NCBI RefSeq assembly: GCF_000021745.1 | Contig: NC_011666.1 | Span: 1,178,001-1,242,000, forward strand | Direction of reading: 5' to 3' | Origin: Methylocella silvestris BL2 | GTDB lineage: Bacteria; Pseudomonadota; Alphaproteobacteria; Rhizobiales; Beijerinckiaceae | DNA: 64,000 bases | Part shown: in pieces, positions 1 through 64,000 of the stretch | How positions within the stretch are numbered: position 1 is the first letter of the stretch | Layout: the number at the start of each line of letters is the position of its first letter | Position numbers and translations under genes: made by a program | Notes under the pieces: model-generated | The model's input: the letters and a program-made list of their open reading frames with translations, nothing else | Database searches by the model: none | Told to the model about the DNA's origin: nothing

Positions 1-2
1 TG

Positions 3-833
3 CTCGAACCCGGCATGACGGTCGAGAGCGTCAATGCGCTCGTGCTGTCCGGCGGCTCTGTTTACGGCCTCGATTCGATGGGCGGCGTCACCGCCTTTTT
101 GCGCGCGCAGGGTCAGGGCTTTTCAGTCGGCGCGATCAAGGTGCCCATCGCCCCCGGCGCCGTGCTGTTCGATCTCCTCAATGGCGGCGACAAGGATTTT
201 GGCGGCGAGCCGATCTATTGGCGGCTCGGATTTGAAGCCGCCGCCGTGGCGGGGCTGGATTTTTCGCTCGGCACGGCGGGCGCCGGCTATGGCGCGACCA
301 CCGCGGATCTCAAGGGCGGCCTCGGCTCGGCGAGCGCGCAGAGCGCTTCGGGATTTACCGTCGGCGCGCTTGTCGCCGTCAATGCGGTCGGCCGGGCGAC
401 CATCGGCGAGGGGCCGCATTTCTGGGCGGCGCCCTATGAGCGCGAAGCGGAATTTGGCAGGCTCGGCTGGCCTGCCCTCTGGCCGAGTCCGGATTTCAAA
501 ATCAAGAGCGTCGAGCCGCAGAATACGACCATCGCGATCGTCGCCACCGACGCGGCGCTGACAAGGTCCGAGGCCAAGCGCCTCGCCGTGATGGCGCAGG
601 ACGGCATGGCGCGCGCGCTGCGCCCAGCCCATGCGGCGATGGACGGCGATACGGTTTTTTCGGCGGCGACCGGGCTCGCGTCCAAACCCGCCACATTGAC
701 CGACAAGATCGAGATCGGCGCGCTCGCCGCCGATTGCCTGGCGCGGGCCATCGCCCGCGCGGTTTATGAGGCGCGGGCGCTGCCTTTCGCGGCGAGCCCG
801 CCAGATTGGCGCAAGCGTTTCGGCAAAAGTTAG
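3..833 (+). CDS. P1-family (DmpA/NylC-like) peptidase, 5'-truncated
   Basis: The reading frame is already open at the left edge, so the N-terminus lies outside the window; the first ATG at 15 is probably internal. It resembles the S58/P1 family, Ntn-type amidohydrolases that cleave themselves once and then act on N-terminal peptide or amide bonds (DmpA aminopeptidase, NylC nylon oligomer hydrolase). The visible LSGGS segment, the glycine-rich AGAGYGATTADLKGG stretch and the NTTIAIVATDA motif fit the family. By analogy with NylC, cleavage would fall between the Asn and first Thr of NTT (Thr171 counting from the ATG at 15), making that Thr the nucleophile. The substrate cannot be told from sequence. 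Confidence 0.8.
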   Translation, partial: LEPGMTVESVNALVLSGGSVYGLDSMGGVTAFLRAQGQGFSVGAIKVPIAPGAVLFDLLNGGDKDFGGEPIYWRLGFEAAAVAGLDFSLGTAGAGYGATTADLKGGLGSASAQSASGFTVGALVAVNAVGRATIGEGPHFWAAPYEREAEFGRLGWPALWPSPDFKIKSVEPQNTTIAIVATDAALTRSEAKRLAVMAQDGMARALRPAHAAMDGDTVFSAATGLASKPATLTDKIEIGALAADCLARAIARAVYEARALPFAASPPDWRKRFGKS

Positions 834-858
834 ATTCGTTCCTACGGGGGGTTTTTAG

Positions 859-1860
859 ATGGCCGCATCTTTTGCAAGGCGCGTCTGCGCGTGCGCAGGC
901 GTCTTATGCGCGCTTGCGGCTCTGGCGATTGGCGCCGCAGGGGGCGCCCGCGCGCAAAACGCCGTCTGGCGCGTCCCGGATATGAGGGCCCTGCCGGACG
1001 ATGCGCATGGCAGGCTTGTCCGGCTGGGCCGCGAAATCGTGACGCAAACGCCGGCGCTGATTGGGCCCGGCGCTCCCGATCCGGCGCAACGCTTCGCCGG
1101 CAACAATCTGGCCTGCGCCGATTGCCACCTCGAGGCCGGAACAAAGAAATTCGGCCTACCGCTGTTTGGCCTGATCGCCGACTTCCCTGCCTACAGCGAG
1201 CGGCGCGGCGTCGAGATTTCGCTTCCCCAGCGGATCGACTCCTGTTTGACCCGCAGCCTCAATGGACGCGCCGCGCCGGCGGATTCGCCAGCGATTGCCG
1301 CGCTTGTCGCCTATCTGGATTTTCTCTCCTCCGGCATGACCCCGGGCGAGCAACTCGCGGGCCATGGCTCCGGCGCGATCCCGGAACTGGATCGCGCGGC
1401 CGACCCGAAGCGCGGAGAGCCGATCTACGCCACGATTTGCGCCGCCTGCCACCGCGCCGACGGGGCCGGCGTGCCGCGCGATCCGGGCGCCTTGAGCCTT
1501 GGCTATGCCGTTCCGCCGCTTTGGGGCGCGGACAGTTTTAACGACGGCGCGGGCATGGCGCGGCTGATCACAATGGCGAATTTCGCCCATTCGAACATGC
1601 CGGGGGGCGCCGATTATCTGAACCCGAAACTATCCGTCGAGGAGGCCTGGGACGTTGCCGCTTTCGTCGAATCGCAGCAGCGGCCGCAAAAGCCCGGCCT
1701 CGACCATGATTTTCCCGATCTCATCGAAAAGCCGATCGACGCGCCCTATGGCCCCTACGCCGACGGTTTTAGCGCGGAGCAGCATAAATACGGGCCGTTC
1801 GCGCCGATCCGAGCGGAGATCGCGCGGCTGAAAGCAGAGCGGGGAGCGAACGCCCAATAG
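859..1860 (+). CDS. Secreted dihaem cytochrome c, TsdA-like
   Basis: A 333-residue protein with a Sec signal peptide (about residues 1-32, cut after ARA) and two haem c sites, CADCH at 86-90 and CAACH at 194-198. The first haem domain carries the NxLACADCHLxAGTK signature, and a CLTRSLNGR motif at 129-137 matches the region holding the Cys haem ligand in thiosulfate dehydrogenase TsdA. It is therefore probably a periplasmic TsdA-family enzyme that either joins thiosulfate to tetrathionate or runs in reverse; another electron-transfer role is possible. The ATG follows a GGGGGG tract at good spacing. No sox or other sulfur genes lie nearby. A strong stem-loop follows the stop. Confidence 0.8.
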   Translation: MAASFARRVCACAGVLCALAALAIGAAGGARAQNAVWRVPDMRALPDDAHGRLVRLGREIVTQTPALIGPGAPDPAQRFAGNNLACADCHLEAGTKKFGLPLFGLIADFPAYSERRGVEISLPQRIDSCLTRSLNGRAAPADSPAIAALVAYLDFLSSGMTPGEQLAGHGSGAIPELDRAADPKRGEPIYATICAACHRADGAGVPRDPGALSLGYAVPPLWGADSFNDGAGMARLITMANFAHSNMPGGADYLNPKLSVEEAWDVAAFVESQQRPQKPGLDHDFPDLIEKPIDAPYGPYADGFSAEQHKYGPFAPIRAEIARLKAERGANAQ

Positions 1861-1862
1861 GG

Positions 1863-1907
1863 TTGGCATTTCGCCAGGGCGCTAGATTTGCGCCACGGCG
1901 AAACCAA
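1863..1907. terminator. Strong stem-loop after the cytochrome gene
   Basis: Three bases after the cytochrome stop, TTTCGCC (1869-1875) pairs with GGCGAAA (1897-1903), with an inner GGCGC (1878-1882) pairing with GCGCC (1890-1894) around a TAGATTT loop. The flanking TTGG/CCAA extends the stem. It has no U tract, so it is a candidate terminator or 3' RNA stabiliser on either strand rather than a textbook intrinsic terminator. Confidence 0.5.
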
Positions 1908-1933
1908 GCGTGTCGTCAAGGCGTCCGCTGAGG

Positions 1934-1950
1934 CGCGCGATGGTCGCGCG
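1934..1950. terminator. Hairpin beyond the 3' end of the protease-nuclease gene
   Basis: A perfect 7-bp stem (CGCGCGA/TCGCGCG) with a 3-base loop sits 35 bases beyond the minus-strand stop at 1985. With the stem-loop at 1863-1907 it fills the convergent gap, which suits transcription termination, though there is no U run. Confidence 0.35.
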
Positions 1951-1984
1951 ATCACGGGGCGCTGGATGCGAACGGCTTACCCGC

Positions 1985-4234
1985 CTAGCGCACCTTGATC
2001 TGTGCGAAGCTCGTCAGCACGCGCTGGGCTTCGCCAACATGAGGCAGGCCGCCGGCGGCCGTATCATAGGGAGCGAGCGCGTCGAGACGGAGCCCGCTGC
2101 GGCTGGCGACATCCGCGACGGTTGTCCGGAATTGGGTCACCTTCGCCCGCGTGGTCTCGTCCGGCTGCCCGCCGCCGCGGCGCATGATCGAAAGCAGATC
2201 AGTCTGGTCGACAACAAGCGCGACCGCCTTCAGGCCGCCTTTTCCTTTCCAGACCACGATCTTCCAGAAGGCGTTCGGGACTTCAACGTCGTCCGCGTAA
2301 AGCGGCTGCGGAGCGTCATACAACGGGCCCTGGAGCACGCTGAGGCGCTTGTCGAATCCGGTCTCCCACAGGCCCTGCTCCAGAACATACCGCTCGACGC
2401 CCTGCCAGAACTCGATCGACTCGTTGAACTTCCAATGCTGCGGCGAACAGTTCGTGAAGTGAAACGTGTCGGCGTTGGCGCGAGCAGCGTTTGGACCCCA
2501 GGTCGGATCGTTGCGCCGCGTTAGATGCCCACGATCGAAAATGTGGCTCCATCCGCTGTAGAAATCATTTGTGAGTGTCAGGGGTTCATTGATGCGGGTG
2601 TCCTTGTACCAGACGTCCCCTTCGGCTCTGGGCTGCTCCTCGGCGGGTTGGCCGGTCTTGCGGTCGATCTCTATATAGGTTTCGCCATCGATGTTGGTCG
2701 CGGTCAGGATCGCGATGCGGCGCACCTTGTGCATGACGACGCTGAAATTCTCATAGATCAGCTCGCCCGAGAGGCGCCCTTCGGCCGGCTCTAGCAGGGC
2801 TGCGATCTTCTTTTTCAGGGGATCAACTATCGTGGCGAGATCGATGTCGAGTCCAGGCACAAATGTCGGATCGAAGCCATTACGGTTTGCATAATCGCGA
2901 TCGATGCGCTTGGCTTCCGCAAGCGCGCGAGGCGCGGGCGCGAGGGCGCGTTCCGCAGCGCCGCCAGGCGACAGCGACGAAACGCTCGCTGGCGTCCCGA
3001 TGCGGATCGTGATTTCAAGCGGGAGAACGATCGTCGCTTCAGATGCAGGAATGGGCATGGCGGGCGCCTCTTTTGAAACGAGGATCGGATCCGGAGATGG
3101 CGGCGCCTTACGGCTGCCGGATGCGGCGGCGGCCTCCGCTGGAGATGCGGCATCGTCCGTTTGTCGGGGACGCGGCGTGAGTTTCTTTTCCGTAGGCGCA
3201 TCTGTCTTCCAGAGCACGAGCGCCTGTTCGAGCAGTTCGCGCCCCCGTCCGGCCAGACCCGCCACCTTTGCGCTGAGATCGTCGTAGATGCTGCTGATCC
3301 GGATGCCCTCATTTACGCTGCGCGTCTTTGATCCGCTGGGCAGGACAACATCTTCGTTCGCCTCGCCGTAATGATGAAGAGCAACAACATCCCAGAGATC
3401 GTTGAAGACCGGCGAACCGGACGAGCCATCAAGCGTGTCGGTCTCGTAGAACAGCCGGCCGTCATTGTCGTCGCGCGCAACGATCAGGTTGTTACGCAGA
3501 ACGACGATCTTCTTACGGCCTTCCGGATGTTGAACAATATTCGCGTTGATGCCAAGTTGATGGCGATCCGGCGTCCGGCTCAGCGGACAAAAGCCAAAAT
3601 CAGCGAGGGCGCCAGCGCCGCGGACGCGCGCGCCGACCGCGATAAGCGCATAATCGAGCTGGGCTTCTTCCGAGGCCAGGAACAGAGTGTCGGGATCGAG
3701 CGCGAACGCCGTCGCCGGACGGATCTCGCCACGCTCGTCCAGTTCGTCATCAAAGAGGATCTGCGTCAGGGTCGCATCGGCCGCATCCTTGACGACGTGC
3801 TGATTGGTCAAGAACAGGTCGGCGCTTATCAGGAACCCTGTGGCTGTGCGCGACTCGCCAGAAGACTCAAGGATTGTGCGTGCCACCGCACGCCGGGCCT
3901 TGGCGCCGTCGGGAAGAAAGGCGGCCGGCTGGAAGTCGTTCGTGCCACGGCTCGCCTCGGCGTGACCCGCCTCCCGATCGATACGCGCCGCATAGGCGAC
4001 GGCCCGAGTATTGTCGGGTTCGGCGCCGCGCCAATCGCCGGATGCGACCTTCGCGCGGCTCTTCATCCGCTCGTCGGATGTCGCAGCGATCCGCTCGCGG
4101 ATCTGAGTCACTGTGTCAGCGCGCAGACCCGCACTGTCCAATGCCACGCCGACCTCCCCAGGATCGCCAGACGTCCAACTGCCCAAGCGTACTTTGTCAA
4201 TTTTACGCAACAATTTCGTGACGGGCCCAATCAT
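1985..4234 (-). CDS. Trypsin-like protease fused to DNA/RNA non-specific endonuclease
   Basis: A 749-residue multidomain protein. Residues 1-100 form an unassigned N-terminal region that could be an adaptor. Residues about 110-330 look like a trypsin/V8-type serine protease: TNQHVV (His146), LDYAL (Asp194) and GSSGSP (Ser272) supply the triad. Residues about 340-450 are a Pro/Ala-rich linker. Residues about 485-745 are a NUC/EndoG-type nuclease with the DRGH motif (567-570) and the downstream NCSPQ...FN pattern (Asn595, Asn604) that binds the catalytic metal. No signal peptide or membrane segment is visible, so it is predicted cytosolic. The start has only a weak ribosome site. It lies 48 bp behind the neprosin-like gene on the same strand. 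The activities are predicted from intact motifs; a role as a proteolytically controlled toxin or defence effector is inference. Confidence 0.85.
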   Translation of the reverse strand: MIGPVTKLLRKIDKVRLGSWTSGDPGEVGVALDSAGLRADTVTQIRERIAATSDERMKSRAKVASGDWRGAEPDNTRAVAYAARIDREAGHAEASRGTNDFQPAAFLPDGAKARRAVARTILESSGESRTATGFLISADLFLTNQHVVKDAADATLTQILFDDELDERGEIRPATAFALDPDTLFLASEEAQLDYALIAVGARVRGAGALADFGFCPLSRTPDRHQLGINANIVQHPEGRKKIVVLRNNLIVARDDNDGRLFYETDTLDGSSGSPVFNDLWDVVALHHYGEANEDVVLPSGSKTRSVNEGIRISSIYDDLSAKVAGLAGRGRELLEQALVLWKTDAPTEKKLTPRPRQTDDAASPAEAAAASGSRKAPPSPDPILVSKEAPAMPIPASEATIVLPLEITIRIGTPASVSSLSPGGAAERALAPAPRALAEAKRIDRDYANRNGFDPTFVPGLDIDLATIVDPLKKKIAALLEPAEGRLSGELIYENFSVVMHKVRRIAILTATNIDGETYIEIDRKTGQPAEEQPRAEGDVWYKDTRINEPLTLTNDFYSGWSHIFDRGHLTRRNDPTWGPNAARANADTFHFTNCSPQHWKFNESIEFWQGVERYVLEQGLWETGFDKRLSVLQGPLYDAPQPLYADDVEVPNAFWKIVVWKGKGGLKAVALVVDQTDLLSIMRRGGGQPDETTRAKVTQFRTTVADVASRSGLRLDALAPYDTAAGGLPHVGEAQRVLTSFAQIKVR

Positions 4235-4282
4235 CGGCCACGCGTCAAACGGCTTTCGGCGGGTCGATCGGTGGCCGGATCG

Positions 4283-5614
4283 TCACCGCTTTCCGCCGGG
4301 CCCACCGAAGAAGAGCGTCGAGAAGTTGGGAGAGTTGAGATAGCTGAAAGAGCCCGTATAGGCCCAGGGCCAGTCCTGCGAGACCGTCAGATTCGCGGGA
4401 ACATTCGCCCCCGCCGGAGGGAAGTAGTAGATGTCGCTCTGATAGGCGGCCTTGCCGAAGCCAAGGCTCGCAAATTTGCCGCTGCCCATGGGAGGCCAGC
4501 TTTTCGTCCCGACGACTTCGCCGCCATAGTCGATTTCCTGCGCGCCGACGCTCATCGCGCCCCCTTTATAGAGCGTGGCCGGGTAATAGCCGATCGCGTT
4601 CGCAGCGGCCGTGCCGTTCACATAGAGCCACCATCTGCCTTGAAACAGGAAATAGCTGAGCTCGAGAACGACCTGCTTTTTCGGCGAGGTGCTCCATGGC
4701 TTGAGCGCGCCGCCGACCGCCCAGGAATTGTTGGTCTGAACGAAGGCGGCGCAGGTCAGATTGTAGCAGCCGGTGTTGGTGTAGCCGTCGGCCGTCCAAT
4801 AGATAAAAAAGACCGGCTTGGGGGTATTGTAAAACTTCGGATAGACCTGCCAGCCCGTCTCGGCGGTTTGCAGTCCGGCCCCGTTGCCGCCGACATACCA
4901 GTGTTGCGACAGGGAAAAGATCTGGCTTGCGGCGACTGCCGGCTTCCACAAATTCAGCAGACTGTGGCCGCCCACATTGTTCACTTCCTGGTAGGCGTGC
5001 GCATAGCGATGCGTCGCCGGCACCGGCGCTTGACGGTTTGCCGCGCGCTGCGGCAAACCGGCGCCGTCGGGGCTCTTGCGAAAAAACTCCTGCAGGCTGG
5101 CAAAGCGGCCGATCTGCTCGGGCGTGACGCGCGCCATCGGGATCGCACCCTCTGCGCAGGCCATGGCGTTGCCGAACCGGTCGGTCTCGGCGGCGCTGAG
5201 ATTGGTCGCCTTCGCCTGCCCGTCAGCCGACGCAGCGCGCGAGATGCCTTTCGGGATATCGGGGGGCGTCGGCAGCGGCTCTTTGGAGCCCTGCAGCGCC
5301 GGCTGCTGCATGATCGGAATACAGTCGAATGCCGTGTCATTGGCGTCGACGAAGCTATGTTTCACAGCTTTCGCGTCGACGCTCGCATAGAGCGAAGCGA
5401 GATAGGATTGCGCTTGCGTCGGCGCGGAGCGGGCCGACGCGACGGCAGGCGTCGTGCTTGCTGCTGCGCCGGTTTGCGAAGCGGCGATCCCGCCGATGAA
5501 TTCAGCGAAGGGTTGCAGACTTTGCGGCGCTTGAGGAGCATCTTCGGCCATCACCGCCAGCGGCGAATAAAAAACCGACGCAACGGCAAGCGCCGTGATC
5601 CGAACCATCTGCAT
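4283..5614 (-). CDS. Secreted neprosin-domain (glutamic endopeptidase-like) protein
   Basis: The chosen start gives 443 residues and is preceded by GGGAGG at good spacing. An upstream ATG at 5719 would add 35 residues ahead of an obvious signal peptide ending in AVMA. The C-terminal half matches the neprosin (DUF239) domain of plant pitcher-fluid prolyl endopeptidase, with the motifs LWKP, FSLSQHW, AETGWQV, TGCYNLTC and YGGEV in family order. The two conserved glutamates, Glu252 in AETGWQV and Glu366 in YGGEV, are the likely catalytic pair of a glutamic peptidase. The N-terminal 170 residues are Ala/Pro-rich and may be a propeptide. It probably acts outside the cytoplasm. Bacterial members are much less studied than plant ones. 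Confidence 0.82.
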   Translation of the reverse strand: MQMVRITALAVASVFYSPLAVMAEDAPQAPQSLQPFAEFIGGIAASQTGAAASTTPAVASARSAPTQAQSYLASLYASVDAKAVKHSFVDANDTAFDCIPIMQQPALQGSKEPLPTPPDIPKGISRAASADGQAKATNLSAAETDRFGNAMACAEGAIPMARVTPEQIGRFASLQEFFRKSPDGAGLPQRAANRQAPVPATHRYAHAYQEVNNVGGHSLLNLWKPAVAASQIFSLSQHWYVGGNGAGLQTAETGWQVYPKFYNTPKPVFFIYWTADGYTNTGCYNLTCAAFVQTNNSWAVGGALKPWSTSPKKQVVLELSYFLFQGRWWLYVNGTAAANAIGYYPATLYKGGAMSVGAQEIDYGGEVVGTKSWPPMGSGKFASLGFGKAAYQSDIYYFPPAGANVPANLTVSQDWPWAYTGSFSYLNSPNFSTLFFGGPGGKR

Positions 5615-6021
5615 AAACACCCTCCCGCAAGTCTTGATTGAGATCGAAAAATAGTCTTCGGCGCCCTGCGCGAGGAACCAGCTTATCGTCGTTCTATGAA
5701 GCCTATTGGCGTGCGACAAGCGCGATTGCGCACATACGGGGCAGAGATTGAACTGGGCGACGCCGGCTTTTACAGGACGCCAGCGCTGCTAACTCACGAT
5801 TTACGTTGAAAATCAGCGCCTAGGAGCACGTTCTCCGCGTCCCGCGAGCTCATCTCGGGGATCCGCCCGCCCGAGCGGCGCGCCGCGCTTCGGGCATGAT
5901 TTCGGCGGCCAGGAATATGGCCCCTTTCGGAAACGACCTCTGATCCTAACTAGCGGCGCGCTCGCCGGCTTTGCCTTGTCCGACGCAGCCGTGCTACGCA
6001 CCCCCGAAAGGAAGACCGCCG
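5615..6021. other. Divergent intergenic region, neprosin-like gene / purB
   Basis: About 400 bases separate the divergent starts and should hold both promoters. There are ribosome sites for the minus-strand gene (GGGAGG) and for purB (AAAGGAAG). A 12-bp palindrome GCGGCGCGCCGC lies at 5875-5886, which is weak evidence in DNA this GC-rich. I see no convincing promoter, small gene or RNA here; short open frames inside lack coding signs. Confidence 0.5.
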
Positions 6022-7329
6022 ATGATCCCCCGTTATTCCCGCCCTGAAATGGTCGCCGTCTGGGACGCGCAGACGCGATTCCGCATCTGGTTCGAGATCG
6101 AGGCCTATGCCTGCGACGCGCTCGCCGAGATCGGCGTCATCCCCAAGGAGGCCGCCGCGGCAATCTGGAAAAAGGCCGGCGGGGCTAAATTCGACGTCGC
6201 GCGCATCGACGAAATCGAGAAAGTGACGAAGCATGACGTCATCGCCTTTTTGACCCATCTTGGCGAATTCATCGGCCCCGAATCGCGCTTCGTCCATCAG
6301 GGCATGACGTCCTCCGACGTGCTCGACACCTGCCTTTCGGTGCAGCTGAAGCGGGCCGCCGATATCCTCATTGCGGACGTCGACGCCCTGCTCGCCGCGC
6401 TGAGGCGGCGCGCCTTCGAGCATAAGTTCACGCCGACGATCGGGCGCTCGCATGGCATCCATGCCGAGCCGATGACGTTCGGGCTGAAGCTCGCCCAGGC
6501 CTATGCCGAATTTTTGCGCGCCAAGGAGCGGCTGATCCATGCGCGCAAGGAAATTGCAACCTGCGCCATCTCGGGGGCGGTCGGCACCTTCGCCAATATC
6601 GATCCGCGGGTCGAAATCTACGTCGCCGAAAAGCTGGGACTTGCCGTCGAGCCGGCCTCGACGCAGATCATTCCGCGCGATCGTCACGCCATGTTCTTTG
6701 CGACCCTCGCCGTCGTCGCCTCCTCGCTGGAGCGGCTCGCGATCGAGATCCGGCATTTGCAGCGCACCGAAGTGCTGGAGGTCGAGGAATTTTTTTCGGA
6801 GGGGCAAAAGGGCTCCTCCGCGATGCCGCACAAGCGCAACCCGGTGCTGACCGAGAATGTAACCGGCCTCTCCCGCCTCATACGCGGCATGGCGCTGCCG
6901 GCGATGGAGAATGTCGCGCTCTGGCATGAACGCGATATTTCCCATTCCTCCGTCGAGCGGATGATCGGCCCCGACGCCACGATCACGCTCGACTTTGCGC
7001 TGGCGCGCATGACCGGCGTCATCGACCGGCTGCTGATCTATCCCGCCAATATGCAGAAGAATCTGGACCGGCTCGGCGGCCTCATCCATTCGCAGCGCGT
7101 GCTGCTGGCGCTGACCCAGAAAGGGATCAGCCGCGAGGAGTCCTATGCCTATGTCCAGCGCAACGCCATGCCGGTCTGGCGCGGCGAAGGCGATTTCCTG
7201 ACGCTGCTCAAGGCGGATCCAGACGTCTCGAAGGCGCTTAGCGACGCCGAACTCGAACAGCTATTCGATCTCGGCTATCATCTGAAAAACGTCGACGTGA
7301 TTTTTGCGCGCGTCTTCGGCGAGGGTTGA
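6022..7329 (+). CDS. purB: Adenylosuccinate lyase
   Basis: A 435-residue cytosolic fumarase/aspartase-superfamily enzyme catalysing two beta-eliminations in purine synthesis: SAICAR to AICAR plus fumarate, and adenylosuccinate to AMP plus fumarate. The signature loop GSSAMPHKRNP is at about residues 264-274, TSSD near 96-99 and the SHGIHAEP histidine region near 143-150. An upstream in-frame ATG at 5971 would add 17 non-conserved residues; 6022 follows AAAGGAAG and begins with the expected MIPRYSRPEM. Length is normal for the family. It stands as a single gene followed by unrelated small genes. Confidence 0.96.
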   Translation: MIPRYSRPEMVAVWDAQTRFRIWFEIEAYACDALAEIGVIPKEAAAAIWKKAGGAKFDVARIDEIEKVTKHDVIAFLTHLGEFIGPESRFVHQGMTSSDVLDTCLSVQLKRAADILIADVDALLAALRRRAFEHKFTPTIGRSHGIHAEPMTFGLKLAQAYAEFLRAKERLIHARKEIATCAISGAVGTFANIDPRVEIYVAEKLGLAVEPASTQIIPRDRHAMFFATLAVVASSLERLAIEIRHLQRTEVLEVEEFFSEGQKGSSAMPHKRNPVLTENVTGLSRLIRGMALPAMENVALWHERDISHSSVERMIGPDATITLDFALARMTGVIDRLLIYPANMQKNLDRLGGLIHSQRVLLALTQKGISREESYAYVQRNAMPVWRGEGDFLTLLKADPDVSKALSDAELEQLFDLGYHLKNVDVIFARVFGEG

Positions 7330-7376
7330 ACCAGCCAAGGCTGGCCGCCCGCAGCCCAAAAACTGAAAGAGAGCCC

Positions 7377-8012
7377 ATGCTTGCAACCAATCGCCTTGAA
7401 GCCTCGATCGCCGCTGTCGTCGCGGACGCAAACCTTCACGCGCGCTGGCTCAACACCTTCTCCTATCTCGAATATGTCGGCTTCCGCAAAATCGTGAAAA
7501 GCCAGCGCGCTGAGGCGCTGACGGCCGAGATCCTGACCCATGCGCTTGAGGAAGGCCGCCATGCGCTGGGCCTCAAGAAGCTCGCGCTCAAGGTCGGCGG
7601 CGACGCCTTCGCGGCCTATGCGCCCGAAACCATGCTCTGCGGCGAGGAGGCGGAGGATTATTTCCAGAGCCTCGACAAAGGCTGCGACGAGGTTTTTGCC
7701 GCGCTCCCCGACGCCGAACGGGCAAAGCTCGTCTATTGCTATGTGACCTGGCTGATCGAGCGCCGCGCGCTTGACGTCTACGGCGTCTACAAGACCGCGC
7801 TCGGGGCCTCGCCGATTGCGGGACGCATCGCCGGCCTCCTGATGGAGGAGGAAAAGCACCTCTCCGACATCAACGCCGAGATCGCCGCGAACGACCCCGA
7901 ATTCGCAACGCGCGCGCCAAAACTCGAGGCGATGGAGGCCAAGCTTTACGAGACCTTCATCGACCGGCTGGTCGCCGAACTGTCGCGGTCGCCCGCCGCG
8001 GCCAGCGCTTAA
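7377..8012 (+). CDS. Predicted ferritin-like di-iron protein
   Basis: A 211-residue, mostly helical soluble protein that I do not recognise by name. It has the residue pattern of a four-helix di-iron carboxylate site: Glu32 (LEYVGF), Glu59-x-x-His62 (EEGRH), Glu127 (LIERRA) and Glu157-x-x-His160 (EEEKH), meaning two ExxH motifs plus two single glutamates. That suggests a ferritin-like oxidase or hydroxylase, or an iron-binding protein. The ATG at 7377 follows GAAAGAGAG. An upstream start at 7326 would overlap the purB end. It ends 3 bases before the hydrolase gene, so the two are probably co-transcribed. Confidence 0.6.
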   Translation: MLATNRLEASIAAVVADANLHARWLNTFSYLEYVGFRKIVKSQRAEALTAEILTHALEEGRHALGLKKLALKVGGDAFAAYAPETMLCGEEAEDYFQSLDKGCDEVFAALPDAERAKLVYCYVTWLIERRALDVYGVYKTALGASPIAGRIAGLLMEEEKHLSDINAEIAANDPEFATRAPKLEAMEAKLYETFIDRLVAELSRSPAAASA

Positions 8013-8015
8013 CCC

Positions 8016-8567
8016 ATGCGCACGTCGGAGGCGGATATTCTGCTCGTCCCCGGTCTTGGCGGCTCGGGGCCGGATCACTGGCAAAGCCGCTGGGACGCCA
8101 AGCTGCCGACCTCGCGGATCGTCCAGCAGGATGATTTCGACCGGCCGCAGCTCGAAGCCTGGCGCGCGCGCCTCATCGAGGAGATTCAGCGCGCCGAACG
8201 CCCCGTGATCCTCGTCGCGCATAGTCTTGGCGCGCTCGCCGTCGCCCATTCGGCCGAACAATTGCGCGGGCTGCCGGTCAAGGGCGCATTTCTGGTGGCG
8301 CCGCCTTCTTCCGAAAGCGTCGCCGCCCTCCCCTCGGTCGACGCCGCCTTTGCCGCCGATCCGCTCGAAAAGCTGCCGTTTCCGGCGCTGGTCATCGCCA
8401 GCCGCGATGATCTTTACGGCGGGTTCGAGGACGCCGAGCGGCTCGCCAATACGCTTGGCGCAGAACTCGTCGACGCCGGCAATTCGGGCCATATCAATGC
8501 CGAGTCGGGACATGGCCCGTGGCCCGAAGGGCTGATGCGCTTTGCCGGATTCATGAAGACGCTGTAG
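8016..8567 (+). CDS. RBBP9/YdeN-family alpha/beta hydrolase
   Basis: A 183-residue serine hydrolase. It opens with the family hallmark VPGLGGSGPDHWQ. The nucleophile is Ser70 in the elbow AHSLGA; Asp131 or Asp132 and His159 (SGHINAESGHG) complete the triad. The RBBP9/YdeN family includes small esterases and serine hydrolases whose physiological substrates are mostly unknown. It starts 3 bases after the di-iron protein gene, suggesting a two-gene operon. Confidence 0.85.
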   Translation: MRTSEADILLVPGLGGSGPDHWQSRWDAKLPTSRIVQQDDFDRPQLEAWRARLIEEIQRAERPVILVAHSLGALAVAHSAEQLRGLPVKGAFLVAPPSSESVAALPSVDAAFAADPLEKLPFPALVIASRDDLYGGFEDAERLANTLGAELVDAGNSGHINAESGHGPWPEGLMRFAGFMKTL

Positions 8568-8670
8568 CGCGGCCCAAGCTGCAAGCGCGCACTCCGCTTC
8601 GTGCCTTTCGTCACGGCAAAGTGAGCGCCCCAGCGCCATGGTGGAAAACAACCCGCCATGGAGCTCAACA

Positions 8671-9570
8671 ATGACCGACATCGACTCGGCCAAGAGACGA
8701 TTGCTGACGCAATTCGGCGTCGACCAGATGACCAACAATCCGGCCGGCATCGGCAATGAATGCACGCATTGGGTCTATGCCGCGCTGTTCGAGGCGCGCG
8801 CGCTCGATCATGATCGCGCGCTTCATATCGCCCAAGGCGCCGTTCCCTACACCTGGGGCAAGCATGTGCCGCCGGCCTCCGCGCAGCGCGGCGACATTGC
8901 GCAGTTCCACAGCTTCCAGAACCGCTTCTTCATCTATCTGCCGGACGGAGCCGGCGGCTGGCGCGTGCAGACCGCGACAAAAATCCGCGGCCCGAACCAC
9001 ACCGGCATGGTGTTCACGGCGCCGCGCTCGGGCGCCTATTATCAGCTTGAATCGCACATTCACCAATCGGGCGTGCCGCTGATGAAGATTCGCGGCGCGA
9101 CGATCTTTTATGAGAGCTTCGCGGTGGGCCTGTCGACCTCGGATTTCCAGAGCGTGCAGGGATCGCAAGCGTGGCCGAAAGGCATTGCGCCAAGCGACAC
9201 CGACGATCTACTCGAACGCGTCGACTGGACGGGGCTGCGCGCCGATCATGAAATCACCAACGGACAGGCCGAGCACGCAATCGCACAGATTCGGCACAAC
9301 AAGACGCCAACCGTCGACGGAACGGATCAGGCTGTGATCTTTCGCGTGCAGTCCGCCGGCCATCTGCGCTTCTATTGCCCGCAGGCCAGCGCCGCCCGGC
9401 TGGCCATGACGCCCGACCAGCTGCAGAAGGAAAAGGCCGACCTCATTCACCGCCTGATTGTCGGCGGTCGCAAGGGCCACAGCCCGACCGAAGATCAATA
9501 TGGCGGCGACAACAAGAAGCAGCGTCTGCACGACCACCGCTTCGACTGGAGTTTTACGCCGGCGCCTTAG
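8671..9570 (+). CDS. CHAP-like cysteine peptidase/amidase domain protein
   Basis: A 299-residue protein with no clear signal peptide. The first half has a papain-like layout resembling CHAP/NlpC amidases: GNECTHWVY with candidate nucleophile Cys31, RGDIAQF, NHTGMVF with candidate His110, and a possible third residue at Glu127. The second half is unassigned. The ATG at 8671 is preceded by GGAG at 7 bases, better than the in-frame ATG at 8638. Possible roles are peptidoglycan cleavage or an effector-like amidase; neither is supported by context. It ends 4 bases from the convergent amidohydrolase gene. Confidence 0.5.
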   Translation: MTDIDSAKRRLLTQFGVDQMTNNPAGIGNECTHWVYAALFEARALDHDRALHIAQGAVPYTWGKHVPPASAQRGDIAQFHSFQNRFFIYLPDGAGGWRVQTATKIRGPNHTGMVFTAPRSGAYYQLESHIHQSGVPLMKIRGATIFYESFAVGLSTSDFQSVQGSQAWPKGIAPSDTDDLLERVDWTGLRADHEITNGQAEHAIAQIRHNKTPTVDGTDQAVIFRVQSAGHLRFYCPQASAARLAMTPDQLQKEKADLIHRLIVGGRKGHSPTEDQYGGDNKKQRLHDHRFDWSFTPAP

Positions 9571-9574
9571 GGCG

Positions 9575-10903
9575 CTAACCCAGCGCCTGCCAGAAGCGGA
9601 CCGCCTCGCCCGTCGCGGGCGCGGCGATCTCGCCCTCCCACATCACGCGCGCGCCGCGCACGATGGTTCCGACCGGCCAGCCTGTGACATGCTTGCCGTC
9701 ATAGGGCGTCCAGCCGCAGCGCGAGCCGATCCAGCGATCCTCGATCACCGCCTCGCGTTTCAAATCAACAATCGTGAAATCGGCGTCATAGCCGACGGCG
9801 ATGCGACCTTTTCCCGCAATCCCAAACAACCGCGCCGGCCCGGCGCTGGTCAGATCGACGAAGCGTTCGATCGTAAGGCGCCCGGCCGCCACATGGTCGA
9901 GCATGATCGGCACGAGAGTCTGCACCCCGGTCATGCCGGACGGGCTCTGCGGATAGGGTTTTGCTTTTTCCTCCAGCGTATGCGGCGCATGGTCCGAGCC
10001 CAAAATATCGGCGACGCTTTCTGCGACCCCCCGCCAGATTGTCTCGCGATGGCGCTTGTCGCGCACCGGCGGATTCATCTGCAGTTTTGTCCCGAGCCGG
10101 GCGTAATCATCCGCCGACAGCGTCAGATGATGCGGCGTCACTTCGACGCTGGCGAGATCCTTGTGGCCCGCCAGAAACTCAATCTCCTCGCCGGTCGAGA
10201 CATGCAGCACATGAACCAGCGCGCCGCAGCTCCGTGCGATGCGGATCAGCCGCTGCGTCGATTTCAACGCGGCGATCTCATCGCGCCAGACCGGATGCGA
10301 GGCGGGATCGTTTTCGACGCGCAGATGCTTGCGCTCGTTGAGGCGCGGCTCGTCCTCGCTGTGGAACGCCGCGCGCCGCCGGGTCTGGCGCAGGATCGCC
10401 TCAACGCCGGCGTCATCCTCGACCAGTAGCGAGCCGGTCGATGAGCCCATGAAGACCTTGATGCCGGCCGCGCCCGGCAGGCGCTCCAGCTCGGGGATCT
10501 GATCGACATTATCGGCCGTGCCGCCGACCCAGAAAGCGAAGTCGCAATGCATCCGATGATGCGCGCGCGAAACCTTGTCGGCGAGAGCCTCGGCGCTTGT
10601 GGTCAGCGGATTGGTGTTCGGCATTTCAAACACAGCAGTGACGCCGCCGAGCACGGCCGCGCGCGAGCCGGTCTCGAGATCTTCCTTATGCGTCAGGCCC
10701 GGCTCGCGAAAATGGACCTGCGTGTCGATGACGCCGGGCAGGATGGTCAGGCCCGAAACTTCGATGGTCTCGGCGGCGGAGGCGCCGCCCAGCTGCCCGA
10801 TCGCCGCAATCTTGCCGGCCGTGACGCCAATGTCGCGCAGGCCGACGCCATTATGATCGACGACCGCGCCGCCCCTCAGGAGGAGATCAAATGTTTGCGG
10901 CAT
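9575..10903 (-). CDS. pyrC: Dihydroorotase-like cyclic amidohydrolase
   Basis: A 442-residue amidohydrolase-superfamily enzyme annotated by similarity as dihydroorotase, which closes carbamoyl-aspartate to dihydroorotate in pyrimidine synthesis. Family motifs are present: FREPGLTHKEDLETG, EMPNTNP, IKVFMGS with a candidate carboxylated Lys, HVLHVST, and SDHAPH. The first metal motif, normally HxH, reads QVH (Gln62, His64), so one usual ligand is replaced. I recall the same QVH form from rhizobial homologues but cannot check this here. The start at 10903 opens with MPQTFDLLL; the in-frame ATG at 10951 adds non-conserved residues. Hydantoinase or allantoinase activity is an alternative. Confidence 0.8.
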   Translation of the reverse strand: MPQTFDLLLRGGAVVDHNGVGLRDIGVTAGKIAAIGQLGGASAAETIEVSGLTILPGVIDTQVHFREPGLTHKEDLETGSRAAVLGGVTAVFEMPNTNPLTTSAEALADKVSRAHHRMHCDFAFWVGGTADNVDQIPELERLPGAAGIKVFMGSSTGSLLVEDDAGVEAILRQTRRRAAFHSEDEPRLNERKHLRVENDPASHPVWRDEIAALKSTQRLIRIARSCGALVHVLHVSTGEEIEFLAGHKDLASVEVTPHHLTLSADDYARLGTKLQMNPPVRDKRHRETIWRGVAESVADILGSDHAPHTLEEKAKPYPQSPSGMTGVQTLVPIMLDHVAAGRLTIERFVDLTSAGPARLFGIAGKGRIAVGYDADFTIVDLKREAVIEDRWIGSRCGWTPYDGKHVTGWPVGTIVRGARVMWEGEIAAPATGEAVRFWQALG

Positions 10904-10989
10904 CCGTTCATCCGTGGTTAGAAAATTGAAAGGCGGCGGCGACGGCGACACTTAAGCGTCGGGTCCGTCCCCTGTCGAGGTTCAAGCCA

Positions 10990-11829
10990 ATGGAAAGTCG
11001 TTTAAGTTTTCTCGCCGACCGCGGCGTCGTCAGGGTTTTGGGGGCGGAAGCCGAAAAATTCCTGCAAAGGCTCATCACCAACAGCGTTCTCGCCATCGCT
11101 CCCGGCGAAAGCCGCTTTTCCGCGCTGCTTTCGCCTCAGGGCAAGCTGATGTTCGATTTTTTCGTGGTGCCGCTGCCTGAAGGACCGGAGGCCGGATATT
11201 ATTTCGATTGCGTGCGGGCGCAGGCCCCGGACCTCGTGAAGCGGCTCAACCTGCATAAGATGCGCGCCAAGATCAGCATCGAGGACCTTTCAGAAACGCT
11301 TGGCGTCGCGGCGCTGATCGCAGGCGAGGCGCCCTCGGGAATCGGCGCCCTCGTCTATCGCGACATGCGCGCGCCCGGCATGGGAGAGCGCGTCATAGCG
11401 TCGCGCGAGGCGCTGGAGCGGATCTCCGACAGCGATGAATCCGCCTATGAGGCCCGCCGCATCGCCGCCGGGGTCCCGCGCGGCGGGCGCGATTTCGTCT
11501 ATGGCGACGCCTTCGTGCAGGACGTCAATCTCGACTGGCTGAATGGCGTCGACTTCAAGAAGGGATGCTACGTCGGCCAGGAAGTCGTGGCGCGCGTGCA
11601 TTACCGCAAGTCGGCCAAGAAGCGGATCGTCAAATTCAGCTTTGAGGGGGAGCCGCCGGCGCCCGGCGTCGAGATCGCCGCGGGCGGCCCGCCGCTCGGC
11701 CAGGTCGGCTCGATTTCGGGCTCGGAAGGCCTCGCCATGATCCGGCTCGACCGGCTCGAGGACGCCAAGGCGGCGGGCGCTGTCGTCAAGGCGGGCGAGA
11801 CGCCGATCGCGGTCGCAGCGCCGGAATGA
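10990..11829 (+). CDS. ygfZ: YgfZ/CAF17-family folate-binding Fe-S maintenance protein
   Basis: A 279-residue cytosolic protein of the aminomethyltransferase-fold family. The defining KGCYVGQE motif is at 191-198 with Cys193 in place. Homologues bind tetrahydrofolate and help assemble or repair particular iron-sulfur enzymes, including MiaB in E. coli. The gene overlaps tag by ATGA, and tag in turn overlaps the HD hydrolase gene, giving a coupled three-gene operon. Confidence 0.9.
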   Translation: MESRLSFLADRGVVRVLGAEAEKFLQRLITNSVLAIAPGESRFSALLSPQGKLMFDFFVVPLPEGPEAGYYFDCVRAQAPDLVKRLNLHKMRAKISIEDLSETLGVAALIAGEAPSGIGALVYRDMRAPGMGERVIASREALERISDSDESAYEARRIAAGVPRGGRDFVYGDAFVQDVNLDWLNGVDFKKGCYVGQEVVARVHYRKSAKKRIVKFSFEGEPPAPGVEIAAGGPPLGQVGSISGSEGLAMIRLDRLEDAKAAGAVVKAGETPIAVAAPE

Positions 11830-12422
11830 GCAAGGGCGCCGACGCTTTAAGTCGCTGTCCTTGGCCGGGCTCCGATCCGCTGTATGTCGCCTATCACGAC
11901 GAAGAATGGGGCGTTCCCGAATATGACAGCCGCGCCCTGTTCGAAAAGCTGATTCTCGACGGCTTTCAGGCCGGCCTCTCCTGGATCACCATCCTGCGCA
12001 AGCGGGAAGCGTTTCGCGAGGCGTTCGCGGGGTTCGACCCCGAAAAAATCGCCCGCTTCTCGCCCGCCAAGGTCGAGGCGCTGATGCAGAACGCCGGGAT
12101 CGTGCGCAATCGCGCCAAGATTTTGGCGGCGGTCGCTTCCGCCAAGGCCTGGATCAGCATCGAGGAAAAGAGCAGCTTTTCGACCTATATCTGGGATTTC
12201 GTCGATGGCGCTCCCGTGCAGAACAGATTTGCTTCGATGGGGGAAATCCCCGCTCAGACCGCCCTCTCGGCGCGCATGGCGAAGGATCTGCGCGCCAGGG
12301 GCTTCAATTTCTGCGGCCCGACCATCATCTACGCCTTCTGTCAGGCCTGCGGCCTTGTCAATGATCACCTTTCAACCTGCTGGCGACACAAGGAATGCGC
12401 CGCACTCGCCCGCAAACCATGA
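11826..12422 (+). CDS. tag: DNA-3-methyladenine glycosylase I
   Basis: A 198-residue base-excision repair enzyme that removes 3-methyladenine from alkylated DNA. It has the family start RCPWPG...YHDEEWG. The zinc-snap residues fit the E. coli Tag pattern: Cys11, His24, His181 and Cys185 (HLSTC). The FQAGLSW segment of the helix-hairpin-helix fold is intact. The start ATG overlaps the ygfZ stop by four bases, indicating translational coupling. Confidence 0.93.
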   Translation: MSKGADALSRCPWPGSDPLYVAYHDEEWGVPEYDSRALFEKLILDGFQAGLSWITILRKREAFREAFAGFDPEKIARFSPAKVEALMQNAGIVRNRAKILAAVASAKAWISIEEKSSFSTYIWDFVDGAPVQNRFASMGEIPAQTALSARMAKDLRARGFNFCGPTIIYAFCQACGLVNDHLSTCWRHKECAALARKP

Positions 12423-13081
12423 AGTCCGGCGCGCCGCCGCAAAGCGACGCCGAGGGTCCAGCCCCGACCAGAGCCTGGGTCAGGCTCTATTCCGGCAAGC
12501 GGCTCGATCTTCTCAATCCGACGCCCTTTGACTGGGAGGACAGCGATCTCGCCACGGGACTCGCCCGCACCTATCGCTGGGGCGGACATTCGGCCTGGGA
12601 TCTGCCGCTCTCCGTCGCGCAGCACTCCCTGCTGGTGCTGGCGCTGCGCCGGGCGTGGCATCCCGCCATCGACGACCCGCGCGCGGACCTTCGCGAATTG
12701 CTGCATGACGCCGACGAGGGACTGCTCGGCTTCGACTGTATTTCGGTCGTCAAGCCTTTCCTCGGCGAGCGCTATCGCCGGCTCACCGAAAGCCTGGAGC
12801 GCGCCGTCGCTTTGCGCTACGGCCTTGCGCCCTGGACGGAAGCCGAGAAAAAGCCGCACAAGCGGGCGGATCGCGTCGCCGCGGCCTCGGAGGCGGTGCA
12901 TGTCGTCGGCTGGACCCATCGCGAAGTGCGCGCGACCCTCGGCATCGCGCATCAGCCGCTGACCGAGGATCCGCTGATCGCAATCTATGGCGGCGTCCCG
13001 TGGGAGCCATGGTCGCCGGCGCTGGCGGCCGAACGCTTTCTCACCGAGTTGCGCGCCTTGAGTTTGCGGCTGGAGCCATGA
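12419..13081 (+). CDS. HD-domain phosphohydrolase
   Basis: A 220-residue HD-superfamily hydrolase. The metal-binding residues appear as His69 (VAQHS), His96-Asp97 (LLHDADE) and Asp151 (HKRADR), resembling YfbR-type 5'-nucleotidases and related uncharacterised HD hydrolases. The start at 12419 overlaps the tag stop by ATGA; an earlier ATG at 12395 would overlap tag more deeply. The substrate is unknown, but a nucleotide clean-up role would suit its DNA-repair neighbour. Confidence 0.8.
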   Translation: MKSGAPPQSDAEGPAPTRAWVRLYSGKRLDLLNPTPFDWEDSDLATGLARTYRWGGHSAWDLPLSVAQHSLLVLALRRAWHPAIDDPRADLRELLHDADEGLLGFDCISVVKPFLGERYRRLTESLERAVALRYGLAPWTEAEKKPHKRADRVAAASEAVHVVGWTHREVRATLGIAHQPLTEDPLIAIYGGVPWEPWSPALAAERFLTELRALSLRLEP

Positions 13082-13194
13082 ACTTTTCCGTTGCATCGCC
13101 GTTGGATTTAGCTGAGTTTTATATTGCGTTGCGGCATTCAAATCGATGCAACGCGGCGCGGCCCGCTTTCCCGCGCTTTCAAGGAATGGGACCT

Positions 13195-13707
13195 ATGAGC
13201 CGCCTCCACGTCTGTTCGCTTGCGAAGGTGCCCGATATGGCGCGGGAGACAGGCGCGCGCAGCCTCATCACGCTGCTGGATAGCGGCACGCCGGTCGCGC
13301 GTCCCGCGACGATCGAGGCCGGCCGGCACCTCTATGTCTCCATGTCCGACATCGTGCTGGAGATCGAGGGCCATATTCTTCCCTGCGAAGACCATGTTAC
13401 GACGCTGCTCGATTTTATCCGCCAATGGGACCGCGCCGAGCCGATGCTGATCCACTGCTATGCCGGGGTCAGCCGCTCGACGGCGGCGGCCTTTATCGCC
13501 GCCTGCGCCTTGAGCCCCGAACGCGATGAATTCGAGATCGCCACGATCTTGCGCCATAAATCGCCGACGGCGACGCCAAATGCGCGGCTGGTCGCGCTCG
13601 CCGACGCTTTTTTGCTGCGCGACGGACGCATGACGGCGGCGATCGAAAAAATCGGCCGCGGCGCCGATTGTTACGAAGGCGTGCCCTTCGCGCTGGAGCT
13701 TCATTAG
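13195..13707 (+). CDS. Tyrosine/dual-specificity phosphatase-like protein
   Basis: A 170-residue cytosolic protein with the cysteine-phosphatase loop HCYAGVSRS. Cys88 is the predicted nucleophile and Arg94 the phosphate-binding residue (HCx5R). A conserved Asp in YVSMSDI may be the general acid. The family includes bacterial dual-specificity phosphatases acting on phosphotyrosine, phosphoinositides or other phosphates; the substrate is not predictable. The ATG at 13195 follows AAGGAAT. An in-frame extension upstream overlaps the previous gene and looks non-coding. Confidence 0.75.
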   Translation: MSRLHVCSLAKVPDMARETGARSLITLLDSGTPVARPATIEAGRHLYVSMSDIVLEIEGHILPCEDHVTTLLDFIRQWDRAEPMLIHCYAGVSRSTAAAFIAACALSPERDEFEIATILRHKSPTATPNARLVALADAFLLRDGRMTAAIEKIGRGADCYEGVPFALELH

Positions 13708-13805
13708 CCAAGGCCGCCGAAGTCCGCTTTTTGACCGTGCGGCTTTGAGCGGCGACCGTTCGTGCTAATGTCCCGCAGCAAAATCAGGCAAAGATCGAGA
13801 GACGC

Positions 13806-14063
13806 ATGGCGGCGGAGCCCATCAAGAATCAGGATGTTGCGAGCCTGCCTTTCGAAGCCGCCCTCGCTGAGCTCGAAAAGATCGTCGACCAGCTCGAAAA
13901 AGGCGCCGTCGGTCTTGAAGAGTCGATCGCCATCTATGAGCGCGGCGAGGCGTTGAAGGCGCATTGCGCGCGTCTGCTGACGAGCGCGGAGCAACGGATC
14001 GAGAAGATCACCCTCGGCCCCGATGGCCGCCCTTCCGGAACCGAGCCGCTCGACGTCGAATAG
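13806..14063 (+). CDS. xseB: Exodeoxyribonuclease VII small subunit
   Basis: An 85-residue two-helix protein with the family core [20 protein letters not shown] and the downstream [14 protein letters not shown] segment. Several XseB chains join one XseA to form the exonuclease that trims single-stranded DNA in both directions. xseA is not in the window. The ATG follows GAGAGACGC. The protein is of normal family length. Confidence 0.93.
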
Positions 14064-14156
14064 GGCTCGCGGCCTTACGGCGCTCGCGGCGCGGCACGCC
14101 CATTGCGCCCGCGCAGGGGCGCGGGCATTCTGCGCCGGCTCTGGGAGGAGGCTGCG

Positions 14157-14684
14157 ATGATTCGAACGGCTGCGGGCGGCGCGATCCGCCGTTACGGCGC
14201 TTTCACGATCGGATTTCTTTTGCTCGCCGCCCCCGCGCGCGCCGAGCCGACGCAGGCCGAAATCGGCGCCATCCGCGCCGCATGCTCCAGCGACTATCGT
14301 GCCCATTGCGCCGATGTCCCGCCCGGCGGATCGGCGGCGCTCGCCTGCCTGCGCCAAAACCTCGCGTCTCTTTCCCCCGGCTGTCAGAGCGCGGTCAACG
14401 CGACAAGCTCCGCGCCGCCGTCCGGCGCAGCGGCCGAGGCCCCGGCGGCGGCGTCAACCGCGCCCCCAGCGACGACCGCCGCGCCCCAGCCGGCGCATGA
14501 GTCCTTCCGGCATTTGAGCTTCCGCGAAGAATTCGCGGTGATCGGAGCCGAATGCGCGCCCGACTATCGCGCGCTTTGCCGCGGCGTGCCGCCGGGCGAA
14601 GGCCGCGTCGTCGCTTGTCTACACAACAACGCCGCCGGCCTGTCCAAGGGCTGCAAAGCCGCCCTGATGGAGGCGCGTCCCTAA
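14157..14684 (+). CDS. Secreted protein with two GLG1-type Cys repeats
   Basis: A 175-residue exported protein with signal peptide about 1-29 (ending ARA). Two modules have identical cysteine spacing: Cys43, 51, 64, 76 and Cys133, 141, 154, 166 (C-x7-C-x12-C-x11-C). Each contains DYRAxC, VPPG and a C-terminal GC. They match the cysteine-rich GLG1 repeat, joined by an Ala/Pro-rich linker (about 82-115). The function is unknown; four disulfides in the periplasm are likely. The start at 14157 follows GGGAGGAG; the upstream ATG at 14103 has no such site. Confidence 0.8.
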   Translation: MIRTAAGGAIRRYGAFTIGFLLLAAPARAEPTQAEIGAIRAACSSDYRAHCADVPPGGSAALACLRQNLASLSPGCQSAVNATSSAPPSGAAAEAPAAASTAPPATTAAPQPAHESFRHLSFREEFAVIGAECAPDYRALCRGVPPGEGRVVACLHNNAAGLSKGCKAALMEARP

Positions 14685-14736
14685 CGCGTTGCCCCCGCTA
14701 CGCGCCAGCCATCGGCCACCTTCGGAGATCCCTTCC

Positions 14737-15426
14737 ATGGGCGACTATATTTTCGATCCTCCCGCCGTCGTCGCGCTTGCTGTTGTCTCGGGCGGGTTGT
14801 TTCCGGTGCGCCGCATTTTTTGCGTTGGCCAGAACTATTCCGAGCACGCGCGGGAGATGGGCAGCAACCCCGACGTCGATCCGCCGTTTTTCTTCACCAA
14901 ACCCGCCGACGCCCTGATGCCCGATGGCGCGGCGATCCCCTACCCGCCTGCGACCGCCGATCTGCAGCATGAGGTCGAACTCGTCGTCGCTTTCTCGGGC
15001 GGCGGCCGGGACATCCCCGCCGAGCGCGCCAACGATTTGATCTTCGGCTATGCGGTCGGCCTCGACATGACGCGGCGCGACCTCCAGGCAGCGGCCAAGG
15101 CGAAAGGCCGTCCCTGGGATATGTCGAAAGCTTTCGATCATTCGGCGCCCTGCGGCGCGCTGACGCGAAAGGCCGACATCGGAACGCTGACCTCGGGCGC
15201 CATCGAATGTAAGGTGAATGGCGTCACGCGCCAATCGGCTGACCTTTCCGACATGATCTGGAACGTCCCGCAGATCGTGCAATTCCTGTCGGGATTGGTC
15301 GAAATCCGGCCGGGCGACCTCATTTTTACCGGCACGCCCGCGGGCGTCGGACCAGTCTTGAAGGGCGACGATATCGAGGCGACGATCGCCGGGCTGACGC
15401 CGCTGACGGTCCGGATCAAAGAATAG
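14737..15426 (+). CDS. Fumarylacetoacetate hydrolase family protein
   Basis: A 229-residue FAH-superfamily enzyme, closest in style to fumarylpyruvate/maleylpyruvate hydrolases that cleave C-C bonds of dioxo acids late in aromatic breakdown. It opens its core with RRIFCVGQNY. The metal ligands are Glu79 and Glu81 (HEVELVV) and Asp110 (GLDMTRRDLQ), and a typical TGTPAGVGP loop lies near the C-terminus. The start at 14737 is behind a GGAG. No other aromatic-degradation genes are adjacent, so the substrate stays open. Confidence 0.88.
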   Translation: MGDYIFDPPAVVALAVVSGGLFPVRRIFCVGQNYSEHAREMGSNPDVDPPFFFTKPADALMPDGAAIPYPPATADLQHEVELVVAFSGGGRDIPAERANDLIFGYAVGLDMTRRDLQAAAKAKGRPWDMSKAFDHSAPCGALTRKADIGTLTSGAIECKVNGVTRQSADLSDMIWNVPQIVQFLSGLVEIRPGDLIFTGTPAGVGPVLKGDDIEATIAGLTPLTVRIKE

Positions 15427-15526
15427 CGCGGCCGATCATGGATGTAGGCGATCCAACGCAACCGTCTGCGCGCGCCGGTTGTGATCGAGGAGACAGTCGC
15501 ACTCCACAATACTTATGGCGCCGCAG

Positions 15527-15543
15527 CAAACGCGCCGCGTTTG
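15527..15543. repeat. 17-bp dyad symmetry upstream of the metalloprotease
   Basis: CAAACGCG and CGCGTTTG flank a single C, a perfect 8-bp inverted repeat in the 290-base gap between the FAH and protease genes. It could be a regulator site or part of the FAH gene terminator. No T tract follows. Confidence 0.4.
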
Positions 15544-15717
15544 TGACGCCGCGACAAAATATTTCCGCCGCCTCCCCATCAGCCATTGCCTCGGACAAGC
15601 AACAGTGACAGGTTGCGCTATCGTCCGTTACATGATGGGTGTGGTGTTGGACTCAACAATATCAATCTAATGTTTTCATTATTCAATAATCGATAATTTT
15701 TCTCACGGTGCAATGAC

Positions 15718-17802
15718 ATGAAAAAAATGGCTCTTTCCGGCGCTGTATTTTTGGCGGGCGGCCTGTCGTTACTTGGGGCAAACTCTCTCCTTGCCGCCGA
15801 AATCCCGGGGACTGTTCCAAAGACCCTGCCTCGACCTTCCACGGTCGCGCCGGATGCGAATAATGCGGCGCTCGCCGCATCGGGCCTCAAGGGATTTTAT
15901 GAGAAATATGGCAAGTATCAGGTTTCGGCCGCGGCGGCCGGAAGCAACAACGTCAGCCACGTCGCAACTGTAACGAAACCCAGCAGGGACGCCGTTGTCG
16001 ACAAGGCCTTTGTGATGGCCGCCTCGAATAATTTTGTGCCTATCGCCAATGGCGACATCACCATCGACGGCAATTCCATCACCTGGATCGAAGCCGTAAC
16101 GAACGATATCATTGGATTTCCAAGCTACTTCAATAACGTTCGCGCCGATGTCACGGCGTTCGTAAAGCCGAAGTTGGACGCGGCGGCGCCAGGCGGCGTT
16201 GGTTTTACTTTTTCCGAAATCCGGAACAACGCAAATATTGACGGCGAGGTCCTCGTGGTCGTCTTCAAGGCGCCCTCGACAAAAGGTTCGCGGACGATTT
16301 CATTACTGTTCGGCGGCCAGAAATTGTCCGGCGACCGCTTCGAACTTGTGCTCGCAAATGCGATCGACCCGAAAAAGGCCGGCGTCGTCGCCAATATGGG
16401 CCTTGGAATCTCATACAGTTTCCAATCCAACGGCATCCAACAATATAGTTCGATCGACGTGAATGGAAAGCGCCTGTCGACCGCCGCCGGCGGAGAGGAC
16501 GACGGCAAGCCGTTCAACGGCGCGTTGATTACCGTCGGAGGGGTTGGCGACGCGATCGACAATCCTGCCAACCCCCTGGCGACGCCCACCAACCCGCGCA
16601 GCGACGACGAGCTTTATTCCTTGCTCCCCTATCTCAAAAAGACCGACAAGATTATCCGGATCGACACGAAAAACCCCTCGAACGACGACAATATCTTCTT
16701 CGCTTATTTCGACCTTTCGGCCAACGCCAGCGTCAACAAGGATACCGACGAAGACGGACTGCTCGACGCCTGGGAGCTCTATGGATATGACGCCGACGGC
16801 GACGGCAAAATCGATGTCGACCTTCCCAAGCTCGGCGCCAATTATAAGAAGAAGGATATCTTCATCGGCTACGCCTGGATGAATGCGGGGCCGGCGGAAG
16901 GAGCGTCACATCAGCCCTCGGCGGCCGTGCTCACGGCGGTGCAGAAGGCCTTCGCCGCCGCTCCCGTCTCAAATCCCGGCGGGTCCAAAGGCATTGCCGT
17001 CCATTTCGTCAGCAAAGGCGCCGTCCCTCACAAGGATAATCTGGATCCGGTGTGGACCGATTTTGACACGATCATGGATCCGCTGTTCACCAGCGCAGAA
17101 CGTCATGTCTTTCATCGCCTGTTGTGCGCCCATAAATACAGCGGCGGGACCAGCAGCGGGCTTTCGCGCGGCATCCCGGAGAGCGATTTCATCGAGACTC
17201 TGGGCGGGTGGGGCTCCAACCCGGGGACGTTCAAAGAGCAGGCTGGCACCATCATGCATGAACTTGGGCACAATCTTGGCCTGCGTCATGGCGGCGTCGA
17301 TCACGAGAACTACAAGCCCAATCATTTGAGCGTCATGAACTACAATTATCAGGTCAATTGGCTGTCCAAGTCCGGCAAGGATCTTTTGGATTATGAGCGC
17401 TTCGACCTCGGTGCCCTGGACGAGAACAAGCTGAAAGAAAAGAACGGCCTTGGCAGCCCCTTGGTCGCAGCCTACGGCTTGCGCTGGTTCAGTGGCGGCA
17501 TCTCAAAAATAAAGGCCAACGGCGCCAACAAGAATGTCGACTGGAATGCGAATGGCGGGATCGACAACAATGACGTTGCGGTCGACCTCAACAATTCCGG
17601 CGCAAAGAGCGTCCTCAACGCAAATTTTATCGAGTGGAATGAAATTGTCTTCGACGGCGGCGCCATCGGCGACGGCGCCAACGCCACGCCAAGCGCCGCC
17701 AGAGCGCGTAAATCCAACATCATCACGAAGCCGCAGGATCTTCAGGAGTTGACCTATGAAGAGTTCGTCAGAAAACAGGCGAACCCTGTCCTGGTGAAAT
17801 GA
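15718..17802 (+). CDS. Secreted zinc metalloprotease (metzincin type)
   Basis: A 694-residue exported protein with signal peptide about 1-27. The zinc site HELGHNLGLRH (His514, Glu515, His518, His524) plus a following SVMNYNY Met-turn (Met540) define a metzincin. A calcium-binding thrombospondin type 3-like run (DTDEDG...DADGDGKID, 342-367) precedes it, and a second Asp/Asn-rich loop lies near 602-615. The region from about 90 to 330 is unassigned. The coding sequence is visibly richer in A/T and Asn/Lys than its neighbours, hinting at a different origin. The stop overlaps the next gene's ATG, so the two are coupled. Extracellular protein digestion is the likely role. Confidence 0.85.
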   Translation: MKKMALSGAVFLAGGLSLLGANSLLAAEIPGTVPKTLPRPSTVAPDANNAALAASGLKGFYEKYGKYQVSAAAAGSNNVSHVATVTKPSRDAVVDKAFVMAASNNFVPIANGDITIDGNSITWIEAVTNDIIGFPSYFNNVRADVTAFVKPKLDAAAPGGVGFTFSEIRNNANIDGEVLVVVFKAPSTKGSRTISLLFGGQKLSGDRFELVLANAIDPKKAGVVANMGLGISYSFQSNGIQQYSSIDVNGKRLSTAAGGEDDGKPFNGALITVGGVGDAIDNPANPLATPTNPRSDDELYSLLPYLKKTDKIIRIDTKNPSNDDNIFFAYFDLSANASVNKDTDEDGLLDAWELYGYDADGDGKIDVDLPKLGANYKKKDIFIGYAWMNAGPAEGASHQPSAAVLTAVQKAFAAAPVSNPGGSKGIAVHFVSKGAVPHKDNLDPVWTDFDTIMDPLFTSAERHVFHRLLCAHKYSGGTSSGLSRGIPESDFIETLGGWGSNPGTFKEQAGTIMHELGHNLGLRHGGVDHENYKPNHLSVMNYNYQVNWLSKSGKDLLDYERFDLGALDENKLKEKNGLGSPLVAAYGLRWFSGGISKIKANGANKNVDWNANGGIDNNDVAVDLNNSGAKSVLNANFIEWNEIVFDGGAIGDGANATPSAARARKSNIITKPQDLQELTYEEFVRKQANPVLVK

Positions 17803-18332
17803 TTGAAGGATCGCAAGGACGCGACGGCCTCCTTGCGGTCGACATCGTTGGAGCGCCAAAAACATTGGCTGAATTGTCGTTTGGAAAAAGCTCCACTCGA
17901 AAAAAGCGACGTGGCGAAGTGTTGATCGGGCTGCAGCTTATCGCCATGGCGATTGTATTAACGTCTACGGGCGATGCGCGCGGCGAGGAGCCAAGCGCAT
18001 CCGGCGGCGGCATCACCTATGAGGAGCAATTGCGCTTTACGCCGCCGGCGCCGCTTCGGCCGACAGCTTCGCGGAAGGGGTCAGGATTCCTGATCTGCTG
18101 GTCCCCGCCGCAGCCTCTTAAGGAGCATGTCTCAGCTTATGACCCCGCGGTGGTCCGCTATCGCGTCTATGCGCTCGACGCCAATCACAACCGCATCGCG
18201 ATCGGCGAAACGGAGCGCGCTTGTTTCCTCGACGAGAGGCCCGCGGCGACGACCGTGATGTATGCAATCACCGCTATTCAACGCTCCGGTCATGAAAGCG
18301 CGCTTTCCGCCGATGCGGTCGTCCCTCCCTAA
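17799..18332 (+). CDS. Small Fn3-like exported protein coupled to the metalloprotease
   Basis: A 177-residue protein whose ATG overlaps the protease stop (ATGA). A hydrophobic segment at about 42-56 is followed by a small-residue stretch, either an anchor or a signal if translation starts nearer it (GTG/TTG codons occur there). The C-terminal 100 residues (FLICWSPP, YRVYALD, TTVMYAITAIQRSGHES) look like one fibronectin type III-like beta-sandwich. Overlap implies a joint task, for example anchoring or inhibiting the protease; this is inference. Confidence 0.6.
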   Translation: MIEGSQGRDGLLAVDIVGAPKTLAELSFGKSSTRKKRRGEVLIGLQLIAMAIVLTSTGDARGEEPSASGGGITYEEQLRFTPPAPLRPTASRKGSGFLICWSPPQPLKEHVSAYDPAVVRYRVYALDANHNRIAIGETERACFLDERPAATTVMYAITAIQRSGHESALSADAVVPP

Positions 18333-18361
18333 GGAATGGTCAGCGGGAGCAAATCGAGGAA

Positions 18362-20548
18362 CTATCCTGCGATCAGCGAGAAATCGGCGACGCCGTTGAC
18401 GGCGCGACGCAGTTCGGCCAGTAGGCGCAGGCGGTTCAGCCGTAGCGCGGGATCGGGCGCGTTGACCGTCACTTTTTCGAAGAAGGCGTCGACCGGCGCG
18501 CGAAGCTGCGCCAGCGCCTTCATCGCGGCCTCGAAATCCTCATCGCGGATCGCCGCCGACCAGCGCGGCTCGGCGCCTTTGGGGTCGAGCACGTTGGCGA
18601 GCGCCAGTTCTTCAGGCTCGCGCAACGACGCCGGCGAGAAGGGCAGTTCATAAGAGGCCGCCTCCTCCGCTCCGAACTTCTTCTCCTCGGCGCGCAGAAT
18701 ATTGGCGGCGCGGCGGTAGCCGCCGAGCAGATTCGCGCCATCCTCAGCGCTAAGAAAAGCGCCGAGCGCCTCGACGCGGCGCAGGATCAGCGTCAGATCG
18801 TCCTGACCCGGCAAGGCGAAGACAGCGTCGATCAGATCATGTCGCGCCCCGCGCTCGCGCAGATAGACTTTTAGGCGGTCCGCGAAGAAACCCAGCAGAT
18901 CGGCCGGTACCGTATCGGGGCCGACCTGGCCGGTCATGGCAGCGCTATCGCCACCCCCTCCCCGCGCCCGTTCCAGGTGAAGCTTACGCAGGTCGTCGTC
19001 CACAATCTTCTTGTGGAGCGCAAGAATGTCCAGGAGCCGCAGGCGCAGCCGGTTCTCAAGGACGATTGCAACGACGCCAAGCGCCGCCCGGCGCAGCGCA
19101 TAAGGGTCCTTGCTGCCGGTCGGCTTTTCGTCGATCGCCCAAAAGCCCGCCAAAATATCAATCTTGTCGGCGAGCGCGACAGCAATCGTGACCGGCGCGG
19201 CCGGGATGCGGTCGCCCGGCCCCTGCGGCTTGTAATGATCGCCGATCGCCTCGGCGACTTCCGGCGCCTCCCCCTGCGCCGCGGCGTAATAGCGCCCCAT
19301 CAGCCCCTGCAGCTCGGGAAATTCGCCGACCATTTCAGAGGGAAGATCGGCTTTCGCCAGCAGCGCCGCGCGGGCGGCAAGCTCAGGGTCCGCGCCGACC
19401 TGCGGCGCGATCAGGCGCGCCAGAGCCTCCAGCCTTCTCACCCGCTCGCGCTGCGTCCCGAGCTTTTCGTGAAACGTCACAGCTTCGAGCTTCTGCAGCC
19501 GGTCTTCAAGCCTGACCTTGAGATCGGTCTCCCAGAAAAACTTGGCGTCGGACAGGCGCGCGCGCACCACACGGGCGTTGCCGGCGGCGATCGCCGCCCC
19601 GCCATCCGGCGCGTCGATATTGGCGACCAGCGCGAATTGATTGGCGAGCTTTCCGCTTTCCGCGTCATTCAGCACGAAGCATTTCTGATTGGCGCGGATG
19701 GTGGCGCGGATAACTTCCGGCGGAATGTCCAAAAAAACCGCGTCAAACTCGCCGGTCAGCACGACCGGCCATTCGACGAGGCCGGAGACTTCCTCAAGCA
19801 GCGCCGCGTCCTCGATGAGTTCCAATCCTTGCGCAAAGGCGAGGTCGCGCAGATCGTGCAGGATGATGTCTCGCCGACGCGTGGGGTCCAGCACCACCTT
19901 GGCCTTTTCGAGCGCCGGCGCGTAATCATCAAAGCGCCTGACTTTGATCGGCCCCGGCGCCATGAAGCGATGGCCGAAGGTCACGTCGGAGGCTTCAATG
20001 CCGCCGACTGAAAAGGGCACGATCTCGGGGTCTTCCGTTTCCGGCCCAAACGTCGCGATAATCGCATGCAGCGGGCGCACCCAGCGCAGCGCCTCGGGGC
20101 TGACCGAAGCCGCGCCCCAACGCATCGATTTCGGCCAGGGAAAGCGCTTGATGACGGCCGGGAGGATTTCGGCGAGAACGTCGAGCGTCGGCTGCCCCTT
20201 GCGCTCGACGACGGCGAGATAGAATTCGGTCTTCTTCTTCGGATCGACCTCGATCTTCGCCTCCGCCAGCGAGGCGAGGCCGGCGCTTTTCAAAAAACCC
20301 TGCACCGCCGCCTCGGGCGAGCCGACGCGCGGACCTTTCTTTTCCTCGCGCAGATCGGGCTGGCGCGCCGGCAGGCCGGCGACGTGCAGCGCGAGCCGGC
20401 GCGGCGTCGCAAAAGCGGCGGCGCCTTCGCAGCTGAGGCCTTTTTCCGCCAGAGCTTCGGTCACGAGACGCTTCAGATCATCGGCCGCTTGCGCCTGCAT
20501 GCGGGCGGGAATTTCTTCGGAAAACAATTCGAGAAGAAGATCGGGCAT
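18362..20548 (-). CDS. glyS: Glycyl-tRNA synthetase beta subunit
   Basis: A 728-residue subunit of the alpha2beta2 bacterial glycyl-tRNA synthetase; it binds tRNA-Gly while the alpha subunit holds the active site. The start at 20548 gives the conserved opening [17 protein letters not shown]; an ATG at 20575 would add nine residues. The family segments [15 protein letters not shown] and [10 protein letters not shown] are present, with an anticodon-binding-like C-terminus. glyQ lies upstream on the same strand, but an opposite-strand gene (20728-21294) sits between them, so the two are unlikely to share a simple short operon. Confidence 0.96.
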
Positions 20549-20727
20549 GGGCTCAAAGGGTTTCGCCCGGCGCATGGGCTCTCATGGCGTTTCAGACAGC
20601 CTCTAAGGGCTGGCGCGCCTCGCGCCAAGGAAAAACTGAATGTGACCGCGCCCAAGCCGGACCCCGCGCAGCGCATGGGAACATCGCAACGCTCCAGACG
20701 TTAGGTCTTGCAAAGGGAGACAAAGCC

Positions 20728-21294
20728 ATGAACAGATTTTCTCTTACCGCCGCGTCAGGCGCGCTTGTGTTTGCGCTGACGTCGGCGGCTTCGGCTGGCC
20801 CGATGAGCGTTGCGCCCGAGGCGCTCGTGACATCCCCGCCGTCACAAATCGAGACCATCGCCTATCGCGGCCATTATCATGGGCGCGGCAATTACCACAC
20901 CAATCGCCACTATCGCTATAACGGCCACCGCCACTATCGCCACTACGGCTACAATCCGGGCGCCGCGGCCGCCGCCGGCCTCGCATTCGGCGCCTTGTCG
21001 CTGGGAGCGGCCGCGGCCGCGTCGGATGATTGCGGCTATTATGGCTGCGGCTATGGTTATGGCGGCCCCTATTACGGCGGCGGCTATGGTTACGGCGCGC
21101 CCGCTTACGGCTATCGCCAGGGCAATTGGGGCGGCGGCCAGCGCTGGAACAGCGGACATTATGCCGGCTATGCCGGCGGCGGCGGCCTTCGCACAGGCCG
21201 AAGCGTCGGCTTCGGCCAGGGCGGCGGCGGCTTTCATGGCGGGGGCGGCGGCTTTCACGGCGGCGCGATGCATGGCGGCGGGATGCGCCGCTAG
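20728..21294 (+). CDS. Gly/Tyr/His-rich exported protein
   Basis: A 188-residue low-complexity protein with a clear signal peptide (about 1-23, ending ASA). The mature part has His/Tyr/Asn-rich repeats (residues about 47-75), a short Ala-rich hydrophobic stretch, then GYGYGG and GGGFHGG repeats. The bias suggests a surface, structural or metal-binding role, but no family function is known to me. It is read against glyQ and glyS and lies between them. The ATG follows AAGGGAG. Confidence 0.7.
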   Translation: MNRFSLTAASGALVFALTSAASAGPMSVAPEALVTSPPSQIETIAYRGHYHGRGNYHTNRHYRYNGHRHYRHYGYNPGAAAAAGLAFGALSLGAAAAASDDCGYYGCGYGYGGPYYGGGYGYGAPAYGYRQGNWGGGQRWNSGHYAGYAGGGGLRTGRSVGFGQGGGGFHGGGGGFHGGAMHGGGMRR

Positions 21295-21303
21295 CCCCCT
21301 GCC

Positions 21304-22272
21304 TCAGTCTTCTGCGCCGCCGGCTCTGGTCTTTAGCCAGGCGGCGCCGCAGGCCTTGGCGAGCTCCCGCACTCGCAAAATATAGCTCTGCCGCTCGGTG
21401 ACCGAGATCACGCCGCGGGCGTCGAGCAGATTGAACAGATGCGAGGCCTTAAGGCACTGGTCATAGGCGGGCAGGACGATCAGGGCGCGTTCGCCGACCT
21501 CTCCCGCCGCGAGTAGCGCCTTGCATTCGGCTTCGGCGTCGCGGAAATGTCGGGCCAGGAGTTCGACGTCGGCGGCCTCGAAATTGAAGCGCGAATATTC
21601 CTGCTCCGCCTGCCGGAACACGTCGCCATAGGTGACTTTCTCATCGCCGTCGCGGCCGTTGAAATTGAGGTCGAACACGCTTTCGACGCCCTGCACATAC
21701 ATGGCGAGCCGTTCCAGCCCATAGGTCAATTCGCCCGCGACCGGCGCGCATTCGACCCCCGCGACCTGCTGGAAATAGGTAAATTGCGAGACCTCCATGC
21801 CGTCGCACCAGCATTCCCAGCCAAGGCCCCAGGCGCCCAGCGTCGGGCTCTCCCAATCATCCTCGACGAAGCGGATGTCGTGCAGTTTCAGGTCCACGCC
21901 GATCGCCGCGAGCGAGCGCAAATAGAGCGCTTGCAGATCGGGCGGCGACGGCTTCAGGATCACCTGAAATTGGTAATAATGCTGCAGCCGGTTGGGATTT
22001 TCGCCGTAGCGTCCGTCCTTTGGCCGGCGCGAGGGCTGCACATAGGCGGCCTTCCACGGTTTCGGCCCCAGCGCGCGCAAGGTGGTCGCGGGATGAAACG
22101 TTCCGGCGCCGACCTCCATGTCATAGGGCTGTAGAATGACGCAGCCCTGCTCCGCCCAGAAGCGCTGCAGCGTCATGATGAGCCCCTGGAACGAGCGCGC
22201 CGGGTCGAGCAGGCTTGTCGAGGGCGCAGCTTTGTCGAGCGGCGGAGCTTTTAGGTCGAAAGCGTCGGTCAT
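21304..22272 (-). CDS. glyQ: Glycyl-tRNA synthetase alpha subunit
   Basis: A 322-residue catalytic subunit joining glycine to tRNA-Gly, with class II synthetase features. The core begins [17 protein letters not shown] and continues [36 protein letters not shown] and [18 protein letters not shown], all family hallmarks. The start at 22272 was chosen over 22401, which adds non-conserved residues and runs into a palindromic repeat. It pairs with glyS further along the minus strand. Confidence 0.96.
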
Positions 22273-22335
22273 GTGGGCGGCTGCGCGGTTCGGTTTCTCG
22301 CGCGGCCACACAGGCGGCCGGCGCGCTGGAGCGTG

Positions 22336-22386
22336 ATGCTCTAGAGCATGACGGCGAAAAGTGGAAACCCGCTTTTCCTTGTCATG
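22336..22386. repeat. Palindromic intergenic repeat element
   Basis: A perfect 14-bp palindrome ATGCTCTAGAGCAT (22336-22349) runs into a hairpin in which CATGAC (22347 on) and CGAAAAG pair with CTTTTC and GTCATG (ending 22386). This layout, with its GAAAAGTGG...CTTTTC core, resembles interspersed palindromic elements common between genes in rhizobial genomes. Related degenerate sequence may occur near 34505 and 62010. Confidence 0.6.
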
Positions 22387-22398
22387 CGCCGAGCGAGT

Positions 22399-22419
22399 CA
22401 TGTGAGCGCCACGCTCATG
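22399..22419. repeat. Short hairpin beside the palindromic repeat
   Basis: GAGCG (22404-22408) pairs with CGCTC (22412-22416) around CCA, with CAT/ATG extending the stem across a small bulge. It lies just downstream of the palindromic element and may belong to the same repeat. Confidence 0.35.
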
Positions 22420-22518
22420 TCATTGCAAGGGTCACGCTACGGATTTATCAAAGCGGCAAAGTTTTCCGTTGCACAAAATCATGATCGGATGCACGATTTT
22501 TTTGGTCGCCCTGTTCGA

Positions 22519-22547
22519 TTGCTCCAATTGTTACTGAATTATATTAG
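22519..22547 (+). promoter_or_regulatory. Possible sigma-70-type promoter
   Basis: TTGCTC, a 17-base spacer and TATTAG lie in an unusually A/T-rich stretch, 19 bases before the miniprotein start codon at 22566. The match to consensus is modest. The short distance to the ATG leaves room only for its GGGAG ribosome site. Confidence 0.3.
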
Positions 22548-22565
22548 CGTTATTGGGAGATACGG

Positions 22566-22847
22566 ATGAATTTCAAGCAACGCTGGATTTCCGCCGCGCT
22601 GACCGCCTGCATGACGACGGCCGATCTTGCCGCCGCCGCGCCGACGTCAGGTTTTGTTGCGGCCGCGCCGGTCATTCGCGCATTGGCCGCTCCCGCCGAA
22701 CCGCAAGTCACCGAGAAAGCCTATTATTACTATCGCCGGCGTTATTACCGTCCTTACTATCACAGGCGCTATTATCGCAGATATTACTATCATCCGAGAT
22801 ATTATCATCCCTACTATCATCGTCGATACTGGCATCCCTATTGGTGA
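22566..22847 (+). CDS. Tyr/Arg/His-rich exported miniprotein
   Basis: A 93-residue protein with a signal peptide of about 24 residues. After a short Ala/Pro-rich stretch its last 45 residues consist almost wholly of Tyr, Arg, His and Pro, with repeated RRYY and YHPxYY units. The ATG follows GGGAG with good spacing. Related Tyr/His/Arg-rich small exported proteins occur in other Hyphomicrobiales, but I know of no assigned function; binding of metal, polysaccharide or nucleic acid outside the cell is possible. It ends 12 bases before the convergent methyltransferase gene. Confidence 0.7.
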   Translation: MNFKQRWISAALTACMTTADLAAAAPTSGFVAAAPVIRALAAPAEPQVTEKAYYYYRRRYYRPYYHRRYYRRYYYHPRYYHPYYHRRYWHPYW

Positions 22848-22859
22848 GGCAGGCAGATC

Positions 22860-23633
22860 TTACCAGTCGAGACAGGCTTGCCCGCGATGAATGGCTTCTG
22901 ACTTCGGGCTAAACCCCGCGTCATCATGAAGGATGAGTCCGGGGACGATCGAAAGCGGCGCGCGGCTGCCTTTTCGCGCCCGCAACAGGATGCGGATGGC
23001 GGCGGCTCCCGCGCGCGGATGGATCGGCATCAAGACAGCCTCGCCCGCTCGGCCTTCGAGACTCGCCAAAAGCGCCGCAAGGCTGTCCGGCCGGTGGATC
23101 ACGATGCACGATCCGCCCGGACGCGTCAGCGCGAGGCAGGCCGCAAGCCAGGCCACAACGCCTGCCGGGCCGCCCTCCCGCATCACATGGGCGCGCCGTC
23201 GCCCCTCATCCGGCGAAGCGCGCGACCGCGCCGGATCGAGGAACGGCGGATTGGAGATCACGAGATCGGCGGTTTCATCGGCAAGCCCTGCGGCCCGGCG
23301 GCTTGGCGGCGACAGCGCATCGGCCTCGAACACGCGGCCGCGTTGGGCGATCCCGTTGAGGTCGAGATTTTTTCGCGCAAGCTCCGCCGCCTCCGCGTCG
23401 ATCTCGACAAGGCCGATGCGCGCGCCGGGACGCGTCGCGGCAAGCGCGATCGAAGCCGCGCCGACGCCGGCGCCAATATCGAGAACGAGCCCCGAAAAAT
23501 CAGCCGGAGCGGCGGCGGCGAGCAGCGCCGCGTCGGTGCCGGCCCGGTGTCCGCGCGCGCTTTGGTAGAGCCTGACCTTGCCGCCGAGAAAAGCGTCGTC
23601 CTGAACGGGGCCGGTCCCGGCCGTCTCAGCCAC
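22860..23633 (-). CDS. TrmN6/YfiC-like tRNA1(Val) adenine methyltransferase
   Basis: A 257-residue class I SAM-dependent methyltransferase. The cofactor loop LDIGAGVG is at 51-58, the acidic VEID at the end of beta 2, and the N6-adenine catalytic motif NPPF at 128-131. This is the pattern of enzymes methylating A37 of tRNA1(Val). Translation starts at a GTG inside the end of the DUF2007 gene (8-base overlap), so the two are coupled. HemK-type protein methylation is a less likely alternative. Confidence 0.82.
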   Translation of the reverse strand: MAETAGTGPVQDDAFLGGKVRLYQSARGHRAGTDAALLAAAAPADFSGLVLDIGAGVGAASIALAATRPGARIGLVEIDAEAAELARKNLDLNGIAQRGRVFEADALSPPSRRAAGLADETADLVISNPPFLDPARSRASPDEGRRRAHVMREGGPAGVVAWLAACLALTRPGGSCIVIHRPDSLAALLASLEGRAGEAVLMPIHPRAGAAAIRILLRARKGSRAPLSIVPGLILHDDAGFSPKSEAIHRGQACLDW

Positions 23634-23850
23634 GCTTCAGCTCCTCGCCAAGCCCCGCCTCGGCGAGCGCGGCGCGCGCCGCCTCGACGTCTTCATCGAG
23701 GACGAGGATGCGCCGCGGCAGAAATCCGAGCGAGCCTTCCAGCGCGCTCATATGCTCATCGGCGACGAAAACGCCGATGCCGAGATCCAGCAGCAAGGCC
23801 TCGACGCGTGAAATCAGCACGAGATCATTGGTGCGCAACAGCTCGAGCAC
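23626..23850 (-). CDS. DUF2007 small protein
   Basis: A 74-residue alpha/beta protein of the DUF2007 (putative signal-transducing) family, recognised from the MLELLRTNDLVLIS start, the VADEH segment and the RRILVLDEDVEAAR core. It starts at a GTG behind AAGGGAAA. It is transcribed with the methyltransferase and lies divergent from the polyprenyl synthase, an arrangement I recall as common in Hyphomicrobiales. Its function is unknown. Confidence 0.75.
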   Translation of the reverse strand: MLELLRTNDLVLISRVEALLLDLGIGVFVADEHMSALEGSLGFLPRRILVLDEDVEAARAALAEAGLGEELKRG

Positions 23851-24003
23851 TTGATTTCCCTTACATGCCGCGCCGGCGCAGCCGGGCTTTTCGAATACCT
23901 TGCATGCGGCTTCGCGCCGGGCAAGGCCGCGGCGGCGGCGCGAACGAGTTGAAAAACTTAAGGTCCCGCCCTAAGAAGCGGGGGCGGGCGCGGAGTATCC
24001 GAA

Positions 24004-25017
24004 TTGGGCGTTGTCATTTCCCTCGAAGAGAATACGCCGGAACCCGGCATCGAGCCTCTCGTCGCGCTGGTCAGCGCGGACATGGAGCGCGTCAACCAGA
24101 CGATCCTGAGCCGCACGGCCTCCGACGTCTCGATGATCCCCGAGGTCGCGAACCATCTCATCTCGTCGGGGGGCAAACGGCTGCGGCCGATGCTGACGCT
24201 CGCCACCGCGGGTCTTTGCAACTATCGCGGCGCGGGCCATGTCAAGCTCGCCGCCTCCGTCGAATTCATGCACACCGCGACGCTTCTGCACGACGACGTC
24301 GTCGATGAAAGCGACATGCGGCGCGGCAAGCTCGCGGCGCGGATGCTTTGGGGCAATGAGGCGAGCGTGCTCGTCGGCGATTTTCTCCTCGGCCAAGCGT
24401 TTAAGATGATGGTCGAGGTCGGCTCGCTGCCCTGCCTCGACGTGCTCTCCGCCGCAGCTGCGGTGATCGCCGAAGGCGAGGTGATGCAGCTTTCCGCCGC
24501 CAAGGACACCGAGACGAGCGAGGATGATTATCTCGCCGTGATTCGGGCCAAGACGGCGGCGCTGTTCGGCGCGGCGGCCGAGGTCGGCCCCCTGCTCGCC
24601 GGACGGCCGAAAGCGGAGATCGCCGCCTGCCGCGGCTATGGCCTCAATCTCGGCGTCGCCTTCCAGCTGATCGACGACGCGCTGGACTATGGCGGCGCCT
24701 CCGCCAAGCTCGGCAAGAATGTCGGCGATGATTTCCGCGAGGGCAAGATCACGCTTCCGGTGGTCCTGTCGTTCCGGCGCGGCACTGCGGAGCAGCGCGA
24801 TTTCTGGCGGCGCACGCTGGAGCGCGGCGAGATTGCCGATTCCGATCTCGAAATCGCCATCGCCACCATGCACAAGCATCGCGCCCTCGAGGATACGGTC
24901 GAACGCGCGCGCCATTACGGCGCGATGGCCCGCGACGCGCTGGAGCTGTTTCCGGCCTCGCCGTGGAAATTCGCCCTCAGCAATGTCGTCGATTTCTGCG
25001 TCAGCCGCGCGTTTTGA
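24004..25017 (+). CDS. ispB: Long-chain polyprenyl diphosphate synthase
   Basis: A 337-residue trans-prenyltransferase that adds isopentenyl units to farnesyl diphosphate to make the ubiquinone side chain. The first aspartate-rich motif is HDDVVDE (Asp97, 98, 101) followed by MRRGK; the second is IDDALDYGG (Asp224, 225, 228). GGKRLRP near residue 57 binds diphosphate. The start is TTG at 24004, preceded by GGAG at about 8 bases; no better ATG precedes the conserved region. Chain length (octa- or decaprenyl) cannot be read from sequence alone. Confidence 0.9.
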   Translation: MGVVISLEENTPEPGIEPLVALVSADMERVNQTILSRTASDVSMIPEVANHLISSGGKRLRPMLTLATAGLCNYRGAGHVKLAASVEFMHTATLLHDDVVDESDMRRGKLAARMLWGNEASVLVGDFLLGQAFKMMVEVGSLPCLDVLSAAAAVIAEGEVMQLSAAKDTETSEDDYLAVIRAKTAALFGAAAEVGPLLAGRPKAEIAACRGYGLNLGVAFQLIDDALDYGGASAKLGKNVGDDFREGKITLPVVLSFRRGTAEQRDFWRRTLERGEIADSDLEIAIATMHKHRALEDTVERARHYGAMARDALELFPASPWKFALSNVVDFCVSRAF

Positions 25018-25137
25018 TCGGCGCCTGATCTGCAGGCTCTTTAATCCAATTTAAAGCTTAACTGCGAATAGTTCCCTTTGGCCGATCGCGCCGGCGTCTT
25101 GTCCGGCCGCGGCCTTCGGCGGGAGCGCAGTTGAGGC

Positions 25138-26439
25138 ATGGGCAGGTCGCGATTGGGCTGGGCGGCAGGCGTGATCGCTCCCTGGTGGCTCGGAGCCGCC
25201 CTCGTGGTTTCGATCCCGGCCGACGCCGGACAGGAAGCGGTGACCGGCGCCTCGCTCGCCCCGCTGTCGCTGCGAGCGCCCACCGCGCCCAGCAACCTGA
25301 TTCCGCAGGAGATCGCCAGCCTCGGCGGAGCGTTTGCAGCAACGCCGGGCGTCTCCGCCGACGAATCCTCAGCTCCCTTGGCCAATGCGCCGCGCTTCCT
25401 GCGCGAGGCCAGTCTTTTTGCCGAAAACGCCGGTCGCCACGAGCGGCTTGCGGACGAAATCGAGCCGCGCGCCGACCGCAAGCATAACGCCGCGCCCGCG
25501 CCGACGATCGCGCGCGCCGGCAAGGGCGACCCGACAGTAGGGCTCCGCCCGACATTTGACGCGCGTCTGCGGCGCGAGGGCGGCCTCGCCAATCTGCGCG
25601 CGCATGATCTTTTGTTCGAGCATGAGGATGCCTGGCCGGTGGGCGGCTTCGAGGCGTCGGAGGCCGACTTCGCCGGACCGGACAGCGTCGCCGCTTTCGA
25701 GCCATGGCCGGACGGGGAAACGCCGACCACCGCCCCGCCGCTCGCCGATTCTTCGCCGCGCCCCGAGCGAAGCGCCCTGACCATGCGCCCCGCCTCGGTC
25801 AATGAGCGGCTGATGCAGGGGGCGACGCCGCCAATCCGCCGCGCCGACGCGCTGAGCTCGACGACCCCGGCAGCGGCCGATTCGACGCCGATCGAAGTCG
25901 CCGCGGTCGCGCCGGATGCTCCGCCGCAGGGCCTGGAAGACCAGACAAGCTCCGCGCCACGCGCGAGCGTCAGCCCCGGCGCAAGCGATTCACGCGCCTC
26001 CGCCTATGCCGCGCTCGGCGATCGCAAATGGAGCGCACAAGAGCAGCGCTGCCTCGCCGAGGCGATCTATTTCGAAGCGCGTAGCGAATCGGATCAGGGC
26101 CAGGCGGCGGTCGCGCAAGTGGTGCTGAACCGGGTCTCGAGCGGCCTTTATCCGCCGACGATCTGCGGCGTCGTCTATCAGAACCGCCAGCGCCGCAACG
26201 CCTGCCAATTTTCCTTCGCCTGCGAAGGCCGGGCGCTGCGCGTCTCGGAGCCCGACGCCTGGCGCTCGGCCGTCCGCATCGCAAATGAAGTGACGACCGG
26301 CGCCACCTATGTCGCGGATGTCGGCGCCTCGACGCATTATCACGCGAATTACGTCCGCCCGCGTTGGGCGCGCCGTCTTGAAAAAATGGACGTGATCGGG
26401 CATCATATTTTTTACAAATTGCGGCCGGGCCAAACATAG
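25138..26439 (+). CDS. SleB-family cell wall hydrolase
   Basis: A 433-residue protein. After an N-terminal hydrophobic segment (about 7-30) comes a long Pro/Ala-rich region of low complexity. The C-terminal domain (about 300-433) is the SleB/CwlJ-type hydrolase: CLAEAIYFEARSE with the likely catalytic Glu, VVLNRV, and a closing THYHANYVRPRWA. SleB enzymes are lytic transglycosylases of peptidoglycan, first known from spore germination but widespread in alphaproteobacteria, where they probably remodel the wall. The ATG is preceded by a weak GAGG. Confidence 0.87.
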   Translation: MGRSRLGWAAGVIAPWWLGAALVVSIPADAGQEAVTGASLAPLSLRAPTAPSNLIPQEIASLGGAFAATPGVSADESSAPLANAPRFLREASLFAENAGRHERLADEIEPRADRKHNAAPAPTIARAGKGDPTVGLRPTFDARLRREGGLANLRAHDLLFEHEDAWPVGGFEASEADFAGPDSVAAFEPWPDGETPTTAPPLADSSPRPERSALTMRPASVNERLMQGATPPIRRADALSSTTPAAADSTPIEVAAVAPDAPPQGLEDQTSSAPRASVSPGASDSRASAYAALGDRKWSAQEQRCLAEAIYFEARSESDQGQAAVAQVVLNRVSSGLYPPTICGVVYQNRQRRNACQFSFACEGRALRVSEPDAWRSAVRIANEVTTGATYVADVGASTHYHANYVRPRWARRLEKMDVIGHHIFYKLRPGQT

Positions 26440-26689
26440 GGCCTTTATATTCGTGATTTCGCGCCGCCGCGGCGATCGTCCGTTGATCGCGCGCATAGAA
26501 GGCGCGAAGCTTCGGCCGTATGAAGGCTGAAAAGAGCCGAGCGAACCGGGCCGATGAGCCGGTCGCAAGAATGCGCCTCGCTTACAGCGTCGCCGGCGCT
26601 TGCCTCGCCGACGCAAAACGGCCATGTTCGGCGCCAGAAAATTGCCGCCCATCCCTTCTAGACGAGCCTCAGGCACGGAACAGCAACGC

Positions 26690-28597
26690 ATGTCGCTTCA
26701 AGCCAACTCCGCGCGCCATTCCCATTCTGCGCGCCAGGATAAGATCGAGACAAAAGGCGCGAATTCTTCGGCCGCCGGTCTCGCTGAGCGCGCGAAAGGC
26801 CTGACGGATCGCCTTATTCTGCCAAGACGCGGCCGGAGCTTGCCGCGGCTCGCGCTTGCCGCAGTCCTGATTGCGCTGACGCCCGCGACCTTCGTCTCGG
26901 CGCAAGCGCGAACGCGGGATAATTTTGCGATTGCGACGCCTTTCGAGGTCGGCGAGAGTCCTGCCGGCAATTACCTCGCGGCGCTGGTCGCGGGCGCCGA
27001 ACGCGACACGGTAGCGGCGGCGACCTTTTTTCGCGAGGCGCTGCGTTTTGATCCGAACAACCCGAAGCTGATCGAGCGCGCCTTCGTCGCGGCCGTGTCA
27101 AACGGCAATATGCCGGAAGCGATCAGCCTCGCCGAGCGGCTCGTCGCGCGCGAGCCGGACAACACGCTCGCCCATCTCGTCCTTGGCGTGCAGGCGATCA
27201 AGAAAGGGCAATTCGCCGCCGCCCGCGCCCATTTCATGCGCGGCGGCCCGGGCCAGCAGCGCGACATTACCGCGACTCTCCTGACCGCCTGGGCCTATCT
27301 CGGCGAAGGCAATCAGAAAAAGGCGCTGGAGTTCGCCGACCGTCTGCGCGACGAGAATTTCGGCGTGTTCCGGGATTATCACGCAGGTCTTATCGCCAGC
27401 GTTGCGGGCAATACGCCAGAGGCCGCGCGCCGGCTGAAGGCCGCCTATCAGGCCGACAAGAACACGCTGCGCCTCGCCGACGCCTACGCCCGCTTCCTGG
27501 CGCGGCGGGGCGATATCGCGCAGGCGATAACCGTCTATGTCGATTTCGACCAGATCCTGCCGAGCCATCCGAGCATTCTCGCCGCACTGGCCGATCTCAA
27601 GGCCGGCAAGCCGCTCGACCTTGTCGTCAAGACGCCCGAACAGGGCGCCGCCGAAGTGCTCTACGGGCTTGGCGCCGCGGGCGGACGCCAGGGCGACGAG
27701 CTCGCGGCCATGATCTATCTGCGGCTGTCGCTCTATCTTGCGCCGCAAAACAGCCTCGCCATCATCACGCTCGCCGACCTCTATGAGCGCATCAAGCAGA
27801 ATGAGCAGGCGATCGACGTCTATGCGCTTGTTCCCGAAAAGGACCCGCAGCGAATCACCGCCGACATCCAGACCGGCCTCATCCTCGAAACGCTGGGCCG
27901 TTCCGAGGATTCATCGGCCTTTTTGAAGCGCATCGTCAGCGAGCATCCGAGCAATGGCGAGGCGCTGGCCGCGCTTGGCAATCTGCAGCGCACGCATAAG
28001 CAATATGCCGACGCCATCGCGACCTACACGAAGGCGATCGACGAGGTCAACAAGACGGGCAAGGCCGGCTGGGCGCTCTATTATTTCCGCGGCATTTCCT
28101 ATGAGCGCAACAAGCAATGGCCGCTTGCCGAGGCCGATTTCAAACAGGCGCTGGCGCTCGCCCCCGACCAGCCGCTGATCCTCAACTATCTCGGCTACAG
28201 CTGGGTCGACCAGGGCCTCAATCTCGACGAGGCCTTCGCCATGCTGCACAAGGCGGTCGATCTGCATCCGACCGACGGCTATATCGTCGACAGTCTCGGC
28301 TGGGCGAATTACAAGCTCGGCCGCTACGACGACGCCGTCAAGGAGCTTGAGCGCGCCATCGACCTGAAGCCCGCCGATCCGGTGGTCAACGATCATCTTG
28401 GCGACGCCTATTGGAAAGTCGGGCGCAAACTCGAAGCGCATTTCCAGTGGAATCACGCGCGCGATCTCGGACCGGAGCCGGACGACAAGGACAGGATCTT
28501 GAAGAAGATCGAGCACGGCCTCAGCGACGATCCGAAGCCCGCCGCCGCCGATGCCGACCCCAAGGACCAGGCGGCGTCCAAGGAAAACGGCGGCTAG
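26690..28597 (+). CDS. Exported TPR-repeat protein
   Basis: A 635-residue protein made largely of tetratricopeptide repeats from about residue 85 to 610, with canonical units such as LGYSWVDQG, SLGWANYKLGRYDDAV and HLGDAYWKVGR near the C-terminus. The N-terminus has about 50 polar residues, then a hydrophobic segment ending TFVSAQA, so it is exported or anchored. Starts at 26600 and 26690 are both possible; the latter gives the shorter leader. Such proteins usually scaffold envelope complexes. The partner is unknown. ispE follows. Confidence 0.82.
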   Translation: MSLQANSARHSHSARQDKIETKGANSSAAGLAERAKGLTDRLILPRRGRSLPRLALAAVLIALTPATFVSAQARTRDNFAIATPFEVGESPAGNYLAALVAGAERDTVAAATFFREALRFDPNNPKLIERAFVAAVSNGNMPEAISLAERLVAREPDNTLAHLVLGVQAIKKGQFAAARAHFMRGGPGQQRDITATLLTAWAYLGEGNQKKALEFADRLRDENFGVFRDYHAGLIASVAGNTPEAARRLKAAYQADKNTLRLADAYARFLARRGDIAQAITVYVDFDQILPSHPSILAALADLKAGKPLDLVVKTPEQGAAEVLYGLGAAGGRQGDELAAMIYLRLSLYLAPQNSLAIITLADLYERIKQNEQAIDVYALVPEKDPQRITADIQTGLILETLGRSEDSSAFLKRIVSEHPSNGEALAALGNLQRTHKQYADAIATYTKAIDEVNKTGKAGWALYYFRGISYERNKQWPLAEADFKQALALAPDQPLILNYLGYSWVDQGLNLDEAFAMLHKAVDLHPTDGYIVDSLGWANYKLGRYDDAVKELERAIDLKPADPVVNDHLGDAYWKVGRKLEAHFQWNHARDLGPEPDDKDRILKKIEHGLSDDPKPAAADADPKDQAASKENGG

Positions 28598-28672
28598 CCG
28601 CTCGGCTCCGCTCGCGGGAAGGCGGCTCTTTCGTCGATCGAACGGCCGCCTCCCCTTACGAAGCCGCGCTTT

Positions 28673-29611
28673 TTGGCGCGTTCGCGCAAACCTCCTGGCG
28701 CATCGACAAACCACCCCTTCGACCCGCGAAACCCCTTGCCTCTTCCCCTCATTGAACGCGCGCCGGCCAAGATCAATCTCACTTTGCATATCCTTGGCCG
28801 CCGCGCCGACGGATGGCATGAGCTTGAGAGCCTTGTCGTCTTTTCCCGCACGGGCGACCAGCTCTCGCTGATCGAAGGCGAGCCTTTGTCGCTGACGATC
28901 GAAGGGCCGACGGCGCCGGCGGCAGGCGAGGTCGCCGACAATCTCGTGCTGCGCGCCGCACGTCATTTCGCTGCGGCGATCCCCGACGCCCATCTTGGCG
29001 CTTTTCATCTGGTGAAGCGTCTGCCGGTCGCGGCCGGGATCGGCGGCGGCTCATCCGACGCCGCCGCAGCGCTGCGGCTGCTGGCCCGCGCCAATGGCGT
29101 TCCGCCCGACGACGAAAGGCTGATCGCCGCCGCGCGCAAAACGGGAGCCGACGTTCCGGTTTGCCTGGCCGCTCGGGGGCGCATCATGCGCGGCTTTGGC
29201 GACGAGCTTGGCCCGGTCCTCAAGCTGCCGCCGCTCGTCGCGCTCATCGTCAATCCGAATGAGCCGCTGGAGACGCGGCGCGTGTTCGAGCGAATGGATA
29301 TCGCGCCCGGCGCCCGCACCGATTTCGGCGGCCATCCCAAGCTTGCCTCGGGCATGGGGCCGGAAGAGCTGATCGCGGCTCTCGCCAAAGGCCGCAACGA
29401 CATGGAGCCGGCGGCCTGCCGGCTTGCGCCGATCATCGGCGACGTGCTCTCGATTCTCGGCTCAGCGCCCGGCGCAAAACTCGCGCGTATGTCAGGCTCG
29501 GGCGCAACCTGCTTCGCTTTGTTCAAGGATTGCAAATCCGCCGCCCGGGCGCGCAAGGCAATTTTGCGCGCTCATCCGCGCTGGTGGGTCAAAAGCTGCG
29601 TCTTGAACTGA
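28673..29611 (+). CDS. ispE: 4-diphosphocytidyl-2-C-methyl-D-erythritol kinase
   Basis: A 312-residue GHMP-family kinase of the MEP isoprenoid pathway, phosphorylating CDP-methylerythritol at the 2-position. The core begins ERAPAKINLTLHI. The ATP loop PVAAGIGGGSSDAAAA is at 118-133 and the catalytic Asp at about 160 (TGADVPVC). Both candidate starts are TTG: 28673 as given, or 28736, which would remove a non-conserved 21-residue leader and may be the true one. It supplies precursors for the polyprenyl synthase upstream. Confidence 0.9.
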   Translation: MARSRKPPGASTNHPFDPRNPLPLPLIERAPAKINLTLHILGRRADGWHELESLVVFSRTGDQLSLIEGEPLSLTIEGPTAPAAGEVADNLVLRAARHFAAAIPDAHLGAFHLVKRLPVAAGIGGGSSDAAAALRLLARANGVPPDDERLIAAARKTGADVPVCLAARGRIMRGFGDELGPVLKLPPLVALIVNPNEPLETRRVFERMDIAPGARTDFGGHPKLASGMGPEELIAALAKGRNDMEPAACRLAPIIGDVLSILGSAPGAKLARMSGSGATCFALFKDCKSAARARKAILRAHPRWWVKSCVLN

Positions 29612-29627
29612 CGCGGCGATCCAATAC

Positions 29628-29643
29628 GCAACTTTTTAGTTGC
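29628..29643. promoter_or_regulatory. Candidate operator for the ArsR-type repressor
   Basis: GCAAC and GTTGC form a dyad with a TTTTTA centre about 48 bases before the SRPBCC start. A small symmetrical A/T-centred site close to the promoter is what an ArsR-family dimer usually binds. Autoregulation by the second gene of this pair is inference. Confidence 0.4.
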
Positions 29644-29690
29644 CTATTTAACCGCGCTCTGTCAATGATAAGGCAACCAGGAGGTTGCCA

Positions 29691-30137
29691 ATGATCGACA
29701 GAATCGAAAAACACATCGAACTCAAGGCGCCAATCGAACGCGTCTGGCGCGCGCTGACGGACCATCGCGAATTCAGCGAATGGTTCAAGGCAAAGATCGA
29801 CAGCCCGTTCCAGCCGGGCGAAACCATTCGCGGCCAGAACGCCTGTCCGGGGTATGAGCACGCCAGCTTCGAGGTCAAGGTTCTGAAGATGGAGGCGCCG
29901 CGCTTCTTCTCCTACACGTGGCATCCCTATGCCATTGATCCCAAGATGGATTATTCTCAAGAAACGCCGACGCTGGTCGAGTTCTGGCTCGAACCCATTC
30001 CGGCGGGGACGCGACTGCGGGTTGTCGAATCAGGCTTCGAAAAACTGCCGCCGCATCGGCGCTCCGAGGCGCTGCGGACCCATGAACCGGGCTGGATCCA
30101 GCAATTGGAGAATATCAAGACCCATGTCGAACGATAG
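29691..30137 (+). CDS. SRPBCC (AHSA1-like) protein
   Basis: A 148-residue START-like ligand-binding protein. It has the AHSA1 opening IEKHIELKAPIERVWRALTDHREFSEWF and the ending HRRSEALRTHEPGWIQQLENIKTHV. The ATG at 29691 follows AGGAGG at perfect spacing. The next gene, an ArsR-family regulator, starts 14 bases before this one ends. The SRPBCC/ArsR pairing is common in bacteria and suggests the small-molecule-binding protein is under control of the repressor. The ligand is unknown. Confidence 0.85.
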   Translation: MIDRIEKHIELKAPIERVWRALTDHREFSEWFKAKIDSPFQPGETIRGQNACPGYEHASFEVKVLKMEAPRFFSYTWHPYAIDPKMDYSQETPTLVEFWLEPIPAGTRLRVVESGFEKLPPHRRSEALRTHEPGWIQQLENIKTHVER

Positions 30138-30462
30138 CGCTCCGACGAGCCCGGCGGACCCTGCGCCGATCTTCGCCGCCCTTGGAGACGGCACGCGCCT
30201 CTCCCTGCTTGCGAAGCTCAGCGACGGGCAAAGCCAGTCGATCGTCAAGCTGTCGGCAGACACCGAACTGACGCGGCAGGCCATCGCCAAGCATCTTCGT
30301 GTGCTGGAGAACGCTGGGCTCGTCAGCAGCATCAAGGTCGGCCGCGAAAGCCACTTTGCTTTCCGGCCGCAAAAGATCGCCGAGGCGCGCTCCTATCTCG
30401 ATCATGTTTCGGAGCAATGGGACGCAGCCCTCTCGCGCCTTCGCTCCTTTGTCGAGCGATGA
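30124..30462 (+). CDS. ArsR-family transcriptional regulator
   Basis: A 112-residue winged-helix protein. The HTH runs over about residues 20-75: IFAALGDGTRLSLLAKL, then LTRQAIAKHLRVLENAGLV as recognition helix, then a wing at VGRESHFAF. There is no cluster of metal-binding cysteines, so it probably senses something other than arsenic or heavy metals. It overlaps the SRPBCC gene by 14 bases and presumably represses the pair through the dyad near 29636. Confidence 0.88.
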   Translation: MSNDSAPTSPADPAPIFAALGDGTRLSLLAKLSDGQSQSIVKLSADTELTRQAIAKHLRVLENAGLVSSIKVGRESHFAFRPQKIAEARSYLDHVSEQWDAALSRLRSFVER

Positions 30463-30534
30463 GCGGACGGGGGCCGCGAGTTGGCGCCGACGCCATTGAA
30501 TTGCGCCAGCCAACCGATTAAAGCTTTTCGGCGC

Positions 30535-30608
30535 GCGGGCGTAGTTCAATGGTAGAACGGAAGCTTCCCAAGCTTCATACGAGGGTTCGATTCCCTTCGC
30601 CCGCTCCA
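30535..30608 (+). tRNA. tRNA-Gly (anticodon CCC)
   Basis: A complete cloverleaf is readable: acceptor GCGGGCG pairs with CGCCCGC, the D arm holds AGTTCAATGGTAGA, the anticodon stem GAAGC/GCTTC encloses TTCCCAA (anticodon CCC), and the T arm contains GGTTCGATTCC. The CCA end (30606-30608) is encoded in DNA. It decodes GGG glycine codons. Confidence 0.96.
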
Positions 30609-30662
30609 CGCCCTTTTTCGACCCGCCGCGGGCCGGGCGAAATCCGCACTATGCTGCTGCGC

Positions 30663-30932
30663 CTAGTGTTGAGCCGGCGCCGCGTCGGGCCGAGTCATCA
30701 GCGAAGCCTGCTCGGCTGCGACGCGACGCCCCTGCAGCCGAAAAATTTCCACGCGCTGCGCAGGATCGACTGCATATCCCTCCGCCTTTGCAATGAAACG
30801 GACGGCGCCGATTCGCTCCAGCATGATCGTGTCGCCCGCCATCGCACCGGTGACCGTAAAGGTCAGAGACAACAGCGCCGCCAGTGAAAAACGCGAAAGC
30901 CGTCCCGCTTTCTCCAGTCTGGATCGGATCAT
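30663..30932 (-). CDS. Small exported protein of unknown function
   Basis: An 89-residue protein, start fixed by GGAGG seven bases before the ATG at 30932. A longer frame to 31091 lacks a ribosome site. Residues about 12-34 are a signal peptide ending AMA. The short mature part (DTIMLERIGAVRFIAKAEGYAVDPAQRVEIFRLQ without cysteines) is unlike any family I know. It stands alone between the tRNA and the aldolase gene. Confidence 0.6.
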   Translation of the reverse strand: MIRSRLEKAGRLSRFSLAALLSLTFTVTGAMAGDTIMLERIGAVRFIAKAEGYAVDPAQRVEIFRLQGRRVAAEQASLMTRPDAAPAQH

Positions 30933-31153
30933 AACAAAGCCTCCTTCCGCGGCGGCCGCGACGCTTGCCGCCTTGCAGCGAGACGGCGCCCTGCCCGCCG
31001 GCCTCTCTTGAGAGCGCTCTGACGCGGCAGTCCGATCAGCTTGCGCGCCTGAGCTTATGCGTAGCTTGCGGCGCAACAATTTCTTCCGCAACGCACCAAA
31101 TTGTCTCAGGGGAAACTTCTGGCTCGTTTTCAGCGCTGCGAAGGAGGCGGCGC

Positions 31154-31819
31154 TTAGCCGTCCCGCCTGTTTCGCCCGCGCAGGCCGTAATCCTTGAATT
31201 TCTCGACCGTCTTAGCGATCTCCGCATCGTCGAGAATCACAGGCGCGCCGATTTGCAACGCTGCGGCATATTGCCGGGCGAGCGTTTCCGTTTCCACAGC
31301 GAGCCATAAAGCTTCAGCCAGATCCGGCCCCGTCGCGATCATTCCGTGATTGGCGAGAAGCGTGCAGGCGCGGCCCTCGAGCGCCTCGAGCGCCGCCTCG
31401 GACAGTTCCGGCGTGCCATAGCTCTCATAGCGGGCGCAGCGGATGGTTGGGCCGCCCGCCGCGGCGATCATGTAATGAGCGGCGGGAATCTCCATCCGGC
31501 ACATGGCGAAAGCCGTGCAGAAGATCGGATGGGCGTGGACCACCGCGCCGACTTCGGGTCGGCGGGCCAAAATATCGCGGTGAAACCGCCACTCGGACGA
31601 AGGCGCGAGCGGATGACGGAAAGACCCGTCCATCGCCATGAAGACGATGTCGTCGGCGCCCATTTCGTCATAAGGCAGACCGGAGGGCGTGATCAGCAGT
31701 CCGCCGTTCCAGCGGACCGAAATATTGCCCGCCGTCCCCTGATTGACGCCGAGCCGCGCCAGGGCGAGGCAGCCGTCGATGATCGATTGCCGGACCGCAA
31801 ATTCTCCGCGCTTTTCCAA
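31154..31819 (-). CDS. Class II aldolase/adducin family protein
   Basis: A 221-residue zinc-dependent aldolase of the fuculose-phosphate aldolase type. The catalytic/metal residues are visible: Glu76 (SSEWRFH), His95 and His97 (HAHP), and His158 (ANHGM); GTAGNISVR is the phosphate-binding loop. It starts at TTG behind AGGGG. It lies 74 bases after eda on the same strand, so it may feed sugar-phosphate fragments into the Entner-Doudoroff route, but the substrate is not known. A ribulose-phosphate epimerase role is possible in this family. Confidence 0.85.
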   Translation of the reverse strand: MEKRGEFAVRQSIIDGCLALARLGVNQGTAGNISVRWNGGLLITPSGLPYDEMGADDIVFMAMDGSFRHPLAPSSEWRFHRDILARRPEVGAVVHAHPIFCTAFAMCRMEIPAAHYMIAAAGGPTIRCARYESYGTPELSEAALEALEGRACTLLANHGMIATGPDLAEALWLAVETETLARQYAAALQIGAPVILDDAEIAKTVEKFKDYGLRGRNRRDG

Positions 31820-31893
31820 CTTACGCCCCTGGTTGGTCTGCGCGATTCATGCCCACCCGCGCCTAGGCAAGCAAGCCGCCGCCCCACCTCGGA

Positions 31894-32538
31894 TCAGGCC
31901 GCCCGCAGCTCTGCGGCTTCCCTGGCGAGCTTTTCGATGGCGGCATAGTCGCCCGCCTTGATCAGCGCGGGCGCGACCATCCAGGAGCCGCCGACGCAGG
32001 CGACATTCTTGAGTTCGAGATAGGCCTTGGCCTTGACGATATCGATGCCGCCGGTCGGGCAGAAGACGAGGTCGGGCAAAGGACCGCTCAGCGACGAGAG
32101 ATATTTCGCGCCGCCGGCGGGCTCGGCCGGAAAGAATTTCATGCAGCGGAAGCCGCGCTCATAGAGCGTCATCGCTTCGGTCGCCGTGGCGATGCCGGGA
32201 AGAAACGGCACCGGGGATTTGCGCGCCGACCGTAGCAGCTTGCGCGTCATGCCGGGACTGACGAGAAAGGACGCGCCGGCGTCGATGGCGGCTTCCATCT
32301 GATCGGCGTTGGTGACCGTTCCGGCGCCGATCGCGGCCTCCGGAAAGGCGCGCGACAGCATCTCGATCGATTTGAGCGCGGCGGGGGTCCGCAGCGTGAT
32401 TTCGAGCACGCTGAGGCCGCCGGCGAGCAGCGCCTCGGTCTGCGCCAGCGCGTCAGCAGCATCGATCACCTGCATGACCGGAATCACCGGCGAGCGCTTC
32501 ATCAAGGCAAGCGTCGCGTCGGTGTGTTGATATGCCAT
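31894..32538 (-). CDS. eda: 2-keto-3-deoxy-6-phosphogluconate aldolase
   Basis: A 214-residue class I aldolase splitting KDPG into pyruvate and glyceraldehyde-3-phosphate, the last Entner-Doudoroff step. It has VLEITLRTPAAL with catalytic Glu46, VSPGMT, and the Schiff-base Lys134 in CMKFFPAE. GGSWMV near the C-terminus binds phosphate. It follows edd by 103 bases containing a terminator-like hairpin, so eda may be expressed at a different level from zwf and edd. Confidence 0.95.
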   Translation of the reverse strand: MAYQHTDATLALMKRSPVIPVMQVIDAADALAQTEALLAGGLSVLEITLRTPAALKSIEMLSRAFPEAAIGAGTVTNADQMEAAIDAGASFLVSPGMTRKLLRSARKSPVPFLPGIATATEAMTLYERGFRCMKFFPAEPAGGAKYLSSLSGPLPDLVFCPTGGIDIVKAKAYLELKNVACVGGSWMVAPALIKAGDYAAIEKLAREAAELRAA

Positions 32539-32597
32539 GGGCGGGAGGTCCTTCAGAATGCAAGTTGGCGGGCGGAGACAAGCCGCCGCGCGGCCAT

Positions 32598-32632
32598 GTC
32601 AAAAATTTTCGGCGCGGGAGAAAAACCGCGCC
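32598..32632 (-). terminator. Intrinsic terminator between edd and eda
   Basis: On the minus strand, starting 10 bases after the edd stop, GGCGCGG and CCGCGCC form a 7-bp GC stem around TTTTTCTC, followed by GAAAATTTTT. A GC stem with a downstream T run is the classic rho-independent form. It could be full or partial, acting as an attenuator ahead of eda. Confidence 0.65.
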
Positions 32633-32641
32633 AGACAAGCG

Positions 32642-34453
32642 TCAGCTGATGCTGCTCGCCCCCAATTCCGGGCCGCTCGCAACCATGCGGAAGGTGTGGA
32701 ACAGCTCGCGGCCATAACCATGATGGTAGGATTCCAGATCGCAGGTCGCGAGTTCGCGGCGCTCGAACTCTTCCGGCGAAATTTCGACCATGAGCGTTCC
32801 GGCGGCGGCGTCGAGGGTGATCATATCGCCCTCGCGGACCTTGCCGATCGGGCCGCCGGCCTGCGCTTCCGGCGAAACATGGATCGCCGCCGGCACTTTG
32901 CCCGATGCGCCCGACATCCGCCCGTCCGTCACCAGCGCGACCTGATGCCCATGCGCCATCACCGAGGCAAGGATCGGCGTCAGCTTGTGCAATTCCGGCA
33001 TTCCGATCGCCTTGACCCCCTGGAAGCGCACCACGGCGATGAAATCGCGATTGAGCTCGCCCGCCTTGAACGCCGCCTCGACCTCCTCTTGCGCATGGAA
33101 AATCAGCGCCGGCGCGCGCACCAGATGGCGCTCGGGCGCGACCGCGCTGATCTTGATGACGGCGCTACCGAGATTGCCGGACAACACCTTGAGGCCGCCG
33201 TCGGCGGAGAAGGGCTGCTCGAACGGACGGAGCACAGCCGGATCGAGGCTGGCCGAGGGCGAGTCGCGGAATTTTAATTCGCCATTGTCGAGATAGGGCT
33301 CCTTGGCGTAGTCGGCGACCGGCGCTCCCGTCACGGTTTTGGCGTCCGGATTGAGCAATCCCGCCTTCAAAAGCTCGCCGATCAGATAGCCGGTGCCGCC
33401 CGCCGCCGAGAAGTGATTCACGTCGGCCGAACCGTTCGGATAGATCCGCGTCAGCAGCGGAACGACTTTGGACAGGTCGCCGAAATCCTCCAGCGTCAAG
33501 ATGATTCCGCCCGCCCGCGCCATGGCGACCAGATGGATCACATGATTGGTCGAGCCGCCCGTCGCATGCAGCGCCACGACGCCATTGACGAAGGCGCGCT
33601 CGTCGAGGATTTGCGATGCTGGCGTATATTCATTGCCAAGCGCCGTAATGGCGAGCGCGCGCTTGGCGGCGGCGGCTGTGAGCGCGTCGCGCAGCGGCGT
33701 ATTCGGATTGACGAAAGAGGCGCCCGGCAGATGCAGGCCCATCGCCTCCATCAGCATCTGGTTCGAATTCGCCGTGCCGTAGAAGGTGCAGGTGCCCGCC
33801 GAATGATAGGAGGCGGCTTCGGCCTCCAAGAGTTCGGCGCGGTCGACCTTTCCCTCGGCATAGAGCTGGCGCACCTTGGATTTCTGGTCGTTCGAGATGC
33901 CCGACGGCATCGGCCCGGCCGGAATGAAGACGGCGGGGAGATGGCCGTAGGCCTGCGCCGCGATGACGAGGCCGGGCACGATCTTGTCGCAGATGCCGAG
34001 GAATACCGCGGCGTCAAACATGTCATGCGACAGCGCGATTGAGGCCGACAGCGCGATGACGTCGCGCGAGAACAGCGACATCTCCATGCCGGCGCGCCCT
34101 TGCGTGACGCCATCGCACATGGCCGGCACGCCGCCGGCGACCTGCGCGACGCCGCCCGCCTCGCGCGCGGCTTGCTTGATGATGGCCGGAAAACCCTCAT
34201 AGGGCTGATGCGCCGATAGCATGTCGTTATAGGCGGTGACGATGCCGAGATTGGGCACAATGTCGGCGCGCAGCTCCGCCTTGTCATGCACGCCGCAGGC
34301 GGCGAAGCCATGGGCGAGATTGGCGCAGCCGAGCGCGCCGCGGCGCGGCCCCTTGCGGGCCATCGCCTCCATGCGGGTGAGATAGGCCTCGCGCGTCGGA
34401 CGGCTGCGCTCAACGATCCGGGCCGTGACGCGGGCGATTGTGTCCTGAACCAT
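32642..34453 (-). CDS. edd: 6-phosphogluconate dehydratase
   Basis: A 603-residue IlvD/Edd-family dehydratase with an iron-sulfur cluster, turning 6-phosphogluconate into KDPG. Family segments include [21 protein letters not shown], the cluster-region [22 protein letters not shown] and [12 protein letters not shown]. Length is normal. GAGAGG precedes the ATG. It lies 104 bases after zwf on the same strand. Confidence 0.96.
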
Positions 34454-34495
34454 GGAGCCTCTCGATCTTCCCGGCGCGGCGCCGTCTATCCCGAA

Positions 34496-34545
34496 GACTT
34501 AATGCATGATCCCGATCCGGAACGTCTGCAATCTTTCGGGAGCCA
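34496..34545. repeat. Degenerate palindromic element between zwf and edd
   Basis: An ATGCATGATCCCGATCCGG stretch is followed by a CTTTCGGGA segment that can pair with TCCCGA. The composition recalls the palindromic intergenic elements of Hyphomicrobiales, as near 22340. Pairing is imperfect, so this is tentative. Confidence 0.35.
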
Positions 34546-34557
34546 AGCCGACCCGGC

Positions 34558-36030
34558 TCAGCTCGTCTCCTCGTACCAGCTGCGTCCGTCGCGCTCGACG
34601 AGGGCGGTGGCGGAGGCTGGCCCCCAGGTGCCAGCAAGGTAGAAACGCGGCTCCAGCTGCGCCTGGTTCCACGCCTCGCGGATCGGATCGATCCAGCGCC
34701 ACGCCGCCTCGACCTCGTCACGCCGCATGAACAGCGTGGCGTTGCCGCGTATGACGTCCATCAGCAAACGCTCATAGGCTTCCGGCGCATAGATCTGGAA
34801 GGCCTTGGCGAAATTCATGTCGAGCGGCACGTGGCGCATGCGCATGCCGCCAGCGCCGGGCTCCTTCAGCATCAGCCAGAGCTTGATTCCTTCGTCGGGC
34901 TGCAGACGCACGACAAGCCGCGTCGGCAGGATCTTGACGTCCGAGGCGAAAATCGAATGCGGCACGTTACGGAAGGAAACGATCAGCTCGGACACGCGCT
35001 TTGGCAGTCGCTTGCCGGTGCGCAGATAAAATGGCGTGCCGGCCCAGCGCCAATTGTTCACATGCACCTTCAGGGCGACAAAGGTCTCGACCTCGGTGCG
35101 CGGATTGCCGACGTCTTCCGGATAGCCGGCGACGGCGCCCGTCGCGGAGGCTCCGGCGCGATACTGCCCCCGCACGGTGAAGGCCTCGTAATTGTCGGCG
35201 TCGATCGGCGCCAGCGCCTTCAGCACCTTGAGCTTCTCGTCGCGCACCGAATCGGCCTCGAACCCGGCCGGCGCCTCCATCGCGACAAGGCAGAGAAGCT
35301 GCAGCAAATGGTTCTGCACCATGTCCCGGAGCGCGCCGGAGGTTTCGTAATAGGCGCCGCGGCCCTCGACGCCGATCGACTCGGCGACGGTGATCTCGAC
35401 ATGGTCGATATGGGCGGAGTTCCACAAAGGCTCAAACAGGGCGTTGGCGAAACGCAGCGCCATCAGGTTCTGCACCGTCTCCTTGCCGAGATAATGATCG
35501 ATCCGGTAGATCTGGCTCTCGGCGAAGACGGCGCCCAGCGCGTCATTGATTTTCGCCGCGGAGACGGCGTCCTTGCCGATCGGCTTTTCGACGATGATGC
35601 GCGCGCCGGGCGTGATCAGCCCATAGGCTGCGAGCTGCGCCGCGACAGCGCCGAAGCGGTCAGGCCCGGTCGCGAGATAGAAGGCCCGGACATAGTTGGA
35701 GCTGTCCGGAAATTTCGCGGCGAGCACATCCCAGCCGGCGTCCGTGCCGATGTCGAGGCTGACATAATCGACCATGGCCAAAAAGGCGTCGACAGCGGAT
35801 TCTTGCGTCGCCTCGGCCGCGAATTGCCGCAACGCCTTGTTGACGGTCGGCTTGAAAGAGGCAGTGTCGTAATCGTGGCGCGCGGCGCCGATGATGCGGG
35901 TGCCCTCCGAAAATTGCCCGTCAAGAAAGCGCCGGAACAGCGCCGGAAACAGCTTTCGATAGGCAAGATCCCCGGTGCCGCCGAAAACGACGATATCGAA
36001 GGGGTCGACTTTAACTATGCGAGAAACCAT
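34558..36030 (-). CDS. zwf: Glucose-6-phosphate 1-dehydrogenase
   Basis: A 490-residue NAD(P)-dependent enzyme oxidising glucose-6-phosphate to 6-phosphogluconolactone, feeding edd and eda next to it. It has the coenzyme loop GGTGDLA (17-23), EKPIG near 148 and the substrate-binding RIDHYLGKE (176-184). The start at 36030 matches the family N-terminus; the ATG at 36099 adds 23 non-conserved residues. No 6-phosphogluconolactonase gene lies between zwf and edd, although pgl is often there. Confidence 0.96.
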
Positions 36031-36285
36031 CGCCCGCCCGTTCCTTTCAGCGCTTCGACCCTTTGTACCAGAACTTAGCAAGAAACGATCCGGTCCCACC
36101 TCCTTGAGCTTCGCGGGCCATCATGCTCAAGCCGGGCGCGCGATTGCCCAAAGATCGTGCGATTTACCGGCGGGCCGCGCCGGACGGCAACAGCTTTTCC
36201 TTTGCAAGGAAGATGCGAAACGCTAACGCTCAGACAGCCGGCGCGCCGGATTTCATTGGTCTTGCGGCTTTGCGGAGTTTTTTTG

Positions 36286-37761
36286 ATGTCTCGCCTGCAT
36301 GAACCTTCCGAGGCCGCGCTGCCGATCTTTTTCGTCGCCGCTTCGACCTGGCCGCAGATCCGCGGCGCGTTGCCCCCGGCTGCGGCGGCTTTTGCGCAAG
36401 CCTCGAATTTCGAGCCAAAGCCGGGATCGGCGCAGCTGTTGCCGGATGCGACCGGCGCGGCCGCAGCCGTCATCTTCGCCATCGAGGAGGAGACCGCCGC
36501 CGGCAAGGATCTGCTTTTGCCGGGCAAACTCGCCGGCGCGCTGCCGCCGGGGCTCTACCGCTTCGCTAATGAGCCGCATGATTCAAGCCTCGCCGCGCTG
36601 TCCTGGTTGCTGACCGCCTATAAATTCGGGCGCTACCGGCCCGCGTCGGCCAAGGACGCGCCGCAGCTTTGCGCGCCGGCCGGCGTCGACGCTGCGCGGA
36701 TCGAGCGGATCGCCGCGGCCGTGACGCTCGGGCGCGACCTCATCAACACGCCGGCCAATGATCTCGGGCCCGCCGCGCTCGAAGCGGCGGCGCTTGGCGT
36801 CGCGGCGCAGCATCAGGCCAGCGCGGCGGTGACGCGGGGCGAAGCCTTGCTCGCGGCCGGCCTGCCGCTGATCCACGCCGTCGGACGCGCATCGGCGGAC
36901 GCGCCGCGCCTCGTCGATTTTTGCTGGGGCGATCCTTCTGCGCCAAAGCTCACCCTTGTCGGCAAGGGCGTCTGCTTCGATTCGGGCGGCCTCGACATCA
37001 AGCCCTCGGCCGGCATGCTGATGATGAAGAAGGACATGGGCGGCGCGGCGACGGCGCTGTCGCTCGCCTCCATGATCATGGAAGGAGGCCTCAATGTGCG
37101 GCTGCGGGTCATCCTGCCGATCGTCGAGAACGCCATCTCCGGCGACGCCTTTCGGCCAGGCGACGTCTACGCCAGCCGCAAGGGCCTCACCGTCGAGATC
37201 GGCAACACCGACGCCGAGGGGCGGCTGATTCTTGCCGACGCGCTGGCGCTTGGCGATGAGGACGCGCCGGATCTTCTGATTGATTTTGCGACCCTGACCG
37301 GCGCGGCGCGGGTGGCGCTCGGCCCCGATCTGCCGCCGTTCTATACGGCGGACGAAGAGCTCGCGGCCGAGATCGCCCGCTTTGCGACGGCGGCGCAGGA
37401 CCCCGTGTGGCGCATGCCGCTCTGGGACGCCTATGACAAGATGCTCGACAGCAAGATCGCCGACCTCAACAATGTCGGCGGCGGCCCGTTCGCCGGCTCG
37501 ATCACCGCCGCGCTGTTTTTGCGCCGCTTCGTCGCCAAGGCCAAAGCCTGGGCGCATTTCGACCTTTACGGCTGGACGCCGAGGGGCAAGCCGGGCCGGC
37601 CCGAAGGCGGCGAGATCCAGGCGGCGCGGCTGCTGTATGATCTCATCGAGGCGCGCTACGGCGGGCCGCCCGCGGGATGCCCCCGCGCTGTCCATCATAT
37701 CGTGGCGCATATCGACGAGGCCGAGGAAGAAGAGCTCGGCGCCGAGGATAAATCGCCGTGA
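36286..37761 (+). CDS. M17 leucyl aminopeptidase family protein
   Basis: A 491-residue cytosolic metalloaminopeptidase that removes N-terminal residues from peptides. The signature NTDAEGRL is at 307-314. Dizinc ligands and catalytic residues lie in GKGVCFDSGG (Lys227, Asp232) and KKDMGGA (Asp250). It resembles PepA/PepB-type enzymes. The ATG at 36286 follows GGAG; an extension to 36157 is non-conserved. The NlpC/P60 gene begins 13 bases downstream, a common pairing in alphaproteobacteria. Confidence 0.92.
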   Translation: MSRLHEPSEAALPIFFVAASTWPQIRGALPPAAAAFAQASNFEPKPGSAQLLPDATGAAAAVIFAIEEETAAGKDLLLPGKLAGALPPGLYRFANEPHDSSLAALSWLLTAYKFGRYRPASAKDAPQLCAPAGVDAARIERIAAAVTLGRDLINTPANDLGPAALEAAALGVAAQHQASAAVTRGEALLAAGLPLIHAVGRASADAPRLVDFCWGDPSAPKLTLVGKGVCFDSGGLDIKPSAGMLMMKKDMGGAATALSLASMIMEGGLNVRLRVILPIVENAISGDAFRPGDVYASRKGLTVEIGNTDAEGRLILADALALGDEDAPDLLIDFATLTGAARVALGPDLPPFYTADEELAAEIARFATAAQDPVWRMPLWDAYDKMLDSKIADLNNVGGGPFAGSITAALFLRRFVAKAKAWAHFDLYGWTPRGKPGRPEGGEIQAARLLYDLIEARYGGPPAGCPRAVHHIVAHIDEAEEEELGAEDKSP

Positions 37762-37774
37762 GGCTTCAGGCCTG

Positions 37775-38635
37775 ATGCCGTTCGACCGCCGCCTCACCCC
37801 CGCCCGACCCGATCTCGCCGCCGCCCATTTGCGCGGACAGGTCGAGGCGGATGAGTTTGTCGAGGGCGTCCGGGTCAGCATTCGCACGGGGCTGGCCGAT
37901 CTGAGGCCCGAGCCCGCGCCGGATGTCTCGATCGACACCCAGGCGCTTTATGGCGAGACGGCGCTTCTCTATGAAGACCGCGAGGGTTTTGGCTGGGTGC
38001 AGCTCGAACGCGACGGCTACGTCGGCTATCTGTCGATGGCCGAAATCGGCGCGGCCGGGAACGCCGCAAGCCACAGGGTCAAGGTCAACCGCAGCTTTAT
38101 CTATCCCGCGCCCAATATGAAGCTGCCGCCGATCGGCGCCCTGCCCCTTGGCGCGCGGGTCGGCGTCGTCGAAGCGGGCGATTCCTTTGCGCGGCTTGGC
38201 GAAGGCGGGTTTGTCTTCGCCGCCCATCTTTCCCCCATCGAGGAAAAGGAGAGCGACTTCGTTGCCGTCGCGGAAAAACTCCTCCATACGCCCTATCTTT
38301 GGGGCGGCAAGTCGAGCCTTGGCCTCGATTGCTCCGGCCTCGTGCAGATCGCGCTCGACGCGGCGGGCGTAAAATCGCCGCGCGATACCGATTTGCAGGA
38401 AAAGGCGCTCGGACACGCCCTGCCCATCAATGAAGATTTATCAGGGCTTCGGCGCGGCGATCTCGTCTTCTGGCGCGGCCATGTCGGGATCATGCGCGAC
38501 GCTGAGACGCTGCTGCACGCCAATGCGCATCACATGATGGTCGCGAGCGAGACTTTGCGCCACGCCCGCGACCGGATATTGGCGAAGGCGGGGCCGCCGA
38601 TCAGCTCGATCCGGCGGCTTTTCCCGGCGGTCTGA
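37775..38635 (+). CDS. NlpC/P60 peptidase with SH3-like domains
   Basis: A 286-residue protein. Residues about 30-155 contain two bacterial SH3-like domains ([10 protein letters not shown]..., [19 protein letters not shown]). The C-terminal NlpC/P60 domain has its catalytic triad as Cys186 (LDCSGLVQ), His236 (GHVGIM) and His248 (LLHANAHH). These enzymes usually cut the gamma-D-Glu-diaminopimelate bond of wall peptides. No signal peptide is visible, and co-transcription with a leucyl aminopeptidase suggests recycling of cell-wall peptides in the cytoplasm. Confidence 0.88.
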
Positions 38636-38723
38636 TTGCGTCGAGATTGATTGCGCTCATTGCATTGTCCGCGCCATCGCAGCGAAATTGCTTTTCCCAC
38701 TCGCCCGCCTTATTTCTCAAATC

Positions 38724-39314
38724 ATGCCGCTGCGCCCGATCATCATCCTGCCCGATAAACGCCTGCGCCTCGTCGCCAGGCCCGTCGCCTCCGTGGACAG
38801 CGAGGTGCGCGCGCTGATGGACGATATGCTGGAGACCATGTATGAGGCGCCCGGCATCGGCCTCGCCGCAACGCAGATCGCCGTCGACCGCCGCGTGATC
38901 GTCCTCGACGTCGCCAAGCGCCGCGATGATTCGGCCAAGGCCGATCCGATCTGCCTCGCTAATCCGGAAATCCTCTGGGCCTCGGAAGAACTGTCCTCCT
39001 ATGAGGAAGGCTGTCTCTCGATCCCGGAATTTTATGAAGAAGTCTTTCGCCCCGAGAAGGTGCGGGTCGGCTATCTCGACCGCGACGGGCGCCGCCGCGA
39101 GATCGAAGCCGACGGTCTTCTCGCCACCTGCCTGCAGCATGAGATCGACCATCTGAATGGCGTCCTGTTCATCGACCATATTTCCCGGCTGAAGCGGGCG
39201 CGCATCATCAAGAAATTCGAGAAGGCGGCGAAGCTCGACGCGCAGGAGCCAAAGCGCGCCCCGCACAGCCCGCACACGGACGCCCAAAAACCCGGCGCCG
39301 CCAGCGATCTTTGA
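38724..39314 (+). CDS. def: Peptide deformylase
   Basis: A 196-residue metalloenzyme that removes the formyl group from new proteins. All three motifs are intact: GIGLAATQ (44-51), EGCLS (95-99, metal ligand Cys97) and QHEIDHL (138-144, His139, Glu140, His143). The C-terminal 30 residues are a Lys/Pro-rich tail. The start at 38724 ([11 protein letters not shown]) fits the family. fmt and truA follow, so formylation and deformylation genes sit together. Confidence 0.96.
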
Positions 39315-39381
39315 GGGGACCTTCCCCGAGCCCGCCGGCTGGGCCCGCGCCTGCCGCCCGCCCAAAACCCGGATTTTTCAA

Positions 39382-40335
39382 TTGCGCATCGTCTTCATGG
39401 GAACGCCGGATTTCGCCGTTCCCGTCCTCACTGAAATCATCGGTCAGGGCCACGACGTCGCCGCCGTCTATAGCCGCGCGCCAAAACCCGGAGGCCGGCG
39501 CGGGCTCGAGCCAACGCTTTCCCCCGTTCATGCCGCGGCGATGCGCTTCGGGCTAAAGGTCGAGACGCCGGCGAGCCTCAAATCCGACGAGGCCATTGCG
39601 ACGCTTGCGAGCTTCGAGGCCGAGGCCGCCATCGTCGTGGCCTATGGGCTGATTCTGCCTAAAGCCGCGCTCGATCTGTTTCCGCGCGGATGCCTCAATC
39701 TGCACGCTTCGCTTTTGCCGCGTTGGCGCGGCGCGGCGCCGATCCAGCGCGCCATCATGGCCGGAGACGCGGAAACCGGCGTCATGGTGATGGGAATGGA
39801 AGAAGGGCTCGATACCGGCCCGGTGGCGCTCGCCGAACGGATTGAGATCGGCCCGGAGGCAAATGCCGGCGAAGTGCATGACAGGCTGGCGCTCATCGGC
39901 GCCGATCTGATGGCGCGGGCGCTGGCGGCGCTTGCGCGCGGCAGCCTCCGCTTCACCCCGCAACCCGCCGACGGCGTGACCTATGCCGCGAAAATTGAGA
40001 AAAGCGAGGCGCGCATCGACTGGAGCGAACCGGCCAGGCGCGTGCATGATAAAATCCGCGCGCTGGCGCCCTTTCCCGGCGCCTTCTTCGAGGCCGACCT
40101 CGGCAAGGGCCCCGAACGCATCAAGATCTTGCGCGCAAAGCTCGCGCCCGGCGCCGGCGCGCCGGGAACCCTGCTCGATGATAGGTTGACGATCGCTTGT
40201 GGCGAGGGCGCCATCGCCATCCTCGACGCGCAGCGCGCCGGGCGCACGCCGATGAGCGCGGCCGAATTTTTGCGCGGCGCCTCTCTGGCGGCCGGCGTCA
40301 TTCTTCCGCCGGCGGTCAACGCCATTCCCTCCTGA
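39382..40335 (+). CDS. fmt: Methionyl-tRNA formyltransferase
   Basis: A 317-residue enzyme that formylates Met-tRNA(fMet) using 10-formyl-tetrahydrofolate. The start is TTG giving the conserved [16 protein letters not shown]. The folate-site loop [18 protein letters not shown] and the [15 protein letters not shown] segment are typical, followed by the C-terminal tRNA-binding domain. The stop overlaps the truA start (TGATG), so they are translationally coupled. Confidence 0.96.
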
Positions 40336-41081
40336 TGCCCCGTTTCAAGCTCCTGATCGAATATGACGGAGCGCCCTTCGTCGGCTGGCAAAGACAGGCC
40401 AACGGCTTTTCCGTGCAGGAAGCGATCGAGACCGCGCTTGGCGGTTTTACCGGCGAGTCGGTTGCGATCCACGGCGCCGGGCGGACGGACGCCGGCGTCC
40501 ATGCGCGGGGCCAGGTCGCCCATGTCGATTTTTCCCGCGACTGGCGGCCCGATGTCTTGCGCGACGCCGCCAACGCCTGGCTGCGGCCGAACCCGATCGC
40601 GATCCTCAAGGCGGAGCGCGTCGACGACGAATTCAGCGCGCGTTTCTCGGCCGTGCGCCGGCATTATCTCTATAAAATCATCAACCGCCGCGCGTCCTTG
40701 ACCCTTGAGGCCGGACGGTGCTGGGCCATTCGCCGCAGCCTCGACGCCGGGGCCATGCATGAGGCGGCGCAGACGCTGCTCGGCTTCCATGATTTCTCGA
40801 CGTTTCGCGATTCCGAATGTCAGGCGGAAAGCCCGCTGCGCACGCTGGAGCGCTTCGACGTGCTGCGCGACGGCGAAAATATCGAGATCCATGTCGCCGC
40901 GCGCTCCTTTTTGCATTCGCAGGTGCGCTCCATGGTCGGCTCGCTCGCACATGTCGGTTCGGGCAAATGGCGCGTCGAGGATATGGCGGAAGCGCTGGCG
41001 GCGAAGGACCGCCGCCGTTGCGGCGTCGTCGCGCCGCCGGAGGGGCTTTATCTGATGCAGGTCGATTACGAAGAGGCCTGA
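40335..41081 (+). CDS. truA: tRNA pseudouridine(38-40) synthase
   Basis: A 248-residue enzyme isomerising uridines 38-40 in the anticodon arm of many tRNAs. The catalytic Asp52 lies in [11 protein letters not shown]; the opening [17 protein letters not shown] and the C-terminal [11 protein letters not shown] are family marks. It shares one base with fmt. The gene ends 13 bases from the convergent AraC-type regulator gene, with a small palindrome GGTTTCGAAACC at 41083-41094 between them that could aid termination. Confidence 0.95.
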
Positions 41082-41094
41082 CGGTTTCGAAACC

Positions 41095-42123
41095 TTATCC
41101 GTTCGATAAAGCCTCCGGTCTCGGAGCATGCGACTCTTGCAGACGACTGCGCCACTCCCGCGGAGACATTCCCGTCCAGCTTCGGAATGCGCGCGTAAAA
41201 TGCGCCGGATCGGAATAGCCGAGTTCAAACGCAAGATCGGTGATGGAGAGGCCGGGCTCCTTCAGAAAAGCAGAGGCTTGCCGCAGCAACGTAGCGCGCA
41301 ACATCGATTCGAAAGTCGCGCCGCGTTCTTCCATCCGGCGCTGCAGCGTGCGCCGGGGCAAACCGAGACGCCGCGCGATCCGATCGATGCTCGGGCGTCC
41401 CGCGAGCGCTTCGCACTGAATCAGGTGAGACACGCAGGAAAGAAAGTCGTCCTCCGGCGGAATAAACAAAAAATCGTCGCCTGGCGCTTTCCGCGCCGAA
41501 CCCGGATTCGGCAATTGAAGAAGTTCGGCCGGAAATATCACGGCGGCCGCCGGCCCTGATTTCAGACTGCATCCGAAAATGGCCTCAACATCGGCCTTCG
41601 CCTGCAACGTCGCGCCCGGCAATTCGAGATGATCCGGCGCCCATCCTTTGACCGCATAGCAACGGAGAAGATCGATCATATAGCCAAGTGCCAGCAATTC
41701 GTTCTTCTGGCGGCCGACGTCGATCGGCTCCGTGATGGAATAGCTCCATTTCGCCCAACGCCCGTTCACGGCCAGCTGCATCCGCGTCGCCGCCTGGAGC
41801 AATTCGGCGAAAGCGCCAACCCCTTCTGAAATGGCCGCGCCCAAACGTGAAAACGACATGAAATGACGCCCGTAGGGTCCTAGTCCGGCAAGTCCCGCAT
41901 GAATTGAAAGTCGCGCCGGAAGCGACTCGTCGCCAATCTCGCGCGCGGCGTTTTCGATCAGCCTGAACTGGTCTCGCAGCAGGATCAGCTGATTTGGTTT
42001 TTCGATGAGTTTTATGGGCAACTCGGCGCGACGAAAAACTCGCGCAAGAGAGCCGCCGGCGCGCTCAATCTCGTCGGCGACAGGGCCGATCGTGCTGACT
42101 CTCGTGAGCGCATAGGCCGTCAT
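41095..42123 (-). CDS. AraC-family transcriptional regulator
   Basis: A 342-residue regulator. The N-terminal two thirds resemble the arabinose-binding-type domain of OruR/ArgR-like AraC proteins (about 20-200). The C-terminal 100 residues hold the double HTH (IDRIARRLGLPRRTLQRRMEERG; then LSITDLAFELGYSDPAHFTRAFRSWTGMSPREWR). The start at 42123 follows GGAG; the ATG at 42168 adds 15 residues. It is divergent from the cupin gene, a likely target. The effector is unknown. Confidence 0.9.
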   Translation of the reverse strand: MTAYALTRVSTIGPVADEIERAGGSLARVFRRAELPIKLIEKPNQLILLRDQFRLIENAAREIGDESLPARLSIHAGLAGLGPYGRHFMSFSRLGAAISEGVGAFAELLQAATRMQLAVNGRWAKWSYSITEPIDVGRQKNELLALGYMIDLLRCYAVKGWAPDHLELPGATLQAKADVEAIFGCSLKSGPAAAVIFPAELLQLPNPGSARKAPGDDFLFIPPEDDFLSCVSHLIQCEALAGRPSIDRIARRLGLPRRTLQRRMEERGATFESMLRATLLRQASAFLKEPGLSITDLAFELGYSDPAHFTRAFRSWTGMSPREWRSRLQESHAPRPEALSNG

Positions 42124-42280
42124 GGCTTCTCCACGCCAAATATCTCCTCTTGTGGCGCGAAATGGCAAATGCTGGGTTCGGCGACCTCCTAACCTGCCGC
42201 TTCCACCGAAAACATGCGCCGAAGTTTCGGGGACGGGCGCGCGCGCTCCTGCGCGCAGCCTCTACAAGGGAGCGACAGTC

Positions 42281-42715
42281 ATGACAGTCTATCAATTCGA
42301 CGAAAGCAATATTCGCTGGCATACCATCGAGGGTTTCGACCATCTTTCCTATTTCATTTATGAAGTCGACGAAATCAACAAAGGCGTTGATCTTCTCTTC
42401 AAATTCTCCGCCAATCAGAAGATTGCCTTGCACAGGCATAAAGCGAACTACAGGACTTTGGTCGTTCAGGGCGAATTGCGCATCTATCGCCCGAATGGCG
42501 AGCTGAAAGAAATACGCCCCGTTGGGAGCTATGTCGCCACCGACGCCGGCGGCGAGCCACATACCGAGGGCGGCGGCGACCAGGACGTCGTCGTCTTCTT
42601 CAGCAACCGCAATGTCGCGGACGTCATCTACGAAATTCTCGACGACGACCTACAGCCAATCGCGACATTCGGCCTGCCCGAATTCAAGGCCCTGCTCAAA
42701 GCGCAATCAACTTAG
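42281..42715 (+). CDS. Cupin-like protein divergent from the AraC regulator
   Basis: A 144-residue protein with a cupin-like double-stranded beta-helix core: ALHRHKANYRTLVVQGELRIY carries two His for a possible metal, followed by RPVGSYVATDAGGEPHTEGG with another His, then an acidic end. It resembles ChrR/acetylacetone-dioxygenase-type small cupins. The ATG at 42281 follows AAGGGAG. The 157-base shared spacer with the AraC-type gene suggests regulation by it. Substrate or ligand unknown. Confidence 0.72.
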   Translation: MTVYQFDESNIRWHTIEGFDHLSYFIYEVDEINKGVDLLFKFSANQKIALHRHKANYRTLVVQGELRIYRPNGELKEIRPVGSYVATDAGGEPHTEGGGDQDVVVFFSNRNVADVIYEILDDDLQPIATFGLPEFKALLKAQST

Positions 42716-42723
42716 CGCGGCGC

Positions 42724-43509
42724 TCAGGCCAGAGCGATCGCCGAAATCTGGCGGCCATAATCAGGCTCGTCACGATGCACGGAGCGGCGGTAGGAATAGA
42801 AATGCTCCGGCTCGGCGTAGGTGTCGCGGGCAAGGTCCTCGAAAGCGCCGATGCCGGCCGCGCGCAGCCGAAAGCCGATGAAGCCGGCAAGATCGAACAT
42901 GAAGCGCGTTTCGCGCGCCGACGGATCGAAAAACGCTGCGTAGCCGTCCGAGACGGCGACGAAGCGCTCGAAAAATTCCGGCCCGACCTCATAGCTTTTC
43001 TGGCCAATCGCCGGGCCGAGCGCTGCGACCGTCGCGGCGCGGGAGGCGCCCAGCTGCTCCATCGCCGAGAGCGTCGACTCAAGTACGCCGGTCAGCGCGC
43101 CTTTCCACCCCGCATGCGCCGCGCCGATCACGCGCGCCGTCTCGTCGGCGAAGAGGATCATGCCGCAATCGGCTCCCGTGACGCCGAGCGCAAGACCGGG
43201 GGTCGCCGTCGCCAGGCCGTCGCAATGCGGACGCGCGCTAAACGGGCCGGTCACGATCAGCGCGTCCGGCGAATGGACCTGATAGGGAACGAGCAGCCGC
43301 TCCGGCGCGACGCCGAGCAGCCTCGCCATGCGCCGCCGATTTTCCTTGACCGCCTCGGACGCGTCCTTCGATCCGACGCCGCCGTTGAGGCTCGCATAGA
43401 CGCCCGCCGAGATGCCCCCGTTGCGCGTAAAGAATCCGTGCGAAAGCCCCTCGCGCCGCAACAGACGGGCCTGCAGCGCCTGCGGCTCCGACGGCGCCTC
43501 AACTCTCAT
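42724..43509 (-). CDS. pgeF: Laccase-domain (PgeF/YfiH-like) purine nucleoside phosphorylase
   Basis: A 261-residue protein of the multicopper-like YfiH family. Zinc-binding residues are His79 (YQVHSPD), Cys115 (GADCGM) and His132 (AAHAGWKG), with the opening HGFFTRNGGISAG. Homologues act on purine nucleosides; in E. coli YfiH (PgeF) also keeps wrong amino acids out of peptidoglycan. The start at 43509 follows GGGAG and overlaps the end of the MidA gene by 11 bases, completing an lgt-midA-pgeF operon. Confidence 0.92.
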   Translation of the reverse strand: MRVEAPSEPQALQARLLRREGLSHGFFTRNGGISAGVYASLNGGVGSKDASEAVKENRRRMARLLGVAPERLLVPYQVHSPDALIVTGPFSARPHCDGLATATPGLALGVTGADCGMILFADETARVIGAAHAGWKGALTGVLESTLSAMEQLGASRAATVAALGPAIGQKSYEVGPEFFERFVAVSDGYAAFFDPSARETRFMFDLAGFIGFRLRAAGIGAFEDLARDTYAEPEHFYSYRRSVHRDEPDYGRQISAIALA

Positions 43510-44608
43510 TCGGGGCTCCCTCGGCAAAGCCCGGCGGCGGATCGAATTCGCGCCGCGTCACCGCCAGAACCTTGAACAGACGAGCCATGTCCGTCGCACG
43601 GTCGAAGCCGAGGCCTTCGCCGGCGAGACGCTCGAGCGCGCTGTTGATCGCCGCGCGCTGCGCCGGGGCGGCGGCGCGCTCCAGCGCCGAGGCCCGCTCG
43701 AAAATGCCGAGACGCGCCAGAAAATCCCCCTGCGTGACGGGTCCATGGACGGCCGCGCCGGCGCCGCGCGCCGCGCGCGCCAGCGCCGAAAAATTGACAT
43801 GCGCCGTGAGATCGGCTTCGCCCGGAGACTCCAGCGGATCCACGAATTTATGCGCGCGCATCGCCTGCAGCGTCTCGCCGCGCGCGGGCTCCTCGTAGCC
43901 GTAATCGATGGCCAGCACGGCGCCGCCCTGCGTCACAACGCGGACGCCGAGCTGCGTCATCAGCCGCGCAGCGCCGGCGCCGACTTCAAGAATATCGTCC
44001 GGCTCGCCCTTGGCGGCGATCGCGCTCTCATGCGCGCCGGAGACGCCGAAGAAGAGGCGCCCGCTCTCGTCGACGCCGATCTGGCGCTCGCGCCAGCCGC
44101 CGTCCCGATGCACATAATGGCGCACAGGCAGGGCGTCGAAGAATTCATTGGCGATGAAGATCGCAGGGCCGGGGGGAACCTCGTCGACGCTCGCATGCCA
44201 GACGATCTTGATCCCCTGCCCCTCCAGCGCCGCGCGCTGCTTTTCGCGCAAAGGCAGGCTGATTTCGACGAGATGAACCGAGATGGCGTCGCGGAAGTCC
44301 GGCGCGATCTTCACGGCCCGCAGCGCATCCGCCATCAGGGTCCCACGCCCGGGCCCGAGCTCAACCAGCTTCAGCTCCTTCGGCGCGCCCATCAGGCGCC
44401 AGACTTCGACCGCCCAAAGGCCGATCAACTCGCCAAACATCTGGCTGATCTCGGGGGCGGTGATGAAATCGCCCTCCGCGCCGACCGCGACATGCGTCCG
44501 GTAATAGCCGTAAACCGGATGGCCGAGCGCCAGCGCCATATAGCGCTCGACGCTGATCGGACCGCTTTCAAGGATCATCTCTTGCAGGAGCGTTTCAAGC
44601 GGATTCAT
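43499..44608 (-). CDS. MidA/NDUFAF7-family SAM-dependent methyltransferase
   Basis: A 369-residue homologue of mitochondrial NDUFAF7, the protein arginine methyltransferase that helps assemble respiratory complex I. It has the family opening ISVERYMALALGHPVYGYY, the FITAPEISQMFGELIG segment and the SAM loop VELGPGRGT (82-90). The ATG overlaps the lgt stop by ATGA; its end overlaps pgeF. The bacterial substrate is unproven but probably a complex I subunit. Confidence 0.92.
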   Translation of the reverse strand: MNPLETLLQEMILESGPISVERYMALALGHPVYGYYRTHVAVGAEGDFITAPEISQMFGELIGLWAVEVWRLMGAPKELKLVELGPGRGTLMADALRAVKIAPDFRDAISVHLVEISLPLREKQRAALEGQGIKIVWHASVDEVPPGPAIFIANEFFDALPVRHYVHRDGGWRERQIGVDESGRLFFGVSGAHESAIAAKGEPDDILEVGAGAARLMTQLGVRVVTQGGAVLAIDYGYEEPARGETLQAMRAHKFVDPLESPGEADLTAHVNFSALARAARGAGAAVHGPVTQGDFLARLGIFERASALERAAAPAQRAAINSALERLAGEGLGFDRATDMARLFKVLAVTRREFDPPPGFAEGAPNES

Positions 44609-45423
44609 GCGGGAACAGCCTCGCGGCGGTAGGCGAACGCGACCAGCGCGAGGCCGGCGGCGATCAATGGCAGGGAGAGAAGCATGCCCATGGTCGCTCC
44701 TCCAAACAGAAAGCCGAGTTGCGGGTCGGGCTCGCGGAAAAATTCGCACAGGATGCGGGCGCAGCCGTAGCCGATCGCAAACAGGCCCGTCACGAGGCCG
44801 GACCGCTTCAGCGCGCCGAGGCGCACCGCGACGAAGAGAAGGAGGAACAGCAGGGCGCCCTCAGCGGCGGCCTCGTAAAGCTGGCTCGGATGGCGCGGCA
44901 GATCGCCCGCGCCGGGAAACACCATCGCCCAGGGAACATCGGTCGGCCGGCCCCAAAGCTCCGGCTTGATGAAATTGGCGATGCGCCCGAGAAACAGCCC
45001 GATCGGCGCAACCGCCGAGACGATATCGCCGAGGGCTAACGTCGGCAGGCCGCGACGCCTCGCCAGCAGCATCACGCCGACGCCGGCGCCGACCAGCCCG
45101 CCGTGAAAGGACATGCCGCCCTGCCAGAGCTTGAAGACGTCGAGCGGGTGCGACAGATAGAAAGCGGGATTGTAGAAAACGACATAGCCGAGCCGTCCGC
45201 CCAAAATGACGCCGAGCGCGGTATAGACCAGAAGATCGTCGATCACGCCGAGGTCTGGACGCACCCGCCCGCCCCAGAACGAAGCGCGCGCGACGAGATG
45301 GCGCGCATAGGCCCAGCCGATGACGAGCCCGGCGATATAGGCGAGCGCATACCAGCGGATCGGCAGCGGGCCGATCGAAAGCAGCACCGGATCGATGACC
45401 GGATAGGCGATCACAAACGGCAT
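44605..45423 (-). CDS. lgt: Prolipoprotein diacylglyceryl transferase
   Basis: A 272-residue inner-membrane enzyme with about seven membrane segments. It moves diacylglycerol from phosphatidylglycerol to the lipobox Cys of prolipoproteins. The family signature GRIANFIKPELWGRPTD is intact, as are MSFHGGLVGA and GGRLGYVVFYNP, which carry residues known to be essential in Lgt. It heads the lgt-midA-pgeF operon. Confidence 0.96.
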   Translation of the reverse strand: MPFVIAYPVIDPVLLSIGPLPIRWYALAYIAGLVIGWAYARHLVARASFWGGRVRPDLGVIDDLLVYTALGVILGGRLGYVVFYNPAFYLSHPLDVFKLWQGGMSFHGGLVGAGVGVMLLARRRGLPTLALGDIVSAVAPIGLFLGRIANFIKPELWGRPTDVPWAMVFPGAGDLPRHPSQLYEAAAEGALLFLLLFVAVRLGALKRSGLVTGLFAIGYGCARILCEFFREPDPQLGFLFGGATMGMLLSLPLIAAGLALVAFAYRREAVPA

Positions 45424-45585
45424 CGAAGCTCCAAGATCTTAGGGGTGATGCGACGGGGGCGCTGCGGCGTCAAGACGGCGAGAAGTCTTGTGCGAAGATC
45501 ATTTCGGCTCCATGTCAGCTGTGCGCCGCCTTGGTGAATCGCGATCGGCCTCGCATGAAGTTCAAAGCCTGATTGGAGCGGAACA

Positions 45586-45852
45586 ATGAAGGAAAACAGG
45601 GTTTTTGACGATCTGACGCGGCTGATGGCGGATGCCGGCGAGGTCGCCCATGGCATGCGGCGTGAAGCTGAGACAGCGCTGCGGACTCAGCTCGAGCGCC
45701 TTCTTTCCACAATGAATATCGTAACCCGGGAAGAATTCGAGGCGGTCAAGGAGATGGCGGCGAAGGCGCGCGCGGAAAATGAGCGATTGAGCGCCAGGCT
45801 CGCGGCGCTTGAGGCGGAGCTCACAGGCAAGGCGGCCGGTCTCGAGGATTAG
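45586..45852 (+). CDS. UbiK/BMFP-family accessory factor
   Basis: An 88-residue helical protein of the BMFP (DUF526) family: VFDDLTRLMADAGEVAHGMRRE followed by NIVTREEFEAVKEMAAKARAEN and a C-terminal coiled coil that forms trimers. In E. coli the homologue UbiK supports ubiquinone synthesis and binds membranes and fatty acids. The ATG follows GGAGCGG. It is divergent from lgt. Confidence 0.88.
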   Translation: MKENRVFDDLTRLMADAGEVAHGMRREAETALRTQLERLLSTMNIVTREEFEAVKEMAAKARAENERLSARLAALEAELTGKAAGLED

Positions 45853-46219
45853 AGCCAAACCGCATCCGGCTGTAAACATCCGGAATCAATCGCCTTCATG
45901 ATCCTCTCTCATTTCAAAACAAAATCATGAGTGTGATCGCGGCGCCGATTGCGCCGATATGCGACTCTGCCCGCTGGGGGCGAGCCGTTCATGCGCGTTT
46001 CGCGGCTTTCGCGAAACTGCTGCTACGCTGTCCCGGGGCTTGCAAGGCAGGGGACAACCGGGTCGACGCCAGTTGCGCAGGTGGGGCGCGTTGTGATTCC
46101 TTCAGATTCATGGATCGAGAGGGCATTTGAGTCGGCGCGTTTTGCGCCCATTCGCTGCCCCTTCGTCCTTGCTGCGCGCCCGGCGAAACGCCGCGGCCGC
46201 TTGTGCTGAAGGGCCCCTT
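45853..46219. other. Intergenic region with a hairpin
   Basis: A 367-base gap with no credible gene; short open frames inside lack ribosome sites and family resemblance. It contains a perfect 8-bp hairpin GTTTCGCG/CGCGAAAC with loop GCTTT at 45997-46017. The right end carries the ribosome site GAAGGG of the YbjN-like gene. I could not recognise an RNA gene here. Confidence 0.45.
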
Positions 46220-46720
46220 ATGTCGCTTACGCAATTCGAAGCCGTCCGCTCGGAACATCCCGTGGATCTCATCGAGAGGCTTGCCGCGCATAATCAGTGG
46301 CCCTTCGACCGCGACGAGGAAGACGAGATTTCCATCACCGTGGCGGGCTGCTGGACGGATTACAATGTCGCCTTCACCTGGCTTGAGGATCTTGAGTCGC
46401 TGCATGTCGCCTGCGCCTTCGACCTCAAGGCGCCTTCGGCGCGGCGCAGCGAGATCATCGCGCTGATCTGCCTCATCAACGAACAGCTCTGGCTTGGCCA
46501 TTTCGACCTCTGGACCGAAGACGGAATCGTCATGTTCCGTCACGCCATCGTGCTGTCGGGGGGCGCCGATCTCAACGGCCATCAATGCCAGACGGTGCTG
46601 ACCAGCGCGGTCAAGGCCTGCGAGCGCTATTATCAGGCGTTCCAATTCGTCGTCTGGGCCGGCAAGAACGGCCGCGAGGCGATCGAGACCGTGATGTTCG
46701 AAACCCAGGGCGAAGCTTAG
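46220..46720 (+). CDS. YbjN-domain protein
   Basis: A 166-residue acidic protein with the YbjN fold, related in shape to type III secretion chaperones. The core WPFDRDEEDEISITVAGCWTDYNVAFTW and LWLGHFDLWTEDGIVMFRHAIVL is typical of the alphaproteobacterial family. YbjN in E. coli affects motility and stress responses, but the mechanism is not clear. The start at 46220 follows GAAGGG; 46127 adds residues without similarity. proC begins 2 bases after it, suggesting co-transcription. Confidence 0.82.
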   Translation: MSLTQFEAVRSEHPVDLIERLAAHNQWPFDRDEEDEISITVAGCWTDYNVAFTWLEDLESLHVACAFDLKAPSARRSEIIALICLINEQLWLGHFDLWTEDGIVMFRHAIVLSGGADLNGHQCQTVLTSAVKACERYYQAFQFVVWAGKNGREAIETVMFETQGEA

Positions 46721-46722
46721 CC

Positions 46723-47544
46723 ATGCCGGCGGTAGCAGCGTCTTTCCCAGCCTCGCTGGTCCTGGCGGGCGCGGGCAAGATGGGCGGCGCGATGTTGCGC
46801 GGCTGGCTCGACGCAGGGCTCGACCCGGCGACTCTCGCCGTCATCGATCCCAACGCCGGCGCGGATCTCGCCAGCCTTGCGGCGGAGCGCGGGTTTTCTC
46901 TGAATGGCGCTGCGGCGGCGCCTGAAGTTCTGGTGCTGGCGATCAAGCCGCAGGCGCTCGACGAGGCGACCGCGCTCGCGGCGCTCGCGACCCCTCAAAC
47001 GCTGGTCATCTCCATTCTGGCGGGCAAGAGCATCGCCGACGTCAAAAAGCGGCTGCCCGGCGCGGGCGCGATTGTCCGCGCCATGCCCAATCTACCGGCT
47101 TCGGTCGGGCGCGGCATGACCGGGCTCAAAGCCGGGGCCGGGCTGACCGAAACGCAAAAGAAAGCGACCGAAGCCTTGATCGGCGCGACGGGCGGCTTCG
47201 AATGGGTCGAGGACGAAAGACTGATCGACGCCGTGACGGCCATTTCCGGCTCCGGCCCCGCCTATGTGTTCTATCTCGCCGAATGCCTCGCCAAGGCCGG
47301 CGAAGCGCTCGGCCTTTCGCCGCCGGTCGCCGCGCGCCTCGCCCGGGCGACGGTCGAAGGGGCGGGCGAATTGCTATTTCAAAGCGCCGATAAAACGCCG
47401 GCGCAATTGCGCGAAAGCGTCACCTCGCCGGGGGGCACCACGGCCGCAGCGCTTGAGGTGCTGATGGCCGCGGATGGGCTGGAGCCGCTGGCGCGCCGCG
47501 CCGCCGAGGCCGCGCGCCGGCGCGCGCAGGCGCTGTCAGGCTAG
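46723..47544 (+). CDS. proC: Pyrroline-5-carboxylate reductase
   Basis: A 273-residue NAD(P)H enzyme making the last step of proline synthesis. It has the nucleotide loop LAGAGKMGGAM near the N-terminus, RAMPNLPA, and the C-terminal signature AVTAISGSGPAYVFYLAECLAKAGEALG followed by TSPGGTTAAAL. It sits directly after the YbjN-like gene and before a small exported protein. Confidence 0.95.
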   Translation: MPAVAASFPASLVLAGAGKMGGAMLRGWLDAGLDPATLAVIDPNAGADLASLAAERGFSLNGAAAAPEVLVLAIKPQALDEATALAALATPQTLVISILAGKSIADVKKRLPGAGAIVRAMPNLPASVGRGMTGLKAGAGLTETQKKATEALIGATGGFEWVEDERLIDAVTAISGSGPAYVFYLAECLAKAGEALGLSPPVAARLARATVEGAGELLFQSADKTPAQLRESVTSPGGTTAAALEVLMAADGLEPLARRAAEAARRRAQALSG

Positions 47545-47547
47545 GCC

Positions 47548-48009
47548 ATGCAGGCCCCTGCCCTACGGCGCGATCTGGCGGCCGGTTGCGCCATCTTCCT
47601 TGCCGTCGCGCCGCCCGGGGCAAGGGCGCAGGAGCAGTCGCGAGACCAACCGCAAGCGCCCGACGCTTTTCTGGCGCTGAATGCGGCAAGGCCCGGCGCT
47701 TTCAATTACGCCCGGCTGTCGGATATTCAGGTGTTTCTCGACGCCAGTCCGACGCGCTGCGCGGTGCTCCTCACCGACGGACAGGAGATCAAGGCGTTCC
47801 AGAAATGCGAGACGATCACCCGACATCTGGAGCATGTGGGCTTCGTCCTTCTGCCCAATGCGTTCGGGTCGGTGATGCTCGCCCCGGGGTTCGTATCGAG
47901 CCTCGTCGCGACCAGCGACGGCGGGTGCCGGCTCAATCTGCGCAATGGCAAATGGGCGCAGGTGACCCGGCCCTGCAGCAGCGTTCACGACGCGATCGGC
48001 GCGAGATAG
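47548..48009 (+). CDS. Small exported protein after proC
   Basis: A 153-residue protein with a signal peptide of about 27 residues ending ARA. Three or four cysteines in the mature part (around 71, 87, 127 and 142) may form disulfides. The C-terminal half (FVLLPNAFGSVMLAPGFVSSLVATSDGG-type, then LRNGKWAQVTRPCSS) resembles no family I can name with confidence. It starts 3 bases after proC and is probably in the same operon. Confidence 0.6.
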   Translation: MQAPALRRDLAAGCAIFLAVAPPGARAQEQSRDQPQAPDAFLALNAARPGAFNYARLSDIQVFLDASPTRCAVLLTDGQEIKAFQKCETITRHLEHVGFVLLPNAFGSVMLAPGFVSSLVATSDGGCRLNLRNGKWAQVTRPCSSVHDAIGAR

Positions 48010-48099
48010 AGCGAAACCTCAAGCATTTTTGTGAACTTGCTCTAAAATGCGAAGTCTGCGCGGCGCGGCCCGGCCGCGCCGGCGAGCCTGGAGTTGACG

Positions 48100-48828
48100 A
48101 TGAACGAGCATAAGACATCCTCGGGAAGCGGCGCAGAAGAGGAGGCCGGCGATTTGACGTCGCCGCCGAAGGATCCGCGCGAGGCCATCGTCGAGGCGCT
48201 GCTGGAGCTCGCGAGCGAGCGCAATTGGGACGACATCACGATCTCGGACGTTGCGACGCGGGCCAATCTCTCGCTCTCCACTTTTCGGGATTATTTTCCC
48301 TCGAAGGGCGCGATTCTGGCCAGCTTCTTCCGCAAGATCGACAAGGCGGTTCTCGACGCGCCAAACGCGGATCTTGCCGGCGAGCCGGCGAAGGAGCGCC
48401 TGTTCGACGTTCTGATGCGCCGTCTCGACGCGCTTGCCCCCTATAAGCTCGGCGTCGAGAGCATTTTCGACTGGACGCGGCGCGATCCGATCGCCGCCGC
48501 CGCCGTCAATCGGCTCACCGTCAATTCGATGCGATTCATGCTGGAAGCGGCGGGAATTGAATCGGAAGGCGCCGTTGGCGCGGTCAAGCTGCAAGGGCTG
48601 GCCCTCGCCTGGGCGCGCATCCTCCCCATCTGGTTCCGCGACGACGACAGCGGCCTTGCGACGACTATGGCGGCCCTGGATCGCGAACTGACCCGGGGCG
48701 CGAGCCTCGTCGCCCGCGCCGAAGATCTGAACCGTCTCGCCGCGCCGCTCTTTACCCTCACTCGCTCCCTGTTCGACAGCCGCCGCACGAGCCGGCAGCG
48801 GGCCGAGAAGGAAGACGCGGGGATTTAG
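48100..48828 (+). CDS. TetR-family transcriptional regulator
   Basis: A 242-residue regulator with an N-terminal HTH at about 25-75: AIVEALLELASERNWDDITISDVATRANLSLSTFRDYFPSKGAI. The rest is a helical ligand-binding domain. A Ser/Glu-rich tail precedes the HTH. The ATG at 48100 follows GGAG; a TTG six bases earlier is less likely. Its target and ligand are unknown; no divergent partner gene is present. It is convergent with fxsA. Confidence 0.88.
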   Translation: MNEHKTSSGSGAEEEAGDLTSPPKDPREAIVEALLELASERNWDDITISDVATRANLSLSTFRDYFPSKGAILASFFRKIDKAVLDAPNADLAGEPAKERLFDVLMRRLDALAPYKLGVESIFDWTRRDPIAAAAVNRLTVNSMRFMLEAAGIESEGAVGAVKLQGLALAWARILPIWFRDDDSGLATTMAALDRELTRGASLVARAEDLNRLAAPLFTLTRSLFDSRRTSRQRAEKEDAGI

Positions 48829-48829
48829 G

Positions 48830-49336
48830 CTAGCTGCTGCGGCGATCCGTCGGCTCCAGCCGATCCGGCTCTTTCGGCTGTTCGACCCGCGACCATTCCT
48901 GCGGATCGAGGTCGACGAGAGTCGGCGCGCCCTTGCGGCCGGGTCCCCGGCTGGTGCGGCCCGTGCTCATCCTCTCCTGAATCCAGTTGCGCACCGACGG
49001 CGCCGCCAGCGCCAGCCCGAAGAAATCCGACACGAAGCCCGGAATGATCAGCAAGACCGCGCCAAATCCGACCAGCGCGCCGTCGAGCATGGCCTCGCGC
49101 GAGGCGCCCGTCTGCCCGGACGACCGCGCCGCCATCGCGCGCCGCAGCTGAAGCGCGGTGGAAAAACCTAGCCGGCGCAGCATGGCGAGGCCGGCAAGGC
49201 TGGTCAAAAGGCACAAAAACAGCGCGCCCAGGAGCCCGACCATGCCGGACACGAGGGTGAATGCGGCGAATTCCGCAAGCAGCCAGAGAGCGAAAAAGAG
49301 CGGAATCTTGCCGCTAAGGCGCATCGATAAGACCAT
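48830..49336 (-). CDS. fxsA: FxsA-family membrane protein
   Basis: A 168-residue inner-membrane protein with segments at roughly 8-28, 30-48 and 88-110 and the family loop ALVGFGAVLLIIPGFVSDFFGL. The cytoplasmic C-terminus is basic and Pro-rich. In E. coli FxsA relieves F-plasmid exclusion of phage T7; its normal role is unknown. The start is uncertain (GTG 49339, ATG 49336 or ATG 49324). It is divergent from the Tim44-like gene, a common arrangement in this order. Confidence 0.88.
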   Translation of the reverse strand: MVLSMRLSGKIPLFFALWLLAEFAAFTLVSGMVGLLGALFLCLLTSLAGLAMLRRLGFSTALQLRRAMAARSSGQTGASREAMLDGALVGFGAVLLIIPGFVSDFFGLALAAPSVRNWIQERMSTGRTSRGPGRKGAPTLVDLDPQEWSRVEQPKEPDRLEPTDRRSS

Positions 49337-49459
49337 CACCCGAAGATGCCGCGGAGCCGCGCCGACTGGATTTCCGCCGCCTGCCGCCCCACTTCATATA
49401 TGATAAGGATGAGCATGCGGCGCAACGGGCCGCGGCTGAGCCGGAGCCACTCGCACCCC

Positions 49460-50179
49460 ATGCAAAACTCATTCGACGTCTCGACCATCATCTTCGCGCT
49501 TCTCGCCGCCTTCGTCGTATGGAAGCTGCGCAGCATCCTCGGCGCGCGGACGGGAACGGAGAAGCCGCCGAGAAACCCCTTTATCGCCGGCGAACCCTCC
49601 GCCGCAAAGCGCCCCGGCGAAGGCGAGGGCAAGGTGATTCCGCTGCCCGGCGCCTCCGCGCCAATCGCGCAGGCCGCAGCCGCCGATCCCTCCTCGCGCT
49701 GGAAACCCCATGCCGAGCCCGGCTCAAAAGCCTGGGCCGGCCTTGACGCCATCGCCGCGGCCGACCGGTCTTTCGAGATCAAATCCTTTCTCGAAGGGGC
49801 GAAGACGGCATATGAAATGATCGTGATCGGCTTTGCCGACGGCGACCGGCCGATGCTGCAGAATCTGCTCGACAAGAGCGTCTACGACAGTTTCGTCACC
49901 GCGCTCACGGAGCGCGAGAAGCGCGGCGACAAGATCGAGACGTCATTCGTCGCCATCGACAATGGGGCGATCGCCGACGCCGAGCTGAACGGCCGCATGG
50001 CCGAGATCGCCGTCCGCTTCTCGGCGCAGATCATCACGGCGACGCGCAATGCCGCGGGGACAGTGATCGAGGGCAATCCCGAACAGGTCGTCGAGATCAA
50101 CGACACCTGGCGTTTCGCCCGCGACGTTGGCGCGCGCGATCCGAACTGGAGGCTCATCTCGACCGGCGACCAACGATGA
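49460..50179 (+). CDS. Tim44-like domain protein
   Basis: A 239-residue protein with one N-terminal membrane segment (about 8-25), a Pro/Gly-rich linker and a C-terminal Tim44-like domain (about 95-235: DAIAAADRSFEIKSFLEGAKTAYEMI, then FADGDR and the beta-rich DTWRFARDVGARDPNWRLI). Bacterial TimA-type proteins share ancestry with the mitochondrial import motor subunit Tim44. The start at 49460 leads straight into the membrane segment. mltA and smr follow. Confidence 0.9.
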   Translation: MQNSFDVSTIIFALLAAFVVWKLRSILGARTGTEKPPRNPFIAGEPSAAKRPGEGEGKVIPLPGASAPIAQAAAADPSSRWKPHAEPGSKAWAGLDAIAAADRSFEIKSFLEGAKTAYEMIVIGFADGDRPMLQNLLDKSVYDSFVTALTEREKRGDKIETSFVAIDNGAIADAELNGRMAEIAVRFSAQIITATRNAAGTVIEGNPEQVVEINDTWRFARDVGARDPNWRLISTGDQR

Positions 50180-50206
50180 GGCTCCGCCAAGCCTGACGCC
50201 TCGCCC

Positions 50207-51262
50207 ATGGTTGCAGCGCTCCGCCTCGAATCGCTCGCCTTCTCCGATCTTCCGGGGTTCGCCGATGACGACCACGCCGCCGCCTTCGCGGCGTTTCGGC
50301 AGACGGCCGCCGCAATCGTTGCGGGTCGGCCTCCGTTGCGACAGGCCGCGCCGCCCTCGCCGGCGCTGATTTCAATCTGCCGGCGCGCGCTCGACGAGCC
50401 TTGCGGCGTCAGCGCCCCGGCCGCGCGCCGCTTCTTTGAAAGCTCCTTTCGTCCGGTTCGCGGCGCCGCTCAGGCCGGCTTTTTCACCGGCTATTACGAG
50501 CCGGTCGTCGATGGTTCGCTGACCCGGAGCGCGGATTTTGCCGCGCCGATCCTGTCTCGCCCCAATAGTCCTGCCGATACCAAACTGCCCGACCGGGCCG
50601 CCATCCTTTCGGGCGCGATCGACCATCTTTGCCAGCCGATCGTCTGGCTCAAGGACGCGGTCGAGGTTTTTCTGATCCAGGTGCAGGGCTCGGCGCGGGT
50701 GCGCCTTGCCGACGGGTGCCTGTTGCGCCTCGTTTACGCCGGGCGCAACGGCTGGCCTTACCGCTCGATCGGCGCGATCCTGATCGAAAGCCGCGCCATC
50801 GCGCCGGACGCCATGTCGCTCGCCGCGCTGAAAGGCTGGATCAGGGCGCACGGCCAAAGACAAGGCGAGGCCGGCGCGGAGCTGATGGCCCGCAATCCCT
50901 CCTATGTTTTCTTCGAGGCTGACGCGACGCTTGACCCGGCGGCCGGCCCGATCGGCGGCGCCGGACTTCCGCTGACGCCGCTGCGTTCGCTCGCGGTGGA
51001 CCGCAGCCTCTATGCCTATGGAACCCCTGTCTGGATCGACGTAGATCTGGCCGCGTCCGAGGGCGGACGCGTGCGCCGCCTCATGATTGCGCAGGATACC
51101 GGCTCTGCTATTCTCGGTCCCGCGCGCGCGGATATCTTCTTCGGATCGGGAGATGAGGCCGGCGCGCGGGCCGGCAATGTGCGACATGCCGGCGAATTCG
51201 TCGCTTTGCTTCCAGCCCGGGAATGCGCCGCAGCGGGCGCCAGAGAGAGTGCGCCGCGGTGA
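50207..51262 (+). CDS. mltA: Membrane-bound lytic murein transglycosylase A
   Basis: A 351-residue lytic transglycosylase that cuts peptidoglycan glycan chains with formation of 1,6-anhydro ends. It has the MltA insert opening GFFTGYYEPVVDGSL, VQGSARVRLADG, GTPVWIDVDL and the 3D-domain AQDTGSAILGPARADIFFGSG with the catalytic Asp. No signal peptide is obvious at the chosen start, which is odd for a periplasmic enzyme; export may need another start or route. The end overlaps smr by GTGA. Confidence 0.92.
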   Translation: MVAALRLESLAFSDLPGFADDDHAAAFAAFRQTAAAIVAGRPPLRQAAPPSPALISICRRALDEPCGVSAPAARRFFESSFRPVRGAAQAGFFTGYYEPVVDGSLTRSADFAAPILSRPNSPADTKLPDRAAILSGAIDHLCQPIVWLKDAVEVFLIQVQGSARVRLADGCLLRLVYAGRNGWPYRSIGAILIESRAIAPDAMSLAALKGWIRAHGQRQGEAGAELMARNPSYVFFEADATLDPAAGPIGGAGLPLTPLRSLAVDRSLYAYGTPVWIDVDLAASEGGRVRRLMIAQDTGSAILGPARADIFFGSGDEAGARAGNVRHAGEFVALLPARECAAAGARESAPR

Positions 51263-51861
51263 AGGAAAGCGCTCCACCTGTCGGCCGGGGTCGACTGCGC
51301 CGGCTGTCCGATGAAGAAATCGCTTTGTGGCTTGCCGTTACAAAGACCATTTCACCACGACGGAGCAGCATTTTACCTGAACCTACGAAACTAAAACCTG
51401 AGCTCGCGCCCGAGCTCCCGGCGCCGGTCGCCGCCAGCGCAAAGGGCGCTTCCGCGAAAAACCGGGCAGCGACGCCGCCGGCGGCGATCTCCGCTCCGCC
51501 GCTCGCCCCGCTCGAGCGCAGGATGCGGCAGAAGCTCTCGCGCGGCCGCATGGCGCCGGACGCCGCGATCGATCTCCACGGATTGCGCGCGCACGAAGCC
51601 AGCCTCGCCTTGCGTCAATTTTTGGTGCGCGCGCAGCTGGACGGAGCCAAGATCGTTCTCGTCGTAACGGGAAAGGGACGCGGCGGCGCGGGAACCCCCG
51701 GCGAGGAGGAAGCCGGCGTCCTGCGCCGCAGCGTGCCGCATTGGCTGCGCGCCCATGATTATGCCTCGATCGTGGTTGGCTTCGAGGAGGCCTCGCGTCC
51801 GCATGGCGGGGCCGGCGCGCTCTATGTCCGCATCCGCCGGCCCCGCCTCCGGCGCGATTGA
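51259..51861 (+). CDS. Smr-domain endonuclease-like protein
   Basis: A 200-residue protein with a disordered Pro/Ala-rich N-terminal half and a C-terminal Smr domain: IDLHGLRAHEA, VLVVTGKGRGG and GGAGALYVRIRR. Smr domains, related to the MutS2 tail, cut or bind nucleic acids; bacterial and eukaryotic members act on RNA in ribosome rescue or on branched DNA. The GTG start overlaps the mltA stop (GTGA). Confidence 0.9.
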   Translation: MKESAPPVGRGRLRRLSDEEIALWLAVTKTISPRRSSILPEPTKLKPELAPELPAPVAASAKGASAKNRAATPPAAISAPPLAPLERRMRQKLSRGRMAPDAAIDLHGLRAHEASLALRQFLVRAQLDGAKIVLVVTGKGRGGAGTPGEEEAGVLRRSVPHWLRAHDYASIVVGFEEASRPHGGAGALYVRIRRPRLRRD

Positions 51862-51955
51862 GATGTCCATTAAATTGATAAAATTCAGTCTGATGCCATA
51901 TTATCCTCACCTTATGTCTGAATGCGCGCCCTGCGCGCGACCGGAGGATGCTTCC

Positions 51956-52381
51956 GTGACGACGACCAAAGCCCCCATCGACTGGACCCGCCTGACCGCC
52001 CCTTCGATCGATGATTTCGATCTGATGGCGAAGGACGCCTTCGCCGATTTACCCGAGGAGTTCCGCAAGCTGTGCGAGGGCGTCGTGATCCGCATCGAGG
52101 ATTTCCCCGATGACGAGACCCTTGATGAAATGGAGTGCGAGAGCGAATTCGATCTGCTCGGCCTCTTTCGGGGTCATGGCCTCGCGCAGGGCGCCTCCAG
52201 CATGCAAACCGGCCAATTCCCCAATATGGTCTGGCTCTATCGCCGCCCGATCCTTGATTTCTGGGCGCAGCAGGACGATTCTCTTGGGGCGATCGTCACC
52301 CATGTGCTGGTTCACGAGATCGGCCATCATTTCGGCCTGTCGGACGACGACATGGAGGCGATCGAAAGCGCCGCGCGCTAG
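51956..52381 (+). CDS. Small zincin-like metallopeptidase (PF06262/DUF1025 type)
   Basis: A 141-residue single-domain protein with a zinc motif [11 protein letters not shown]. The start is GTG at 51956, behind GGAGGATG; an ATG at 51914 gives a longer tail not expected for the family. The segments [23 protein letters not shown] and the acidic [11 protein letters not shown] are typical. Peptidase activity of this family is predicted, and physiological targets are unknown. Confidence 0.85.
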
Positions 52382-52440
52382 GCGCTGACAGCTCCGGCTC
52401 GCGAGGCCGATCGGCGCCTGGAGCTAAAGGAGAACGACAG

Positions 52441-52836
52441 GTGCTAATCACACGCAGCGGCTCACAGCCTTCCGGCAAGGGGCCGGCCGACTGGTTTACG
52501 GGCGCCGTCCGAATGGACCCGCTGTTCAGTGCGCCCGATCCGGCGCGCGTCGCCGGCGCCAGCGTCACTTTTGAGCCCGGCGCGCGCACCGCCTGGCACA
52601 CGCATCCTCTCGGTCAGACCCTGATCGTCACGGCCGGCTGTGGCTGGGCGCAGCGCGAGGGCGGACCGGTCGAGGAAATCCGCCCCGGCGACGTGATCTG
52701 GTTTTCGCCGGGCGAGAAACATTGGCACGGAGCCACGCCGACGACGGGGATGACCCATATCGCCATCCAGGAAAAGCTTGACGGCAAGACTGTCGACTGG
52801 CTGGAACATGTCAGCGACGATCAGTACCGGATGTGA
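52441..52836 (+). CDS. Cupin-domain protein
   Basis: A 131-residue single cupin. Motif 1 reads [28 protein letters not shown] and motif 2 reads [19 protein letters not shown], giving four likely metal-binding residues (two His in WHTH, Gln/Glu nearby and one His in HWHG). Such proteins are quercetinase-like dioxygenases, isomerases or metal-dependent decarboxylases. The GTG start follows GGAG. It may share a promoter with leuD downstream, though 125 bases separate them. Confidence 0.85.
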
Positions 52837-52961
52837 CATCGACAATTTAGACTGACTTCTTCTCCAATTTGCCGCGCGTTGCCGCCAGAGCGCGGCTTTG
52901 TTAAATGTTCCCGCTTTCACGGCGCTGTTCGCGCCGGCGGGGCTCAGGATCGCGAAAAAAA

Positions 52962-53567
52962 ATGGACAAATTCACCTCGCTCACCGGCGTCGCCGCGCCG
53001 CTCAAGATCACCAATGTCGACACCGACATGCTGATCCCGAAGCAATATCTGAAGACGATCAAGCGCACCGGTCTCGGCAGCGGGCTCTTCGCGGAATTGC
53101 GTTATCGCGAGGACGGCTCTGAAAATCCCGATTTCGTGCTGAACAAGCCGGCCTATCGCAAGGCGTCGATTCTCGTCGCCGGCGACAATTTCGGCTGCGG
53201 CTCCTCGCGCGAACATGCGCCCTGGGCGCTGCTCGACTTCGGCATCCGATGCGTGATCGCGACGAGTTTTGCCGATATTTTCTATAATAATTGCTTCAAG
53301 AACGGCATCCTGCCCATTGTCGTTTCGCCGGAAGAGCTGGAAAAACTGATGGACGACGCCGAGCGCGGCGCGAACGCGACCTTGTCGATCGATCTCGACG
53401 CGCAGGAAATCCGCGGCCCCGATGGCGGGCGCATCCGATTCGAGATCGACCCGTTCCGCAAGCATTGTCTTTTGAACGGCCTCGACGATATCGGACTGAC
53501 GCTGGAAAAAGGCGTTCATATCGACGCGCATGAACAAAAAATTGAAGGGCGCCGGTCGTGGTTGTAG
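52962..53567 (+). CDS. leuD: 3-isopropylmalate dehydratase small subunit
   Basis: A 201-residue swivel-domain subunit that pairs with LeuC to isomerise 2-isopropylmalate to 3-isopropylmalate in leucine synthesis. It opens [11 protein letters not shown] and has [13 protein letters not shown], the cleft loop [17 protein letters not shown] and [17 protein letters not shown]. leuC is not in the window. The ATG at 52962 is the family start. A GC-rich stem-loop overlaps the stop (53548-53582). Confidence 0.96.
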
Positions 53568-53582
53568 CCGACCTTCGGCGCC
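53548..53582 (+). terminator. Stem-loop over the leuD stop
   Basis: GGCGCC-GGTCG pairs with CGACC-(TTC bulge)-GGCGCC around a 10-base loop that contains the leuD stop codon. A GC-rich stem without a strong T run makes it a possible terminator only. Confidence 0.35.
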
Positions 53583-53993
53583 GCGATTTCAGCAGATCGC
53601 GAATCGTGATCGCGTTCAAACCGCTGCGAGCCAAGTAAGACGCCGTGGCAAGACATGATGATTGAGAATAGGCGCTTAATTTTCCCGGCTGATCTTTGAA
53701 AGCTTGGCCGATTTGCGCAAAGTTCCGCAGCGATTGGGCATTGCATCCGGCTTTCGTTGCCAAAACATCCATCGGGGCCGGCGATGATTTTGATCGAAAC
53801 AAACGTGGCGCTGCGCCCTGCCCGTGTATAGGGAACGAAATCAGACGGTTAGACAGATTCCCTGCGAAAAGTAACAAAAATAGCCATGGCGAAGCGCGGG
53901 ATGCGATGTTATATCCAGTGTCGAACGGGCTGAGACCTGTTCGAGGTAGGAAAATTAGCCCGGCTTAGTGCCTGAATTCCAGAGGAGGCTTAT
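53568..53993. other. Leader and promoter region of the pqq operon
   Basis: A 426-base gap without a credible gene. The last 75 bases should be the pqqA leader: a 9-bp stem (TCGAACGGG with CCTGTTCGA, one G-U pair) around CTGAGA at 53921-53944, then a weaker GGAA...TTCC pairing just before the ribosome site AGAGGAGG. A direct repeat GATCGCG occurs at about 53594-53613. I cannot place a promoter with confidence. Confidence 0.5.
53921..53944 (+). promoter_or_regulatory. Leader hairpin upstream of pqqA
   Basis: TCGAACGGG and CCTGTTCGA can form a 9-bp stem (one G-U pair) with hexaloop CTGAGA, 50 bases before the pqqA ATG. It may influence pqqA mRNA stability or translation; this is inference from pairing alone. 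Confidence 0.4.
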
Positions 53994-54071
53994 ATGGCTT
54001 GGACGACCCCCGTGATTACTGAAGTTTGCGTTGGCATGGAAGTGACCAGCTACGCTTCGGCCGAGATCTGA
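53994..54071 (+). CDS. pqqA: PQQ precursor peptide PqqA
   Basis: A 25-residue peptide, MAWTTPVITEVCVGMEVTSY then ASAEI, the ribosomal precursor of the cofactor pyrroloquinoline quinone. The conserved Glu16 and Tyr20 (E-x3-Y) are the residues PqqE cross-links and the later steps turn into PQQ. A strong ribosome site AGAGGAGG sits before the ATG. It is followed after 45 bases by pqqB. PqqD binds the peptide and hands it to PqqE. Confidence 0.95.
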   Translation: MAWTTPVITEVCVGMEVTSYASAEI

Positions 54072-54116
54072 AAGCTTAAAGCTCCAGACAACAGCATCGA
54101 CTGATCGGCTCGCGCC

Positions 54117-55016
54117 TTGCGCATTCTCGTTCTTGGCTCGGCAGCGGGCGGCGGCTTTCCCCAGTGGAATTGCAACTGTCCCGTGTGCCAGCTTGCCTGG
54201 AGTGGAGACAAACGCGTCAAGGCGCGTAGCCAATCGAGTCTCGCGGTGAGCGCGGATGGGGAGCATTGGTTGCTTCTCAACGCGTCTCCCGATCTGCGGC
54301 AGCAGATTATCAACCAGCCGGCGCTTCATCCCCGCGGCGCCAGCCGGCAATCGCCAATTTCGGCCGTGTTCGTCACCAATGGCGATATCGACCATCTCGC
54401 TGGGCTTTTGACCCTCCGCGAGCAGCAGAGCTTCACCGTTTTCGGCAGCGGAGCGACCCTGGCGCAAGTCGAGGGCGCGAGCGTATTTGGGGTGTTGAAC
54501 AGAGACCTCGTCGATCTGCATCCCGTCGAGCTCGATGCGACAGTCGACACGGGCGTCGGCCTGAAGGTCACCCCCTTTCCCGTGCCAGGCAAGATCCCGC
54601 TTTATCTCGAGGGGGACAATGTCGACGTCGGCGCGGAAGGCGAATCGACGATCGGGCTTGAGATCAGCGACGGCGTGAAGACCTTTTTCTACGTGCCGGG
54701 CTGCTCCGACATCAATGAACGCGTCTTCAACCGGCTCGCTGGCGCGGATGTTCTGTTCTTCGACGGAACGACATACACCGATGACGAAATGGTCGTGCTC
54801 GGCCTCTCGCCGAAAACAGCGCATCGCATGGGCCATGTCGCCATGAGCGGCGAAAACGGCTCGGTGGCGCGCTTCGCCTCTGGCGCAATCGCCAGAAAAA
54901 TCTATGTGCATATCAATAATACGAATCCCGTCCTGATCGAGGATTCGAAAGAACGCGCAAGCGTCGTAAAGGCCGGGTGGGACGTCGCTTACGACGGCAT
55001 GGAGGTGACATTATGA
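54117..55016 (+). CDS. pqqB: PQQ biosynthesis protein PqqB
   Basis: A 299-residue metallo-beta-lactamase-fold protein. It starts with TTG giving MRILVLGSAAGGGFPQWNCNCPVC, the family opening with a Cys cluster. The metal motif is a variant (NGDIDHLAGLL). PqqB is reported to act as an iron-dependent hydroxylase on the Glu-Tyr intermediate released from PqqA. The stop overlaps the pqqC start (ATGA). Confidence 0.96.
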   Translation: MRILVLGSAAGGGFPQWNCNCPVCQLAWSGDKRVKARSQSSLAVSADGEHWLLLNASPDLRQQIINQPALHPRGASRQSPISAVFVTNGDIDHLAGLLTLREQQSFTVFGSGATLAQVEGASVFGVLNRDLVDLHPVELDATVDTGVGLKVTPFPVPGKIPLYLEGDNVDVGAEGESTIGLEISDGVKTFFYVPGCSDINERVFNRLAGADVLFFDGTTYTDDEMVVLGLSPKTAHRMGHVAMSGENGSVARFASGAIARKIYVHINNTNPVLIEDSKERASVVKAGWDVAYDGMEVTL

Positions 55017-55774
55017 GCGGCGAAGAAGCCCTGCTCAGCGCCGAGGAGCTGGAAGCCCGCCTGCGTCAGGTCGGGGCCGAGCGCTATCACAATCTGCACC
55101 GCTTCCATCGCCGCCTGCACAGCGGCGGCTGCACTTACGAAGAAGTGCAGGCCTGGGCGCTCAACCGTTACTATTATCAATCCATGATCCCCATTAAGGA
55201 CGCGACCGTTCTGACGCGGCTGACCTCTTCCGAGGATCGCCGCCAGTGGCGCAAGCGCATCGAGGATCACGACGGTCTGCGCGAAGGCGACGGCGGCATC
55301 GAGCGCTGGCTGAAGCTCACCGACAGCCTCGGTTTTTCGAGAGACTATGTGATTTCGACCGAAGGCATATTGCCGGCGACGCGCTTCGCCGTTGACGCCT
55401 ATGTCGAATTCTGCCGCGCGCGCAGCGTGGTTGAAGCAGTCGCCTCGTCGCTGACCGAATTGTTCTCGCCGAATATCATCGGCGAACGGGTCGCCGGCAT
55501 GCTGGCGCATTACAATTTTGTGAGCAGGGAGACGCTCGCCTATTTCTCGCAGCGCCCGCCGCAAGCGCAGCGCGACGCGGAATTCGCCCTCGCCTATTCA
55601 ATCGGTCACGCCAGGACGCGCGCCGAACAGGATCTTGTCATCAAGGCGCTCGAATTCAAATGCGCGGTGCTGTGGTCGCAGCTTGACGCCCTGTGGGGCG
55701 CCTATGTCGAGCACGAGATCCCGCCGGGCGCTTGGCGGCCGGGCCAGACAGCCGCGCAGGGAGCTGCGGCATGA
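55013..55774 (+). CDS. pqqC: Pyrroloquinoline-quinone synthase PqqC
   Basis: A 253-residue cofactorless oxidase that performs the final ring closure and eight-electron oxidation to PQQ. It has the helical family core RYHNLHRFHRRLHSG, VQAWALNRYYYQSMIPIKD and HYNFVSRETLAYF. pqqC and pqqD are separate here, whereas Methylobacterium has them fused. The start at 55013 overlaps pqqB, and the end overlaps pqqD, both by ATGA. Confidence 0.96.
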   Translation: MSGEEALLSAEELEARLRQVGAERYHNLHRFHRRLHSGGCTYEEVQAWALNRYYYQSMIPIKDATVLTRLTSSEDRRQWRKRIEDHDGLREGDGGIERWLKLTDSLGFSRDYVISTEGILPATRFAVDAYVEFCRARSVVEAVASSLTELFSPNIIGERVAGMLAHYNFVSRETLAYFSQRPPQAQRDAEFALAYSIGHARTRAEQDLVIKALEFKCAVLWSQLDALWGAYVEHEIPPGAWRPGQTAAQGAAA

Positions 55775-56079
55775 GCGAGACCGCCCAAGCGCCCGGGCAA
55801 GGAGTGGGGCAAGGGTCGGGTATCGTGCCCCGCCTGCCGCGCGGCGTCCGGCTCAAATTCGACGAAACACGCGGCCAATGGCTGTTGCTTGCGCCCGAGC
55901 GCCTCGTCAAAGTTGACGACATCGCCGTCGCCATCTTGAAGCGCTGCGACGGCGTCGCCACGATCGAGGCGATCGTCGAAGACCTCGCAGCGACCTTTGC
56001 GGCCGACCGCGCCCAGATCGATGCAGACGTGCGGCGGCTTTTGAACGAACTCGCCGCCAAACGCATGGTGGACCTATGA
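55771..56079 (+). CDS. pqqD: PqqA-binding chaperone PqqD
   Basis: A 102-residue RiPP recognition-element protein with a short disordered tail, then [40 protein letters not shown]-type core that binds PqqA and docks on PqqE. The VxxLLxxLxxxxMV-like end is typical. It overlaps both neighbours by four bases, which should keep its amount matched to PqqC and PqqE. Confidence 0.95.
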
Positions 56080-57197
56080 ACGCTCCGGTCAAGATTTTGA
56101 ACCCGGTCGGCCTGCTTGCCGAATTGACCCATCGCTGCCCGCTCGCCTGCCCCTATTGCTCCAATCCGCTTGAACTCGATTCGCGCGCGGCCGAACTCGA
56201 CACCGCCGCCTGGATCAAGGTGTTTACGGAAGCGGCCGAGCTTGGCGTGCTGCACGCCCATCTCTCCGGCGGCGAGCCGGCGGCGCGGCGCGACCTCGTC
56301 GAGATCGTCGCCCATTGCGCCTCGGTCGGGCTTTACACAAATCTCATCACCTCGGGCATCGGCCTGACGCAGGAGCGCATCAAGGCGCTCGCCGACGCCG
56401 GCCTCGATCACGTGCAGCTTTCGATCCAGGACGCCGAGGCGAAATCGGCCGATCATATCGCCGGCTATGAGGGCGCCTTTGCGCGCAAGCAGTCCGTCGC
56501 CGCATGGGTGACCGCCGCCGGCCTGCCCCTCACCGTCAATGCGGTGATCCACCGCGCCAACGCCGAGCGCGCGGGGCAGATGGTCAAGCTCGCAGTCGCC
56601 CTCGGGGCGCGGCGCGTCGAAATCGCGCATACCCAATATTACGGCTGGGGCATCGTCAATCGCGCCGCCTTGATGCCGACCAAGGCGCAGGCAGACGCTG
56701 CGATCGCCGAGGTCGAGGCGCTGCGCGAGGTCTATGCCGGCGTCATCGTCATCGATCATGTGATCCCCGACTATCACGCCCGCCATCCCAAGGCGTGCAT
56801 GGGCGGCTGGGCGAAGCGGACGCTGAATGTCACGCCGACCGGCAAGGTTCTGCCCTGCCATGCGGCGGAGACCATTCCGGGCCTCGAATTCTGGAACGTG
56901 CGCGACCACAGCCTGCGCGACGTCTGGTTCGCCTCGCCGGCGTTCAACGCCTTCCGCGGCACGGAGTGGATGAAGGAGCCCTGCCGCTCCTGCCCGCGCA
57001 AGGAGATCGACTTCGGCGGCTGCCGCTGCCAGGCGTTCGCCTTGACGGGAGACGCAAACGCGGCCGACCCCGTCTGCCATCTCTCGCCCGATCATGACAA
57101 GGTGGCGGCCATTGCGGCGCACGCCAACGAAGAGGAAGCGGCGACCGAGATCGCTTACGTCTATCGCGGCGTCAAGGCCCCTGTTCCAGCCGAATAG
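56076..57197 (+). CDS. pqqE: Radical SAM enzyme PqqE
   Basis: A 373-residue radical SAM enzyme that forms the carbon-carbon cross-link between Glu and Tyr of PqqA, the first step of PQQ synthesis. The [4Fe-4S] site is CPLACPYC (Cys21, 25, 28), followed by [11 protein letters not shown]. The C-terminal SPASM region (CHAAE, then [20 protein letters not shown]) holds ligands for auxiliary clusters. The start overlaps pqqD. It ends the operon; no pqqF/pqqG peptidase gene is adjacent. Confidence 0.96.
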
Positions 57198-57529
57198 TTC
57201 TGCCGCCCCGAAGAGTCGCCGAGCAAATGACCGCTAAGCGGGCTCGCCGGCGATCACACTCTTTATATATTTGTTTCCAGACGTGATGACTGGGCGCATA
57301 GTTGCGGCTTTTCCAGCATCATTGTTTGTTAACTTATGGGGTTTTTCCGTCCGGAACATGGTTCGCGGTGGAAAACTATCCCGCGCGACTTGGATCTACG
57401 CTTCGCGCCTGCCGAAATGCTTTGCGTCGTCCCGCTGTCTTGCTCTAGAATCTTGGCAACCGCGCCGTCTCGTCCTATAGGGATTGGGTGTGGTTGGACG
57501 GCCGGGAGCTCCGGCGGGAGAGAGCAGCG
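57198..57529. other. Gap between pqqE and the oxidoreductase gene
   Basis: A 332-base region. At 57220-57246, CGAGC and GCTCG enclose the short palindrome CCGCTAAGCGG, followed after some bases by CTTTATATATTT, a possible terminator for the pqq operon. The rest should hold the promoter of the next gene; its ribosome site GGGAG lies just before 57530. Small open frames here look non-coding. Confidence 0.45.
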
Positions 57530-60500
57530 ATGGCGAACGTGGTGAAAGGCCCGCTCGACCGCCTCGAGACGTCCGAAGGCCCCGCCCACGGGGACGTCGC
57601 GCTGTCCGATAAATATGATCTCGCCAAGCGCCGGATTTTCGTTTCCGGCCCGCAGGCCGTGGTGCGCCTGCTGCTCCTGCAAAAGGAGCGCGACCGCCGC
57701 GCCGGCCTCAACACCGCCGGCTTCATCTCCGGCTATCCCGGCTCGCCGCTCGGCGGCCTCGACCATGGCTTCCTGCGCGCCGGCGCCGCGCTCGAAGCGA
57801 GCGACATCAAATTCCAGCCCGGCCTCAACGAGGATCTCGCCGCGACCGCGATCTGGGGCGCGCAGCAGGCCGAAATGCGCGGCGAGGGCAAGTTCGACGG
57901 CGTGTTCGGTCTCTGGTACGGCAAAGGCCCCGGGGTCGACCGCTCCGGCGACGTTTTGCGCCACGTCAATCTGGCGGGCACATCGAAATATGGCGGCGTG
58001 GTCGCCCTGATGGGCGACGATCATACCGCCGAATCCTCGTCCACCGCGCATCAGTCGGAATTCACCTTCATCGACGTGATGATGCCGATCCTCTCGCCGT
58101 CCGGCATACAGGAGATCGTGGATTACGGGCTGCTCGGCTTCGCCCTCAGCCGTTACGCCGGCGTCTGGGTCGGCCTCAAATGCCTGAAGGACACCGTCGA
58201 GGCGACCGCTTCGATCGACGGATCGCTCGACCGGATCAGCCCCGTCCTTCCGGATGATTTCGCCCCTCCCCCGGGCGGCCTCAACATCCGCCCGCGCGAC
58301 GCCGTGCTCGATCAGGAAAAGCGGCTGCATTATTTCAAGCGCGACGCCGTGCTCGCCTGGCTGCGCGCCAACCGCCTCAACAAGATCGTCATTTCCGGCG
58401 GCGCCAAGGCGCGGATCGGCGTCATCGCGGCCGGCAAATCCTATCTCGACGTGCGTCAGGCGATGGACGACCTTGGCGTTGACGAGGTGCGCGCCAATGC
58501 GCTCGGATTGCGCGTTCTGAAAGTCGGCTGCGTCTTTCCGCTGGAGCCGGCTTCCTTGCGCGAATTCGCGCGCGGCCTCGACCTCATCATCGTCGTCGAA
58601 GAAAAGCGGGCGCTGATCGAGGCGCAGCTGCGGCACGAACTCTATGGCTCGGCCGACCAGCCGGTCGTGATCGGCAAGCAGGACGAGGCGGGCCGCTGGC
58701 TTTTCCCGGCGCCCGGCGCGCTCGACGCCAATGACATCGCCATCGCCATCGGCCGCCGGCTGCTGCGCGCCAATCGCAGCGAGGATCTCGAACAACGCGT
58801 CGCGGCGCTCGAACGCGCGCAGGCGATGCTCGGCGCGAGCGAGACGCTGCCGGTCCGCACGCCCTATTTCTGCTCCGGCTGCCCGCATAACCGCTCGACG
58901 GAAGTGCCGGATGGCATGCGCGCCTATGCCGGCATCGGCTGCCATTATATGGCGCAGACGATGGACCGCTCCACCGAGGGCTACACCCATATGGGCGGCG
59001 AGGGCGCGAACTGGATCGGCGAGGCCCCGTTCTCGACCAGGCCGCACGTCATCCAGAATCTCGGCGACGGGACCTATAATCATTCCGGCATTCTCGCCAT
59101 CCGCTTCGCCGTCGCGGCGCAAACCAACATCACCTACAAAATCCTGTTCAACGACGCGATCGCCATGACCGGCGGCCAGCGCCTCGAAGGCGGTCTGACT
59201 GTCGACCGCATCGCCCGCCAGCTCGCGGCGGAGAATGTCGCGCGGATCACCGTCGTGACCGACGAGCCGCAAAAATATCCGGCCGATGTCGAATGGCCGC
59301 CGGGGCTCGATATTTTTCCGCGCGAAAAACTCGATGAGGCGCAGCGCGCGCTCGCCGACGTGCGCGGCGTTTCGATCCTGATCTACGACCAGACCTGCGC
59401 CGCGGAAAAGCGGCGCCGGCGCAAACGCGGCGAATATCCGGATCCGCCGAAGCGGGTCATCATCAACGAACTCGTCTGCGAAGGCTGCGGCGATTGCGGC
59501 GTCAAATCGAATTGCGTCTCGATCCAGCCGCTCGAGACCGAATTTGGCCGCAAGCGGGCGATCGACCAATCGACCTGCAACAAGGATTTTTCCTGCGCCG
59601 ACGGCTTCTGCCCGGCTTTCGTAACGGTGCACGGAGCGCAGCTTAAACGCCCGCCCGAGGCGCAGGCTTTCGACGCCTCAACTCTACCGCGCCCGCGCCT
59701 GCCGGAAATCGGGGCGCGGCCCTATGGCGTGCTTGTCGCCGGCATCGGCGGCTCCGGCGTCGTGACCATCGGCGCCATTCTCGGCATGGCCGCCCATATC
59801 GAGGGCAAGGGCTGCGGCGCGATCGACATGGCCGGACTAGCGCAAAAGGGCGGCCCGGTGGTCACTCACGTCAAGATCGCGGCGCGGCCGGACGATATTC
59901 ACGCGATCCGGGTCGCCGCCGGCGAGGCCGATCTGCTGCTCGGCTGCGACCTTGTCGTCACCGGCTCGGCGCAGGCGCGCGCCGCCATCCGCAAGGGCGA
60001 GGCCGGGGTCGTCGTCAATAGCGCGGAGATTTTCCCCGGCGATTTTACCCGCGATCCGGATTTCGACCTGTCGGGAGAGTCGATCCGCCGCGCAATCCGC
60101 CAGGCGGCCGGAGACAAAGCCTTTTTCGTTGACGCCAGCGCGACCGCCGCGACGCTTCTGGGAAATTCCATCGGCGCCAATATGTTCATGCTGGGATTTG
60201 CCTGGCAGAAGGGCTTCGTGCCTCTCGAGGAAGTCTCGCTGCTGCGCGCGATAGAACTGAATGGCGAAGCCGTCGCGATGAACCGGCAGGCCTTTTTCTG
60301 GGGCCGCCGCGCCGCGGCCGATCCGGCGTCGGTCGCCGCCGCCGCCGCCGCGCTCAACCCGCGCGCGGCGCCCCCGGAGCCGCAATCGCTCGAGACCTTG
60401 ATGCGCCGGCGGGCCGAATTCCTGATCGACTACCAGAACGCCTCCTATGCCAAGCGCTATCTGCGCGCCGTGCGGAGGATCGCCGAGGCGGAGCAGATCA

Positions 60501-61045
60501 AGGCGCCCGGAAGCGACGAACTGGCGCAGGCTGTCGCGCGCGGCCTGTTCAAGCTGATGGCGATCAAGGACGAATATGAAGTCGGCCGGCTCTATTCCGA
60601 CGGCAGTTTCGCGCGGCAGGTCGCGGCGACGTTCGACGGCGACCTCAAATTTGAGTTCCATCTCGCCCCGCCCGTGCTGGCGCGCAAAAACGCCAAGGGC
60701 GAATTGCTGAAATCGAGCTACGGCCCGTGGATGGCGGAGGTCTTCAAGACGCTGGCGCGGCTGAAAATCCTGCGCGGAACGCCGTTCGACCTGTTCGGCT
60801 ATTCGCGGGAGCGGCGCATGGAGCGCAAGCTGATCGTCGGCTATGAACGCGCGCTTACCGAGATCGCCGTGACGCTGACCCCCGACAATCACGCAATCGC
60901 GGTCGAATTCGCCGAACTGCCGCATAAGGTCCGCGGCTTCGGCCACGTGAAGCTGCGCAACGCCAAGGACGCGACATTCGAAGGGCTGGAGCTAATGGAC
61001 AAGTTCCGGATGAAGTCCGGCCACATGCAGCTGGCCGCCGAATAG
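57530..61045 (+). CDS. Single-chain indolepyruvate:ferredoxin oxidoreductase family protein
   Basis: A 1171-residue thiamine-diphosphate and iron-sulfur enzyme, fusing the alpha-type (IorA) and gamma-type (IorB) regions of archaeal indolepyruvate oxidoreductases. The order is: pyrimidine-binding half from residue 40, a middle region with SGCPHN and the metal/ThDP-loop GDGTYNHSGILA, a ferredoxin-like cluster region near 650 (CEGCGDCGVKSNC, then CNKDFSCADGFCP), and a C-terminal catalytic gamma domain with GIGGSGVVTIGAI. It oxidatively decarboxylates aryl or branched 2-oxo acids to acyl-CoA, giving electrons to ferredoxin. The start follows CGGGAG. Confidence 0.9.
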   Translation: MANVVKGPLDRLETSEGPAHGDVALSDKYDLAKRRIFVSGPQAVVRLLLLQKERDRRAGLNTAGFISGYPGSPLGGLDHGFLRAGAALEASDIKFQPGLNEDLAATAIWGAQQAEMRGEGKFDGVFGLWYGKGPGVDRSGDVLRHVNLAGTSKYGGVVALMGDDHTAESSSTAHQSEFTFIDVMMPILSPSGIQEIVDYGLLGFALSRYAGVWVGLKCLKDTVEATASIDGSLDRISPVLPDDFAPPPGGLNIRPRDAVLDQEKRLHYFKRDAVLAWLRANRLNKIVISGGAKARIGVIAAGKSYLDVRQAMDDLGVDEVRANALGLRVLKVGCVFPLEPASLREFARGLDLIIVVEEKRALIEAQLRHELYGSADQPVVIGKQDEAGRWLFPAPGALDANDIAIAIGRRLLRANRSEDLEQRVAALERAQAMLGASETLPVRTPYFCSGCPHNRSTEVPDGMRAYAGIGCHYMAQTMDRSTEGYTHMGGEGANWIGEAPFSTRPHVIQNLGDGTYNHSGILAIRFAVAAQTNITYKILFNDAIAMTGGQRLEGGLTVDRIARQLAAENVARITVVTDEPQKYPADVEWPPGLDIFPREKLDEAQRALADVRGVSILIYDQTCAAEKRRRRKRGEYPDPPKRVIINELVCEGCGDCGVKSNCVSIQPLETEFGRKRAIDQSTCNKDFSCADGFCPAFVTVHGAQLKRPPEAQAFDASTLPRPRLPEIGARPYGVLVAGIGGSGVVTIGAILGMAAHIEGKGCGAIDMAGLAQKGGPVVTHVKIAARPDDIHAIRVAAGEADLLLGCDLVVTGSAQARAAIRKGEAGVVVNSAEIFPGDFTRDPDFDLSGESIRRAIRQAAGDKAFFVDASATAATLLGNSIGANMFMLGFAWQKGFVPLEEVSLLRAIELNGEAVAMNRQAFFWGRRAAADPASVAAAAAALNPRAAPPEPQSLETLMRRRAEFLIDYQNASYAKRYLRAVRRIAEAEQIKAPGSDELAQAVARGLFKLMAIKDEYEVGRLYSDGSFARQVAATFDGDLKFEFHLAPPVLARKNAKGELLKSSYGPWMAEVFKTLARLKILRGTPFDLFGYSRERRMERKLIVGYERALTEIAVTLTPDNHAIAVEFAELPHKVRGFGHVKLRNAKDATFEGLELMDKFRMKSGHMQLAAE

Positions 61046-61055
61046 CGTTTTGCGC

Positions 61056-61075
61056 TCGCCCTTTTGCGAAGGCGA
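61056..61075. terminator. Small hairpin between convergent genes
   Basis: TCGCC and GGCGA pair around a 10-base loop between the oxidoreductase stop and the trpC stop. With a 5-bp stem it is weak; it may act as a bidirectional terminator or mean nothing. Confidence 0.2.
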
Positions 61076-61921
61076 TCAGCCCTCTTCCAGCTCCTCGGGC
61101 GGCGTCGTTCCAAGCAGCTGGTGAAGCGTCTCGTAAGGATCGCGCGCCTCCATCAGCGCGCCGGCGATGCGCACGGCCTTGGCGCCCAAATCCTTCATCC
61201 GGTTGATATCTTCAAGAGATTTGAGGCCGCCCGAGGCCACCGCGAGCACCCGGTCGAGCGGGATTTGCGGAATGAGCCTTTCGCAAATCGACGGGTCGAC
61301 CTCCATCGTCTCGAGATCGCGGTTGTTGACGCCGATCAGATTCGCCCCGGCCTCCAGCCCGATTTCGAGCTCGGCCTCATTGCGCACGTCGACGAGGCAA
61401 TCGAGCAGGACGGAGTCGGCCCGCGCCAGAAAATCGCCGAGCTGGCGGCCAAGCACCCCGACGATCAGCACAATGGCGTCGGCTCCGGCGTAACGCGCCT
61501 CGATGATCTGATATTGGTCGACGACGAGATCATTGGCGAGGATCGGCAGTTTGGCGACCTTGGCCGCGGTGAAATCGGCGAGGCTGCCGCGATAGAGACG
61601 GCGATCCTGCGCGGCTGAAATGCAGACCGCGCCCGCGTCGCGAAAATCCTCGGCGAGGTCGCGGACGTCGAGGCGCGAGCGCGTCACCTTCGTCAAGGGC
61701 GAGGCGCCCTGGATATCGGCGATGACGCCGGGCCGGCCGGTCGTTGCGAAATGATGGAACAGCGCGGCGCGAAAGCCGGCCGTCTTGGCCGCCTCGCCGA
61801 TGGCGCCGGTCAGGCTGCCGCCGGAGCGCTTGACCTTGGCCTTTTCGACATCGGCCTGGCGCTGCTCCAGGAGGGGCTTCAAACGCGGGCCGACGGCGGA
61901 ATAATTTGCTGGATCACTCAT
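61076..61921 (-). CDS. trpC: Indole-3-glycerol-phosphate synthase
   Basis: A 281-residue TIM-barrel enzyme that closes the indole ring in tryptophan synthesis. Family signatures are KVKRSGGSL-like start segment, the catalytic KLPILANDLVVDQYQI, GVNNRDLETMEVD and VASGGLKSLEDI. It stands apart from trpD and trpF. It faces the oxidoreductase gene end-to-end. Read as normal length with an ATG behind GAAACGGG. Confidence 0.95.
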   Translation of the reverse strand: MSDPANYSAVGPRLKPLLEQRQADVEKAKVKRSGGSLTGAIGEAAKTAGFRAALFHHFATTGRPGVIADIQGASPLTKVTRSRLDVRDLAEDFRDAGAVCISAAQDRRLYRGSLADFTAAKVAKLPILANDLVVDQYQIIEARYAGADAIVLIVGVLGRQLGDFLARADSVLLDCLVDVRNEAELEIGLEAGANLIGVNNRDLETMEVDPSICERLIPQIPLDRVLAVASGGLKSLEDINRMKDLGAKAVRIAGALMEARDPYETLHQLLGTTPPEELEEG

Positions 61922-62009
61922 CCCGTTTCACTCTTGAAATCGGGATGCGATGACGACGCAGGAGTGCCCGACAAATTTTGATTTCGCGCGCCTTGAGCAC
62001 AATGGCGGT

Positions 62010-62034
62010 CCGAAAACTCTCTGCAAGTTTTCGG
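62010..62034. repeat. Intergenic hairpin element near trpC
   Basis: CCGAAAACT and AGTTTTCGG are perfectly complementary around CTCTGCA-type loop sequence, followed by CCCCATGCTCTAG. The ending recalls the palindromic repeat near 22340, so this may be a related element; it could also terminate transcription from homospermidine synthase. Confidence 0.45.
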
Positions 62035-62104
62035 CCCCATGCTCTAGCTTTGCGGCATCATGCGCCGGATCGGCCGGCGGCAAAAGGCGGTTTTTTGGCG
62101 TGGC

Positions 62105-62120
62105 GGCGCAAAAATGCGCC
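62105..62120 (-). terminator. Hairpin at the end of homospermidine synthase
   Basis: GGCGCA and TGCGCC enclose a four-base loop at the stop codon of the minus-strand gene. No T run follows, so its role as terminator is only possible. Confidence 0.3.
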
Positions 62121-63550
62121 TACCGCACGATCACATTCTTGAACTGCCACGGGCTTTCCGTATCGAGGTCTTCCGAAAACAGCGCGCCGCGGTCCTTCAG
62201 CGGCGTCCAGTCGGTGTATTCGCCGATGACCGGCCCGAGATAGGGACGCTGGATCTCGAGACAGCGGCGGAAATCGAGCTCATCGGCCTCGACGATCCCG
62301 GCGCGCGGATGTTCCAGCGACCAGACCATGGCGGCGAGCACCGCCGAGCTGACCTGCATCCCGGTCGCGTTCTGATAGGGCGCGATGCGCCGCGTCTCCT
62401 CGATCGAGAGCTGCGAGCCATACCAATAGGCGTTTTTCGCGTGGCCATAGAGCAGCACGCCGAGTTCGTCGATGCCGTCGACGATCTCGTCCTCTTCGAG
62501 AATGTGCTGCTTTGTCTGCGGAACCCATTGCTGCCCCGCCATTTCGTCGAGCGAGAGAACCGCATCGTCGGCGGGGCGATAGGCATAGTGACAGGTCGGC
62601 CGATAGACCACCTCGCCGGCCTCGCGCACGGTGAAATAGTCGGCGATCGAAATCGCTTCATTATGAGTGATCAGCCAGCCATGCTGCGCCTTTGCGGTCG
62701 GCGTCCAGGACCGCACGCGCGTGCCCGCGCCAGGGTGCATCAGATAGATCGCGCAGTCGGGCCCAAAGGCGTGCCGCTTGCCTTCCGGCGGCATATGCTT
62801 CTCGAAGGTGCCCCAGCCAAGTTCGGCCGGCTGCAGCCCCTCCGAAATGAAGCCCTCGACCGACCAGGTGTTGACGAAGACGCCCATCGGTTTTGGCGAG
62901 GCGGAGCGCTGGGTGTCGCGCTCGGCGATGTGGATTCCTTCGACGCCGACCTGGCGCATCAGCTCGGCCCAATGCGCGCGCGTCGTCGGCTCGCCGGCGT
63001 CGATCCCGCAATCGGCGGCGACATTCAAGAGCGCCTGCTTGACGAACCAGGACACCATGCCGGGATTGGCGCCGCAGCAGGAAACCGCCGTGGGCCCCGG
63101 ACCGACCGCGCGCCGAAGATCCAGCACGGCTTCGCGCAGCGCGTAATTGGAGCGCTCCGACAGCGTCAGGCGCGGGTCGGTGTAAAAGCCGACCCAGGGC
63201 TCGGCGACCGTATCGACATAAAGCGCGCCAACCTCATGGGCGAGACGCATGATGGCGACGGAGGAGACGTCGACAGACAGATTGACGATGAACGGCTGGC
63301 CCTCGCCCTCCGTCAGCAGCGGCTTCAGCAGGCCGACGAAATTCTCGCGCGTGACGGGCTTCTGGATAAATTTTATGCCGCGCTCATCGAGCAGCGCGCG
63401 ATCCTTGTCCTTCGGGTCGATCACTGTGAAACGCGATTTGTCGAAAGTGAAATGACGCTCGATTAAGGGCAAAATGCCGCGTCCGATGGATCCGAAGCCG
63501 ATCAATACGATCGGGCCGGTAATCGCGCCATGCACGGGCCATTGCGTCAT
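62120..63550 (-). CDS. hss: Homospermidine synthase
   Basis: A 476-residue NAD-dependent enzyme that makes homospermidine from putrescine (or spermidine plus putrescine) with release of ammonia or diaminopropane. The dinucleotide loop is GFGSIGRG (18-25). Later segments VDTVAEPWVGFY, CCGANPGMVSWFVKQAL and HPGAGTRVRSW are typical of the alphaproteobacterial enzyme. Homospermidine is a main polyamine in many members of this order. The ATG follows GGAGAG. Confidence 0.94.
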   Translation of the reverse strand: MTQWPVHGAITGPIVLIGFGSIGRGILPLIERHFTFDKSRFTVIDPKDKDRALLDERGIKFIQKPVTRENFVGLLKPLLTEGEGQPFIVNLSVDVSSVAIMRLAHEVGALYVDTVAEPWVGFYTDPRLTLSERSNYALREAVLDLRRAVGPGPTAVSCCGANPGMVSWFVKQALLNVAADCGIDAGEPTTRAHWAELMRQVGVEGIHIAERDTQRSASPKPMGVFVNTWSVEGFISEGLQPAELGWGTFEKHMPPEGKRHAFGPDCAIYLMHPGAGTRVRSWTPTAKAQHGWLITHNEAISIADYFTVREAGEVVYRPTCHYAYRPADDAVLSLDEMAGQQWVPQTKQHILEEDEIVDGIDELGVLLYGHAKNAYWYGSQLSIEETRRIAPYQNATGMQVSSAVLAAMVWSLEHPRAGIVEADELDFRRCLEIQRPYLGPVIGEYTDWTPLKDRGALFSEDLDTESPWQFKNVIVR

Positions 63551-63832
63551 TTCTGTTCTCTCCAGTCTCGATCAGGGGATGCGCGGAACGCCTGCTCCGC
63601 GACTAGGCAAGAGGGGCGGCTAAGTCAAGGACGGCGCGCGGCGCGGGGGGCGCCGAGGCAGGCCGCCCGCGCGCCGGCAGGCGCAATGAAGGGGACTCCA
63701 GCCTATTGCCGCCGCGTGTCGCCTTCATGACCGGTGATCCGCCGCACAGCGCGACGCCGCCGCGGCCGGTAGTTTCGTCCCTTCTGCGCTCGCGCCGGCG
63801 CCAGGGCAGGCGCAAAACCAAAAGGCGAAACT

Positions 63833-64000
63833 ATGCCCGACAATGACAGCCAATCCGCTTCTCCCGCTCTGACGCCGCGCAGCCAGCCAAATTCGCCGGG
63901 CGCCTCGCCTTCGCTCGTCCCGCCGCTCGGAACCTTCTGTGAGACGCCGTCGGGCAATCTGATCGAGCTGCCGCAACTCGGCGCGCAATTCGACAAATTG
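63833..64000 (+). CDS. 5' part of an unidentified gene
   Basis: A frame opens at ATG 63833 behind AAAGGCG and stays open to the window edge (56 codons, no stop). The first 30 residues are Ser/Pro-rich and unstructured; then LGTFCETPSGNLIELPQLG suggests the beginning of a folded domain. I do not recognise it. The opposite strand also has open frames here, so the assignment rests on the ribosome site and codon use. Confidence 0.5.
   Translation, partial: MPDNDSQSASPALTPRSQPNSPGASPSLVPPLGTFCETPSGNLIELPQLGAQFDKL

Follow-up and report, generated by a model that had tools for sequence, protein, structure and literature searches.

A bacterial neprosin-family pre-pro-peptidase in Methylocella, with a candidate latency lysine and inverted domain charge

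The genome of Methylocella silvestris BL2 (4,305,430 bases) encodes a member of the neprosin family (Pfam PF03080; eelysins), a kind of protein already known. The gene occupies positions 4283..5614 on the minus strand of the window, the 64,000-nucleotide stretch of DNA analysed here, and specifies a pre-pro-peptidase of 443 aa, from an ATG at 5614 to a stop codon that ends at 4283. The predicted product is probably a glutamic prolyl endopeptidase, exported and synthesized in latent form as a zymogen; this function is read from sequence comparison and a structure model. The original prediction, made from the letters of the DNA, had described a neprosin-domain protein in this frame with the motifs LWKP, AETGWQV, TGCYNLTC and YGGEV; the frame is as described, its strand is minus, and all four motifs are present in the translation.

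Gene, domains and active site

Comparison with a second genome of the genus, Methylocella silvestris TVC, identifies a real, selected gene. The TVC orthologue is 86% identical to the window protein and adjoins the same cytochrome c gene. Counted by codon position, the two copies differ at 37/26/104 nucleotides, with a dN/dS of 0.18, of the same order as in the neighbouring cytochrome gene (0.16); the neprosin gene is under purifying selection, and its frame is therefore not an artefact of G+C content. A 756-aa open reading frame on the opposite strand (3371-5641, plus) covers the gene and is most likely a chance frame, a G+C-rich shadow of the coding strand. No compositional trace of recent transfer was seen when the G+C content (0.626) and GC3 (0.766) of the gene were set beside those of purB (0.625 and 0.814) and the GC3 of seven other window genes (0.717-0.808).

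Downstream on the same strand, starting 48 bases past the neprosin stop, lies a gene (1985..4234, minus) for a 749-aa fusion of a trypsin-like domain (Pfam Trypsin_2, 7.2e-23) and a DNA/RNA non-specific endonuclease (Endonuclease_NS, 5.2e-35). It is not part of the neprosin enzyme and is a possible operon partner. A search of the 13-kb TVC locus (L006, that locus only) gave no match to the fusion, which was rejected as a conserved partner of the window neprosin. Its protease part gives weak PADLOC matches to RT-Protease models (best 1.2e-05). The window neprosin itself has no PADLOC match at E 0.01, and a defence function was set aside.

The Pfam Neprosin model matches aa 231-439 over profile positions 2-214 of 214 (E 8.2e-53; 179.4 bits, cut-off 22), which confirms a neprosin domain in a bacterial protein; the same model matched in 0 of 14 control genomes. 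At E 0.1 the protein has no NCBIfam match. Its only PDB sequence relatives up to E 1 are chains of the solved neprosin (three distinct, best 1.1e-39). The catalytic domain, delimited by Pfam, the PDB sequence match and structure overlay, spans about aa 200-443 (4286..5017, minus). Ahead of it lie a pro-domain and linker at about aa 24-199 (5018..5545, minus), recognized from a fold overlay on pro-neprosin and a match to the activation peptide model Neprosin_AP at aa 95-208 that falls below the Pfam cut-off (E 4.8e-7; 30.7 bits against 39.2). The neprosin profile alignment takes in part of the pro-domain as well (5.5e-61). The choice of P199 as the end of the linker is a guess, and P188 or P197 could be the activation site instead. 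A probable Sec signal peptide occupies aa 1-23 (5546..5614, minus), with a possible cut after V-M-A at 21-23, read by eye from the translation. The propeptide proposed earlier is upheld by these matches, and the signal peptide proposed with it is likely.

An AlphaFold2 model built from 17 sequences has a mean pLDDT of 80.9 and a pTM of 0.83. Its low-confidence parts are aa 1-30, 48-64, 125-130 and, within the linker, 191-198. Its top five Foldseek matches are the five neprosin entries. VIA-align superposes model residues 72-443 on residues 32-401 of the zymogen 7zu8 (Z 37.5; 2.3 A over 311 residues), with the pro-domain preceding the catalytic domain, and aligns the model with mature 7zvb at Z 33.1 (1.3 A over 235 residues). 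The next structural matches, two Bacillus proteins (Z 16.3 and 15.1) and the eqolysins (Z 14.0-14.6), score far lower. The overlay, named as a check in the original prediction, thus covers both the pro-domain and the catalytic domain of neprosin, and the model places E252 and E366 so that they very probably face each other.

Both catalytic Glu residues claimed at the outset are present: E252 (4859..4861, minus) aligns with E188 of plant neprosin, and E366 (4517..4519, minus) with E297. Q237 (4904..4906, minus) and W239 (4898..4900, minus) are the equivalents of Q173 and W175. According to the available text of PMC9343461, neprosin mutants at E188, E297, Q173 and W175 are inactive, and H134, Y136 and Y214 are ancillary residues. 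Every residue essential by mutation in plant neprosin is kept in the window protein, and the alignment further pairs H202 with H134, Y204 with Y136, T250 with T186, Q256 with Q192, Y258 with Y194, Y272 with Y208, Y278 with Y214 and Y284 with Y220. The E188 position is Glu in 49 of 49 aligned rows and the E297 position in 48, the single exception (L014) being a contig-truncated row; these rows exclude duplicate loci (L022-L037), the window's own locus (L001), the TVC copy (L002) and one plasmid copy (L005). Neprosin E293, in the S3' site, becomes D362 in the window protein. The residue given as Y206 in the accessible part of PMC9343461 is Phe in the neprosin chain aligned, and F270 here. The window protein retains only four Cys (C98, C153, C283 and C288), and nothing in it corresponds to the C-terminal Cys of neprosin.

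Linker lysine, charge and proposed activation

In plant neprosin, the linker residue K118 sits in the S1 site against E188 (PMC9343461, available text). The candidate latency-plug Lys of the window protein is K180 (5075..5077, minus), which lies in an F-x-x-K-like linker stretch and is shared by all 17 of the proteins aligned. Counted by eye, a Lys stands at this place in 23 of 24 bacterial long forms, with L003 the exception. The partner of K118 depends on the alignment: hhalign pairs it with R179, the neighbour of K180, and HMMER and MAFFT select different partners. In early alignments K118 fell opposite S173 or E176, and both were dropped for K180/R179 on the conserved F-x-x-K stretch and the hhalign pairing. 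K180 probably acts as the latency plug, which is a reading of these alignments, not a result. At least one Pro lies between the linker Lys site and the catalytic His in all 24 bacterial long forms (by eye). This Pro fits autocatalytic activation after Pro, for which it is weak evidence because the linkers are long.

The charge of the two domains is reversed relative to Nepenthes neprosin, which has a basic pro-domain (pI 9.5) and an acidic enzyme (pI 4.3) in the portion of PMC9343461 available. The window protein has a pro-domain of pI 5.4 and a catalytic domain of pI 9.0, and the corresponding values in the TVC orthologue are 5.3 and 9.1. Among the 23 rows computed, a table without the short rows, L044 and the partial L014 and L016, only these two have a catalytic-domain pI above 6.3, the other 21 falling at 4.1-6.3. 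The pro-domain pI is mildly lower than the catalytic pI in five more rows (L004, L011, L017, L019 and L045), so that the basic-pro, acidic-enzyme polarity does not define the family. Given the inverted charge, the pH optimum, activation and substrate may differ from those of neprosin. Acid could open such a charge-inverted zymogen by discharging its pro-domain.

The host is a methane-eating soil bacterium, and its habitat is acid soil. A type II secretin model matches its genome at 444.7 bits (cut-off 351.35; one component of the system, above cut-off in 2 of 14 control genomes too), making secretion past the outer membrane possible. In the proposed mechanism, the protein would be exported by Sec to the periplasm and perhaps onward through the type II secretion system. 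Near neutral pH it would stay latent, with the linker occupying the cleft and a salt bridge joining E252 to K180 (or R179). Acid would weaken both this salt bridge and the electrostatic pull of one domain on the other, and the linker would be cut after Pro (P188, P197 or P199), probably by a second molecule of the enzyme. E252 and E366 would then hold and activate the water that attacks the bond after Pro in proline-rich peptides. The role may be nitrogen and carbon scavenging from proline-rich proteins in acid soil.

A broader proposal is tentative and rather doubtful: neprosin-type zymogens might be a bacterial invention spread by horizontal transfer, with a linker-Lys plug older than the plant enzymes, and the Methylocella branch might have inverted the charge of pro-domain and enzyme while keeping the acid trigger, the pro-domain being protonated instead of the enzyme.

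Rival readings, descent and distribution

The inverted charge also bears on a reading in which a neprosin-fold glutamic peptidase still works through E252 and E366 with a changed specificity or pH range, acting at mild pH or on substrates not cut after Pro; such substrates might be anionic polymers or proteins of the cell's own envelope, with the basic surface helping. The pI values of catalytic domain (9.0) and pro-domain (5.4) are the inverse of those in plant neprosin, the catalytic value lies outside the range of the 21 rows other than TVC, and the change of E293 to D362 in the S3' site points the same way. However, most subsite residues named in the available text of PMC9343461 are kept (F169, L171, Q173, E188, Q192, Y194, Y208, Y136 and W175), and such a shift is unlikely. 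A dead or decaying acquired gene, retained by chance alone, would suit a very patchy occurrence (3 of 15 genomes of the genus and 3 of 248 sampled genomes of the family), but the frame is intact in two Methylocella genomes, dN/dS is 0.18 and the known essential residues are all kept, making decay highly improbable. The preferred reading remains an exported prolyl endopeptidase with a latent precursor.

That this gene came from a plant by recent transfer might be supposed from the best-studied member, a plant enzyme, and from 38% identity to neprosin. Bacterial copies are closer, at 49% in Rugamonas and 45-47% in Kitasatospora. In a tree of 31 rows, the copies of the window and TVC pair with Rugamonas (98/96) inside a bacterial clade of 19 rows (100/99), with plant neprosin outside it. 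The tree holds one plant sequence and no fungal ones, and leaves out L044 (a fragment) and all but 6 of 23 short Streptomycetaceae rows; it disfavours a plant origin, and recent transfer from a plant is scarcely credible. Phylogeny had been named alongside the original prediction as a way to decide between plant and bacterial lines, and it favours the bacterial one, with the single plant sequence in the tree. These comparisons are best read as horizontal transfer from a bacterial source. A copy from another genome of the genus (L003) falls in another clade, alongside one MAG each of Nitrospira and Rokubacteria (97/95), which on this tree means at least two acquisitions of the gene by the genus. 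This second neprosin (L003:730-2136) is 36% identical to that of the window and is flanked by a trypsin/HtrA-like ORF ahead of it and a permease-like ORF behind it (both identified by eye).

Genome samples, each a draw from a larger group, show how patchily the gene is spread. The three carriers in the host's family sample all belong to the host's genus. One of 398 genomes in the phylum sample carries a neprosin, the window's own; likewise, 1 of 396 genomes in an Actinomycetota sample and 1 of 195 in a sample of the Rugamonas family do so, each the centre genome. Among sampled Streptomycetaceae, 40 of 297 genomes have the gene (50 matched places, 18 of them outside the loci examined). A scan of genome contigs with two short patterns returned 102 stretches, at least 16 of which encode relatives, 10 of the 16 in MAGs; the titles name Pseudomonadota, Actinomycetota (Kitasatospora), Nitrospira, Planctomycetota, Rokubacteriota, Bacteroidetes and Verrucomicrobia. 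Two Novosphingobium records are plasmids with a neprosin. Carriage by phages was rejected, with no match in phages at E 0.01, as was carriage by viruses, since none of five pattern-matched stretches in viral contigs encodes a relative. No leader is evident in 15 of 23 bacterial long forms, a soft count with starts chosen by eye; the window and TVC proteins have one.

The earlier view that such a peptidase is unusual in an alphaproteobacterium is true as rarity, given the family and phylum counts above. It is weakened by bacterial members already in print (PMC6980582, in the text available) and by the Novosphingobium plasmid copies, also alphaproteobacterial, which are annotated by name.

A recurrent arrangement was seen in other bacteria. 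In L012 (Nitrospira) and on the Novosphingobium plasmids, a leaderless-looking neprosin is followed after 18-24 bases by a protein of 1161-1186 aa and then by another unknown protein, of 420 aa in L012 (L012:5998-12150; L004:3863-9089; the same places in L005). The large proteins of L012 and L004 are 65% identical. Neither these nor the 420-aa protein has a Pfam match, and the L012 proteins have no NCBIfam match. A neprosin adjoins the large protein in a Pseudomonadota MAG as well (L016:3-3329), and a Ruegeria plasmid has relatives of the last two proteins with no neprosin annotated nearby. The neprosin, the large protein and the third protein together look like a mobile cassette. The large protein has no match in the host genome at E 0.001 and was rejected as a conserved partner of the window neprosin.

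Comparison with known systems

According to the available text of PMC9343461, only plants have neprosin orthologues at about 35-40% identity, a restriction that the window protein and its relatives contradict. Few bacterial genomes have a neprosin domain, and transfer from actinobacteria to basidiomycetes has been suggested (PMC6980582, 2020, accessible portion). No activity assay of a bacterial neprosin was found among the literature matches listed, in a search with subscription journals mostly outside it, and on the same limited view of the literature the conservation of the linker Lys and the inverted charge seem new. The window protein and its relatives are natural, prokaryote-made variants of a glutenase in development against coeliac disease (PMC13269764, available text). 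The label "gluten-cleaving-type" in the original prediction is an inference, and the charge of the window catalytic domain is strongly unlike that of plant neprosin. Conservation of the linker Lys would allow the latency-plug idea to be tested directly in distant branches, and the inverted charges would do the same for the electrostatic side of the activation model.

Among bacterial relatives, the Rugamonas neprosins (L007 and L008) are the nearest outside Methylocella (49% identical, sister clade). They have a catalytic pI of 6.0 and no evident signal peptide on the chosen start; L007 has in-frame starts further upstream, ahead of a hydrophobic stretch. The Novosphingobium plasmid copies (NC_015579.1 and NZ_CP009295.1), annotated "neprosin family prolyl endopeptidase", come from the same bacterial class, are 43% identical and share the domains and key residues (one copy aligned). 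Unlike the window protein, they have no evident signal peptide (by eye) and lie upstream of two unknown genes on plasmids. E40 of Actinoallomurus was ruled out as a bacterial neprosin, being S53 according to the available text of PMC6739405. A Verrucomicrobia MAG has an open frame of 1495 aa with a neprosin unit as its N-terminal part (L020:4804-9291).

In Streptomycetaceae, 23 short proteins (L038, L039 and L046-L066) retain both catalytic Glu and replace Q173 by Glu, W175 by Ala or Ser, Q192 by Thr and Y194 by Asp; most of their frames are too short to include a pro-domain. From these replacements, they are probably a separate branch (6 of the 23 in the tree) of different specificity.

More distant folds are shared with far less sequence. 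The Bacillus protease CPAVM1 and YncM (8xai and 4hfs) are alike in fold at Z 16.3 and 15.1, with 9% and 7% identity. The eqolysins (family G1; 2ifw, 2ifr and 1s2b) have the beta-sandwich in common at Z 14.0-14.6 and 9-11% identity. In the comparison available in PMC9343461, they also share one catalytic Glu with the window protein, which lacks their Gln-Glu dyad, E252 standing at the Gln place by way of neprosin E188.

The closest characterized system is Nepenthes neprosin (MEROPS U74, eelysin; PDB 7zu8, 7zva, 7zvb, 7zvc and 9qr8). Unlike it, the window protein is bacterial, has inverted charge and Asp in place of E293, and is without the C-terminal Cys. The stretch from a conserved Arg (R162) to the linker Lys is seven residues longer in the window protein (by eye), and its pro-region is about 178 aa after the signal peptide, the plant stretch compared being less than the full pro-region. 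The two proteins share both domains and their order, the fold (Z 37.5), the Glu dyad, the essential Gln and Trp, the ancillary His and Tyr, and a basic linker residue at or beside the K118 place.
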